From positions 1 to 40,593 of the forward strand of contig JADFJB010000025.1 of the NCBI GenBank assembly GCA_022566355.1: a stretch of 40,593 bases of DNA, given 5' to 3'. Below the pieces are notes generated by a model, which saw only the letters and a list, made by a program, of their open reading frames with translations, was not told the DNA's origin and searched no databases. Source of the DNA: a candidate division KSB1 bacterium (GTDB lineage Bacteria > Zhuqueibacterota > JdFR-76 > DREG01). Positions 1 to 40,593 of the stretch are shown in pieces. Within the stretch, counting starts at the first letter, position 1. Each line of letters begins with the position of its first letter. The position numbers and the translations under genes are program-made.

Positions 1-48
1 ACAAGGAGGGGAAATTCCTCCCCTTGATAAGGGGAGGTTAGGAGGGGT
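1..48. repeat. Dispersed G/C-rich palindromic repeat, copy 1
   Basis: All 48 bases recur as an exact reverse complement at 34406-34453. The unit is built of alternating GGAGGGG/GGGGAGG blocks and their complements, so it can fold on itself. It sits at the window edge, so this copy may be cut off on the left. No coding content is seen. Confidence 0.9.
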
Positions 49-407
49 AATTGAGATAAACAAATTACTACAGCTTATAGCTCCGTTTAAAAATACGTCA
101 CCTAATTTATGAAACAGACCACTAAGTGGAATGATTGCAAAATAACGTGTCAAATTCTGATCATAAAACCCAGGGACAAGCTTGAGCCGGAATCTAATCG
201 TTTCAAGCAGGTAGATTCCCGCTAAACTTGTGCCGTACGTTTTTAACGGGTAAGCATGCGGGAATGACAGAATGGGTGCTTTTCGTTCAGACACTAATTA
301 ATGACAAAGTGACTTAGAATTCTTCTTCCATCGTTAATATTTTTTCATCCTATTCGCAGCCAAAGTGACATTGACTTTAGCTAATCATTTTATTTCTTTA
401 AATTATA
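49..407. other. Non-coding stretch upstream of the D-aminoacylase gene
   Basis: No convincing reading frame, tRNA or rRNA is seen here. The only structure is an inverted repeat with arms ATTCCCGC (215-222) and GCGGGAAT (258-265), described separately. The promoter of the following gene should lie in the last 100 bases, but I could not find a well-spaced -35/-10 pair. Confidence 0.6.
215..268. repeat. Inverted repeat with CATTCCCGC-type arms
   Basis: ATTCCCGC at 215-222 pairs perfectly with GCGGGAAT at 258-265 and is followed by GACAG. The same arm sequence is found in the hairpin at 8623-8659, and a related one near 18561-18579. These look like members of one family of small intergenic palindromes. 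Confidence 0.6.
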
Positions 408-2114
408 ATGAATATTCAAAACAATACTTCCCGCCGTGAGTTTATCAAAAAATCCGGTATGGGTATTGGTGGTTTGACAATAGGATTTGGTTTTTTCCAC
501 ATCGGGGGATGTAACTCAAAAAAAGAATTCGATACTATTATCAAAGACGCTTTTGTTTTTGATGGATTAGGGAATCCTTCGATCGAAATGGATATCGGCA
601 TCAAGAATGGCAAGATTTCGGCAATGGGACAATTGTCAGGACGAAGCGCTGCAACTCTTCTGTCTGCAAGCGGTTATGCCCTGGCTCCCGGGTTTATCGA
701 TATTCATTCTCATACGGATAACGAATTACTCATCGATCCCAAAGCTCAAAGCAAAATTCGGCAAGGCGTTACCACGGAAATGGTAGGTCAAGATGGCAGT
801 TCAGTGGCGCCGTTAAAAGAGGAGGATCGGCAGAAACAACATGAAAGGTCCATATCTGATTATGGTGTTCCCATCACCTGGACCGATTTTAACGGCTTTT
901 ACAAGCAATTGCAGCAAGGCGGAACAGCAGTAAACTGGATGACAATGTTGGGCCAGGGTACCCTGCGTGGTTATGTCGTTGGTTTGAATGACAGACCCGC
1001 TACTGAAGATGAAGTTAAAGAGATGCGGCGGATCGCCCTGGAATGCATCGATCAGGGTATCTGGGGTATCTCATCCGGGTTGGAATACACACCAGGAAGC
1101 TTCGCTAACGCAGATGAAATCGCCCGGGTTTGTGCGGTGTTCAAAAAAAAGGCGCCTTTGTATGCCACACACATGCGCAACGAAGACGATGAAGTCGAAG
1201 AGGCTTTGCAGGAAGCCATAACCATTGCCAGGTCCGCCGGAACCGGATTGCAGGTCTCTCATCTAAAAGCACAGGGTCAGCGGAATTGGCATCGGGCAGA
1301 CAAAATACTGCAGATGCTGGAAGATGCCCGAAATTCCGGCATGAGAATCGCAGCGGATCGCTACCCCTATGAAGCTTACAGCACAGGTTTATCTTCGTTG
1401 TTTCCGTTGTGGAGCAGGGAGGGCGGTACAAAAAAATTTCTCGAACGCTTGCAGGATGAGGAACAATTCAAAAAAATTCGGGTGGATATACAGAATAAAA
1501 TCGACCGGCTTGGAAATTGGCAAGCGGTGATGATCAGCAGTGTGCAATTGGAAAAGAATCTTTGGATGCTGGGCAAACGCATGACCGAGATCGCGCAAAA
1601 GATGGGTGAAAACATCTTCGAATGCACGCGAGATTTAATAGTAGAAGAAGAAAATCGTGTTGGAATGTGTGGATTTGGCATGAGTGAAGAGAACACACAA
1701 AAGATCCTTAAACATCCTTTGGTTGCAATCGCTTCCGATGGCAGCGCCAGATCGATCGAAGGTCCTTTGAGCTCCGGACATCCACATCCGAGGAATTTTG
1801 GTGCTTTCCCGAGAATTCTCGGCAAATACGCACGCGACGAAAAGCTTTTCCCTCTTGAAGAAGCCATTCGTAAAATGACTTCGTTTCCCGCTTCAATGTT
1901 AGGAATAATAGATCGCGGTTTTCTGAAAGTAGGCGCCTTTGCTGATTTAGTCATTTTCGATCCGGACACTGTCGCAGACCAGGCGACATTCGAAAATCCT
2001 AAGCAATATCCAATCGGCATTCCTTATGTAATGGTGAATGGCGAGTTTGTGATTTTTGAGGGAGAGCATACAGGGAGGTTACCGGGGAGAGTGTTGGTGA
2101 AAAATAGAGTCTAA
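408..2114 (+). CDS. Tat-exported D-aminoacylase-like amidohydrolase (N-acyl-D-amino-acid deacylase family)
   Basis: A 568-residue amidohydrolase-3 family enzyme, predicted to hydrolyse an N-acyl-D-amino acid or related amide outside the cytoplasm. The N-terminus has a twin-arginine motif (SRREFIKK, residues 8-15), a short hydrophobic stretch and a lipobox-like IGGC ending at Cys35, so it may be a Tat-exported lipoprotein. The metal site is visible: HSHTD (His100, His102), then ATHMR, QVSHLK and ASDG motifs matching the two distal histidines and the catalytic Asp of D-aminoacylase. The position of the bridging Cys in classical D-aminoacylase (GNCG) is GQDG here (residues 127-130), so the second metal ligand differs. 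It stands alone, convergent with the TonB receptor. The general class is secure; the substrate is not. Confidence 0.85.
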   Translation: MNIQNNTSRREFIKKSGMGIGGLTIGFGFFHIGGCNSKKEFDTIIKDAFVFDGLGNPSIEMDIGIKNGKISAMGQLSGRSAATLLSASGYALAPGFIDIHSHTDNELLIDPKAQSKIRQGVTTEMVGQDGSSVAPLKEEDRQKQHERSISDYGVPITWTDFNGFYKQLQQGGTAVNWMTMLGQGTLRGYVVGLNDRPATEDEVKEMRRIALECIDQGIWGISSGLEYTPGSFANADEIARVCAVFKKKAPLYATHMRNEDDEVEEALQEAITIARSAGTGLQVSHLKAQGQRNWHRADKILQMLEDARNSGMRIAADRYPYEAYSTGLSSLFPLWSREGGTKKFLERLQDEEQFKKIRVDIQNKIDRLGNWQAVMISSVQLEKNLWMLGKRMTEIAQKMGENIFECTRDLIVEEENRVGMCGFGMSEENTQKILKHPLVAIASDGSARSIEGPLSSGHPHPRNFGAFPRILGKYARDEKLFPLEEAIRKMTSFPASMLGIIDRGFLKVGAFADLVIFDPDTVADQATFENPKQYPIGIPYVMVNGEFVIFEGEHTGRLPGRVLVKNRV

Positions 2115-2201
2115 ACTACTGATTCACCGGATTTTAAGATTACGCTGATTTTATTATTTGGGAATCAGAAAATAAAAGGCCTTTTTTTGATTATTTACAT
2201 A

Positions 2202-4361
2202 TCACAACTCAAGCTGAAATCCCAACCTCACATTCCGAATCGGTTCTAAAAAGCGCTCACGGGTTGTATAATTGTAGTTGAACAGGTTATGAATCCCGCC
2301 GGTAAAGCGAATGAAATCCCATTGATAATTCATTTTCATATTCCATAGACGCATGGGAACACGATCATCCAGGGGAAAGACCTGTACCCGGTCGGATCGA
2401 CTCATGTATTGGTACTCGAGCTGAACATCGAAATTACCCCACTTAAATGAAGGGATGAACTTCAGGATTTTCCGCGGCCGATAGAATAAATATTTTCCTG
2501 TTGTCAAATCTTCATGGTCCATGATGGTTGCACTTGCATCTAAACCAATGTGGTTATTCCAAAATGACAGTTTACTGGATAGTTCTATACCTTGGATCCG
2601 CGGCCTGGCGATATTCAGAAACTGCACCGAGTTTGAGGTAATATCGATTGTTGGCTCGATCAAATCCCAATAATCATTTTGAAAAACTGCAATATCACCA
2701 ACCCAAGTATTGGTTAGATGGAAGCGGCTGCCAAGTTCAAATGACCAGGCACGCTCTGACTTTAGTTCCGGGTTGGGGAGCAATTCGAAACCGGCATAAC
2801 TCAGATTGAGAAAACGCTCAATAATGGCCGGTGGCCTGAATCCTTTACCAGCTGAAGCGCGCAACGACCAGTCGGGATTGACCAAATAATTAAGTCCAAT
2901 CCTTGGTGAAAATGTTTTTTCGGCCGGACGATCGTCGAGTTGATAATAATCATAGCGGAAGCCTGAAGTAACAGTCAGTGCGGTGATTGGTATGAATTCG
3001 TGTTGAATGTAAGGTCCTATGGTGTAAGCTTCGTGTTTTCCGATATGGATGATATGTGCTTTATCCGCTTTGTATTCCAACCCCGCCGTAATCGTGTGGT
3101 TCTTCGACGGGATCCAAATTCCCGACCATTCCATTCCGGGTCCAATCGCCGGGAAGAATTCGTCCGGTTTGTCGAATTTATTACCCAGTAATAATTCATT
3201 CAGGGAAAATCGAATTTTGCTGGAGAGTTTTGCTGAGTGGGTATGTTGAAAGATTACATAAAACTGCCCCTGGTTAATTTTAGCCAGTTCTGTCGCGGCA
3301 TCTTCATTTGGTGTCAATAAAACGTTTGCTTGATCTTTCCACATGATAAATTCACCGCGGCGATCACGCATTAGCGAACCATAAATTGTTAGATTGGAAT
3401 TCGAATTAAATGCATAGTGGATTTTCGCCGAGCCGATCACACGATGGTGGTATCCGTTTTCTTTGTAGCCGGTATTTTCATCTCGCCTTAGTGAGACCTG
3501 CAAGCCAATTTTCCCGAATTGCTTCGAATAGCTGATATCCTGCCTGTTAAAGTGCCGGGTGCGGTCCGTCCATCGCCATTCTTTATGATAGGGATCATCA
3601 TAAATTCCTGCCGACGTTTGAATGATTAGTTTTCCTTTTTGACTTGGTTTTTTCGTAATGATATTAATGACGCCGCCCAGGGCATTAGCGCCATAAAGAA
3701 ACGATCCTGCGCCTTTAATCACTTCGATGTGATCAACATCGATTAAGGGAATTAAATCCCAATTGATTTCACCGGTATCGCTGGCGTTGATGGGAATGCC
3801 GTCTATCAGTGCCAGGATTCGGGTGCCGGCGCCATACATAAAACCGGATGAATTGCGAATATTGACCTGGTTGCCAATGAAGACGGTTCCAGGCACATAG
3901 GTTAACGCATCATTAATCGAGTAAATCGCTTTTTGTGCGATTTCCCTGGCTGTAATCACACCAACACTCACAGGTGCTAGAAGGAGATCCTGTTCCTTTT
4001 TGCTCGCGATGACAACCACCGGGTTCATTTCCAGGATATCTTCTTGTAATACAAATTCTACAGAAATGACCTGATCCTGTTCTACTTCAATGGCACTCTG
4101 TCCACTTTGAAAACCAATGAACGAAGCCTTCAAACTCCAGACGCCCGCAGGAACATTAAAAATCGTAAACAATCCTTTGCCATCTGTTGTCACTCCTAGT
4201 GTACTGTTTTCGATAAAAACATTCACTGAGGCTAATGGTTTTCCATCCTTATTGGAGATCACTTTACCCTGGATGGTACCTTGGGCAAAAGCAAAGGTGG
4301 TAGCCAGCATTAAAAAACAGCAAGAGAAAACGATTGTTTTTAGATTTAATTTTTCCATCAA
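2202..4361 (-). CDS. TonB-dependent outer-membrane receptor
   Basis: A 719-residue TonB-dependent receptor for active uptake of a ligand across the outer membrane. After a signal peptide (residues about 1-26, ending FAFAQ) comes a carboxypeptidase-regulatory-like beta-sandwich (about 28-110, starting TIQGKVISNKDGKPL), as is common in Bacteroidota/FCB receptors. A plug domain follows (about 120-240, with ALIDGIPIN and GAGSFLYGANALGGVINIITKK). The rest is a beta barrel ending in the aromatic-rich RLGFQLEL. Length and order resemble BtuB/FepA-type receptors rather than the roughly 1000-residue SusC type. Its ATG overlaps the stop of the upstream lipoprotein gene by 4 bases (ATGA), so the two are translationally coupled. 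The ligand cannot be read from sequence. Confidence 0.93.
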   Translation of the reverse strand: MMEKLNLKTIVFSCCFLMLATTFAFAQGTIQGKVISNKDGKPLASVNVFIENSTLGVTTDGKGLFTIFNVPAGVWSLKASFIGFQSGQSAIEVEQDQVISVEFVLQEDILEMNPVVVIASKKEQDLLLAPVSVGVITAREIAQKAIYSINDALTYVPGTVFIGNQVNIRNSSGFMYGAGTRILALIDGIPINASDTGEINWDLIPLIDVDHIEVIKGAGSFLYGANALGGVINIITKKPSQKGKLIIQTSAGIYDDPYHKEWRWTDRTRHFNRQDISYSKQFGKIGLQVSLRRDENTGYKENGYHHRVIGSAKIHYAFNSNSNLTIYGSLMRDRRGEFIMWKDQANVLLTPNEDAATELAKINQGQFYVIFQHTHSAKLSSKIRFSLNELLLGNKFDKPDEFFPAIGPGMEWSGIWIPSKNHTITAGLEYKADKAHIIHIGKHEAYTIGPYIQHEFIPITALTVTSGFRYDYYQLDDRPAEKTFSPRIGLNYLVNPDWSLRASAGKGFRPPAIIERFLNLSYAGFELLPNPELKSERAWSFELGSRFHLTNTWVGDIAVFQNDYWDLIEPTIDITSNSVQFLNIARPRIQGIELSSKLSFWNNHIGLDASATIMDHEDLTTGKYLFYRPRKILKFIPSFKWGNFDVQLEYQYMSRSDRVQVFPLDDRVPMRLWNMKMNYQWDFIRFTGGIHNLFNYNYTTRERFLEPIRNVRLGFQLEL

Positions 4362-5197
4362 AATTCTATGGTGTTAAAATTGATATTCATATCAATATTG
4401 CGAAGCGTATCTCCTTTGGCGACAGTAATTGTTCCAGGCAAATCCGGGGAACCCGGATCTGCATAAAAACCCAGGTAACGGAGGTCGGTGAACGGTTTAT
4501 TCTTTGCTTTCCAAAATAACCCGATGTATTTATAAACACCGGCGCCAATGGGTAAATTGTAATTGTAAGATGAAACGAAAATCGGGATGCCAATTTTTGC
4601 TGATGAGACGCTTAGAAGCGAAAAAATGTTGTTTGGATTTGGCGGTTCTTTAAAGGCGCCTATTCCGGTAATTTCCGTCTCTTCAGGCCAGTCGCCTTCA
4701 TAAAAAATCGTTCCTGTAACCAGGGCTTCCCGAATAACGAGTTTGAAATCAGCATAAAGATCGATTGGTTCAACGGTTGGCTTTTCCTTTGTCACTTCAA
4801 TGGGAGTCGGCAGCAAATCCAAACCTTCACGGTAATAACCCAGGATATCGGAAAGATTCCAGGGAGCCGATTTACCCTTCCAAACAACGCCAAGAATATT
4901 GTATGTGCCAAATGGAACAACCAGCTCGTAATGGATGGTATCCCCTTCCCATTTGGGCAAGGGACCGGTTGTTATTAATTCCGTAAATTCAGTCGGTGGA
5001 AAAGATTTGGCCACAGCAACTCGAATTTCATCGGTTTTGTTGAGCACATCGTTAGTACGGTTTTGAAATATGATCTTGCCTTTGATCCTCCCTTGTAAGG
5101 GATTTAGGCCGTGATCGACACTGCACTGAATATTTAGCACAAAGGACACGAAGAGGAAAATAAAAATTGAAAAATAGGTTTTCCGGGATTGTGTCAA
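4358..5197 (-). CDS. Predicted lipoprotein of unknown function, coupled to the TonB receptor
   Basis: A 279-residue protein beginning with a lysine/arginine-poor but strongly hydrophobic leader (FSIFIFLFVSFVLNIQC) whose Cys26 is a plausible lipobox cysteine. The mature part is rich in beta-prone segments and contains two similar halves: each has a G-x-I-x-F/Y opening, then a YNI/YKYIG..WK motif (LGVVWKGKSAP and IGLFWKAKNKP) and a 'LGYY/LGFYADP' segment, suggesting an internal duplication of a beta-sandwich domain. I do not recognise the family. It lies between a T9SS-type secreted protein and the TonB receptor and overlaps the receptor gene by 4 bases, so it is probably a surface or periplasmic partner of that receptor (inference). 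Confidence 0.8.
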   Translation of the reverse strand: MTQSRKTYFSIFIFLFVSFVLNIQCSVDHGLNPLQGRIKGKIIFQNRTNDVLNKTDEIRVAVAKSFPPTEFTELITTGPLPKWEGDTIHYELVVPFGTYNILGVVWKGKSAPWNLSDILGYYREGLDLLPTPIEVTKEKPTVEPIDLYADFKLVIREALVTGTIFYEGDWPEETEITGIGAFKEPPNPNNIFSLLSVSSAKIGIPIFVSSYNYNLPIGAGVYKYIGLFWKAKNKPFTDLRYLGFYADPGSPDLPGTITVAKGDTLRNIDMNINFNTIEF

Positions 5198-5324
5198 TTT
5201 ATCTCCTTCGTGTTAATAACGGGATTTCGGTTTAGATTTTGAAAAAGAAACTCTCGTTATAAGTAAACAGTTCCTGATAAGCTTTATCAAATTCAAAAAA
5301 TGGTTTTAGATTTTGAAAGAAAAC

Positions 5325-7010
5325 TCACCGCAAAAGGAGTATCTTTTGAGTCTGCCTGGAAGATTGTCCCTGGGCCACAATCCAATATAAACCTGTTGGA
5401 AGACTAATTTCAGTGAGTTGCCGAAGATCCCAATCTATTTGGTGCTTGCCGATAGAAAGAGACTTGGATTCCTTTTGTGCGATGATCTGTCCTAAGGCAT
5501 TCACCAATGATAGAGTTATTTCATCTCTTTCGATCAAACTGAATTGCAGCGTTAGCGCGGTGCTGTCCCGCAATAAATAAGGATTGGGGTAGACCTTCAA
5601 TAAAAAAAACCGAACCGGAATAGGCTCATTTGTTACATCGGTTGTTTGGGTTTCATAAACGGTTTGTGTAAGCTGAAGTGGATTTTGTTCCCAGGCAAAA
5701 AGTTGCTCAGCTTGCATTCTGGTTTGATTTGCGGGCAGAAAATATGAAGTTGAAAATAAATCGAATGAACCAGAAGTAATAGACCCCCGAGCCATAAAAC
5801 CTGCATCTCCATAAGAAACGCCATCCCCGCTATCATCAGTTTCGTCAGCACTGCCGCCATTTTTATCATCGTGGTAATAGAGAAGCTGTTCATCACCTAA
5901 AGCAGGAACAAAGATATTCGTAAAAATGCTACCCGGATTACCGGTTGCCATATTCCAGTTAAATCCAGGCACAGAAAGAGATAAATCAACGTTACTATCC
6001 ACATTGCCGTCAATGGTTAATGTATTGGATGCATTCAAAAAAGTCATACCGGTAGCATGGATATTATGATCGAATGAAACGCGGATTGAATTTAACTGTC
6101 CGTTTAAATCGGATAAAATACTGAAATCCAGGTTTTCTAATTTGATCACCATTGAATAGGGGAAAAATTGCATTCTGAATCCAAAAATCCCTGGCAAGGG
6201 AATATTGCCAAATCCTCCTAATGGGATTTGCAATGTGATGAAAAGATCGCGAATGACGCGAACCGGTCCGTCCAAATACCTGGGATTTTCGAAACCTGAA
6301 CTATCAAATTTCACAATCCCGGATTCCTCATCAAGATTAATGGGAATATTTCCAAACCCAGCAAGATTGACTTGGCCGGCGATATGTATTTTAAGTCGAT
6401 CCAGAAAATCCAGGTTGTCTCCGCCATTATCCTGGGTGATCTGCAAATCCTCAGGCAAGCCGTTGTCTTGGTTGAATCCCATTTCAAAAAACCGTGAGAC
6501 GATTCTGTCATTGGTCTGGTCAGGCGATACGAAATCCTGGATTGAGAGTGAAAGGGGATCCAATACTAAAACTAAATATATCACCCCTTTTTCTTCATTA
6601 CTATTTGTTAATGGATCTTCCATCTCGATTTTATAACGTCCGGCTATCGTCGTATTATTTAAATTTGGCCAGCTGGAATCCGGCGCTTCATCCGCTAAAT
6701 CTTTTGCTAAAAAAACCAATTCATCCGGCTCCGAGAGAATACCTGAATGAAACCCAAAATAAGATCCGTCTGTGATTTGATCAATTTGAAACGGAATACC
6801 ATGCCAACTGTTTGAAGCGCTTTTGTAATTCATTAGTACCAGGTTGTCAATGGGTATCCCGATCATTTCAACAAAATGGTTTCCGGTTAGAATTACCGGT
6901 TGGTATTTGCGTTCAAGGCCGAAAACTGAACTAGCCAAAAGAGCGCTGCAGAAAAACGAAAGAGACCTTAAAAGCAATCTACCCACCAGGGTTCTCCAAT
7001 CAATACTCAT
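5325..7010 (-). CDS. Secreted protein with a type IX secretion C-terminal sorting domain
   Basis: A 561-residue exported protein. The leader (residues about 1-30, with a hydrophobic SLSFFCSALLASSVFG core) is a Sec signal peptide. The last ~90 residues form a Por/type IX sorting domain: KVYPNP, a beta-rich stretch with LVNALGQII, PTGLYWIVAQ and a terminal QKILLLR. The central ~430 residues are a low-homology beta-rich region with several Asp/Asn/Gly loops (for example DETDDSGDGVSYGDAG), which could bind calcium. I recognise no catalytic motif. It is first in an operon with a lipoprotein and a TonB receptor (127-bp gap), so a ligand-capture or degradation role feeding that receptor is possible. 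The sorting domain implies that the host has a type IX secretion system, though none of its components is in this window. Confidence 0.85.
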   Translation of the reverse strand: MSIDWRTLVGRLLLRSLSFFCSALLASSVFGLERKYQPVILTGNHFVEMIGIPIDNLVLMNYKSASNSWHGIPFQIDQITDGSYFGFHSGILSEPDELVFLAKDLADEAPDSSWPNLNNTTIAGRYKIEMEDPLTNSNEEKGVIYLVLVLDPLSLSIQDFVSPDQTNDRIVSRFFEMGFNQDNGLPEDLQITQDNGGDNLDFLDRLKIHIAGQVNLAGFGNIPINLDEESGIVKFDSSGFENPRYLDGPVRVIRDLFITLQIPLGGFGNIPLPGIFGFRMQFFPYSMVIKLENLDFSILSDLNGQLNSIRVSFDHNIHATGMTFLNASNTLTIDGNVDSNVDLSLSVPGFNWNMATGNPGSIFTNIFVPALGDEQLLYYHDDKNGGSADETDDSGDGVSYGDAGFMARGSITSGSFDLFSTSYFLPANQTRMQAEQLFAWEQNPLQLTQTVYETQTTDVTNEPIPVRFFLLKVYPNPYLLRDSTALTLQFSLIERDEITLSLVNALGQIIAQKESKSLSIGKHQIDWDLRQLTEISLPTGLYWIVAQGQSSRQTQKILLLR

Positions 7011-7125
7011 TAGTTTTTTGAAAATTGAACTTAAAAAAAAGTATCATGAATTCAGCCTTAAATCCAATAATTCAAAGGTATAATATATTATAATTACAAC
7101 ACAAATCGTAGTATGTTGAATTTTC

Positions 7126-7141
7126 TTGAACCTGGGTTCAA
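7126..7141. promoter_or_regulatory. 16-bp inverted repeat upstream of glutamate dehydrogenase
   Basis: TTGAACC-TG-GGTTCAA is a perfect 7+7 inverted repeat 62 bases before the ATG of the glutamate dehydrogenase gene. It could be an operator for a dimeric regulator. It contains GAAC-N4-GTTC, which resembles the Gram-positive-type LexA box, but a catabolic dehydrogenase is not an expected SOS gene, so I do not call it LexA. Confidence 0.4.
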
Positions 7142-7203
7142 AGGATATAGATTCATTATGTAGTCAATAAAAAGTAGGGTCTCTTTACGAAAGGATAAAG
7201 AAA

Positions 7204-8463
7204 ATGTCAAGTGGAGAAACTTTAAATCCCTTTGCAATTGCTCAAAAACAACTAGATGAAGCAGCAGAAAGATTGGGGTTGGACAAGGGCACGCAAGAAT
7301 TTTTACGATGGCCGATGAGAGAATTCAAAGTAACATTGCCGGTAAGGATGGATGATGGCACTGTTAAGGTATTTCATGGATATAGGGTACAATATAACAA
7401 TTCAAGAGGACCAACGAAAGGTGGTTTACGCTGGCATCCTGACGAGACGATTGATACGGTTCGTGCACTCGCTGCGTGGATGACCTGGAAAACAGCCGTT
7501 GTGGATATTCCTCTTGGCGGCGCTAAAGGCGGAGTGACTTGTAATCCTAAAGAAATGTCGGAAACGGAAAAAGAAAAACTTGCCAGGGCTTACATTCGCC
7601 AGGTTGGCCGGATCCTAGGCGTTACCAAAGACGTTCCGGCGCCGGATGTATATACCACACCTCAGATCATGGCATGGATGATGGATGAGTATGAAACCAT
7701 CGAAAAAGAGAATCACCCTGGTGTGATTACCGGCAAACCGATTTCGGTGGGCGGCTCCCAGGGCCGTATGGATGCAACTGCTCGCGGCGGAGTATATATC
7801 GTTAGAGAAGCCAGTAAGATTAAAGGTATCGATCCGGCAAAGGCGAAATACGCTGTTCAAGGTTTTGGCAATGCCGGTCAATTTGCCGCAACACTGCATA
7901 AAGAAATTCTTGGCGGCGGGAAATTGGTCGCGGTTTCGGATTCAACCGGCGGTGTCTTTAATCCCGAGGGCTTCGATCCTCAGGAAATGGTTGACTATAA
8001 GTTAAACAATGGCAAAGTATCCGGATTCCCAGGTTCCGAGCCTATTTCAAATGATGACCTCCTTGAGTTGAATGTCGATATTCTCTATCCAGCGGCACTG
8101 GAAAACGTAATCACTTCTGCAAACGCGGAACGCATTAAAGCAAAAATTACTTGCGAACTTGCAAATGGACCAACAACCCCGGAAGCGGATGAAATTCTCT
8201 TTAAAAATGACGTATTTGTCTTGCCTGATTTACTAGCAAACGCTGGCGGTGTTACTGTTTCTTATTTTGAGCAGGTTCAAAACAGCTATAATTTTTATTG
8301 GGAACTGGAAGACATCCACAAGATGTTGGATACCAAAATAACCAAAGCCTTTAATGCTGTATACGACATGTATAAAAAGCACAAAGTCAATATGCGAGTT
8401 GCCGCTTATATGGTTGCTGTTTCAAGGGTAGCTGAAGCTTGCAAGGTGAGAGGGTGGGTTTAG
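7204..8463 (+). CDS. gdhA: Glutamate dehydrogenase (Glu/Leu/Phe/Val dehydrogenase family)
   Basis: A 419-residue amino-acid dehydrogenase that interconverts glutamate and 2-oxoglutarate plus ammonium with NAD(P). The substrate domain carries PLGGAKGG with the catalytic-site Lys108 and the PAPDVYT motif with Asp148, both typical of the hexameric bacterial/archaeal type of about 420 residues. The dinucleotide fold has GFGNAG at 220-225. The coenzyme (NAD or NADP) cannot be settled by eye. The ATG is preceded by AAAGGATAAAGAAA, a usable ribosome site. The gene is monocistronic between divergent and convergent neighbours, with a 16-bp inverted repeat upstream and heptamer repeats just after the stop. 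Confidence 0.95.
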
Positions 8464-8473
8464 TAAACGTGAG

Positions 8474-8511
8474 ACGGCAAACGGCAAACGGCAAACGGCA
8501 AACGGCAAACG
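8474..8511. repeat. Tandem heptamer repeat (ACGGCAA), about 5.4 copies
   Basis: Five exact copies of ACGGCAA plus a partial one begin 10 bases after the stop of the glutamate dehydrogenase gene. A degenerate version of the same motif sits directly behind the stop of the PQQ-propeller gene (32817-32850), in the same orientation relative to the gene. Confidence 0.9.
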
Positions 8512-8979
8512 TGAAAAATATAAATATTAAATCCAAAGAAAAATGTGGAAGTTCATTAAATGTCTGAACCATGATTAACCTGATCTATTCATAAATTTTT
8601 GTCACTTATTTATAAAACTGTCATTCCCGTCCCGCCTGCTGGGCGGGATTATCGGGAATCTTGTTACATTTCTTTATTGAGTTAAACAGACTGCTCGAGG
8701 AGGAGTTGTACTCCGCCGCGAAATAGGAATTAACGAATTCATTAAATGGAAACTTTTCAAAAGGAGGATCCTGAATAGCGATTTAATGAAGCTTAAACTT
8801 TGCATATCGTTTAGTTATCGCGTATCGAAAAGATGCTCGACTCCCAAAATATCCAAATGCAGCTATCTATTTATAAAAGCTGTTTCTCCGATTCACCCCA
8901 TCTCCCTTTCACCGTTTCTGTTTCTTCACGTTTTGATGTTTCACCCTTCAACTCTATCTCAGGATGATACATCCTTTAG
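8512..8979. other. Non-coding stretch with small palindromes
   Basis: No supported gene is seen. The stretch contains the 21-bp dispersed repeat at 8575-8595 (inverted copy at 18669-18689), the hairpin at 8623-8659 and a short GGAGT-TGT-ACTCC hairpin at 8702-8714. The convergent gene arrangement means that no promoter is required here. Confidence 0.6.
8575..8659. repeat. Dispersed intergenic repeat with CATTCCCG hairpin
   Basis: The left part (8575-8595) is a 21-bp sequence that recurs exactly, inverted, at 18669-18689. The right part folds as a two-step hairpin: ATTCCCG (8623-8629) with CGGGAAT (8653-8659), and TCCCGCC (8630-8636) with GGCGGGA (8642-8648) around a 5-base loop. The copy near 18561 has the same order of parts (21-mer, CTGTCAT-type link, CCC/GGG hairpin), so this is one repeat family rather than two chance matches. 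Confidence 0.75.
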
Positions 8980-10557
8980 TTATTTATCCTTAAGAACTTC
9001 CCTGGCAGCGTTAAACCCGGGAATTCCAGTAACGCCACCACCGGGATGAGTCCCGGATCCGCATAAGTAAAGGTTTTTTATCGGGGTGCGGTATTGGCCG
9101 AAACCGGCAACCGGCCGCATAAAGAGCAGTTGATCCAGTCCCATTTGACCGTGGTAAATACTGCCTTCCGTTAAGCCGTACTCAGTTTCCAAATCTAGCG
9201 GAGTGATCATTTGTTTGTGTAAAATGATGTCTTTTAATTTGGGGGCATATTCGGAGATGACTTCGATGATTCTGTCGGTGAGTTTATCGCCCATTTCAGC
9301 CCAATTGGTTTCCCTGAGATTATAAGGCGCATACTGCATCGTGATGGACATAATATGTTTACTCTCCGGAGCCAGGGATGAATCCAATACAGTTGGAATT
9401 ACAATATCTAAAACCGGGTTGTGGGAAAAACTTCCGTACTTGGCATCATCGTAACCTTTTTCCAGGTATTCCAGACTGGGATTTAACAAGATATGTCCAC
9501 GAAGATATTCCGGGTTGTCCTCCATCCCTTTGAATTGGGGTAAGTCATTCAGGGCAAGATTTAGTTTTGCGGTTGAACCGCGAAAACGGATATTGCGAAC
9601 TTTTCTGACAAACTGCGGGCCAAAATTCGGCGCCCCAACCAAATTTATGAAGGTTCGATAGGGATCTGCACTCGAAACTATTTTTTTCGACCGAACTTCG
9701 ATTCCATCCGATAGAACGATTCCATGCGCCTGACTATCATCCGTTAAGATAACCTCAACCTCTGCGTCGGTTCGTATTTCCACTCCATACGATTCGGCAG
9801 CTTTAGCCAGCGCCGAGGATAATATCCCGATACCGCCGCGAACGAATTTGTTGGGCTGCAGGCAGCCATTTTGTGTTTGCAGCCAGTGATACAACATCAT
9901 AAAAGAAGTGCCGGATGCCTGTGGTCCTTGCATGCTTCCTTTTACTGCGGAACTGGCAAGCGCTCCCTTTAGTGCATCGCTTTCGAACCATTCATCCAGA
10001 AACTGCTGCGCCGTCATGGGAAGAACGCGCAGGAATTCCATCATTTCAGATTTTCCCAGGCGTTTTAAGCGCAGAGAAGTTTTTAGCCACGGCAGCAGTT
10101 CCGTAAAGCTACTATTGACTACATCCGGAGGCGTCATGAAATTGATACCATTTAGAATCCGGGTAAATTTTGAAATGAGTTCGATGAATCCCGGGAATTT
10201 CTCAGCATCCTTTTTGGAAAAATTAGCGATTTCGGTGAGGCTCCTTTCGATCTCATGCCAGAGTACCAGGTGTGCGCCATTTTTTTGTAAAGAGATCAAA
10301 TTGATGGGTGTTTCAATAAACTCAAATCCAAAGCGCTTTAAATCTAAATCCTCAATGATTTTAGGGTGAAACAAACCGGCATCGACAGCGCCGGTATTTA
10401 CTTTAAACCCTGGCCAAACCTCCTCTGTTGCTGCAGAGCCGCCTAAAGTATAACGTCGTTCCACGACCAGCACTTTTTGTCCCGCTTTTGCCAGGGTGGC
10501 CGCAGCTACCAGGCCATTGTGTCCGCCGCCGATTATAATTACATCATAATTACTCAT
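8980..10557 (-). CDS. FAD-dependent oxidoreductase, PYROXD2/phytoene-desaturase-like (copy A)
   Basis: A 525-residue flavoprotein with an N-terminal Rossmann motif (IIIGGGHNG, residues 7-15, then E33) and a C-terminal FAD-contacting segment (LYLCGSGTHPGGGVTG). It belongs to the NAD(P)/FAD-dependent oxidoreductase group that includes phytoene desaturases and human PYROXD2. There is no carotenoid gene nearby (no crtB), so carotenoid desaturation is unlikely. It is closely similar to the gene upstream on the same strand (both have GFK near residue 50, DLK, FSKKDAE/FSKRDAE, EWFE(S/T)DAL, YDDAKYG, HV/IMS and CGSGTHPGGG), so the two are tandem paralogues. The 31-bp gap to that gene indicates one operon. 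The substrate is unknown. Confidence 0.88.
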   Translation of the reverse strand: MSNYDVIIIGGGHNGLVAAATLAKAGQKVLVVERRYTLGGSAATEEVWPGFKVNTGAVDAGLFHPKIIEDLDLKRFGFEFIETPINLISLQKNGAHLVLWHEIERSLTEIANFSKKDAEKFPGFIELISKFTRILNGINFMTPPDVVNSSFTELLPWLKTSLRLKRLGKSEMMEFLRVLPMTAQQFLDEWFESDALKGALASSAVKGSMQGPQASGTSFMMLYHWLQTQNGCLQPNKFVRGGIGILSSALAKAAESYGVEIRTDAEVEVILTDDSQAHGIVLSDGIEVRSKKIVSSADPYRTFINLVGAPNFGPQFVRKVRNIRFRGSTAKLNLALNDLPQFKGMEDNPEYLRGHILLNPSLEYLEKGYDDAKYGSFSHNPVLDIVIPTVLDSSLAPESKHIMSITMQYAPYNLRETNWAEMGDKLTDRIIEVISEYAPKLKDIILHKQMITPLDLETEYGLTEGSIYHGQMGLDQLLFMRPVAGFGQYRTPIKNLYLCGSGTHPGGGVTGIPGFNAAREVLKDK

Positions 10558-10588
10558 TAACTAGTCTGCACTAAATTCACAAGGTATC

Positions 10589-12169
10589 CTATTTCATATC
10601 CTTCAAGATGATTTCCGCTGCAAGCTTGCCCGGCGCCCCGGTAATACCACCGCCTGGGTGCGTTCCGGAACCGCACTGGTAATAATTTTTTATGGGTGTT
10701 TTATACTGGGCCAATCCATGAGCAGGACGTAAGAAAAAAAGCTGGGACAGTGAAAGTTCACCGGCAAATATGTTTCCCTGGGACAGCCCAATAATTTGCT
10801 CGATATCCCAGGGTGTTATTACCTGGCGATGTAAGATGATTTTTCTTAAATTGGGCATATATTCGGAAAGTGTATTCACAACGGCATCGCCAAAATCTTC
10901 TCTTTTTTCTTGCCAGGTTCCTTCGGCAAGTTGGTAGGGTGCATATTGAACGAAGCAAGACATCACATGTTTTCCAGGAGGCGCCATACCGGGATCGATC
11001 ATCGAGGGAATGATTATGTCGATATAAGGCTTCTTCGAAAAATTGCCGTATTTTGCATCGTCGTAAGCGCGTTCAAGATAATCGACACTTGGACTGATGG
11101 AGATGGCTCCTTTGAGGTGCAAGCCGTTTCCCGGCATACAGGATAAATCAGGCAAAGCATCCAGCGCCAAATTGACCTTTCCTGATGAACCGCGGTATGT
11201 AAATTTTCGGATTGAAGCAGCCATGTCGTCCGGTAAATAGGAGGAGTCGATCAATTTCAAGAATGTCCGGTTTGGATCGAGACTGGATACAACTACACCC
11301 GCAGAAAATTCGTCGCCATTTCTTAAAATGACACCTTTTGCATTTCCGCTTTTAATAACGACTTCGGCTACCTCTGCTTCGGTATGAATTTCCACCCCGA
11401 ACGCTTGAGCAGAGCTTGCAATGGCCTCCGCGATACTACCCGTACCACCTTTTGCAAAACCCCACGCCCTGAAATTGCCATCGATCTCGCCCATGTAGTG
11501 ATGGAGAAGCACATAAGCGGTTCCGGGCGATCTAGGCCCAAGGAATGTTCCAATAATTCCACTTGCCGCCATTGTAGCGATCAACGCATCGGTTTCGAAC
11601 CATTCTTCCAGGAAATCCGCAGAGCTCATGGTCATTAATTTAACAAGTGTGTAAAAATGTTCTTCGCTTAGATTCAGAAAATGTTTGCCGAAACGAAGTA
11701 AGCCCATTAAATCAACTGGTTTTAGCGACGTCGGATCCGGTGGTGTAATTCCTAAAATAAATTTAACTGCTTTAGCCATAAAATACATGGCACGACTGTA
11801 ATCATCATAAGCTTCGGCGTCCCGCTTTGAAAATCGTGCAATATCCCGCATGGTGCGAAAATGATCGGCATCTCGATAGATATAGTCGCCATTGGGCAGA
11901 GGCGTTAGCGTGCTTTCCAGGGGTAGAATTGTCAATCCATGTTCCGGAAGTTTTAAATCCCGGATAATCTCCGGCCGCATCAAACTCACCACATAGGAGA
12001 AGACGCTGAATTTAAATCCGGGATAGATTTCTTCCGTGACGGTTGCACCCCCAACCAAATGCCGCTTTTCCAAGACTAATACTTTCTTCCCGGCCCGCGC
12101 CAGGTAAGCTGCATTCACCAGGCCATTGTGACCGCCACCAATGATAATGGCATCGTATTTCTTCTTCAA
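10589..12169 (-). CDS. FAD-dependent oxidoreductase, PYROXD2/phytoene-desaturase-like (copy B)
   Basis: A 526-residue paralogue of the next gene downstream, with the Rossmann motif IIIGGGHNG within the first 15 residues and CGSGTHPGGGITG near the C-terminus. No ATG precedes the Rossmann motif. I chose the TTG at 12169, which falls 4 bases after the stop of the aminomethyltransferase gene and gives a normal N-terminus (KKKYDAIIIGGG). A second TTG at 12217 would add 16 residues and overlap that gene by 44 bases. The two flavoproteins may be functional partners or have diverged substrates. Linkage with a GcvT-family protein suggests oxidation of an N-methyl or amine compound whose one-carbon unit passes to folate (inference). 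Confidence 0.87.
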   Translation of the reverse strand: MKKKYDAIIIGGGHNGLVNAAYLARAGKKVLVLEKRHLVGGATVTEEIYPGFKFSVFSYVVSLMRPEIIRDLKLPEHGLTILPLESTLTPLPNGDYIYRDADHFRTMRDIARFSKRDAEAYDDYSRAMYFMAKAVKFILGITPPDPTSLKPVDLMGLLRFGKHFLNLSEEHFYTLVKLMTMSSADFLEEWFETDALIATMAASGIIGTFLGPRSPGTAYVLLHHYMGEIDGNFRAWGFAKGGTGSIAEAIASSAQAFGVEIHTEAEVAEVVIKSGNAKGVILRNGDEFSAGVVVSSLDPNRTFLKLIDSSYLPDDMAASIRKFTYRGSSGKVNLALDALPDLSCMPGNGLHLKGAISISPSVDYLERAYDDAKYGNFSKKPYIDIIIPSMIDPGMAPPGKHVMSCFVQYAPYQLAEGTWQEKREDFGDAVVNTLSEYMPNLRKIILHRQVITPWDIEQIIGLSQGNIFAGELSLSQLFFLRPAHGLAQYKTPIKNYYQCGSGTHPGGGITGAPGKLAAEIILKDMK

Positions 12170-12173
12170 TTGT

Positions 12174-13364
12174 CTAAGCTTTTTTCCGTGGTGGATCAAA
12201 AAACGGTGTCTTAACAATCGTAGCCGTCGTTAGCTTCCGGTGAAATTCGATCGTAATTTCCATTTCGACCTGGGAACCCGGGATAGCATATTTACTTTCA
12301 ATGGATCCCATAGCGATATATTTTTTTAATAATGGAGAAAAAGTACTGCTGGTCATTTGACCGATTTGCTTGCCATTTTTAAATACCGGGAGCGGATCAC
12401 GGGAAGCCCTGCCGGCAACCAGGGGCGGAAGATCGGCCTCGGCATAAAGCTGTTCTAATTTTTCCCAATGAATTTCTAGACCGACAAAACTCCATCCCGA
12501 ACCCTGTTTGCTTTCTTTCACAAGAGGCGTTTTCCCGATAAAATCTTTCTTTTTCAATTTCACGGTCCAGCCAAGTCCCAATTCAAATGGCGAGGATTTG
12601 CGAAATTCGGTCAATGCTTTCATGCTTGAGATATAATCGACTTCGATCAATAAAAGTCCGGCTTCAATCCTGACAATATCCAGTGCAACCATACCAGCCG
12701 GGAATATGCCATAGTCTGCGCCTTTGTCCATCAAAATATCCCACATTTCTTCAGCGTACTTGGGAGAAACCCACAATTCATAACCAAGGTCGCCGGTATA
12801 ACCTGTTCTGGATATAGTAACCGGAAAATTATCGAAGTTTACCTGGGTGAGATGAAAAAACTTCAGTCCATCCAAATCCACATTTTTAACAATCTGTTTT
12901 AAAATTTCTCTTGAGTTCGGACCTTGCAGGGCCAACGCGGCCAGCTCCTCCGTTACATCATTAACCTGTATATCCATGCCAAATCCACAGTCTTCAAACC
13001 ATCTCAAACTAGGATCTGCAGATGTAATTCGGAAATGATTTTCGGCTAACCGGGAAACGGTGCCGTCGTCGATGACTTTGCCTTCTTCGTCGCACCATGG
13101 GGTGTACATGACCTGCCCGATTTTGCATTTTATTGCATTTCGTGTAATAATTCGATCCACGAGTCTGGCAGCATCCGATCCGGTGATTTCATATTTAAAT
13201 AATGGTGAAACATCAATCAGGCCTGCAGCATTTCGGATGGCAAAATATTCCCGGTCATGGGTGGGTTCATAGGCGCTTACTGCAATATAGCCCGACCAAT
13301 TGCGCCATTCATGTGTTTTGCAAAGCGGAGAAGTCCGGGAGTGAAACGGGGAAGGTACTGGCAT
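12174..13364 (-). CDS. GcvT-family aminomethyltransferase / folate-dependent demethylase
   Basis: A 396-residue member of the glycine-cleavage T-protein family, which moves a one-carbon unit from an amine (or DMSP) to tetrahydrofolate. The N-terminal folate-binding domain shows EGKVIDDGTV with the conserved Asp pair (99-100), then LALQGPNSREIL and SRTGYTGDLGYELW, which contribute to the folate pocket. A C-terminal barrel with KKKDFIGKTPL follows. It lacks gcvH or gcvP neighbours, and the typical T-protein leader residues differ, so it is probably a DmdA/sarcosine-type relative rather than the housekeeping GcvT. It is the first gene of a three-gene operon with two FAD oxidoreductases. The substrate is not determined. 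Confidence 0.88.
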   Translation of the reverse strand: MPVPSPFHSRTSPLCKTHEWRNWSGYIAVSAYEPTHDREYFAIRNAAGLIDVSPLFKYEITGSDAARLVDRIITRNAIKCKIGQVMYTPWCDEEGKVIDDGTVSRLAENHFRITSADPSLRWFEDCGFGMDIQVNDVTEELAALALQGPNSREILKQIVKNVDLDGLKFFHLTQVNFDNFPVTISRTGYTGDLGYELWVSPKYAEEMWDILMDKGADYGIFPAGMVALDIVRIEAGLLLIEVDYISSMKALTEFRKSSPFELGLGWTVKLKKKDFIGKTPLVKESKQGSGWSFVGLEIHWEKLEQLYAEADLPPLVAGRASRDPLPVFKNGKQIGQMTSSTFSPLLKKYIAMGSIESKYAIPGSQVEMEITIEFHRKLTTATIVKTPFFDPPRKKA

Positions 13365-13526
13365 ATCTGTATTCTAAAGCAACTATTCTGAGTCCATATT
13401 AAAAAACCACTTCAATTATTCTAGGCTGCATTGATATCTTCGTATCGCATTTTCACAGAAATTGTGCAGCTGATTGACGTTAATAAAACGTAGATTAAAT
13501 GTCAAGCTTAGAGAAGTTAAAAACGG

Positions 13527-13973
13527 CTAGGCAGGATATTTTCCCATTATGTAATCTTTTAAATACCGGTTTTCATTATTTACATGGGTTAATACGGCTT
13601 TAACAAGATCGCCGATCGAGATGATCCCTTTAATCTCTTCTCCAACCATGATTGGAATGTGACGGATTTTATTGCTGGTCATAATTCCCATTAAGTATTC
13701 CACATCATCTTCCGGAAGGCCAATAATTAAATCCGTAGTCATCGCAGATTCTACTTTGGTGTTTTTTATCTGGTCACTCCGCCGTGAGCTTTCTTTTAAA
13801 ATATCCCGTTCCGTAAAAATCCCAACAAGCTTATCGTCATCATCCACAACCAGCAAAGCGCCAATATTGTGAGTGACCAACTTCTTAATGGCTTCATGAA
13901 TAGTTTCCGAAGAATGAATTGAAATTATATCTGAGCTTTTTCCCGCGAGAAGATCTAATGCTTTAGTTTTCAT
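13527..13973 (-). CDS. CBS-domain pair protein
   Basis: A 148-residue protein consisting almost wholly of two CBS domains (about 8-65 and 72-130), each ending in the typical D-x-hydrophobic pattern (LVGIFTERDIL and IKGIISIGDLVKAV). Such stand-alone Bateman modules bind adenine nucleotides and act as energy sensors. The ATG is preceded by GGAGAG at a good distance. It is a single gene, and nothing nearby indicates its target. Confidence 0.9.
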   Translation of the reverse strand: MKTKALDLLAGKSSDIISIHSSETIHEAIKKLVTHNIGALLVVDDDDKLVGIFTERDILKESSRRSDQIKNTKVESAMTTDLIIGLPEDDVEYLMGIMTSNKIRHIPIMVGEEIKGIISIGDLVKAVLTHVNNENRYLKDYIMGKYPA

Positions 13974-14150
13974 GATGCTCTCCTACATTGGTTTGAACAT
14001 CCGATTATGACTATAGAAAGGGAACTTAATGTAATACATCCAAAAAACTTTAGCAATGGAAAACGAATAACAATGGAATTTTTTTTGGTTAGACAGGATA
14101 CGTGTGATGAATAAGATTATTCTAACCCACCTGAATTGGGCTGTATGAAA

Positions 14151-14352
14151 ACAATTTTAGCCACGGATTTACACTGATTGACACGGATAAAATCCGTTTA
14201 GAATAAAAAAATAAAAATCATACCATTCAATTTGAAATTGGTGGAAATGTTTTAAGTTCAAATAGTGAAATTTAAAGCTCCCTTTATTAAAACTTGTGCG
14301 CCTACTGGCGTATCCGTGTTTTATCCGCGCGAATCCGTGGCTAAATTATTGT
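14151..14352. repeat. MITE-like element with about 40-bp inverted ends
   Basis: The left end (14151-14190, containing TTTTAGCCACGGATTTACAC) and the right end (14310-14352, containing CGAATCCGTGGCTAAATTAT) are imperfect reverse complements over about 40 bases, sharing TAGCCACGGATT and further ACACGGAT/GGATAAAA blocks. About 120 bp of A+T-rich, non-coding DNA lies between. It carries no transposase. Target-site duplications are not obvious. Confidence 0.6.
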
Positions 14353-14626
14353 TTTTATTTAAAAGCCGTATTTGTTTGTTGATCTGTGTGTATTATCTTG
14401 GCCAACCAAAACTTTGCAAAAAAACAATAGAATTGCTACAAATATAGTGTCCCTACAGGATTGAAATCGAAATAAAAACAGTAAGAATTAAAACAGCGAT
14501 ATGGTACGAACTTATTTTAAAAATCATAATTATTTTCTGGATTTTGTAAAAATAGCTAATAGCAGATGTTGAAAAAGTACGCATTATTAGGATGAACCAT
14601 ATTTTAGTTTAGTTGATATTAAAGTA

Positions 14627-14655
14627 TTGACAAATATATTAACAATCCGTAAATT
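14627..14655 (+). promoter_or_regulatory. Candidate sigma-70-type promoter of the M23 peptidase gene
   Basis: TTGACA (14627-14632) is followed after exactly 17 bases by TAAATT (14650-14655), 41 bases before the ATG. The -35 box is perfect and the -10 is fair. FCB bacteria often use a different promoter consensus, so this is only a candidate. Confidence 0.4.
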
Positions 14656-14696
14656 AATAAAACTATGGAAATTGCAACGATAATGGTTATTGCATA

Positions 14697-15968
14697 ATGA
14701 AGAAAAAATTGATTATTGTCCTGGTTCACATTTTGGTTTTAGCAGCTGTCGGATATTCCATATATCCTATTAACCAGCCTGAAGAAAATCCGCAACAGGA
14801 AGTACTCAAAGCCGGATTGATCATTCCTATCCCTAAAAAGTTATTGGAAATTGAAACTGTATCGGGCAAGATTCACCGCGGTGAAAGTTTATGGGATGTA
14901 TTTCTTAAGAATAAAATTGCCAGGGAAGATATTCAACCGGCGATTGATGCCTTCAACAAATTATCTAATTCGAGAAAAATTCAACCAGGCCAGAAATATG
15001 AAATAGAACAGGACCTGAACCGGAATCTAATTTCGTACCGTTTCTACCCGGATTTGTTAACTGTTTTTCATATCGAAAAAGACAGTCTTGGGAATTTCAT
15101 CAGCAGGGTTGTTCATCGACCCATGGAAAAACGAACCGAATCGATCAGTGGAACGGTTAATTCCACTTTGTATGAATCCGTTATCGAGCAAGGCGGATCA
15201 GTTGAATTAATCTATAAATTTACGGATATATTTCAATGGGACATTGATTTTTTCACCGACCCGCAGCCCGGGGATTCTTATAAAATTGTCGTCGAGTCTT
15301 TTTACCTGGATGATCAATTTATTCAGTATGGCGATATAATGGCTGCACAGTATAGCCTGGACGGTAAACCGTTAACATCCTTCTTAAGAACAGATGCTTT
15401 TGGTATAATGGGGTATTATAACTGGGAAGGAAAGTCTTTTCAAAAGGCTTTTTTGAAGTCCCCCCTCAATTATAGGAGAATATCATCCTATTTTTCACTG
15501 CGAAGATACCATCCGATCTTGAAAAGAAGGCGCCCCCACCTTGGAGTTGATTATGCGGCATCTTATGGCACTCCGGTTGAAGCATCCGCAGATGGTGTTG
15601 TCATTGAAACAGGATTTAAAAAGTATGGTGTCGGAAGATATATAAAGATCAAACATCCCTATTCACAATTTTCGACATTGTATGGCCACCTCAGTAAATA
15701 TGCCAAAAAAATCAAGAAAGGGGTAAAAGTAACCCAGGGCCAGGTGATAGGTTACGTTGGTTCTACAGGTTTGGCAACGGGACCGCATTTACATTATTCT
15801 TTTTATGAAAACGGCCGGCCTGTAAATCCATTTCGAATAAAGAACTATTCCACGAAGCCGATACCCGCAGATCGTTTGGAAACCTTTCGCACTCAATCCC
15901 TTTCAATGCTCGGGGAACTTGCCGGTCTGCCTGATGGCAATTCAACCTATTGTCAATTTCAATTCTAA
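14697..15968 (+). CDS. M23 (LytM-type) cell-wall endopeptidase, MepM-like
   Basis: A 423-residue, membrane-anchored or secreted peptidoglycan endopeptidase. One N-terminal hydrophobic segment (residues 4-24) is followed by an OapA/LysM-like module (about 55-110, with HRGESLWDVF and IQPGQKYEI), then a Csd3/MepM-like middle domain and a C-terminal M23 domain. The zinc ligands are present: His281 and Asp285 in HLGVD, and His366 in GPHLHYS, with His331 (YGHL) and His364 as further active-site histidines. The organisation is that of E. coli MepM (YebA), which cuts D-Ala-meso-DAP crosslinks for wall growth. A convergent terminator region follows directly. Confidence 0.92.
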   Translation: MKKKLIIVLVHILVLAAVGYSIYPINQPEENPQQEVLKAGLIIPIPKKLLEIETVSGKIHRGESLWDVFLKNKIAREDIQPAIDAFNKLSNSRKIQPGQKYEIEQDLNRNLISYRFYPDLLTVFHIEKDSLGNFISRVVHRPMEKRTESISGTVNSTLYESVIEQGGSVELIYKFTDIFQWDIDFFTDPQPGDSYKIVVESFYLDDQFIQYGDIMAAQYSLDGKPLTSFLRTDAFGIMGYYNWEGKSFQKAFLKSPLNYRRISSYFSLRRYHPILKRRRPHLGVDYAASYGTPVEASADGVVIETGFKKYGVGRYIKIKHPYSQFSTLYGHLSKYAKKIKKGVKVTQGQVIGYVGSTGLATGPHLHYSFYENGRPVNPFRIKNYSTKPIPADRLETFRTQSLSMLGELAGLPDGNSTYCQFQF

Positions 15969-16007
15969 AAAAAATCCCGGCATAAAATCGTCTTCCATAC
16001 CGGGATT
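15966..16007 (-). terminator. Rho-independent terminator of the YIP1 gene (minus strand)
   Basis: AATCCCGG (15973-15980) pairs with CCGGGATT (16000-16007). Read on the minus strand, the stem is followed by a run of seven T (15972-15966). It lies between two convergent genes and overlaps the last bases of the M23 peptidase gene. Confidence 0.75.
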
Positions 16008-16029
16008 CTAAGAAAGCTAATTAGAAAGT

Positions 16030-16605
16030 TTAATAGCCGTAACGACCTGCCACCATCGACACACCTACGATTGAAGCAGCAAAAGCTGCAATAATCATAT
16101 TCACAATCACACCGACGATCACAATTGCAACTGTATAGACCAATGTTTTTTCTGCGGGGCATTCCATCAAATAAGGTAATCCAAGATATAATAAATATAT
16201 ACTATACAGTCCTAAAATGCTGAGAATGGATAAACCCGGAATAAGGTGAACCACGCCAATCACCCAGAATGCAGTCATAGAATAGGCAACTAACTTTAAA
16301 GAATTAAGGCTATTTTTCTTACCATCAAATGTTGGGGCCAAAGCATCAACAATTTTTGAGGTTATAAAAACACCTGCAATGGATAATAAATAAACAACAA
16401 TCATCCAGAAAATCCCTCTAAAAAATCCCATGCCCAAGCCAGAAAATAAGCGACCCAAGAATTGTGCTATTACTGGAATGGCAGCCAGGATCATTACATA
16501 ATCCGTATAAATCTCCTTTTCACTTTTGGCTTCGCTCTTAATGATTGGCCATGTGTCCACAGGGCTGATAAGAATTGCTTTAACTCGATCTACTAATTCT
16601 TGCAT
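16030..16605 (-). CDS. YIP1-family integral membrane protein
   Basis: A 191-residue inner-membrane protein of the bacterial Yip1 family, with the typical start (ELVDRVKAILISPVDTWPII), about five hydrophobic segments and a YLLYLGLPYLM motif in the middle. The start is fixed by GGAGG placed 5 bases before the ATG at 16605; the open frame continues 24 codons further upstream without a ribosome site. Function is unknown; these proteins are common in FCB genomes. A second family member heads the efflux operon at 29631. Confidence 0.85.
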   Translation of the reverse strand: MQELVDRVKAILISPVDTWPIIKSEAKSEKEIYTDYVMILAAIPVIAQFLGRLFSGLGMGFFRGIFWMIVVYLLSIAGVFITSKIVDALAPTFDGKKNSLNSLKLVAYSMTAFWVIGVVHLIPGLSILSILGLYSIYLLYLGLPYLMECPAEKTLVYTVAIVIVGVIVNMIIAAFAASIVGVSMVAGRYGY

Positions 16606-16733
16606 GATTCCTCCACAGTTGAAAAAATAATAAGCTGTTGTTGAAGTAAGAAAGTTAAAATGATACAAAAAATTCATTCTTTGTGCAACTACTTTTTAGT
16701 GTGAGACATCGAAACTCATTTAAAATTTGAAGG

Positions 16734-16747
16734 TTTGGTATACCAAA
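16734..16747. promoter_or_regulatory. 14-bp perfect palindrome
   Basis: TTTGGTATACCAAA lies between the divergent YIP1 and SpmA-like genes, about 100 bases before the orphan terminator at 16837. It could be an operator of a dimeric repressor acting on a short transcript that ends at that terminator, or on the YIP1 gene. Confidence 0.4.
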
Positions 16748-16836
16748 AATCTAATTGGATAATTTCACATCGTACTAAATTTTTTTATTAATTTTTTTTC
16801 TAATGTGTCGATGATTAATAAATTTCGGGGATAGAG

Positions 16837-16870
16837 CGGGCAACTTCTCATGATGTTGCCCGTTTTTTTT
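16837..16870 (+). terminator. Orphan intrinsic terminator upstream of the spmA-like gene
   Basis: CGGGCAAC (16837-16844), a 10-base loop, GTTGCCCG (16855-16862) and then eight T. This is a textbook plus-strand terminator, but no plus-strand gene precedes it: the nearest upstream gene on that strand is the M23 peptidase, about 870 bases and one opposing gene away. It therefore ends either a small RNA or a regulated leader of the spmA-like operon, whose ATG is 165 bases downstream. Confidence 0.75.
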
Positions 16871-17034
16871 ATGCCTAAAATCCCTTTTAAACTACCTTTA
16901 AATCCATATCATTTCACATCATTAATCACCCCTTCTTAAAAATAATCCATGAAATGCTTGCTATAAAACCGAAAAATAATAACTTGATCTGAATAGCTAT
17001 TTTATTCATTTTACAACTCTAAACGGAGGCATTC

Positions 17035-17664
17035 ATGCTGAATTATGTCTGGATATTTTTGATGGTTACATCGCTTGTCGTTGGTGCTATCAACGGAAAG
17101 TTAAAAGAGGTGACTATAGCCGCATTCGAGATGGCTGGGGTTGCGGTGGATATTGCCTTAGGTTTAATCGGTGTTATGGCATTTTGGCTTGGGATTATGA
17201 GGATCGGAGAAAAAGCCGGCCTTATTCAATTGCTGGCAAAGGCCATTCGGCCCGTTACCAATAGGTTGTTTCCCGAAATACCTCCAGAGCATCCGGCTAT
17301 GGGTGCTATGATTTTGAATATTGCTGCCAATTGGCTGGGATTGGGGAATGCCGCAACGCCATTCGGAATCAAGGCGATGGAAGAACTGCAAAAACTGAAT
17401 CCCCTTAAAGATACGGCTTCAAATACCATGGTAATTTTTCTTGGTTTGAATACCGCAAGTATTACATTAATCCCGACGAGTATCATTGCCATCCGGGTTC
17501 AGATGGGATCGGTAGCGCCGTGGGATATTATCGGAACAGCCATATTTGCCTCAACGATTGCAACCATAACCGCTGTTATTATGGCGAAACTTTTTCAGCG
17601 TTTTCCCATTTTCAAAATTAAGGATAATGGCAATATTGCAACCGGAAAGGAGAGCCAGGCATGA
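17035..17664 (+). CDS. spmA: SpmA-like nucleoside-recognition (Gate) domain membrane protein
   Basis: A 209-residue polytopic membrane protein with the Gate/nucleoside-recognition domain: GVMAFWLGIMRIGEKAGL and AMILNIAANWLGLGNAATPFGIKAMEEL are strongly conserved in SpmA of sporulating Firmicutes and in homologues from non-sporulating Gram-negatives. The gene starts at an ATG with GGAGG 7 bases before it and overlaps the spmB-like gene by 4 bases. The transported substrate is unknown; a role in envelope maturation or transport is assumed from the family. Nothing suggests sporulation here. Confidence 0.88.
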   Translation: MLNYVWIFLMVTSLVVGAINGKLKEVTIAAFEMAGVAVDIALGLIGVMAFWLGIMRIGEKAGLIQLLAKAIRPVTNRLFPEIPPEHPAMGAMILNIAANWLGLGNAATPFGIKAMEELQKLNPLKDTASNTMVIFLGLNTASITLIPTSIIAIRVQMGSVAPWDIIGTAIFASTIATITAVIMAKLFQRFPIFKIKDNGNIATGKESQA

Positions 17665-18206
17665 GTGAACTATTCCGTAATATTATAAATAACGTATCTC
17701 TATATGCGATTCCGCTTCTTCTTTTTTTAATTCCGCTTCTTGCATTTATTAAGAAAGTAAAAGTCTATGAAGAATTTGTTGAAGGTGCAAAAGAGGGCTT
17801 TAAAGTAGCGGTTACTATTATTCCCTACCTGGTGGCTATCTTGGTTGCAATAGGGATGTTTCGTGCTTCTGGGGCTATGGATATTTTTGCAAATTTGATT
17901 TCTCCTTTGACAGATTTGGTTGGATTCCCGGCCGAAACACTTCCGGCAGCATTCATGCGGCCTCTTTCCGGAAGCGGGACACTTGGAATTGTTACGGAGT
18001 TGATGAATACGCATGGTCCGGATTCATTTGTGGGCCGGTTGGCATCGACGATTTACGGTTCAACCGAAACTACGTTCTATGTCTTAGCTGTTTATTTCGG
18101 GGCGGTAAACATCAAAAAAACACGCCATGCCGTTCCAATAGGATTAATTGCCGATTTTGCAGGTATAGCTGCTGCTTTATTTATTTGTAAGTTGGTTTTT
18201 GTCTAG
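17661..18206 (+). CDS. spmB: SpmB-like nucleoside-recognition (Gate) domain membrane protein
   Basis: A 181-residue partner of the preceding gene, coupled by an ATGA overlap. It has four to five hydrophobic segments and the SpmB signature region: AKEGFKVAVTIIPYLVAILVA, AFMRPLSGSGTLG and STIYGSTETTFYVLAVYFGAV. SpmA and SpmB are always found together, often fused, and probably form one complex. It ends in an A+T-rich, repeat-containing gap with no clear terminator. Confidence 0.88.
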   Translation: MSELFRNIINNVSLYAIPLLLFLIPLLAFIKKVKVYEEFVEGAKEGFKVAVTIIPYLVAILVAIGMFRASGAMDIFANLISPLTDLVGFPAETLPAAFMRPLSGSGTLGIVTELMNTHGPDSFVGRLASTIYGSTETTFYVLAVYFGAVNIKKTRHAVPIGLIADFAGIAAALFICKLVFV

Positions 18207-18915
18207 GACAAGAATTTTGGTTTTACTCTAAGAATTTGAAATTGATTGTAATTTTATTTATGAGTGTAAAGCATAAGTCCCTTGTAATTAATGGGATGTC
18301 CGATAATGTTTAGATGCAAAGGAACCACTTAGTTCATTAATTCAATGGGTAAATCATTATTAAACATACCCCGATTCTCTGCCTAGGGGTTAGGTTTCTG
18401 GTCAATTCTAAATGTTTTTTGATTAAAGATATTAATGGCGACGATGTCCAAAATCCATATTATCCAAATAAAATTTTAACTCATCCCCGTAGCAATGAAA
18501 CTATTTACTTAACTTGGATTATTCATGAATCAGCTTTTAAGCTTAAAGTTTCCTAATTGTCATCCCTTTCGCGACGGGATCTATTTCCATAAAAAGGGAA
18601 TAGTGAAATCGTAAATATAACTTAAACTTAGTTGCAAAATAGATCTCTCTTGGATGACAGTGATAAGGTTTATGAATAGATCAGGTTAAGCAATTTATTA
18701 GTAATTTAGTAAGAAAGGAGTTGTCTAGAAATTAATGGCAATCCTGATTTATTTAGGTGAAACTTTTTACAATTAGTATCATTATTTGAATCACCTGAAA
18801 TATTATGATTTTTTTGATTTTAGTATCGATTTCGATTGGATAATATTCAAGTCAATATTTATATTAATAGTTCTGTAAATAAAAATTTACTTCTCATTTT
18901 TTTAACATTTAAAAT
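18207..18915. other. 709-bp A+T-rich non-coding region before uvrA
   Basis: No gene is supported. It contains the inverted copy of the intergenic repeat family (18561-18689). I looked for a LexA-type site in the last 100 bases before uvrA and found none that I would defend. Confidence 0.6.
18561..18689. repeat. Dispersed intergenic repeat, inverted copy
   Basis: 18669-18689 is the exact reverse complement of 8575-8595. Leftward from it come GATGACAG (18653-18660) and a CATCCC/GGGAT hairpin (18561-18579), the same parts as at 8575-8659 but diverged and with an A+T-rich insert. Confidence 0.6.
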
Positions 18916-21798
18916 ATGCCAAATCAAAACAAAATCGTCATTAAAGGAGCAAGGGAGAATAACTTAAAAAATATAGACCTCGAAATCCCTCGAGATAAAT
19001 TAGTTGTAATTACAGGCCTATCCGGTTCAGGGAAATCTTCCCTGGCCTTTGATACCATCTACGCGGAGGGGCATCGCAGGTACGTAGAATCTCTTTCTTC
19101 TTATGCAAGACAATTCCTTGGCTTGATGGAAAAACCTGATGTGGACAATATAGAGGGACTCTCTCCGGCTATATCAATCGAACAAAAAACTACCAGTAAA
19201 AATCCTCGCTCAACAGTTGGCACAGTTACTGAAATTTATGATTATCTCCGTTTGTTGTTCGCACGTATCGGGATCCCTTATTGCTATAATTGCGGGAAAC
19301 AGATCCAGCGTCAAACCGTTCAGCAGATAGTAGATATCGTAATGAACATGCCCGAAGGAACCAAATTTCAAATATTAGCTCCTAGTGTAAGAGGGCGTAA
19401 GGGAGAGTATAAAGAGGTGTTCGAGGAAGCTCGCCGCGAAGGATATGTACGAGTCAGGGTTGATGGGAAAATTCGGGAATTATCAGAAACCATAACCTTA
19501 GATAAAAAGAAAAAACACAATATTGAAATCGTGGTTGACCGGTTAATTGCAGACTCAAAAATCAAAAATCGACTTACTGATTCAATTGAAACCGCACTGA
19601 ATCTTTCCAGCGGATTATTAATCATCAGCGAAGTGAACGGTAAAGATCATCTTTACAGTGAGCAGTTCTCTTGTATCGATTGTGAAATTTCTTACGAGGA
19701 AATTGCACCACGTATGTTTTCGTTTAACAGCCCCTATGGCGCTTGCCCAACCTGTAATGGACTCGGCACAGTTCGTGAAATCGATCCACAACTTGTAATC
19801 CCAAACGATGAATTATCGGTTAGGGATGGTGCAATCGAACCTTGGGGCGGAGGCCAAGACGGATGGTATTTCTCTCAACTTCAATCTTTAGCGCATCACA
19901 ATAAATTCGATTTAGGGTCGCCCTGGAAAGATTTGGACCCCAAAATTCATCAAGTTATTCTTTATGGCTCGAACAAGGAAATTGAAATTGACTACAGAAA
20001 TAAAAAAGGAACGGTTAGCGCTACGATCTTGCACAAATATGAAGGAGTTATTCCCAGTTTACATCGTCGCTACCGGCAAACCGGATCATATGGAGTGCGA
20101 GACTGGATCGAAAATTATATGAACTCATGCGCTTGTGAAGCCTGCGGTGGCTCACGATTAAAACCGGAAAGCCTGGCGGTAAAAATTCACGAAAAATCCA
20201 TCGCCGACGTTACACGTTTTTCAATTAAACAGGCTAAACAATTCTTTGCAGAGCTCAAATTAACGAACCGGGAACAGATCATCGCCCACCAGGTGTTGAA
20301 TGAAGTTAACCAAAGGTTATCATTTTTATTAAATGTCGGTCTGGATTACCTCACACTAGATCGCACCGCAGGAACACTCGCAGGCGGCGAATCGCAAAGA
20401 ATTCGATTGGCGACTCAAATCGGTTCGCAGTTGGTTGGCGTGTTGTACATTTTAGATGAACCTAGCATAGGCCTACATCAACGCGATAACAAACGTCTGA
20501 TCGAAACCCTTACACGTCTTCGCGATTTGGGGAATACCGTTTTGGTAGTTGAACACGACCGCGAGACCATGGAACATGCAGACCACATTATCGATCTTGG
20601 ACCTGGCGCAGGTGAAGATGGCGGCCATATTGTAGCACAGGGTAAAGTACATGAAATTAAATGTGCTAATGGCTCTATCACCGGAGATTACTTGAGCGGG
20701 AAAAAATCTATACCAATCCCGGAAACCAGGAGGGAAGGAAACCGACTCAATTTAATCCTTAAAGGGGCTGCCGGTAATAATTTAAAGTCCATCGATGTAA
20801 TTTTTCCATTGGGAAAATTGATTTGCGTAACCGGGGTTTCCGGTTCCGGCAAGAGTACTTTAATTAACCAAACACTCTACCCTGCTCTTAAGCGAGCGAT
20901 TTACCGCTCAAAGGAAATCCCTTTACAGTATAAGTCAATAGAGGGATTGGAACTAATTGACAAAGTAGTTGACATCAATCAATCTCCCATTGGCCGTACA
21001 CCACGTTCAAATCCGGCTACCTACACCGGATTATTCACTCCAATTCGTGATCTTTTCTCGCAATTACCCGAGTCTAAGGTTAGAGGTTACAAACCTGGTC
21101 GCTTCAGTTTTAATGTGAAGGGTGGAAGATGCGAAGCCTGCGAGGGTGATGGAATTCTTAAAATCGAAATGCACTTTTTACCTGATGTCTATATAACTTG
21201 CGAAGCTTGTAAAGGACTTCGTTATAATCGTGAAACATTGGAAATCAAGTATAAAGGCAAAAGAATTTCTGACGTCTTGAATATGACAGTCAAGGAAGCT
21301 TTAATTTTTTTTGAGAATATTCCCGTCATTCACCGAAAATTACAAACTCTGTTCGATGTGGGATTGCGCTATATCAAATTAGGCCAGCAGGCTACAACTC
21401 TATCGGGAGGAGAAGCTCAGAGAGTAAAACTTGCAACCGAGTTATCGAAGGTTGCAACCGGTAAGACACTATATTTGCTGGATGAGCCAACAACGGGACT
21501 TCATTTTGCAGATATCCAACACCTGCTGGATGTATTAAATCGTTTGGTTAGCAAAGGCAATACAGTTATTGTGATTGAGCACAACATGGACGTCATCAAA
21601 TCAGCCGATCATATCATTGACCTGGGACCGGAAGGAGGTGATTTTGGCGGTCAAGTAGTTGCCACAGGCACCCCGGAATCAATTTTGGATATACCCCAAT
21701 CATACACCGGTCAATTTTTAAAGAAAGAAATGCAATTCAAACCGGTTATTGAAAGACCCATTGCTTCAACTGCAGAGGCTACGCTTGAGGCTTCCTGA
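18916..21798 (+). CDS. uvrA: Excinuclease ABC subunit A (UvrA)
   Basis: The 960-residue damage-recognition ATPase of nucleotide excision repair, full length. The two ABC modules are both intact: Walker [10 protein letters not shown] with Lys40 and GVSGSGKST with Lys646; signatures [12 protein letters not shown] and [12 protein letters not shown]; Walker [11 protein letters not shown] and [10 protein letters not shown]. The zinc modules are present (CYNCGKQ...CIDCE...[29 protein letters not shown]...CEACKG). The start [20 protein letters not shown] is standard. The last residues continue past the usual C-terminus and overlap the Nudix gene slightly. Confidence 0.98.
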
Positions 21799-22588
21799 AC
21801 CGCTCAACCAACTGTTTCAAATAGTAATCCGTTGCAATTTCACTTCATATAATCTCCATGTTTACTGGGATGAAAATTCTGAATCCTGTTCAGAGAAACA
21901 GGTTAAGCTTGAAAATGGTTTTTGGCAAAAACTGCTTCAGGAAAATTCCGGATCAAATCTATTTAATGGAAAACTGTGCCGTCTTCGAGATTTTGAATCC
22001 AATTTAAATTCAATGACACTAACACTATCGCCTATAGAGTATAAAACCCATGTATATGCGATTCTTAAAAAAAGTGAAATTTCTAAATCTCGTACTAAAT
22101 CAGCCAATTTGGCGTTAGGAGTCAGTGCGGTTGTTGTTGCCAATGATGCCAAAGTATTGTTTATAAAACGAAGCAAAAAAGTACTCATTGAAGCTGGAAA
22201 ATTTGATGTGTTTGGCGGACATATCGATCCACATCAACATTTTAAATTGGATCAGATTGAAAAAATACCCGATCCGTTTATTTCGATAAAAACCGAATTA
22301 CACGAAGAATTAAATCTTTCTGGTTCACAAATTAATAATCTTACAGGAATCGGTTTAATCAAAAACCTGTTAACCGGACAACCAGAGCTCATTTTTCGAT
22401 GCAAGACAAATTTGGATTCAAACACTTTAATTGAACAATCAAAGCTTGCAGAAGACAAAGCTGAATATTCGGATATACTTACAATGTCTAATGAGCCTGA
22501 TGTATTACAAAAATTTTGTTTAGATAATGCCTTGGACTTCAGTCCATCAGGATTAGGCAATATTTGGGTACACTCTTTGCACGTTTAG
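21785..22588 (+). CDS. NUDT22-like Nudix hydrolase
   Basis: About 267 residues. The Nudix region contains [10 protein letters not shown], a roughly 20-residue insertion, and ELHEELNL, so the Glu-rich helix (E-L-x-E-E) is kept but the canonical GX5E spacing is broken. This altered box and the preceding [21 protein letters not shown] recall human NUDT22, a UDP-glucose/UDP-galactose diphosphatase, rather than MutT. No ATG opens the frame. I chose the TTG at 21785, which has AGAGG 7 bases before it and overlaps uvrA by 14 bases; TTGs at 21749 and 21761 are alternatives. Coupling to uvrA could mean co-expression only. Catalytic activity is inferred and not certain. Confidence 0.78.
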
Positions 22589-22706
22589 ATTATTAATAGT
22601 CTAAATGACAAATAATTAATCTTAATTCTAAAGTGGTTTCAATGTCCTTATATTTTCATCAAATGCGTGACTCATTTGGAATCAAAAATCCGGGTTGGAG
22701 TGTATA

Positions 22707-24062
22707 TTGATACGAAGGTTTTATTTAATTTTGATTCTAATCCTGGTAGGCTGCTCATTATCACAAGCCCAGGAAATTAGAAATCGATTTGGTATAGGGG
22801 TTTATAGTTCGGCAATTTCTTTAATAGGAGGAACTACTACTGAAAATCCGGTAGATATTTCCAAAGGACTTTCTATCTTCTATGGATTATCAAACCGATG
22901 GCTGGCATCTTTGAATGGCAGCTATAGTCGTATATCCCCGGAACTTCCTTTACAATCTCAATTTAATAAATACTCGCTTTATCCCATATCTCTAGATTTT
23001 AGTTATACTCCAAGGCACTGGGAGCGTGTTCATCATTACTTCACCGTAGGCGCAGGAGTTGTAACCTGGGATGCCAACGATGCTTCATCTAATCTAAAAT
23101 TCTGGCCTAAAATTTTATTAGGCGTTGGATTGGAAGGTTTCATTTCCAGCCGATTGAGTGCTGCTTTTTATCTGCACTACAACCAGGTATTAAAAAAGCC
23201 AGAAAATATTGGAGAAGAAATCATAAAAGAGATTACGGATAATCGAATTCTTTTTGAAATGGGATTTTCACTGAAATTTTGGAGTCCTTACAAAGGGGAT
23301 ATTGACAACGACGGCATTCCAAATCATCTGGACAATTGTTTAAATGAGCCGGAAGATTATGACGGTTATTTTGATTTGGATGGATGTCCAGACCCGGATA
23401 ATGACAATGACGGTATTCTTGATGTGGATGATTATTGCCCCAATATTCCCGAGGATATTGATGGCTTCGAGGATTTAGACGGCTGTCCGGACCTGGATAA
23501 CGACGGCGATAACATACCGGATGTATTGGATAGTTGTATGAATCTAGCGGAAGATTTTGATGGATTTCGAGACCTGGATGGTTGCCCTGATTTTGACAAC
23601 GATCTCGATGGAATTATCGATATTAAGGATAAATGTCCAAATCGACCTGAAACCTTTAATGGCTATTTAGACGATGACGGCTGCCCGGATAAAATAGTTG
23701 AAGAGATATTAAAAGGTAAAAAAGTAGTTCTTAGTAATATTAATTTTGAATACGATAGTTCGATTCTCATATCAGAAGCCTTTGCGATTTTGAATGAGGT
23801 TCTGGCTGCACTCAGGAGAAATCATGAAATCGAATTAATTATTAGAGGGTATACCGATTCAAAAGGAGATTTTGGTTATAATTTGGAGCTATCGCAAAGA
23901 AGAGCACAGGCTGTGGTGCAATATTTATTGAATCAAGGAATCGATAGAAATAGGCTAAAATCTGTTGGCTATGGTGCGACCAGTCCCATTGCTGATAACT
24001 CGACTGAAGAAGGCCGATTAAAAAACCGAAGAGTTGAATTTGTTCCTCGAACAAAGGAATAG
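22707..24062 (+). CDS. OmpA-family outer-membrane protein with thrombospondin type 3 repeats
   Basis: A 451-residue envelope protein. The leader (RRFYLILILILVGCSLSQAQ) is a signal peptide, with VGC also readable as a lipobox. An eight-strand-barrel-like domain spans residues about 25-195, four Asp-rich TSP3 calcium-binding repeats (D-x-D-x-DG...D-x-C/DGCPD) span about 200-330, and the C-terminus is an OmpA peptidoglycan-binding domain (IIRGYTDSKGDFGYNLELS, then RRVEFVPR). The start is the TTG at 22707, chosen because GGAG lies 6 bases before it; the TTG at 22695 would place the ribosome site inside the gene. The gene is convergent with the efflux operon, 10 bases between stops. Confidence 0.92.
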   Translation: MIRRFYLILILILVGCSLSQAQEIRNRFGIGVYSSAISLIGGTTTENPVDISKGLSIFYGLSNRWLASLNGSYSRISPELPLQSQFNKYSLYPISLDFSYTPRHWERVHHYFTVGAGVVTWDANDASSNLKFWPKILLGVGLEGFISSRLSAAFYLHYNQVLKKPENIGEEIIKEITDNRILFEMGFSLKFWSPYKGDIDNDGIPNHLDNCLNEPEDYDGYFDLDGCPDPDNDNDGILDVDDYCPNIPEDIDGFEDLDGCPDLDNDGDNIPDVLDSCMNLAEDFDGFRDLDGCPDFDNDLDGIIDIKDKCPNRPETFNGYLDDDGCPDKIVEEILKGKKVVLSNINFEYDSSILISEAFAILNEVLAALRRNHEIELIIRGYTDSKGDFGYNLELSQRRAQAVVQYLLNQGIDRNRLKSVGYGATSPIADNSTEEGRLKNRRVEFVPRTKE

Positions 24063-24072
24063 TTTTAACTAG

Positions 24073-25299
24073 CTATTCGTATCTCAAAGCTTCAATTGGA
24101 CTCAGCTTGGCTGCTTTTGAAGCAGGATAAAGGCCAAAGAAAATCCCCACTGATGATGTGAATACTAATCCTAATATGACGGAACCTACCGATATGGTAG
24201 CCGGCAGCGGAGTATAAGCATCGATTATTTTAGCGATTCCAAACCCGAGCAGTATACCAAGTGTCCCTCCAATCATACAAATTGTAACTGCCTCTACCAG
24301 GAACTGCGACATAATATCAAACCTTTTGGCTCCAATGGCTTTACGAATGCCGATCTCCCGAGTCCTTTCCACGACCGATACCAGCATAATGTTCATGATA
24401 CCAATTCCTCCCACCAGGAGCGCAATAGAACCAATCCCTATCGCCACAATGTATAAAGTTGCAGTCAATTGATTATACATCGAAGTAAATGTATCTTGCT
24501 GGTTGATGGCAAAATCATCCTCCTCCATTGGGGTCAATCCTCTTATTCTTCTCATGATACCGGTAAGCTCATCTTTGGCAGCTTCAATGCGTTCCTGGCC
24601 GCCAGCCTTTACTTGAATTGTGATCGAACGCCGGAAGCCAAAAATCTTATAAAAGGCGCCAATTGGAATGACAACTCGTTGGTCTAAGCTAAATCCAAAG
24701 ATACTGCCTCTTTTCTCCAATATGCCTACAACCAAAAAGTAATGACCCCCGATTTTAACACGCTTACCGATTGGATTTACGTTTTCGAAAAGTTTATCTG
24801 CAACTTCCCAACCCAACACACAAATATTGCGTCTATGTTTAATGTCCGAATCGATTAAAAAACGACCGTATTCGGGAAGTGCGTTTGAAGTTTTCTGATA
24901 TCCACCGGCAGTACCCACAACGCGAACTCCGCTTACCGTCTTACTGCCATATTTTACATTCCTGGACGTACCCACCTCATAAGATATTGCTGTTGCAACA
25001 GTATTCAATTTAACTACCTGTTTTGCCTGCGCTTCGGTAATGTCCTTTCTGTTGCGATATTTAAAAAAATCCATTCCGGCAAACCAGGGCATTTTTTGAA
25101 TATATAAAACATCAGAACCCAGAGCAGATATTTGGGAGCTAAACGCTTTGTCAAGTCCCTTGATAACAGTGTTAATGGCAATAATCGTCAAAATGCCAAT
25201 CATAATTCCCAAAGTGGAAAGGATTGCTCTCAGCTTATGCATTCTAAGCGCTTGAAAGGCCATGGCCACATTTTCTAGGAGGGAAATAAATATTCGCAT
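24073..25299 (-). CDS. MacB-type ABC transporter permease
   Basis: A 408-residue FtsX/MacB-family permease: N-terminal transmembrane helix (HKLRAILSTLGIMIGILTIIA), a periplasmic MacB_PCD domain (about 45-245), then three C-terminal helices (IALLVGGIGIMNIMLVSVVERTREIGIRKAIGA). The REIGIRKAIGA loop is the family hallmark. It is the last gene of a five-gene efflux operon. With a separate ATPase gene, an adaptor and TolC, it forms a mechanotransmission-type tripartite pump, which exports macrolides, peptides, siderophores or lipoproteins in known cases. The substrate is unknown here. Confidence 0.93.
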   Translation of the reverse strand: MRIFISLLENVAMAFQALRMHKLRAILSTLGIMIGILTIIAINTVIKGLDKAFSSQISALGSDVLYIQKMPWFAGMDFFKYRNRKDITEAQAKQVVKLNTVATAISYEVGTSRNVKYGSKTVSGVRVVGTAGGYQKTSNALPEYGRFLIDSDIKHRRNICVLGWEVADKLFENVNPIGKRVKIGGHYFLVVGILEKRGSIFGFSLDQRVVIPIGAFYKIFGFRRSITIQVKAGGQERIEAAKDELTGIMRRIRGLTPMEEDDFAINQQDTFTSMYNQLTATLYIVAIGIGSIALLVGGIGIMNIMLVSVVERTREIGIRKAIGAKRFDIMSQFLVEAVTICMIGGTLGILLGFGIAKIIDAYTPLPATISVGSVILGLVFTSSVGIFFGLYPASKAAKLSPIEALRYE

Positions 25300-25358
25300 T
25301 GTTTTAATTATAATCTAATTTTTACCTGGTCTTAATGATTTCTTTTGAAATAGTATTT

Positions 25359-26081
25359 TTATTGATTTGGTTCACTTGCCACGATCTCATCTTTTTCAAT
25401 GAATCCATCCCGTAGTCGAATTATCCGCTTTGCATGATCCGCTATATATGGTTCATGAGTTACCAAAATAATCGTATTCCCAAGGTTATATAATTCCTCC
25501 AGGATTTCCATAATTTCTTCACCTGTTTTGGTGTCCAGGTTACCGGTTGGCTCATCAGCAAAAATGATCGATGGATTATTCACCAACGCCCTGGCAATTG
25601 CCACACGTTGGCGCTGGCCGCCGGATAACTCACTGGGTCGGTGATCCATTCTGTCTGCCAGTCCCACTCGTTCTAATGCATCCTTTGCTTTAGCTTTTCT
25701 TTCTTTTCTAGGAATCCCACTGTAAATCAACGGCAATTCAACATTGTGTAACGCATCAGCCCGGGGCAGTAAATTAAAAGTCTGAAAGACAAAGCCAATT
25801 TTTCGATTTCTTATGCTTGCCAGGGAGTCATCATCTAATTTGCTTACATCGACGCCTTCAAAAAAATAGGTGCCCTCCGTCGGCGTATCCAGGCAGCCCA
25901 TGATATTCATCAAGGTGGATTTGCCAGAGCCAGATGGCCCCATGATCGCGACATATTCATTTTTATTAATCGAAACATTAATATTTTGAAGTGCGGGAAC
26001 AATTACCGTTCCTAGTTGGTAATCTTTTTTTAAATTTTGAATTTCGATTATTTTATTGTTTGTATTCATTGAGTCAGACAT
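25359..26081 (-). CDS. MacB/LolD-type ABC transporter ATP-binding protein
   Basis: A 240-residue ATPase of the MacB/LolD/FtsE type. It shows Walker [10 protein letters not shown] (Lys54), Q-loop [12 protein letters not shown], signature [15 protein letters not shown], Walker [13 protein letters not shown] and switch His in VTHEP. I place the start at the ATG at 26081, 17 bases downstream of the adaptor stop, with GGGG 6 bases before it. A longer frame starting at 26138 would overlap the adaptor gene by 41 bases. Confidence 0.94.
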
Positions 26082-26097
26082 TGCTACCCCATATAAA

Positions 26098-27381
26098 TTA
26101 ATTCGATTTTGATTGAAAACGGCGGGATTTCTTATCAATCTTCACCTTTGCATCATGGCGTAGATCTTTAGAGAGCACGCGATAACTTCCTGTGACAACT
26201 GTTTCACCTTCTTCAACGCCTGAAAAAATCTCAATATGTGTATCGCTGCTGATGCCGGTTTTAACAACCCTGGCTTTTGCCATCTCGTTTTCAATCACAA
26301 ACACAATTTCTTCTAAATCATCTTCACCATTGTCAGCATAGCTTCCAGCTGAATCATCATCGTTTGTTCCCTTAGAATCTTTTTCCGCTAACCACCCCTC
26401 TATTTCCTTTTTTTGTCGAACAGTAACAGACTGTATTGGAAGCTTTAACGCATTGTCTTTGACGTTGGTAATGATGTCTACAGTGGCGGACATTCCTGGT
26501 CGGACTTTTATAATATCATCGAGTACCAGGATTTTTACTTCAAAATTAGTTACTTCTTCTTGCGTCCCCATTCCCCGGGTATTTGCAGTATGTGCAATTT
26601 CACTAACTTTTCCGATGAAAGATGTGTCCGGGAAGGCGTCTACCTGAATTCTGGCTGAATCGCCCAGGCAGATGTTTACGACATCATTCTCATCGATCTC
26701 GGTGACAGCCTCCATTTGCGATAGATCGGATACGACCATGATCACGTCTTCCTGAAATTGCGAGCCCAGGGCAATTTCACCCTCTTCTTTGTTCAATTGT
26801 GTAACGACGCCATCTATGGGAGAATTCAAAGTAGTCTTAGACAGGTCGTCTCGTGCCTGATCCAATACTGCACTGGATTGAGTTACCTGATCGAACGCTG
26901 CATCTAGATTTGCCTTATCGATCTCATAAGCAGCGGCATAGGTATCAAGCTCGCCCTGGGAAGCCAGTCCTTGCTTAAATAGTTTCTCAGAACGCTCATG
27001 CTCGGATTTACTTTTCGCCAGGTTTGCTTTCTGCCGTCTTGCTGAAGCTTGGGTCGAGCTCATATTCGCTTGTGCTTGAACCACTGCCGCTTCATAACGG
27101 GTACGGTCCAGTTCTACCAAAATTTGGTTTTTTTTAACAACATCCCCTTCCATAACATGGAGCGCAATAATCTTAGCGCTGACATTGGCACTGATCTTCA
27201 CTCCAAGTTTTGGCTGGATCCTGCCACTACCACTTACTATTTGAACCAATCTACCACGTTCGGCTTTTTCTACTTGTACGTTAAATGTTTTTCCGGATGA
27301 TTTTTTCAGGTTAACGATAACAAAAACAGCAAGTACTGCAATAGCAGCAATCGCAATAATGGCTTTTTTCTTATTAGACAT
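26098..27381 (-). CDS. MacA-like periplasmic adaptor (membrane-fusion protein)
   Basis: A 427-residue HlyD/MacA family adaptor linking the inner-membrane permease to TolC. An N-terminal membrane anchor (residues 5-25), a barrel-sandwich half with [21 protein letters not shown], a long coiled-coil hairpin (about 90-190, [19 protein letters not shown] to [15 protein letters not shown]), the second lipoyl half ([18 protein letters not shown]) and a C-terminal beta barrel. An Asp/Glu-rich insertion ([18 protein letters not shown], about residues 338-358) interrupts the membrane-proximal domain and is unusual. Confidence 0.93.
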
Positions 27382-27452
27382 TTTTCCCTACCCAATGTTT
27401 ATTTATTATTGATGAATACTACCATCAAATTTATGGAGGTAATTAAACTATT

Positions 27453-27480
27453 GCACGGATAATTTTAGTTTAATCCGTGC
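27453..27480. repeat. Intra-operon inverted repeat between tolC and the adaptor gene
   Basis: GCACGGAT (27453-27460) pairs perfectly with ATCCGTGC (27473-27480) around a 12-base A+T loop. There is no T-run on the minus strand, so it is not a standard terminator. It may adjust expression or mRNA stability between tolC and the downstream genes. Confidence 0.55.
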
Positions 27481-27491
27481 TTGAGGTTATA

Positions 27492-28880
27492 TTAATTCAG
27501 ATCAGTGGATAATTTTTCTTCTAAATTTCCAATTTTACTGTACAATTCAGCCAGGTAAATCAATTTATTATATTTTGTTGAAATTAAAGTTGCCCTGGCT
27601 CGTGTCAACGAAACCCTTGAAATGACTATTTCCAACAGGGTTCCCGCTCCAACCCGGTAGCGCTCTTCATTTAAGCGCAGGTCTTCTTCCGCAGATTGAA
27701 TGTTATCCAGGTTAATCAACTCAATCTCTTTGTTTGCCTGTAAATTCAGAAAAGCTTGTTCGATCTCGTTTCTTAGGGTTAGTTTGCGGTTAATTAGATT
27801 TTCTCTATCGATGTAGTAATTAAGATTAGCTCGATCGATACTGGCTGCATCGGAAAAGCCATTGAATATATTCCATGAGAGACTGATTGACCCTCTAATC
27901 TGATAATTCTTATCAATAGGACTATATAGTTGGTCAAATTTCGAATTAGACCGACCATAATTTGCACTGAATGTAATTCTTGGCAAAAAATTGGCTTTCG
28001 ACATTTTTACGCCATAATCTGAAGCGCTCATCCTCTCTTCTAAACTTTTTAATTCCGGATTCATCTGTTCTGCCATGGACCAGGTTTCCTCTAATGTACG
28101 ATCCAAAGGTTCTATCTCCAGGTTTGTCTCAACAATCTCAATTGGAGTTCCTGGGTTTCGTGCCATCGCAATATTGAGATTATTTCGATTCAGGTTAACA
28201 ATATTTTGCTGTGAAATCAGGTTTGTCATATCTTGCCCCAAGTTCACTTTTCCCCGAAAAACATCTGCCTGGGCTACAGCGCCCAATTCGTACATAACTT
28301 CAGTTTTTTTCAGCTGCTCTCTGGAGGATTCGACAGCTTGCTGGAAAACTTCTAACAGTTTCATGCTTTTGATATATTCATAATAACGTTGTACAAGCGT
28401 TGCTATCGTTTGTTTACGAGTATTCTCATAGCTATATTCTTCACTACTATAGTTGCGGTTCGCTTGCTTGATCTGGTTCCACCAGCGCCCACCGTCATAA
28501 ATAGTTTGGGAAATGGATAGGGAGCTAGTAAAAAATGAAGTCGTCGATTCCTGTGTGATACTTTGCTGTTGAACAAAAGTAATCTCGCCGGTCTCCGGAT
28601 TTTGTACTGGCACATCTCTCGTGTAAAGAGCCGCTGATTGAAAAGTACGTGAAGGATTCAAACTTGCGCTTAAAGAGGGCAAAATATTAGAGCGTGCTGA
28701 AGTAACGTTCGTACCTGCGATATCCACACGTCTTTGAGCATTTTTTAAATTCGAATTGTTCTTAATCGCTATTTGAATACAATCGTTGATTGTCAACGCA
28801 TTTGTTTGGGAATATACCCATTGCGGGACGAATCCGATAATGATGATAATGACTGCTATATTAATTATTTTACGCCACAT
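27492..28880 (-). CDS. TolC-family outer-membrane efflux protein
   Basis: A 462-residue outer-membrane channel. A signal peptide (MWRKIINIAVIIIIIGFVPQWVYSQ) precedes the two OEP repeats, each with long alpha-helical stretches (for example YYEYIKSMKLLEVFQQAVESS and the LRLNEERYRVGAGTLLEIV region) and the beta-strand signature RNPGTP at the repeat boundary. The start is the ATG at 28880, which follows GAGAGG by 8 bases; a longer frame would overlap the YIP1 gene. It supplies the exit duct for the adaptor/ABC pump encoded downstream. Confidence 0.92.
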   Translation of the reverse strand: MWRKIINIAVIIIIIGFVPQWVYSQTNALTINDCIQIAIKNNSNLKNAQRRVDIAGTNVTSARSNILPSLSASLNPSRTFQSAALYTRDVPVQNPETGEITFVQQQSITQESTTSFFTSSLSISQTIYDGGRWWNQIKQANRNYSSEEYSYENTRKQTIATLVQRYYEYIKSMKLLEVFQQAVESSREQLKKTEVMYELGAVAQADVFRGKVNLGQDMTNLISQQNIVNLNRNNLNIAMARNPGTPIEIVETNLEIEPLDRTLEETWSMAEQMNPELKSLEERMSASDYGVKMSKANFLPRITFSANYGRSNSKFDQLYSPIDKNYQIRGSISLSWNIFNGFSDAASIDRANLNYYIDRENLINRKLTLRNEIEQAFLNLQANKEIELINLDNIQSAEEDLRLNEERYRVGAGTLLEIVISRVSLTRARATLISTKYNKLIYLAELYSKIGNLEEKLSTDLN

Positions 28881-28905
28881 TTTGAACCTCTCTATTTTTG
28901 TTAAC

Positions 28906-29631
28906 TTAACTGCCAAACATACCCCCGAATACACTACTTAACGCTATTGAAACAAATATCCAAATTACCCACAATCCAACAACTGCCGTAGCAGCTTTTC
29001 CTTGGGTAAATTTATAAATTACCCCAAATCCGATTATTAACAATACTACCATCCAGATCGTAAATAGATCAAATTTTGCTAAGAATTTATAAATAAAATC
29101 TTCTTTCATATCCGAGGATAAAAATGCCGCGGGGCTGAATGGTACGTCAAAGGAATTTTTTGCCAGCATAACCGGGACGGCAATTATGGTTCCTACAGTT
29201 TGTATACCCAAGGTTGTATAGCTATATACGGCGAGTACTTTTTTGTACGTGCTGTCACCACCAAGTAGATGGTTATTGACAAGGAAAAATATCCCGGCTA
29301 CAATAAATGCCATTACAAACGTGGATATAATCGCCCCAATCGGGCCAAGATATTTTATAAACACTTCGGTTTGTTGGACTTGTTGCTGGGCATCTTCATA
29401 AGACATACCTTGCTTATCCACTAATTGATCTATTTGAGTTTGTACAATAACAGGAAATAATACAAAAGCTGCAATGGCAGCAATAATGGCAACAACTAAT
29501 AGTGGTACGATCCAATCCGGTTTTCGATCAATGCTTTCGTAAGCAGCTTGCGGCGAAAAATAAATATCAATCCATCTCTGGATGAATCCCTTTTCAGTTT
29601 CTGCAGCGGATGTTGTAGTCTGATCGTCCAT
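28906..29631 (-). CDS. YIP1-family integral membrane protein at the head of the efflux operon
   Basis: A 241-residue Yip1-family protein: a cytoplasmic start with GFIQRWIDIYFSPQAAYESID, then about five hydrophobic segments (for example IVPLLVVAIIAAIAAFVLF and FVMAFIVAGIFFLV). I chose the ATG at 29631 because of AAAGGA before it; another ATG at 29649 has no ribosome site. It is 25 bases upstream of tolC and so is likely co-transcribed with the efflux genes. Its role in the pump, if any, is unknown. Confidence 0.84.
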   Translation of the reverse strand: MDDQTTTSAAETEKGFIQRWIDIYFSPQAAYESIDRKPDWIVPLLVVAIIAAIAAFVLFPVIVQTQIDQLVDKQGMSYEDAQQQVQQTEVFIKYLGPIGAIISTFVMAFIVAGIFFLVNNHLLGGDSTYKKVLAVYSYTTLGIQTVGTIIAVPVMLAKNSFDVPFSPAAFLSSDMKEDFIYKFLAKFDLFTIWMVVLLIIGFGVIYKFTQGKAATAVVGLWVIWIFVSIALSSVFGGMFGS

Positions 29632-29842
29632 GGTTTTTCCTTTCAACATAACTGATTAAAAACGAATACTGTTAATTATTGTTTCAAAGTTTCAGGTAAT
29701 ACAAGAACACCCTGGAAATATTCAGAAAATACTAAAATGAATCGAAAATGAGAGTTTATTTAAAAAACCCTTATTACTAGAATGTAATAAATCAAATTAT
29801 TGAAGCAATAAGATAAATGACAAAAACAACTTTTATGAATTT

Positions 29843-31285
29843 TTATCTATTTGAATTTTCCAGAGAGCCCGGGTGTAATAATTCCACCTTTAGTTCCTCC
29901 AAATAGCTCAGCGCCGCATCGTACTCGTTGGGGATTTTCCCATCGAGTATGGCGTCCTCAATGGCTTTCTTAAACTTACCAACAAGTGGACTTGGAGAGA
30001 TTCCGCAGACTTCCATGATTTTTTCTCCACGGACAGGAGACTGAAATCCCCTGAGTTGGTCTTTCTCCATAACTTCACCGACCCGGCTCATCACATAATC
30101 AAAATTTTTCAAATGTTCTTTAACCCGTTTGGGATTGCCGGAAGTGATATCCGCCCGGCACAGTTTTAACAAATCATCCAATTCCTCACCGGCCTGTACG
30201 ATAAACCGGCGAATTGCAGAATCCGTTACATCCTCGGAAACCAAAAAAATTGGCCGGAGATGTAGGCGAATCAGCTTCTGTACAAACTCCTTTACATCAT
30301 TAGAGATTCGCATGCGCTTAGAGATCCCTTCCATCATTCTTGCGCCAATTTCATCGTGGCCATGGAAAGTCCAGCCAACCTTCTCATCAAATCTTTTGGT
30401 TTGGGGTTTTGCCACATCATGGAAAAGGGCAGCAAGCCGAAGATTCAATTTATCCGAAACCTTTGCAATGTTGTCAACAACGATCAGGGTATGGTAAAAA
30501 ACATCCTTGTGATGAAATCCTTTTCTTTGCTCAACGCCTTTCATATCAATCAATTCCGGCAGTACATGGGCCAATACATCTAATTTATCCATCAATAAAA
30601 GCCCGGTTGAAGGCTTTGGTGCTGAAAGAATTTTGAAGAATTCATCCGTAATTCGTTCCTTGGAGACAATCTCCAAACGCGACGCCATTTTTGTAATTGA
30701 TCTTTCAGTCCCTAAGTCGATCTCAAAATTCAACAGGGTTGCAAAACGGATAGCGCGCAGGATTCGCAAAGGGTCATCTTTGAAGGTTATGCTCGGTTCC
30801 AGTGGAGTTCGTATGATTTTTTGATCCAAATCGCTCATCCCGTTAAATGGATCATACATCTTTCCCCAATTATTGTTGTTGAGTCCAACGGCGAGCGTAT
30901 TTATGGTGAAATCACGGCGGGCAAGGTCGGATTTAAGGTCCGCTTTTTTTACCATAGGCTTGCGTGAATTTTCCAGGTAACTCTCTTCCCTTGCGGTGAC
31001 AAACTCCAGTTTGTATCCATTCAGCTCGAGCATGGTCGTTCCGAACCGTTCAAAAACAACTACGTTTTTGGCGTTGTATTCCTTTTGCAGCAATTTGGTA
31101 AATTCCAATGCATCGCCAACTATTGTAAAATCCAGATCCATTCGCACATCACTGTATGGATCATCAGAAAGGAGTAAATCACGTATGAAACCGCCTACAA
31201 CATAGACTGAAAAACCATGATTGTCCGCGATCTGTCCGATCTCATTTAGAATATTTGGGAAATATTTTACGCACTGGGCTAACAT
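29843..31285 (-). CDS. cca: CCA tRNA nucleotidyltransferase with HD domain
   Basis: A 480-residue class II tRNA nucleotidyltransferase, which adds or repairs the 3' CCA end of tRNAs. The catalytic head has GGFIRD (31-36) and the DxD pair in MDLDFTIVGD (Asp50, Asp52). It continues with RRDFTINTLA and the ERITDEFFKIL neck. The C-terminal third carries an HD phosphohydrolase domain (HKDVFYHTL, LFHDVAKP, FHGHDEIGA). Such HD-bearing forms are common in bacteria; some are A-adding enzymes or poly(A) polymerases, and the sequence alone does not tell these apart. The ATG at 31285 is preferred to a GTG 12 bases upstream. Confidence 0.92.
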   Translation of the reverse strand: MLAQCVKYFPNILNEIGQIADNHGFSVYVVGGFIRDLLLSDDPYSDVRMDLDFTIVGDALEFTKLLQKEYNAKNVVVFERFGTTMLELNGYKLEFVTAREESYLENSRKPMVKKADLKSDLARRDFTINTLAVGLNNNNWGKMYDPFNGMSDLDQKIIRTPLEPSITFKDDPLRILRAIRFATLLNFEIDLGTERSITKMASRLEIVSKERITDEFFKILSAPKPSTGLLLMDKLDVLAHVLPELIDMKGVEQRKGFHHKDVFYHTLIVVDNIAKVSDKLNLRLAALFHDVAKPQTKRFDEKVGWTFHGHDEIGARMMEGISKRMRISNDVKEFVQKLIRLHLRPIFLVSEDVTDSAIRRFIVQAGEELDDLLKLCRADITSGNPKRVKEHLKNFDYVMSRVGEVMEKDQLRGFQSPVRGEKIMEVCGISPSPLVGKFKKAIEDAILDGKIPNEYDAALSYLEELKVELLHPGSLENSNR

Positions 31286-31432
31286 CTGAAAATACACTCA
31301 TCAAATTAAATATTTGATAATATAAAACCAGGCATGTCAAATGCAATGAATTTCATACAAGTTAGAGGTGTTATTTAATATGGATATTCTGAAAAATTAA
31401 CTGCCCTAAGGATATTGATCACTGGTTATGGA

Positions 31433-32362
31433 TCATTGATCCTCATCCTCCCATCGTACAGTTTTTAGCCGGTTATTGCGAAAATGGAGAAAGTAAGTTC
31501 GATCTTTAACCCCTTTGTAAGTCCAAATTTCAGTGTCAACATTGTCCTTTTTACCCTGGATTTCTTTTTTTACCGGTTCACCCCAACTAATCAACACCAT
31601 ATCTTCATTCATCCCTTTCCGTAATTGACGATCTTCGATCAACTTCCAATCACGTATTCGCCAATATGGAAATTTCCTTCTCGGATCGCTTAAGTACCAA
31701 TCTTTGGTAAATTCATCAAAATTTTTATACAAAAGATAACCTTGCCGTTTTGCCCTGGTCGAAAAAATAAACCTGATTGGGAAAAACCCATATTCATCCC
31801 ATGCGACCGAATCTAGACGAACCGGTTGTATATTCTTTAAAGGAATGGTTCCATTGTCTTCAAAATTATACAGAGCATCCCATTTTTTGCTCCAAAATGT
31901 CCTGCCAACTTCATTTTTGGCATTGTCAAAATCATCTACAAATCCGAAATTAACTACCTTGGATTCATTATCGTCCCAATAATAAACTTCCCGCATATTA
32001 TGAAGCAATCTTACTTTCCAAAAATAACCCAGGCGCCAATAAGGGCTTCTGTTGGGTTTTGTAATCAAAATTTGGCCATGCCAAACCTCCTCAATCTTTC
32101 CGTATTTGTACAACAAATCTTCCCGTTTTGGTTTGGGTCGATCAAAATTATATGGATTGTAGTACCAGTCGAAATAAGGATTTTTCACCTTAACATGATT
32201 GCAACGAAGATAGAAAATGACTTTTCCGATCCAATCCTGCCTTTCATCACCAAAAAACTCGTGAGGATTTTCAATTTTTGAGACAGGACCTTCTTTTTGC
32301 CCCAATAGTAAATTGGGGCTGAAGATCAACAAAAAGAATGAGATTGTGAAACTCTTTTTCAT
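31433..32362 (-). CDS. Exported protein of unknown function with BamE/OmlA-like C-terminus
   Basis: A 309-residue secreted protein; the leader MKKSFTISFFLLIFSPNLLLGQ is a signal peptide. The body is rich in Trp/Tyr/Arg (for example NPYFDWYYNPYNF). The last ~60 residues (RKGMNEDMVLISWGEPVKKE, EIWTYKG, YFLHFRNNRL) match the pattern of BamE/SmpA-type domains, in which a GM-x4-V-x3-WGxP helix is followed by two strands. No catalytic motif is seen. ATG 32362 is used; a TTG 6 bases upstream is less likely. It lies in a loose minus-strand group with the thioredoxin-like and propeller genes, with no other hint of function. Confidence 0.7.
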   Translation of the reverse strand: MKKSFTISFFLLIFSPNLLLGQKEGPVSKIENPHEFFGDERQDWIGKVIFYLRCNHVKVKNPYFDWYYNPYNFDRPKPKREDLLYKYGKIEEVWHGQILITKPNRSPYWRLGYFWKVRLLHNMREVYYWDDNESKVVNFGFVDDFDNAKNEVGRTFWSKKWDALYNFEDNGTIPLKNIQPVRLDSVAWDEYGFFPIRFIFSTRAKRQGYLLYKNFDEFTKDWYLSDPRRKFPYWRIRDWKLIEDRQLRKGMNEDMVLISWGEPVKKEIQGKKDNVDTEIWTYKGVKDRTYFLHFRNNRLKTVRWEDEDQ

Positions 32363-32390
32363 TCCCAAAATCCGAAAAAGGGGAATTAAA

Positions 32391-32798
32391 TTATACTCTT
32401 AACCGAGAAAACAGCTCATGTTTTGAAGGTATTCGCCCGGAGAATAATAATTCTCCATCGAATATAATTGCCGGTAATCTGTATAGCATGAATAAACTTT
32501 GAAACGAGGCCCGGGAATATTTCTTTTTCCGCCAAATATCCAATAATATTTTGGGGGTTAGAAATAGCTGGTTGCGAGGGTCAACTTGTGAAATATCGAT
32601 ATCATCTGAAAATTTATTTTTTACTTCGAGAAATAACGGGGCAATACCTGAAAGAATAGTGCGTTGTTGGTCAAAAATCGGCTGACCGTTTTGAACCAGC
32701 CAATCTCCTTCCAGTTTTCCACAGCAATCGCTTCCGGTTAACTGGCCTTCATTTTCCCGTATAAAAATCAATGAATGATTTGAAGTTGCTTTAGACAT
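32391..32798 (-). CDS. Small thioredoxin-fold-like protein with a CC motif
   Basis: A 135-residue cytoplasmic protein. It has adjacent cysteines in TGSDCCGKLEGD (Cys25-Cys26), a DPRNQLFLTPKIL segment, and a C-terminal YRLPAIIFDGELLFSGRIPS stretch. The latter looks like the cis-Pro strand and last helix of thioredoxin/glutaredoxin-like folds (P-A-x-x-x-D/N-G-x-x-x-x-G). The vicinal Cys pair suggests a redox or metal(loid) role. I do not recognise a characterised family. It is 28 bases upstream of the exported-protein gene and may share its transcript. Confidence 0.65.
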   Translation of the reverse strand: MSKATSNHSLIFIRENEGQLTGSDCCGKLEGDWLVQNGQPIFDQQRTILSGIAPLFLEVKNKFSDDIDISQVDPRNQLFLTPKILLDIWRKKKYSRASFQSLFMLYRLPAIIFDGELLFSGRIPSKHELFSRLRV

Positions 32799-32816
32799 TG
32801 TTTAGGAAGATTAACA

Positions 32817-32850
32817 TTTGCCGTTTCACATGTGCCGTCTGCCGTTTTAC
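32817..32850. repeat. Degenerate heptamer repeat behind the propeller gene
   Basis: Read on the minus strand, three ACGGCA units occur within 34 bases, starting 2-6 bases after the TAG stop of the PQQ-propeller gene. They correspond to the exact ACGGCAA array behind the glutamate dehydrogenase gene (8474-8511), in the same gene-relative orientation. Confidence 0.6.
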
Positions 32851-32852
32851 AT

Positions 32853-34295
32853 CTATAATTTTCCAAAGCAATACAATGCACCTACTGTTCGAATATAAAT
32901 CCGGTTGTTGGAAATGGCCGGGGTTGCATAACATTTGTCACCAAGATCATTTACTGCCATGATTTCCAGGCTGCCATCTGGTTTGAGGACAGAAACTTTA
33001 CCGGATCGGGCGATCATAAAAATTTTATCATCTGCAGCCACTGGCGATGAGTAATACGCATCTACCGCACCTAGCAGCCGGACCTGCTTGATAACCTCAC
33101 CATTAGATGGATTGAATGAAGTTACAATACCGCCATCATTGACCATGTAAAGGATATTTTTATATATCAGCGGTGACGGTAATTGAGGTACCGATTTATG
33201 ATATTGCCACAAAAGATTGGTTTCGGTCATATCACCATGGCCACCAAGCCGGATTCCTAACATGCCGTTCTTGGACCCCAAAGCAGCCTTATAATATTCC
33301 CATTCATCCGGACTCATGTTTTTGTCATGATTCAAATCCATAAACGAAAACCAGGCTTGGATTTTACCCTCCGGCAGTTCCTCTTTGGATAATAAGCCAT
33401 TGCCGTCCTTATCCTGCTCTTTCCATACTTCCTGGTAATGCGGAACTGTAACAATTTTATCCGGTTGGTTCATAGGCGACCCATAGCCATTTACAAAAAT
33501 GATATCATCACTCATTACTGGAGTTGATTTCATTTCGAAGGAGAGGCCGCTTACCCACCAGTTTTTGCTGCCGGAATCGATCGCGTAAGAAGTCAGAAAA
33601 AAAGATCCCGGCACGATTAGCTCTGCTTTTCCATTTTTTGGATAATACAGGATAGGAGTCGAGTGCCCACTTTTTGCTTCCGGCCGTTTAATATTCCAAA
33701 TAACTTTACCGCTGTTTTTATCCAAAGCCAGCAGAAAGGAATTCGTGCTTTGATCGCAGTTTAAAATAACTTTGTTATCCGCAAGAATCGGGGAAGCCCC
33801 CATTCCGTAAATATTATTGAAAGGACTTAAGGGATAGCGCCAACGTTCATTGCCGGTGAAATCGTAAGAGATGAGTCCGTAATCGGCGAAAAAAACATAG
33901 ACATTTTCCTCATCTACCACCGGGCTGGGAGATGCCGGGTTATTACGAGCATCGATCTTATCCTGGCGATCTCTTGGGGACTGCTTTCGCCACAGGATTT
34001 TTCCATCCTTGCGATCAAGACAAAAGGTGAAAAGGGTATCTCCGGAGAAAGCTGTGAGGAAAATATATTTTTCAGAAAGGATTGGCGATGAGTGGCCTTT
34101 GGGCAGCTCGGTCTTCCAGATCATGTTTTTATCCGGACCGAATTCCAGCGGAAGGCCAACGGCTGTTACCACTCCGGAACCATTGGGTCCGCGGAAACGA
34201 GACCACTTTTCTCCAGGCTTATCCGAAGATATGGCCTGAGAATAGAATACGAAAATGAATAGCAGGTACAATAAGAATTTTGTAATTGTTTTCAT
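32853..34295 (-). CDS. Secreted PQQ-type beta-propeller protein with inserted EF-hand pair
   Basis: A 480-residue exported protein with signal peptide (KTITKFLLYLLFIFVFYSQAIS) followed by WSRFRGPNGSGVV and repeated Trp-docking blades (FCLDRKDGKILWRKQSP, LALDKNSGKVIWNIKRPE, TSFNPSNGEVIKQVRL). This is the architecture of PQQ-like propellers common in Planctomycetes and FCB genomes. At about residues 285-335 two EF-hand-type loops (DKDGNGLLSKEEL and DLNHDKNMSPDEW) interrupt the propeller. PQQ dehydrogenase catalytic residues are not evident, so it is more likely a binding or scaffold protein. No partner enzyme is adjacent. Confidence 0.87.
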   Translation of the reverse strand: MKTITKFLLYLLFIFVFYSQAISSDKPGEKWSRFRGPNGSGVVTAVGLPLEFGPDKNMIWKTELPKGHSSPILSEKYIFLTAFSGDTLFTFCLDRKDGKILWRKQSPRDRQDKIDARNNPASPSPVVDEENVYVFFADYGLISYDFTGNERWRYPLSPFNNIYGMGASPILADNKVILNCDQSTNSFLLALDKNSGKVIWNIKRPEAKSGHSTPILYYPKNGKAELIVPGSFFLTSYAIDSGSKNWWVSGLSFEMKSTPVMSDDIIFVNGYGSPMNQPDKIVTVPHYQEVWKEQDKDGNGLLSKEELPEGKIQAWFSFMDLNHDKNMSPDEWEYYKAALGSKNGMLGIRLGGHGDMTETNLLWQYHKSVPQLPSPLIYKNILYMVNDGGIVTSFNPSNGEVIKQVRLLGAVDAYYSSPVAADDKIFMIARSGKVSVLKPDGSLEIMAVNDLGDKCYATPAISNNRIYIRTVGALYCFGKL

Positions 34296-34809
34296 GAATG
34301 TCGCCTTTCAGTTTGGTTGAGAAGACAGATATTTCGATAAGTACACTAATTCATAAATTTATGACATATTTTTAATAAAGTCGAAGTACTTGTTTAATTT
34401 CAACGACCCCTCCTAACCTCCCCTTATCAAGGGGAGGAATTTCCCCTCCTTGTTTTAAGGAGGGGTCAGGGGAGGTTATTTTGATGTTGATAAATCTAAT
34501 TTATTTACCTCACCGTATTTATTGTTTTTATGTACTTGTACTAAATACTAAATAAATAAACTTACTATCAATTTTTGAAAAAAACAGCTTATTTTTTTGA
34601 GCTTGAATTATTGGTTTGGCCCCCTAATTTGTGAGCTTTCAATTCTAACTAACTATAACTAAATAACTTTTAAGAAAATAACCCGCAACTTTATTTATGG
34701 GAAACAAATTGAATTAATTAACTTCTTAAAACCATTTCTTTCTAAATAACAGACACTGTCTTTTTTTGATTTCCTTTAGCAATGTTTCTTCTATCATAGT
34801 TAACAAAAG
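34296..34809. other. 514-bp non-coding region with a palindromic repeat
   Basis: No gene is supported. The G/C-rich repeat at 34406-34478 is the only structure; the rest is strongly A+T-rich. It contains the promoter of the propeller gene, which I could not pinpoint. Confidence 0.6.
34406..34478. repeat. Dispersed G/C-rich palindromic repeat, copy 2 (complete)
   Basis: 34406-34453 is the exact inverse of 1-48. Two perfect 9-bp stems are visible: CCTCCCCTT (34417-34425) with AAGGGGAGG (34429-34437), and CCCCTCCTT (34443-34451) with AAGGAGGGG (34457-34465). A further pairing of AACCTCCCC (34415-34423) with GGGGAGGTT (34469-34477) closes the whole element, so alternative folds are possible. Confidence 0.88.
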
Positions 34810-35757
34810 CTAATCAACATTCTCAATCAAAGCTCCACCCATTGTTGTCTGCCCACCATAAAAAAGACAACGTGTCCAGATCCGGCTGAGTATGTAAAGT
34901 TGGCCCAAAATAAAAGGTACGAAAACAGCCAGCCAACTGGAGCTGCTGCTTGGATCGAAAGCGAGGAGCCAATAGATGCCAAAAAAGAGCAGCCACACAA
35001 TGCCAATTGATAGGTACAATCCAAACGTTTTGCCAAGATTTCGAACGATCATTTTAAACGCTTTGATTGGGGCAGTTAAGGCATTTTTATGATCTTGAAG
35101 AACGGTTAAGATTTTGCTGTAATCGAATAACATATTCACAAGCCAGACAAGAACCCAAAGGATAAAGTATTTGATCACGGTGTAAAAAAAGTGAACCCGC
35201 TCATCGAGTGTCTCTCGCGTTAACGAACTGACAATGTCGGAAAGCCAGCTCATCACAAAACCAAAAAGAATAAAATACAAAATCGTAGCCATCAACCATA
35301 GAACGATAAACCTTGGAAAAAATTCGGCAGCCTTTTGAAAGAATGTGCTTTGTTCATCCTGGTTTGCATACAATGAAATAAAACCGCCGGAGAAAAAGGT
35401 CCAAAAAAGCATCATTACCACGCCCATAAAAACAATTCCCGCAAATCCCTCAGTTAGATTTCCTGAGATAAACGCGTCCAAACTTTTTAGAATGGCGCCA
35501 ATCCCGACTACACCAGGCTCAAAGGTGGCCGCCAACCCACCAGCCTCGGCCCTGTAACTATTGTACCAAAGCCCGTCAAATCCGGTAGACATGTTTTCCG
35601 CCGCCTGGCTGGAGCCCAGTGAATCCTGAATCGTCCCGGCAAGAATGGCGGCAAATACCATCGCGACAACCAGGTTCAAAAAGTAGACTAACAGAATATA
35701 ACGTTTGGATCGTCCTACGTTTTTTATTCCTGTTCGAATCGCTTCTGTAATCTTCAT
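34810..35757 (-). CDS. Polytopic membrane protein of unknown function
   Basis: A 315-residue inner-membrane protein with about six hydrophobic segments (YILLVYFLNLVVAMVFAAILAG; GIVFMGVVMMLFWTFFSGGFISLY; FIVLWLMATILYFILFGFV; YFILWVLVWLVNMLF; FGLYLSIGIVWLLFFGIYWLL; WLAVFVPFILGQLYILSRIW). The start KITEAIRTGIKNVGRSKRYILL and the loop DYSKILTVLQDHKNALTA recall 'glycerophosphoryl diester phosphodiesterase membrane domain'-like proteins, but I do not assign a family. It lies 122 bases downstream of the M1 peptidase gene on the same strand. Confidence 0.75.
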   Translation of the reverse strand: MKITEAIRTGIKNVGRSKRYILLVYFLNLVVAMVFAAILAGTIQDSLGSSQAAENMSTGFDGLWYNSYRAEAGGLAATFEPGVVGIGAILKSLDAFISGNLTEGFAGIVFMGVVMMLFWTFFSGGFISLYANQDEQSTFFQKAAEFFPRFIVLWLMATILYFILFGFVMSWLSDIVSSLTRETLDERVHFFYTVIKYFILWVLVWLVNMLFDYSKILTVLQDHKNALTAPIKAFKMIVRNLGKTFGLYLSIGIVWLLFFGIYWLLAFDPSSSSSWLAVFVPFILGQLYILSRIWTRCLFYGGQTTMGGALIENVD

Positions 35758-35809
35758 TTTTCTTTATCTCCAATTAAATCTTAGCTTTCCAAAAATTCCA
35801 TTTGCCCGC

Positions 35810-35833
35810 CACCCTGAGCGGAGTCGAAGGGTG
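35810..35833. repeat. CCCTGAGCGGAGTCGAAGGG-type palindrome
   Basis: CACCCT and AGGGTG enclose GAGCGGAGTCGA. This 24-bp palindrome is a form of a repeat known from many unrelated environmental genomes. It lies between the M1 peptidase stop and the start of the membrane-protein gene and could act as a transcript-end hairpin. Confidence 0.6.
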
Positions 35834-35879
35834 GTATAAATTTGAAATAAACACCATGCTTCGACATATAAATCCAGGA

Positions 35880-37922
35880 TCACGAAAAGAATGCAAAAAA
35901 TTCAAGTATACTCTGCATCCAGATCATCCATTTAACGGCCCACCGGCGCGCTGCATCTTCGGCAGGGGCATTGCGCAGCCAGGAATTATTGGCATGATTC
36001 ACATCAAGTACCAGCTTATTCTCCGGATCAACTTCGACCTTTACCACTTTTGCTGATTTGACATAATCGAATTGATGCCACCGCGCGAGTCCATCCCATT
36101 GCTCCATTATCTCTTCTTCGTTATCGAAAGTGATCTTCACTTCAATTGGGAATACCGCTTCTCCCCAACGCCTGATGACAACGGTAGAGTGATATTGCTT
36201 TTCGGAATCGCTGCTGTCAGTTTCGCTTTTACTTTTCTGAAATACCAATTCGCCGTCCTGTTCTTCGTATCCATAAAGTTCATTAATCGAATTGGAAGTG
36301 ACCTCATCCACGGCGTAATCAAACACACTTGAGCTGTTATATGTTTGTTCGAAAAACCAACCCATATCCTGGCCACTGATTTCATTCACTATATCAAAAA
36401 AATCCTGCGGTTTAGGATGTTTGAATTTCCATCGTTCAAAATAAGTCGAAATGGCTATTTGAAAAGTTTCCCAGCCAAGGTAATTTTCCAAAGTTCGCAG
36501 CATCATTCCAGGCTTACCGTATGAATTCAAGCCATACGCGGCGGTGCTGATTTTCCAGGAAATCGTAGACATGGGATCTCGTTTTAAGGTTGAGTTGAAG
36601 CCATAGTATTGGTCGGCGCCATCGGTTCTCTCTGATAATTTCACGGATGGGTAAACCACCGGGATAAAACCATCAAAATATCGCCTGCTTAGTACCGGCG
36701 GGTCATAAGCTGCCGACATTGTCCGCGTAGTGGAATAGGTGTTGAATCCTTCATCCAGCCAGGCATATTCGAATTCATTGTTGCCGACAATGCCGTACCA
36801 GAATTGGTGGCCGGCCTCATGAACGGTTACACCTTCAGGTGATCTCGTTGCTAAAGGAGAAAGCCAGCGGGTGCCGCCGGTAAAGAAAGTCGGGTATTCC
36901 ATGCCACCCGTTCGGGAGCCATATGCAGGATCGACGACAGTTACATGATCATATGGATATGCGCCAAACCAGTTGCCATAATATTTTAGCGCTGCTGCGG
37001 TTGCAACAAAATAGCGGTCTTTTTTACTGGCATGATCCGGCATTAGCAACAGCCGCATATCGACCTGCGGTAATCCCGGTTCCTCAAATCGTTGGACATG
37101 TGCAGTAAAATGAGGGCTCGTTACCCAGGTGAAATCATGCACATCCGCCTGGGTATAACGATGGGTCGTTGTACCATCGCCATTGTCTGTTTTCTCCATC
37201 TCTTTGCCCGTGGCGCCCAACACCCACCCGCTCGGTACCGTCATTTTAACGTCATAGACACCGTAATCCGCATAAAATTCCGTTTGAATAAACTGGTGGC
37301 AGTTCCAGTTGCCATCGGCTTCCAGGACGCCTATTTTGGGGAACCACTGTGCGAGGAAATAATATTTACCTCGCCTTCCTGTCCGGCGGAATGTACGCGG
37401 AACGCGGGTCTCCCACTTAATTTCCAGACTAATGGATTCACCTGCGCCAACGGCTCGTGGCAGGCTTGCCCGCAATACCGTTCTATCATGTTCGTTGCCA
37501 TCGTCCAGCTGAATAAATTCCAGTGTTCCGGTAATTTCTGTTTCCTGAAAACCATACTCAGGTAAAATTTTCATGGCGCGAACATCGTTATATGCCCATT
37601 CATCATCTTTATAATCGGAACGACGGAAAGAATTACGGCCGTTATTAAGGAATGAACTTTTATCATTTCTCCAGGCATTGTAATACAGGTGAAATTGCAA
37701 TTCATCGGTAGGAAAATCCGTGATATTACGCCAGTTTAAAATTGTAATTCCGGTGATTATATTTGCTTCGATATCCAGGACTACATCCATGGTGTAATTG
37801 GCGTTTCGGGGGCTTAAGACTTCATCTTGTGCGGTGGAAGTTTGGGGGGTTAATCCCAACACAAAACCAAAATAAACCAGGATTCCAGACCAAAGCCCTT
37901 TTCGGAATAGGATTTTTGCCAT
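35880..37922 (-). CDS. Secreted M1-family zinc aminopeptidase
   Basis: A 680-residue exported gluzincin metallopeptidase, expected to trim peptides in the periplasm or outside the cell. Signal peptide at residues 1-32 (ending TSTAQ). The N-terminal beta domain is followed by the substrate exopeptidase motif GGMEYPT (in place of GAMEN) and the zinc site HEAGH (His368, His372), with Glu391 18 residues on in WLDEGFN. The downstream Tyr expected for transition-state binding is plausible near SYGKPGMML. A ribosome site AGAGG lies 8 bases before the ATG. It has no close partner besides the membrane protein downstream. Confidence 0.93.
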   Translation of the reverse strand: MAKILFRKGLWSGILVYFGFVLGLTPQTSTAQDEVLSPRNANYTMDVVLDIEANIITGITILNWRNITDFPTDELQFHLYYNAWRNDKSSFLNNGRNSFRRSDYKDDEWAYNDVRAMKILPEYGFQETEITGTLEFIQLDDGNEHDRTVLRASLPRAVGAGESISLEIKWETRVPRTFRRTGRRGKYYFLAQWFPKIGVLEADGNWNCHQFIQTEFYADYGVYDVKMTVPSGWVLGATGKEMEKTDNGDGTTTHRYTQADVHDFTWVTSPHFTAHVQRFEEPGLPQVDMRLLLMPDHASKKDRYFVATAAALKYYGNWFGAYPYDHVTVVDPAYGSRTGGMEYPTFFTGGTRWLSPLATRSPEGVTVHEAGHQFWYGIVGNNEFEYAWLDEGFNTYSTTRTMSAAYDPPVLSRRYFDGFIPVVYPSVKLSERTDGADQYYGFNSTLKRDPMSTISWKISTAAYGLNSYGKPGMMLRTLENYLGWETFQIAISTYFERWKFKHPKPQDFFDIVNEISGQDMGWFFEQTYNSSSVFDYAVDEVTSNSINELYGYEEQDGELVFQKSKSETDSSDSEKQYHSTVVIRRWGEAVFPIEVKITFDNEEEIMEQWDGLARWHQFDYVKSAKVVKVEVDPENKLVLDVNHANNSWLRNAPAEDAARRWAVKWMIWMQSILEFFAFFS

Positions 37923-38385
37923 TTGGATTTCCTCTGTTTTGTTAAGTATTTAAGTATTTAGTTATGGATTGATAATCATTTGCAGTATATGGATTGGTCA
38001 TTTGAGATGCAAGAACTTTTTCCGGATTTTTGATGGATGGTTAGATTTTTAGTTTAAGGTGAATAACAATATAAGGTTTTGCTTTAAGTTAGCCAGCCTG
38101 AGCCATTAGCTTTTAGCTGTTGGCCTTTAGCTTGCCGATGAGATTGTTTATTATTTTTTGTTCTAAGTTAAGCCGATCCATAATCAGGTCGGGACACCAA
38201 TAGCTAACAGCCAAATGCCAATAGCTAAACAGTTATCAAAAATAATAACGTCAACTCACACTCCAATAACCTTGAAAACCATAATCTCATTTTGTATATA
38301 ATAACCTAACCATTAGTACCTGTTGGATTTTTAGTTTGTAATTCACAAAAGCTTTCTCAATGTCTGCAAACAAAAAGAGACAATA
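37923..38385. other. 463-bp non-coding region between divergent genes
   Basis: No gene is supported. It holds an imperfect inverted repeat: 38103-38132 (TAGCTTTTAGCTGTTGGCC) and 38197-38226 (GCTAACAGCCAAATGCCAAT), about 65 bases apart. It must contain the promoters of the M1 peptidase and pdxH genes. Confidence 0.55.
38103..38226. repeat. Imperfect inverted repeat of TAGCT/GGC units
   Basis: Two roughly 30-base arms rich in TTAGCTxTTxGC and its complement face each other across a 64-base spacer. It is low in complexity and might be a small non-autonomous element or a decayed repeat. Confidence 0.45.
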
Positions 38386-39024
38386 ATGGAAATTGAAGGT
38401 TCGTCAAAAGACTATAAAAACAAAGCCTTAACCCGGAAAGATCTTGATCCCGATCCGGTTAAACAGTTTGAGAAATGGTTTAAAGAAGCGGGTGAAACTG
38501 AAATCGAGTTTCCCAATGCAATGAGTCTTGCTACGGCTTCTATTCAGGGAGTGCCGACCATAAGAACGGTATTATTGAAGATGTTCGATGCAAACGGCTT
38601 CGTCTTTTTTACCAATTATGAAAGCAAAAAAGCCAAACAGATCCGTGAGAATCCCAATGTTGCCATTCTCTTTTTATGGGAAGCTCTCGGGCGGCAAGTG
38701 ACCATAACCGGTAGCGCTGCAAAGATATCTACAGCCGAATCATTCAAGTATTTTTCATCCCGCGACAAGGGAAGCCAACTTGGGGCGTGGATTTCTCAGC
38801 AAAGTTCGGTCATTTCATCGCGGCAATTCCTTGAGATGAAATTTCAAGAAATAAAGCGAAAGTTTTCTGACGGTGTGATTCCTCTCCCCAGCTTTTGGGG
38901 TGGTTATCGAATTGTTCCAAAGACATTTGAATTCTGGCAAGGTCGTTCGGATCGCCTGCACGATCGATTTCTTTACAGTGCGTTGGACGAAAATAACTGG
39001 AAGATCGAACGGCTTTCGCCCTGA
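38386..39024 (+). CDS. pdxH: Pyridoxamine/pyridoxine 5'-phosphate oxidase
   Basis: A 212-residue FMN enzyme that makes pyridoxal 5'-phosphate, the last step of the vitamin B6 salvage pathway. The start DPDPVKQFEKWFKEA is typical, as are RTVLLKMFDANGFVFFTNY (FMN binding), KAKQIRENPNVAILFLW, ISQQSSVISSR, PSFWGGYRIVP and the conserved C-terminus FWQGRSDRLHDR and RLSP. Full length and intact. Its 3' end coincides with the composition break, and its stop codon lies inside an inverted repeat. Confidence 0.96.
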   Translation: MEIEGSSKDYKNKALTRKDLDPDPVKQFEKWFKEAGETEIEFPNAMSLATASIQGVPTIRTVLLKMFDANGFVFFTNYESKKAKQIRENPNVAILFLWEALGRQVTITGSAAKISTAESFKYFSSRDKGSQLGAWISQQSSVISSRQFLEMKFQEIKRKFSDGVIPLPSFWGGYRIVPKTFEFWQGRSDRLHDRFLYSALDENNWKIERLSP

Positions 39025-39864
39025 ACCGATTTGAACGCACTTTCGGTTCAGGCTGCTGAGGCCTGAGTTGGAATCGGCAATCTGGCGTGTGTCTTCTTCC
39101 ATCTGGCGTTTTTCCAGGCGCCTGTCCAGCAATGGCGCCGGTCCTTTCACAAAATAAATAACAAGGACACCTAAAAAAGGGACCGGATATCTTACGAACA
39201 GCAAAAGTAGCAACGTTGCTGGAATAGCACCCACCTGATACAGGCCCAAGGCCAGAAAGGTGAGAAGCGCAAGATCAGCCAGCGTGTCAAGCATGCGGCC
39301 CAATCGCGTACAGAGTTGTTGACGTCGTGCTAGCCACCCGTCGAGTAAATCGGTCGAGGACAGGCCAACGATAAAAATTGCGAACACTGGTCCGATTACC
39401 GGATTTACCGGGATTTGCAGGCACGGCCAGACGACCAGCGGTGCAAGACTGAGGCGCAGGAAACTCATCCCATTCGGCAGCAACAGATTTGAGTGTGGAC
39501 GCACCTGAGCGTCGTCGAGCATGCCGAGGTGGGTCAACAGAAAAACCACGGCACTGGCATACCATGGAATCCAGTACATTAATGCCGTGAGTGTTCGATC
39601 AGGCGATTGAAACAACAGCGTCAGCGAAATGATGCCGATCCCCGTGGCGGCGACACCGGCAATCCATGACCAGCAGGATCTTGCGCGAGCCGGCGACTCT
39701 CTAATGTCGTCGAGCGAGCGGGCCCAGGACCGCGACAGAAGAATGCGCCACGCATGCATACTGAAATGACTGCGGGCGACCTCGCTAATCAGTTCCCGAG
39801 TAAATGCCGAAGTTTCGTAAAGCGATTTTTCGCTGGAGTCGGGATCTTTAGAGAAGTTAATCAT
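38815..39864 (-). CDS. CDP-alcohol phosphatidyltransferase fragment fused into antisense pdxH
   Basis: The first ~280 residues are a credible integral membrane enzyme with several hydrophobic helices and a perfect CDP-alcohol phosphotransferase motif, DLLDGWLARRQQ...LGRMLDTLAD, which transfers a phospho-group from a CDP-alcohol to another alcohol in phospholipid synthesis. The ATG at 39864 (MINFSKDPDS) is preferred over an upstream extension to 39930. From about residue 275 on, sequence similarity to a transferase disappears, and residues 281-349 are simply the reverse strand of pdxH. The natural stop is missing, so this is a truncated gene joined to foreign DNA. G+C is about 55-60% against 40% in pdxH. 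Confidence 0.6.
   Translation of the reverse strand: MINFSKDPDSSEKSLYETSAFTRELISEVARSHFSMHAWRILLSRSWARSLDDIRESPARARSCWSWIAGVAATGIGIISLTLLFQSPDRTLTALMYWIPWYASAVVFLLTHLGMLDDAQVRPHSNLLLPNGMSFLRLSLAPLVVWPCLQIPVNPVIGPVFAIFIVGLSSTDLLDGWLARRQQLCTRLGRMLDTLADLALLTFLALGLYQVGAIPATLLLLLFVRYPVPFLGVLVIYFVKGPAPLLDRRLEKRQMEEDTRQIADSNSGLSSLNRKCVQIGSGRKPFDLPVIFVQRTVKKSIVQAIRTTLPEFKCLWNNSITTPKAGERNHTVRKLSLYFLKFHLKELPR
39021..39051. repeat. Inverted repeat at the composition junction
   Basis: CTGAACCG (39021-39028) and CGGTTCAG (39044-39051) are perfect complements around a 15-base loop; with one bulged C the stem extends to GCC...GGC. It covers the pdxH stop codon and may be the pdxH terminator hairpin without a T-tract, or a join artefact. 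Confidence 0.6.
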
Positions 39865-40069
39865 CGTTGCCAGCCAGGTTTGACGGGTATCCCGCAAAAA
39901 TGGAATCAGGCAGACCGGCCGTGTCTTCACCGAAGCCGAGATAGTCGATGCAGGAGCCTGCGAGGATGGGGAGAATCATTAGCGCGGATAAACCGACAGC
40001 GCCGACAAAACTGATCAGGCACAGGCTTAAGCCACCGTTAGGGTCCAGTTTCTCCAGCCGCAATTTCAT
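39857..40069 (-). CDS. Short MFS-like N-terminal fragment
   Basis: A 70-codon frame whose first half (SLCLISFVGAVGLSALMILPIL, then LGFGEDTAGL) looks like the first transmembrane helix and loop of a major-facilitator transporter of about 400 residues. The second half (PDSIFAGYPSNLAGNDD) does not fit the family, and the frame then stops, overlapping the phosphatidyltransferase start (ATGATTAA). It is probably a truncated or internally deleted transporter gene. It follows the APC permease by 11 bases on the same strand. Confidence 0.4.
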   Translation of the reverse strand: MKLRLEKLDPNGGLSLCLISFVGAVGLSALMILPILAGSCIDYLGFGEDTAGLPDSIFAGYPSNLAGNDD

Positions 40070-40080
40070 GCGTCGTTATG

Positions 40081-40593
40081 TCAGCCCGATCGAACCTGTT
40101 TTCGCTTTTCAGCCCATCTTATGAGCGCCTCCCCTATCGCGATTATGACCAAGGCGCCGAAAAGCACCGGCAGTTGTATCCCTTCGCCTGGCGTATAGAC
40201 AAACAACACAACCGACAATGCCAGTACCAGGATGCAAAGGCAGGCGAGTGTCTTTGCGACCGCATCGCCACCGGGCACTTTGTACGGTCGGGTTATGTCG
40301 ATATCGACATTACGCGACTTTATAAAAGCGAACAGCATACCGATGTATGGCAGCAGGAATATGATGGCGCTAAACGCGAACAGGGACCAGAACAGGTCCG
40401 CATTGGAATGCGACAAAAAACCGTACAACAGCAGTGTGAGGGTGCCGAAAATACCCATGGCAACTGCGGCGCCGATGGGAGTCCCGAGTGTCTTGTGTTC
40501 GATGCCGAAAAAATCAGGAAGCTCCCCTTCCTGAGCGGCTTCAGCGGCCGCTCGATTGCAGCCCAGTGCCCAGGTAACCCCATTGGAGAAGAA
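40081..40593 (-). CDS. APC-family amino-acid permease, C-terminal part (runs off the right edge)
   Basis: The open frame runs through the right edge without a start, so 171 codons of the C-terminal part are visible and the 5' end is missing. The edge-proximal residues FFSNGVTWALGCNRAAAEAA and QEGELPDFFGIEHKTLGTPIGA, followed by helices such as GTLTLLLYGFLS, FAFSAIIFLLPYIGMLFAFI and LACLCILVLALSVVLFVY, fit an amino acid-polyamine-organocation transporter (the NRxxAEAA and HKTxGTPI motifs are characteristic). A cytoplasmic basic tail (RWAEKRKQVRSG) closes it. G+C is high (about 55%), unlike the rest of the window. Confidence 0.75.
   Translation of the reverse strand, partial: FFSNGVTWALGCNRAAAEAAQEGELPDFFGIEHKTLGTPIGAAVAMGIFGTLTLLLYGFLSHSNADLFWSLFAFSAIIFLLPYIGMLFAFIKSRNVDIDITRPYKVPGGDAVAKTLACLCILVLALSVVLFVYTPGEGIQLPVLFGALVIIAIGEALIRWAEKRKQVRSG

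Follow-up and report, generated by a model that had tools for sequence, protein, structure and literature searches.

The window analysed here, a stretch of 40,593 nucleotides from a candidate division KSB1 bacterium (assembly GCA_022566355.1, contig JADFJB010000025.1), encodes a lipoprotein (LP) and a TonB-dependent receptor (TB), which probably (roughly 0.6) form a lipoprotein-assisted TonB importer like BtuBG, XusAB or SusCD, though built with an unrelated lipoprotein. From the evidence given below we infer surface exposure of LP, contact between LP and TB, substrate capture and TonB-driven import. The third protein of the operon, the type IX cargo protein CP, is not obligatory for LP and TB. 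The new receptor-partner pair considered possible in the initial annotation is thus retained for LP and TB, in view of their linkage inside and outside the phylum, the single receptor clade and the congruent trees, but not for CP.

Gene layout and domain composition

According to the ORF calls, CP, LP and TB are three real ORFs, all located on the minus strand, with the following features:

5325..7010, minus: CP ORF, 561 aa, secreted; body of residues ~1-465 assigned to no named family, then the type IX sorting domain
5337..5594, minus: CP C-terminal sorting domain, type A, residues 473-558 (TIGR04183, PF18962)
4358..5197, minus: LP ORF, lipoprotein of 279 aa, modelled as two tandem beta-sandwich repeats
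5099..5125, minus: LP lipidation cysteine C25 with the motif C-x-[IV]-D-H-G-L-x-P
4742..5095, minus: LP repeat 1, residues 35-152 in the repeat alignment (strands 35-150 in the model)
4361..4741, minus: LP repeat 2, residues 153-279 in the repeat alignment (strands 158-273 in the model)
2202..4358 (ATG start) or 4361 (TTG start), minus: TB ORF, TonB-dependent receptor of 718/719 aa
4011..4274, minus: TB N-terminal carboxypeptidase-regulatory-like domain, residues 29-116 (PF13715, 74.7 bits)
3669..3977, minus: TB plug, residues 128-230 (PF07715, 74.9 bits)
2283..3575, minus: TB beta-barrel, residues 262-692 (PF00593, 139.1 bits)

With the ATG start of TB at 4358, LP and TB share a single base (junction TGATG), whereas the 4-base overlap of the initial annotation holds only if TB starts at the TTG at 4361. 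LP itself starts with a TTG codon, which is preceded by an AAGGAG site, and a search of the 127-base gap between CP and LP revealed no terminator-like site. Riboswitches for B12 or other ligands, previously considered as upstream regulatory sites, were found by Rfam neither in the window (cobalamin type included) nor in 12 related loci, where a 6S RNA was the sole match; the sigma-70 scan, with 12 sites as opposed to 12.3 expected, was uninformative. The operon is flanked on the opposite strand by an amidohydrolase (408-2114) and a glutamate dehydrogenase (7204-8463). Since neither belongs to the neighbour clusters recurring in at least three genomes, they were not used to infer the substrate of the window.

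The domain composition of TB, with PF00593, PF07715 and PF13715 all above their cut-offs, identifies it as a TonB-dependent receptor, in agreement with the initial annotation. Residues 10-249 match XusA (PDB 9gbc, E 8e-17 in phmmer) and residues 28-252 match RagA (PDB 6sli). The best NCBIfam scores come from receptors for haem/haemoglobin, transferrin, B12 and siderophores, none of them above the cut-off.

LP, with its lipobox cysteine at residue 25, was likewise correctly described as a two-repeat lipoprotein: the internal repeats align with a score of 84, compared to a best score of 58 in 1000 shuffles, and the AlphaFold2 model (mean pLDDT 80.8) has a two-repeat beta fold. No family was matched in Pfam, NCBIfam or the PDB, and the PDB sequence set contains no match for LP or its profile A1. 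The fold search gave a best Z of 7.0, and the matches are mostly common beta-sandwich modules such as starch-binding domains, pilins and FimA-like proteins; as the match is only middling, the fold gives no indication of the substrate. XusB and BtuG are not in the fold list, an absence which proves nothing. The motif following the cysteine is among the most conserved parts of LP and was fitted in 64 of 65 LPs, with C in 64/64, D(+3) in 46/64, G(+5) in 56/64, L(+6) in 44/64 and P(+8) in 48/64, the counts for C and part of those for G and L arising by construction, because the pattern requires C and the G/D-L/V/I step. Length and sequence of LP vary widely among the branches.

The description of CP as a type IX-sorted protein also stands, as its C-terminus scores 28.5 bits against TIGR04183 (cut-off 23), with PF18962 slightly below its cut-off (24.9 bits, cut-off 27), and a type IX sortase is encoded in the same genome (NF033707, 884 bits, cut-off 420). 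In the family searches only this C-terminus was matched. An alignment of 27 CP members (A5) shows many invariant residues; the structural model of CP, calculated from a two-sequence alignment, is useless (mean pLDDT 38.2).

Linkage and shared history of LP and TB

Within the phylum (KSB1/JdFR-76 group), LP homologues occur in 76 of 82 genomes. The genes following 65 LP ORFs (61 stretches) were examined, and in 60 cases the next one downstream is a TonB receptor gene in the same orientation, while chance linkage is expected for ~0.56% per LP, which is a lower bound, since the receptor counts per genome are at-least values. An explanation of this linkage by chance or a mere co-directional gene order, with no functional bond, has practically negligible probability: no point in its favour was found, the observed frequency is far beyond chance even at three times the expected rate, and the linkage recurs outside the phylum. 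There, LP was found in five of 208 genomes, each time adjoining a receptor of the same clade, with the position upstream of the receptor given by ORF calls in four cases and by match coordinates in the fifth. In the reverse view, a recognised LP lies immediately upstream in 70 of 82 rows matching TB of the window with at least 240 bits (39 genomes). For five of the 65 LPs no TB follows, one of these LPs lying at a contig end. One genome carries both LP and TB at unlinked positions (L074, L140), and another contains a spare LP alongside a spare TB (L054, L141).

All 58 paired receptors of full length fall into a single clade (support 0.997), separate from an outgroup of 17 other receptors, all from the window genome, although this clade arises partly by construction, as the receptors were chosen by a score above 150 bits to TB and a length above 600 aa. 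The distances of LP and TB are correlated (rho 0.76, compared to 0.20 as the best of 1000 permutations), their trees are congruent, and the matching of paralogues agrees in 221 of 237 cases vs ~80 expected. Tight gene linkage can, however, give a shared history without physical contact.

CP does not share this linkage. The idea that homologues of the first two proteins might occur widely without a TonB receptor nearby, named in the initial annotation as an argument against the pair, is true of CP and not of LP. An obligate three-part system, with CP as a surface hydrolase or scavenger, could draw on the gene order, as CP immediately precedes LP in 25 of 65 cases and follows TB in 6 of 65, five of these six being full pairs with single-repeat LPs in one part of the receptor tree. 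However, in the 20 LP-free loci sampled, the CP body was always found on a stretch that encodes no TonB receptor, and pairs without CP are common, as 18 of the 58 LP-TB pairs have neither CP nor FadL and 12 have FadL. Because CP is widely found alone, the obligate trio, and with it the need for CP as a third part, was rejected as quite improbable.

Comparison with known systems and alternative roles

In SusC-SusD and RagA-RagB, a receptor with a carboxypeptidase-like domain is combined with a lipoprotein, and TB carries the N-terminal carboxypeptidase-regulatory-like domain of SusC- and XusA-type receptors. Membership in the SusCD group was nevertheless rejected, because the window genome contains no SusD (PF14322), LP does not match SusD, and TB, with 718 aa, reaches only 82.7 bits against the SusC model TIGR04056 (cut-off 368.25), which bears out the earlier statement that neither SusD nor a SusC-size receptor is present. 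XusA-XusB of Bacteroides thetaiotaomicron is described as a receptor for ferric enterobactin with one surface lipoprotein, XusB being a lid of solved structure (PMC13142918). The domain plan of TB (carboxypeptidase-like, plug, barrel) is that of XusA, while LP has no PDB sequence match, in a set which may not include the deposited XusB structures. BtuB-BtuG of Bacteroides is reported as a surface lipoprotein/receptor operon for vitamin B12 with a pedal-bin lid (PMC10404256). It resembles the present locus in the arrangement of lipoprotein and receptor in one operon, but BtuG is described there as a beta-propeller (PMC10404256), unlike the modelled beta-sandwich repeats of LP, and TB scores 135.4 bits against the B12 receptor equivalog TIGR01779, with a cut-off of 599.7.

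In a further system, the lipoprotein DUF4876 is described as adjoining a TonB receptor (PG1019-22, BT1938-39), and these operons of Porphyromonas and Bacteroides are reported to be strongly induced by iron starvation (PMC10434189). In the fold search with LP, a DUF4876 protein, BT_1938, ranks second (4q1z, Z 6.7, rmsd 3.5, 86 residues), with a score too low to stand out. Together with the haem, transferrin, B12 and siderophore receptors among the best scores of TB, all below cut-off, this would suit an import of metal chelates, haem or corrinoids, with LP as a siderophore or haem lid like XusB, HmuY or DUF4876. We regard this reading as unlikely, although it has some plausibility, since a Z below 8 may merely reflect a common arrangement, the riboswitch searches were negative, and no PepSY, Feo, haem or cobalamin gene was found among the recurrent neighbour clusters scanned (part of the clusters recurring in at least three genomes, one member per cluster). 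An assignment of LP to DUF4876 itself was rejected, leaving only the fold resemblance, as 0 of 38 LPs match PF16215 up to E 1 and DUF4876 forms a separate family in this phylum, present in 5 of 39 genomes, the window genome not being among them. Some of the DUF4876 genes of the phylum lie downstream of a partial ORF which resembles a receptor barrel by eye (unscored).

The orientation of LP leads to another alternative, in which LP faces the periplasm and aids folding, insertion or TonB coupling of TB without binding a substrate. The same co-inheritance of receptor and lipoprotein would be expected for such a helper, and the strongly conserved motif after the cysteine would suit docking to the barrel. 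Moreover, LP of the window has one acidic residue in the six positions after the cysteine and thus fails the surface-export rule of Bacteroidota (at least two), the validity of which is uncertain here; at least two are found in 27 of 64 LPs, so this export signal is not a feature of the family. Nevertheless, the copy number of LP follows one receptor clade only and not the total number of TonB receptors, which ranges from 3 to 33 per genome among the matches listed, and LP is therefore no general assembly factor; the wide variation among the branches is also what would be expected for a ligand binder. A periplasmic helper thus appears rather unlikely.

Proposed mechanism and substrate

For the preferred reading, a lipoprotein-assisted importer, LP would be tethered to the outer membrane through the lipid on Cys25 and would most likely sit against the extracellular side of TB to act as a lid or capture protein; there it may bind a nutrient and pass it to TB, which in turn would carry it inward using TonB energy. 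In this branch and some related ones, CP could feed or aid the pair as a type IX-exported surface protein; in other branches, LP and TB would work without it. According to a structural paper from 2023, lipoprotein-capped TonB transporters seem to be exclusive to Bacteroidetes (PMC10404256), and the principle would be extended to another phylum if the proposal is true. As an unnamed family that is present in nearly every genome of the phylum and linked to a single clade of receptors, LP would then be an obvious subject for structural and ligand studies.

In a sister branch, LP and TB are accompanied by genes for FadL, an esterase, electron-transfer flavoproteins and a TetR regulator, which suggests a fatty-acyl or other hydrophobic substrate there and makes lipid import by lipoprotein-partnered TonB receptors testable. 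It is possible, though doubtful, that LP-TB represents a class of its own among lipoprotein-assisted TonB importers, which arose outside Bacteroidota with its own small beta-sandwich lid family and a C-x-x-D-H-G-L-x-P foot, and serves largely for hydrophobic, fatty-acyl-like nutrients beside FadL; lipids or lipid esters would then be captured on the cell surface with energy from TonB. For comparison with the FadL branch, FadL and a TonB receptor are reported to be both raised in alkane-grown Thalassolituus oleivorans, on a hydrophobic substrate; the two genes have distant locus numbers, and the relevant passages name no lipoprotein partner of that receptor (PMC6304351).

Genes of the window

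The source genome is 4.6 Mb in size and 98.5% complete; the window is its contig 25 and contains the following genes:

408-2114, plus strand: amidohydrolase convergent with TB, with a TAT-like and lipoprotein-like N-terminus; its top NCBIfam score (PRK09061, 213 bits) is below the cut-off of 340
2202-7010, minus strand: three co-directional ORFs for the type IX-sorted protein CP (561 aa), the two-repeat lipoprotein LP (279 aa) and the TonB receptor TB (718 aa)
8980-12217, minus strand: two adjoining similar proteins, each starting with a dinucleotide-binding GGGHNGL motif, which we take to resemble that of FAD-dependent phytoene-desaturase-type oxidoreductases

LP starts with a TTG codon preceded by AAGGAG and is separated from CP by a gap of 127 bases, within which no terminator-like site was found. 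TB starts at ATG 4358, 1 base inside the LP stop codon (junction TGATG). The overlap of LP and TB described in the initial annotation therefore exists, but its reported length of 4 bases applies only if TB starts at TTG 4361, as the ATG gives 1. TB is an ordinary TonB receptor with an additional N-terminal carboxypeptidase-like domain, and the closest curated families, the haem, transferrin, B12 and siderophore receptors, all score below cut-off. CP was recognised in family searches solely through its type IX sorting domain, and a T9SS sortase is encoded in the genome of the window.

Sequence, spread and fold of the LP family

LP belongs to no family of Pfam or NCBIfam and has no counterpart among the PDB sequences, whether a single query, a 38-member set or a profile was used; the few matches obtained were isolated and weak. 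Of 39 related genomes, 34 gave a match to the single protein, and the profile detected LP in 76 of the 82 genomes of the phylum, here the KSB1/JdFR-76 group, which according to the available text of PMC11683472 comprises Zhuqueibacterota and its sister. In a search of 290 genomes with E up to 1e-6, the profile found LP in 75 of these 82 and in 5 of the 208 genomes outside the phylum. In four of the latter (L189-L192), the gene immediately downstream of the LP ORF encodes a receptor that scores 240-378 bits against the window TB. The remaining genome (L188) has an over-long receptor ORF (252 bits) with the LP match at its upstream end, the position that LP would occupy if it came immediately before the receptor there as well.

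LP ORFs are between about 150 and about 606 aa long, extending from single-repeat to doubled forms, and most carry a conserved foot, x-[IV]-D-H-G-L-x-P, directly after the lipidated Cys. Alignment of one repeat of the window LP with the other gives a score of 84, compared with at most 58 in 1000 shuffles. An AlphaFold2 model from six sequences (mean pLDDT 80.8, pTM 0.64) has two tandem beta-rich repeats, both read as putative beta-sandwiches. Since its matches in the PDB are only middling (top Z 7.0, a rhamnogalacturonan lyase domain; next Z 6.7, the DUF4876 protein BT_1938), the fold assigns no function. DUF4876 proteins themselves occur in 5 of 39 genomes (L148-L159), and some of their genes lie directly downstream of a partial ORF that by eye resembles a receptor barrel; this may be a second arrangement of lipoprotein and receptor within the phylum.

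Linkage and shared descent of LP and TB

The 60 stretches scanned around LP matches, together with the window, contained 65 LP ORFs, 60 of which are followed on the same strand by a receptor no more than 1.5 kb away, against a chance rate of about 0.56% per LP (at least 852 receptor matches in 167.6 Mb). As for the others, one is at a contig end (L042), one has a convergent receptor instead (L088), two come from genomes whose spare receptor of the same clade is unlinked (L054 and L074, with the receptors at L141 and L140, respectively), and one stands alone (L083). This sample left out G008:C24 and four LP matches of related genomes that were added later (L144-L147), in all four of which LP adjoins TB.

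Starting from the receptors, a tally by hand of the 82 match rows of at least 240 bits to the window TB showed a recognised LP directly upstream in 70. At L129, L132, L133, L135, L136 and L137 its place is taken by an ORF (about 185-230 aa) that resembles a lipoprotein but differs in sequence; most of these have a similar foot, C-x-x-G-L-x-P. These six did not match the LP model, the four scanned gave no convincing Pfam family, and they are possibly a second partner family, unrelated or very diverged. Besides L134, which is ambiguous, the further rows without a recognised LP are the convergent case, the contig ends G006:C170 and L138, and the two unlinked receptors.

In a FastTree phylogeny, the 58 receptors from pairs group in one clade with a support of 0.997, apart from 17 others encoded by the window genome. 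LP and TB distances correlate across 56 pairs (rho 0.76; best permutation 0.20), and comparisons between the 14 genomes with at least two pairs matched the paralogues of both proteins alike in 221 of 237 cases, with about 80 expected. This congruence shows a long-lasting bond and is no proof of contact, because linked genes are expected to be congruent anyway. CP is directly before LP in 25 of the 65 cases and after TB in 6. Its body has frequent homologues, and 20 such loci, picked for the absence of a nearby LP and several ending early at contig ends, contained neither LP nor any receptor. CP thus belongs to a more widespread family, whose members accompany LP-TB frequently but not in every case.

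The simplest account of the pair, by analogy, is that it would be a lipoprotein-assisted TonB importer in the manner of XusAB and BtuBG as described in the available text of PMC13142918 and PMC10404256, with an unrelated small lipoprotein. No paper was found in the open literature that combines TonB receptors, KSB1 and lipoprotein. The pair is absent from the accessible parts of PMC5317091, PMC11382960 and PMC11683472, found under the phylum names, and the accessible part of the KSB1 metabolism review PMC9012183 does not mention TonB, SusD or lipoprotein. Lipoprotein-capped transporters seem exclusive to Bacteroidetes according to the text available from PMC10404256, which LP-TB would contradict if contact were shown.

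Neighbouring genes and substrate

The neighbours of the pair vary by branch. A FadL-family gene is present in 14 stretches from 14 genomes (PF03349, 147.9 bits in the representative) and is adjacent to LP-TB, in the same orientation, in 12 of 58 full pairs, one assigned by hand; a strong FadL match coincides in coordinates with the pair-adjacent gene in most genomes of the FadL branch. Also recurrent in this branch are a TetR regulator, electron-transfer flavoprotein subunits and a CCG iron-sulphur protein (clusters F4, F7, F14 and F15, one member each scanned), and in two related genomes (L087, scanned, and L089, similar in sequence) the gene before a short LP encodes an esterase. Together, these neighbours point to fatty acids or their esters as the substrate in the FadL branch; in the window's own branch, the neighbours gave no substrate clue. 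Three FadL-type loci have an M49-like peptidase after TB (L076, L081, L086; one member scanned).

Another branch (L128:4675-6223; L144-L147) has the conserved order DUF2085, DUF4199-like protein, short LP and TB (one representative scanned). Both upstream proteins of the L128-type block are small, Cys/His-bearing membrane proteins, the DUF4199-like one bearing GNCLCC. An M20 amidohydrolase precedes LP in three genomes (L052, L054, L056; one member scanned). Among L067, L069, L065 and L071, a D-serine dehydratase/alanine racemase-like protein (PF14031, PF01168) is near CP-LP-TB in some genomes, as is a transglutaminase-core protein (PF01841), with one member of each scanned.
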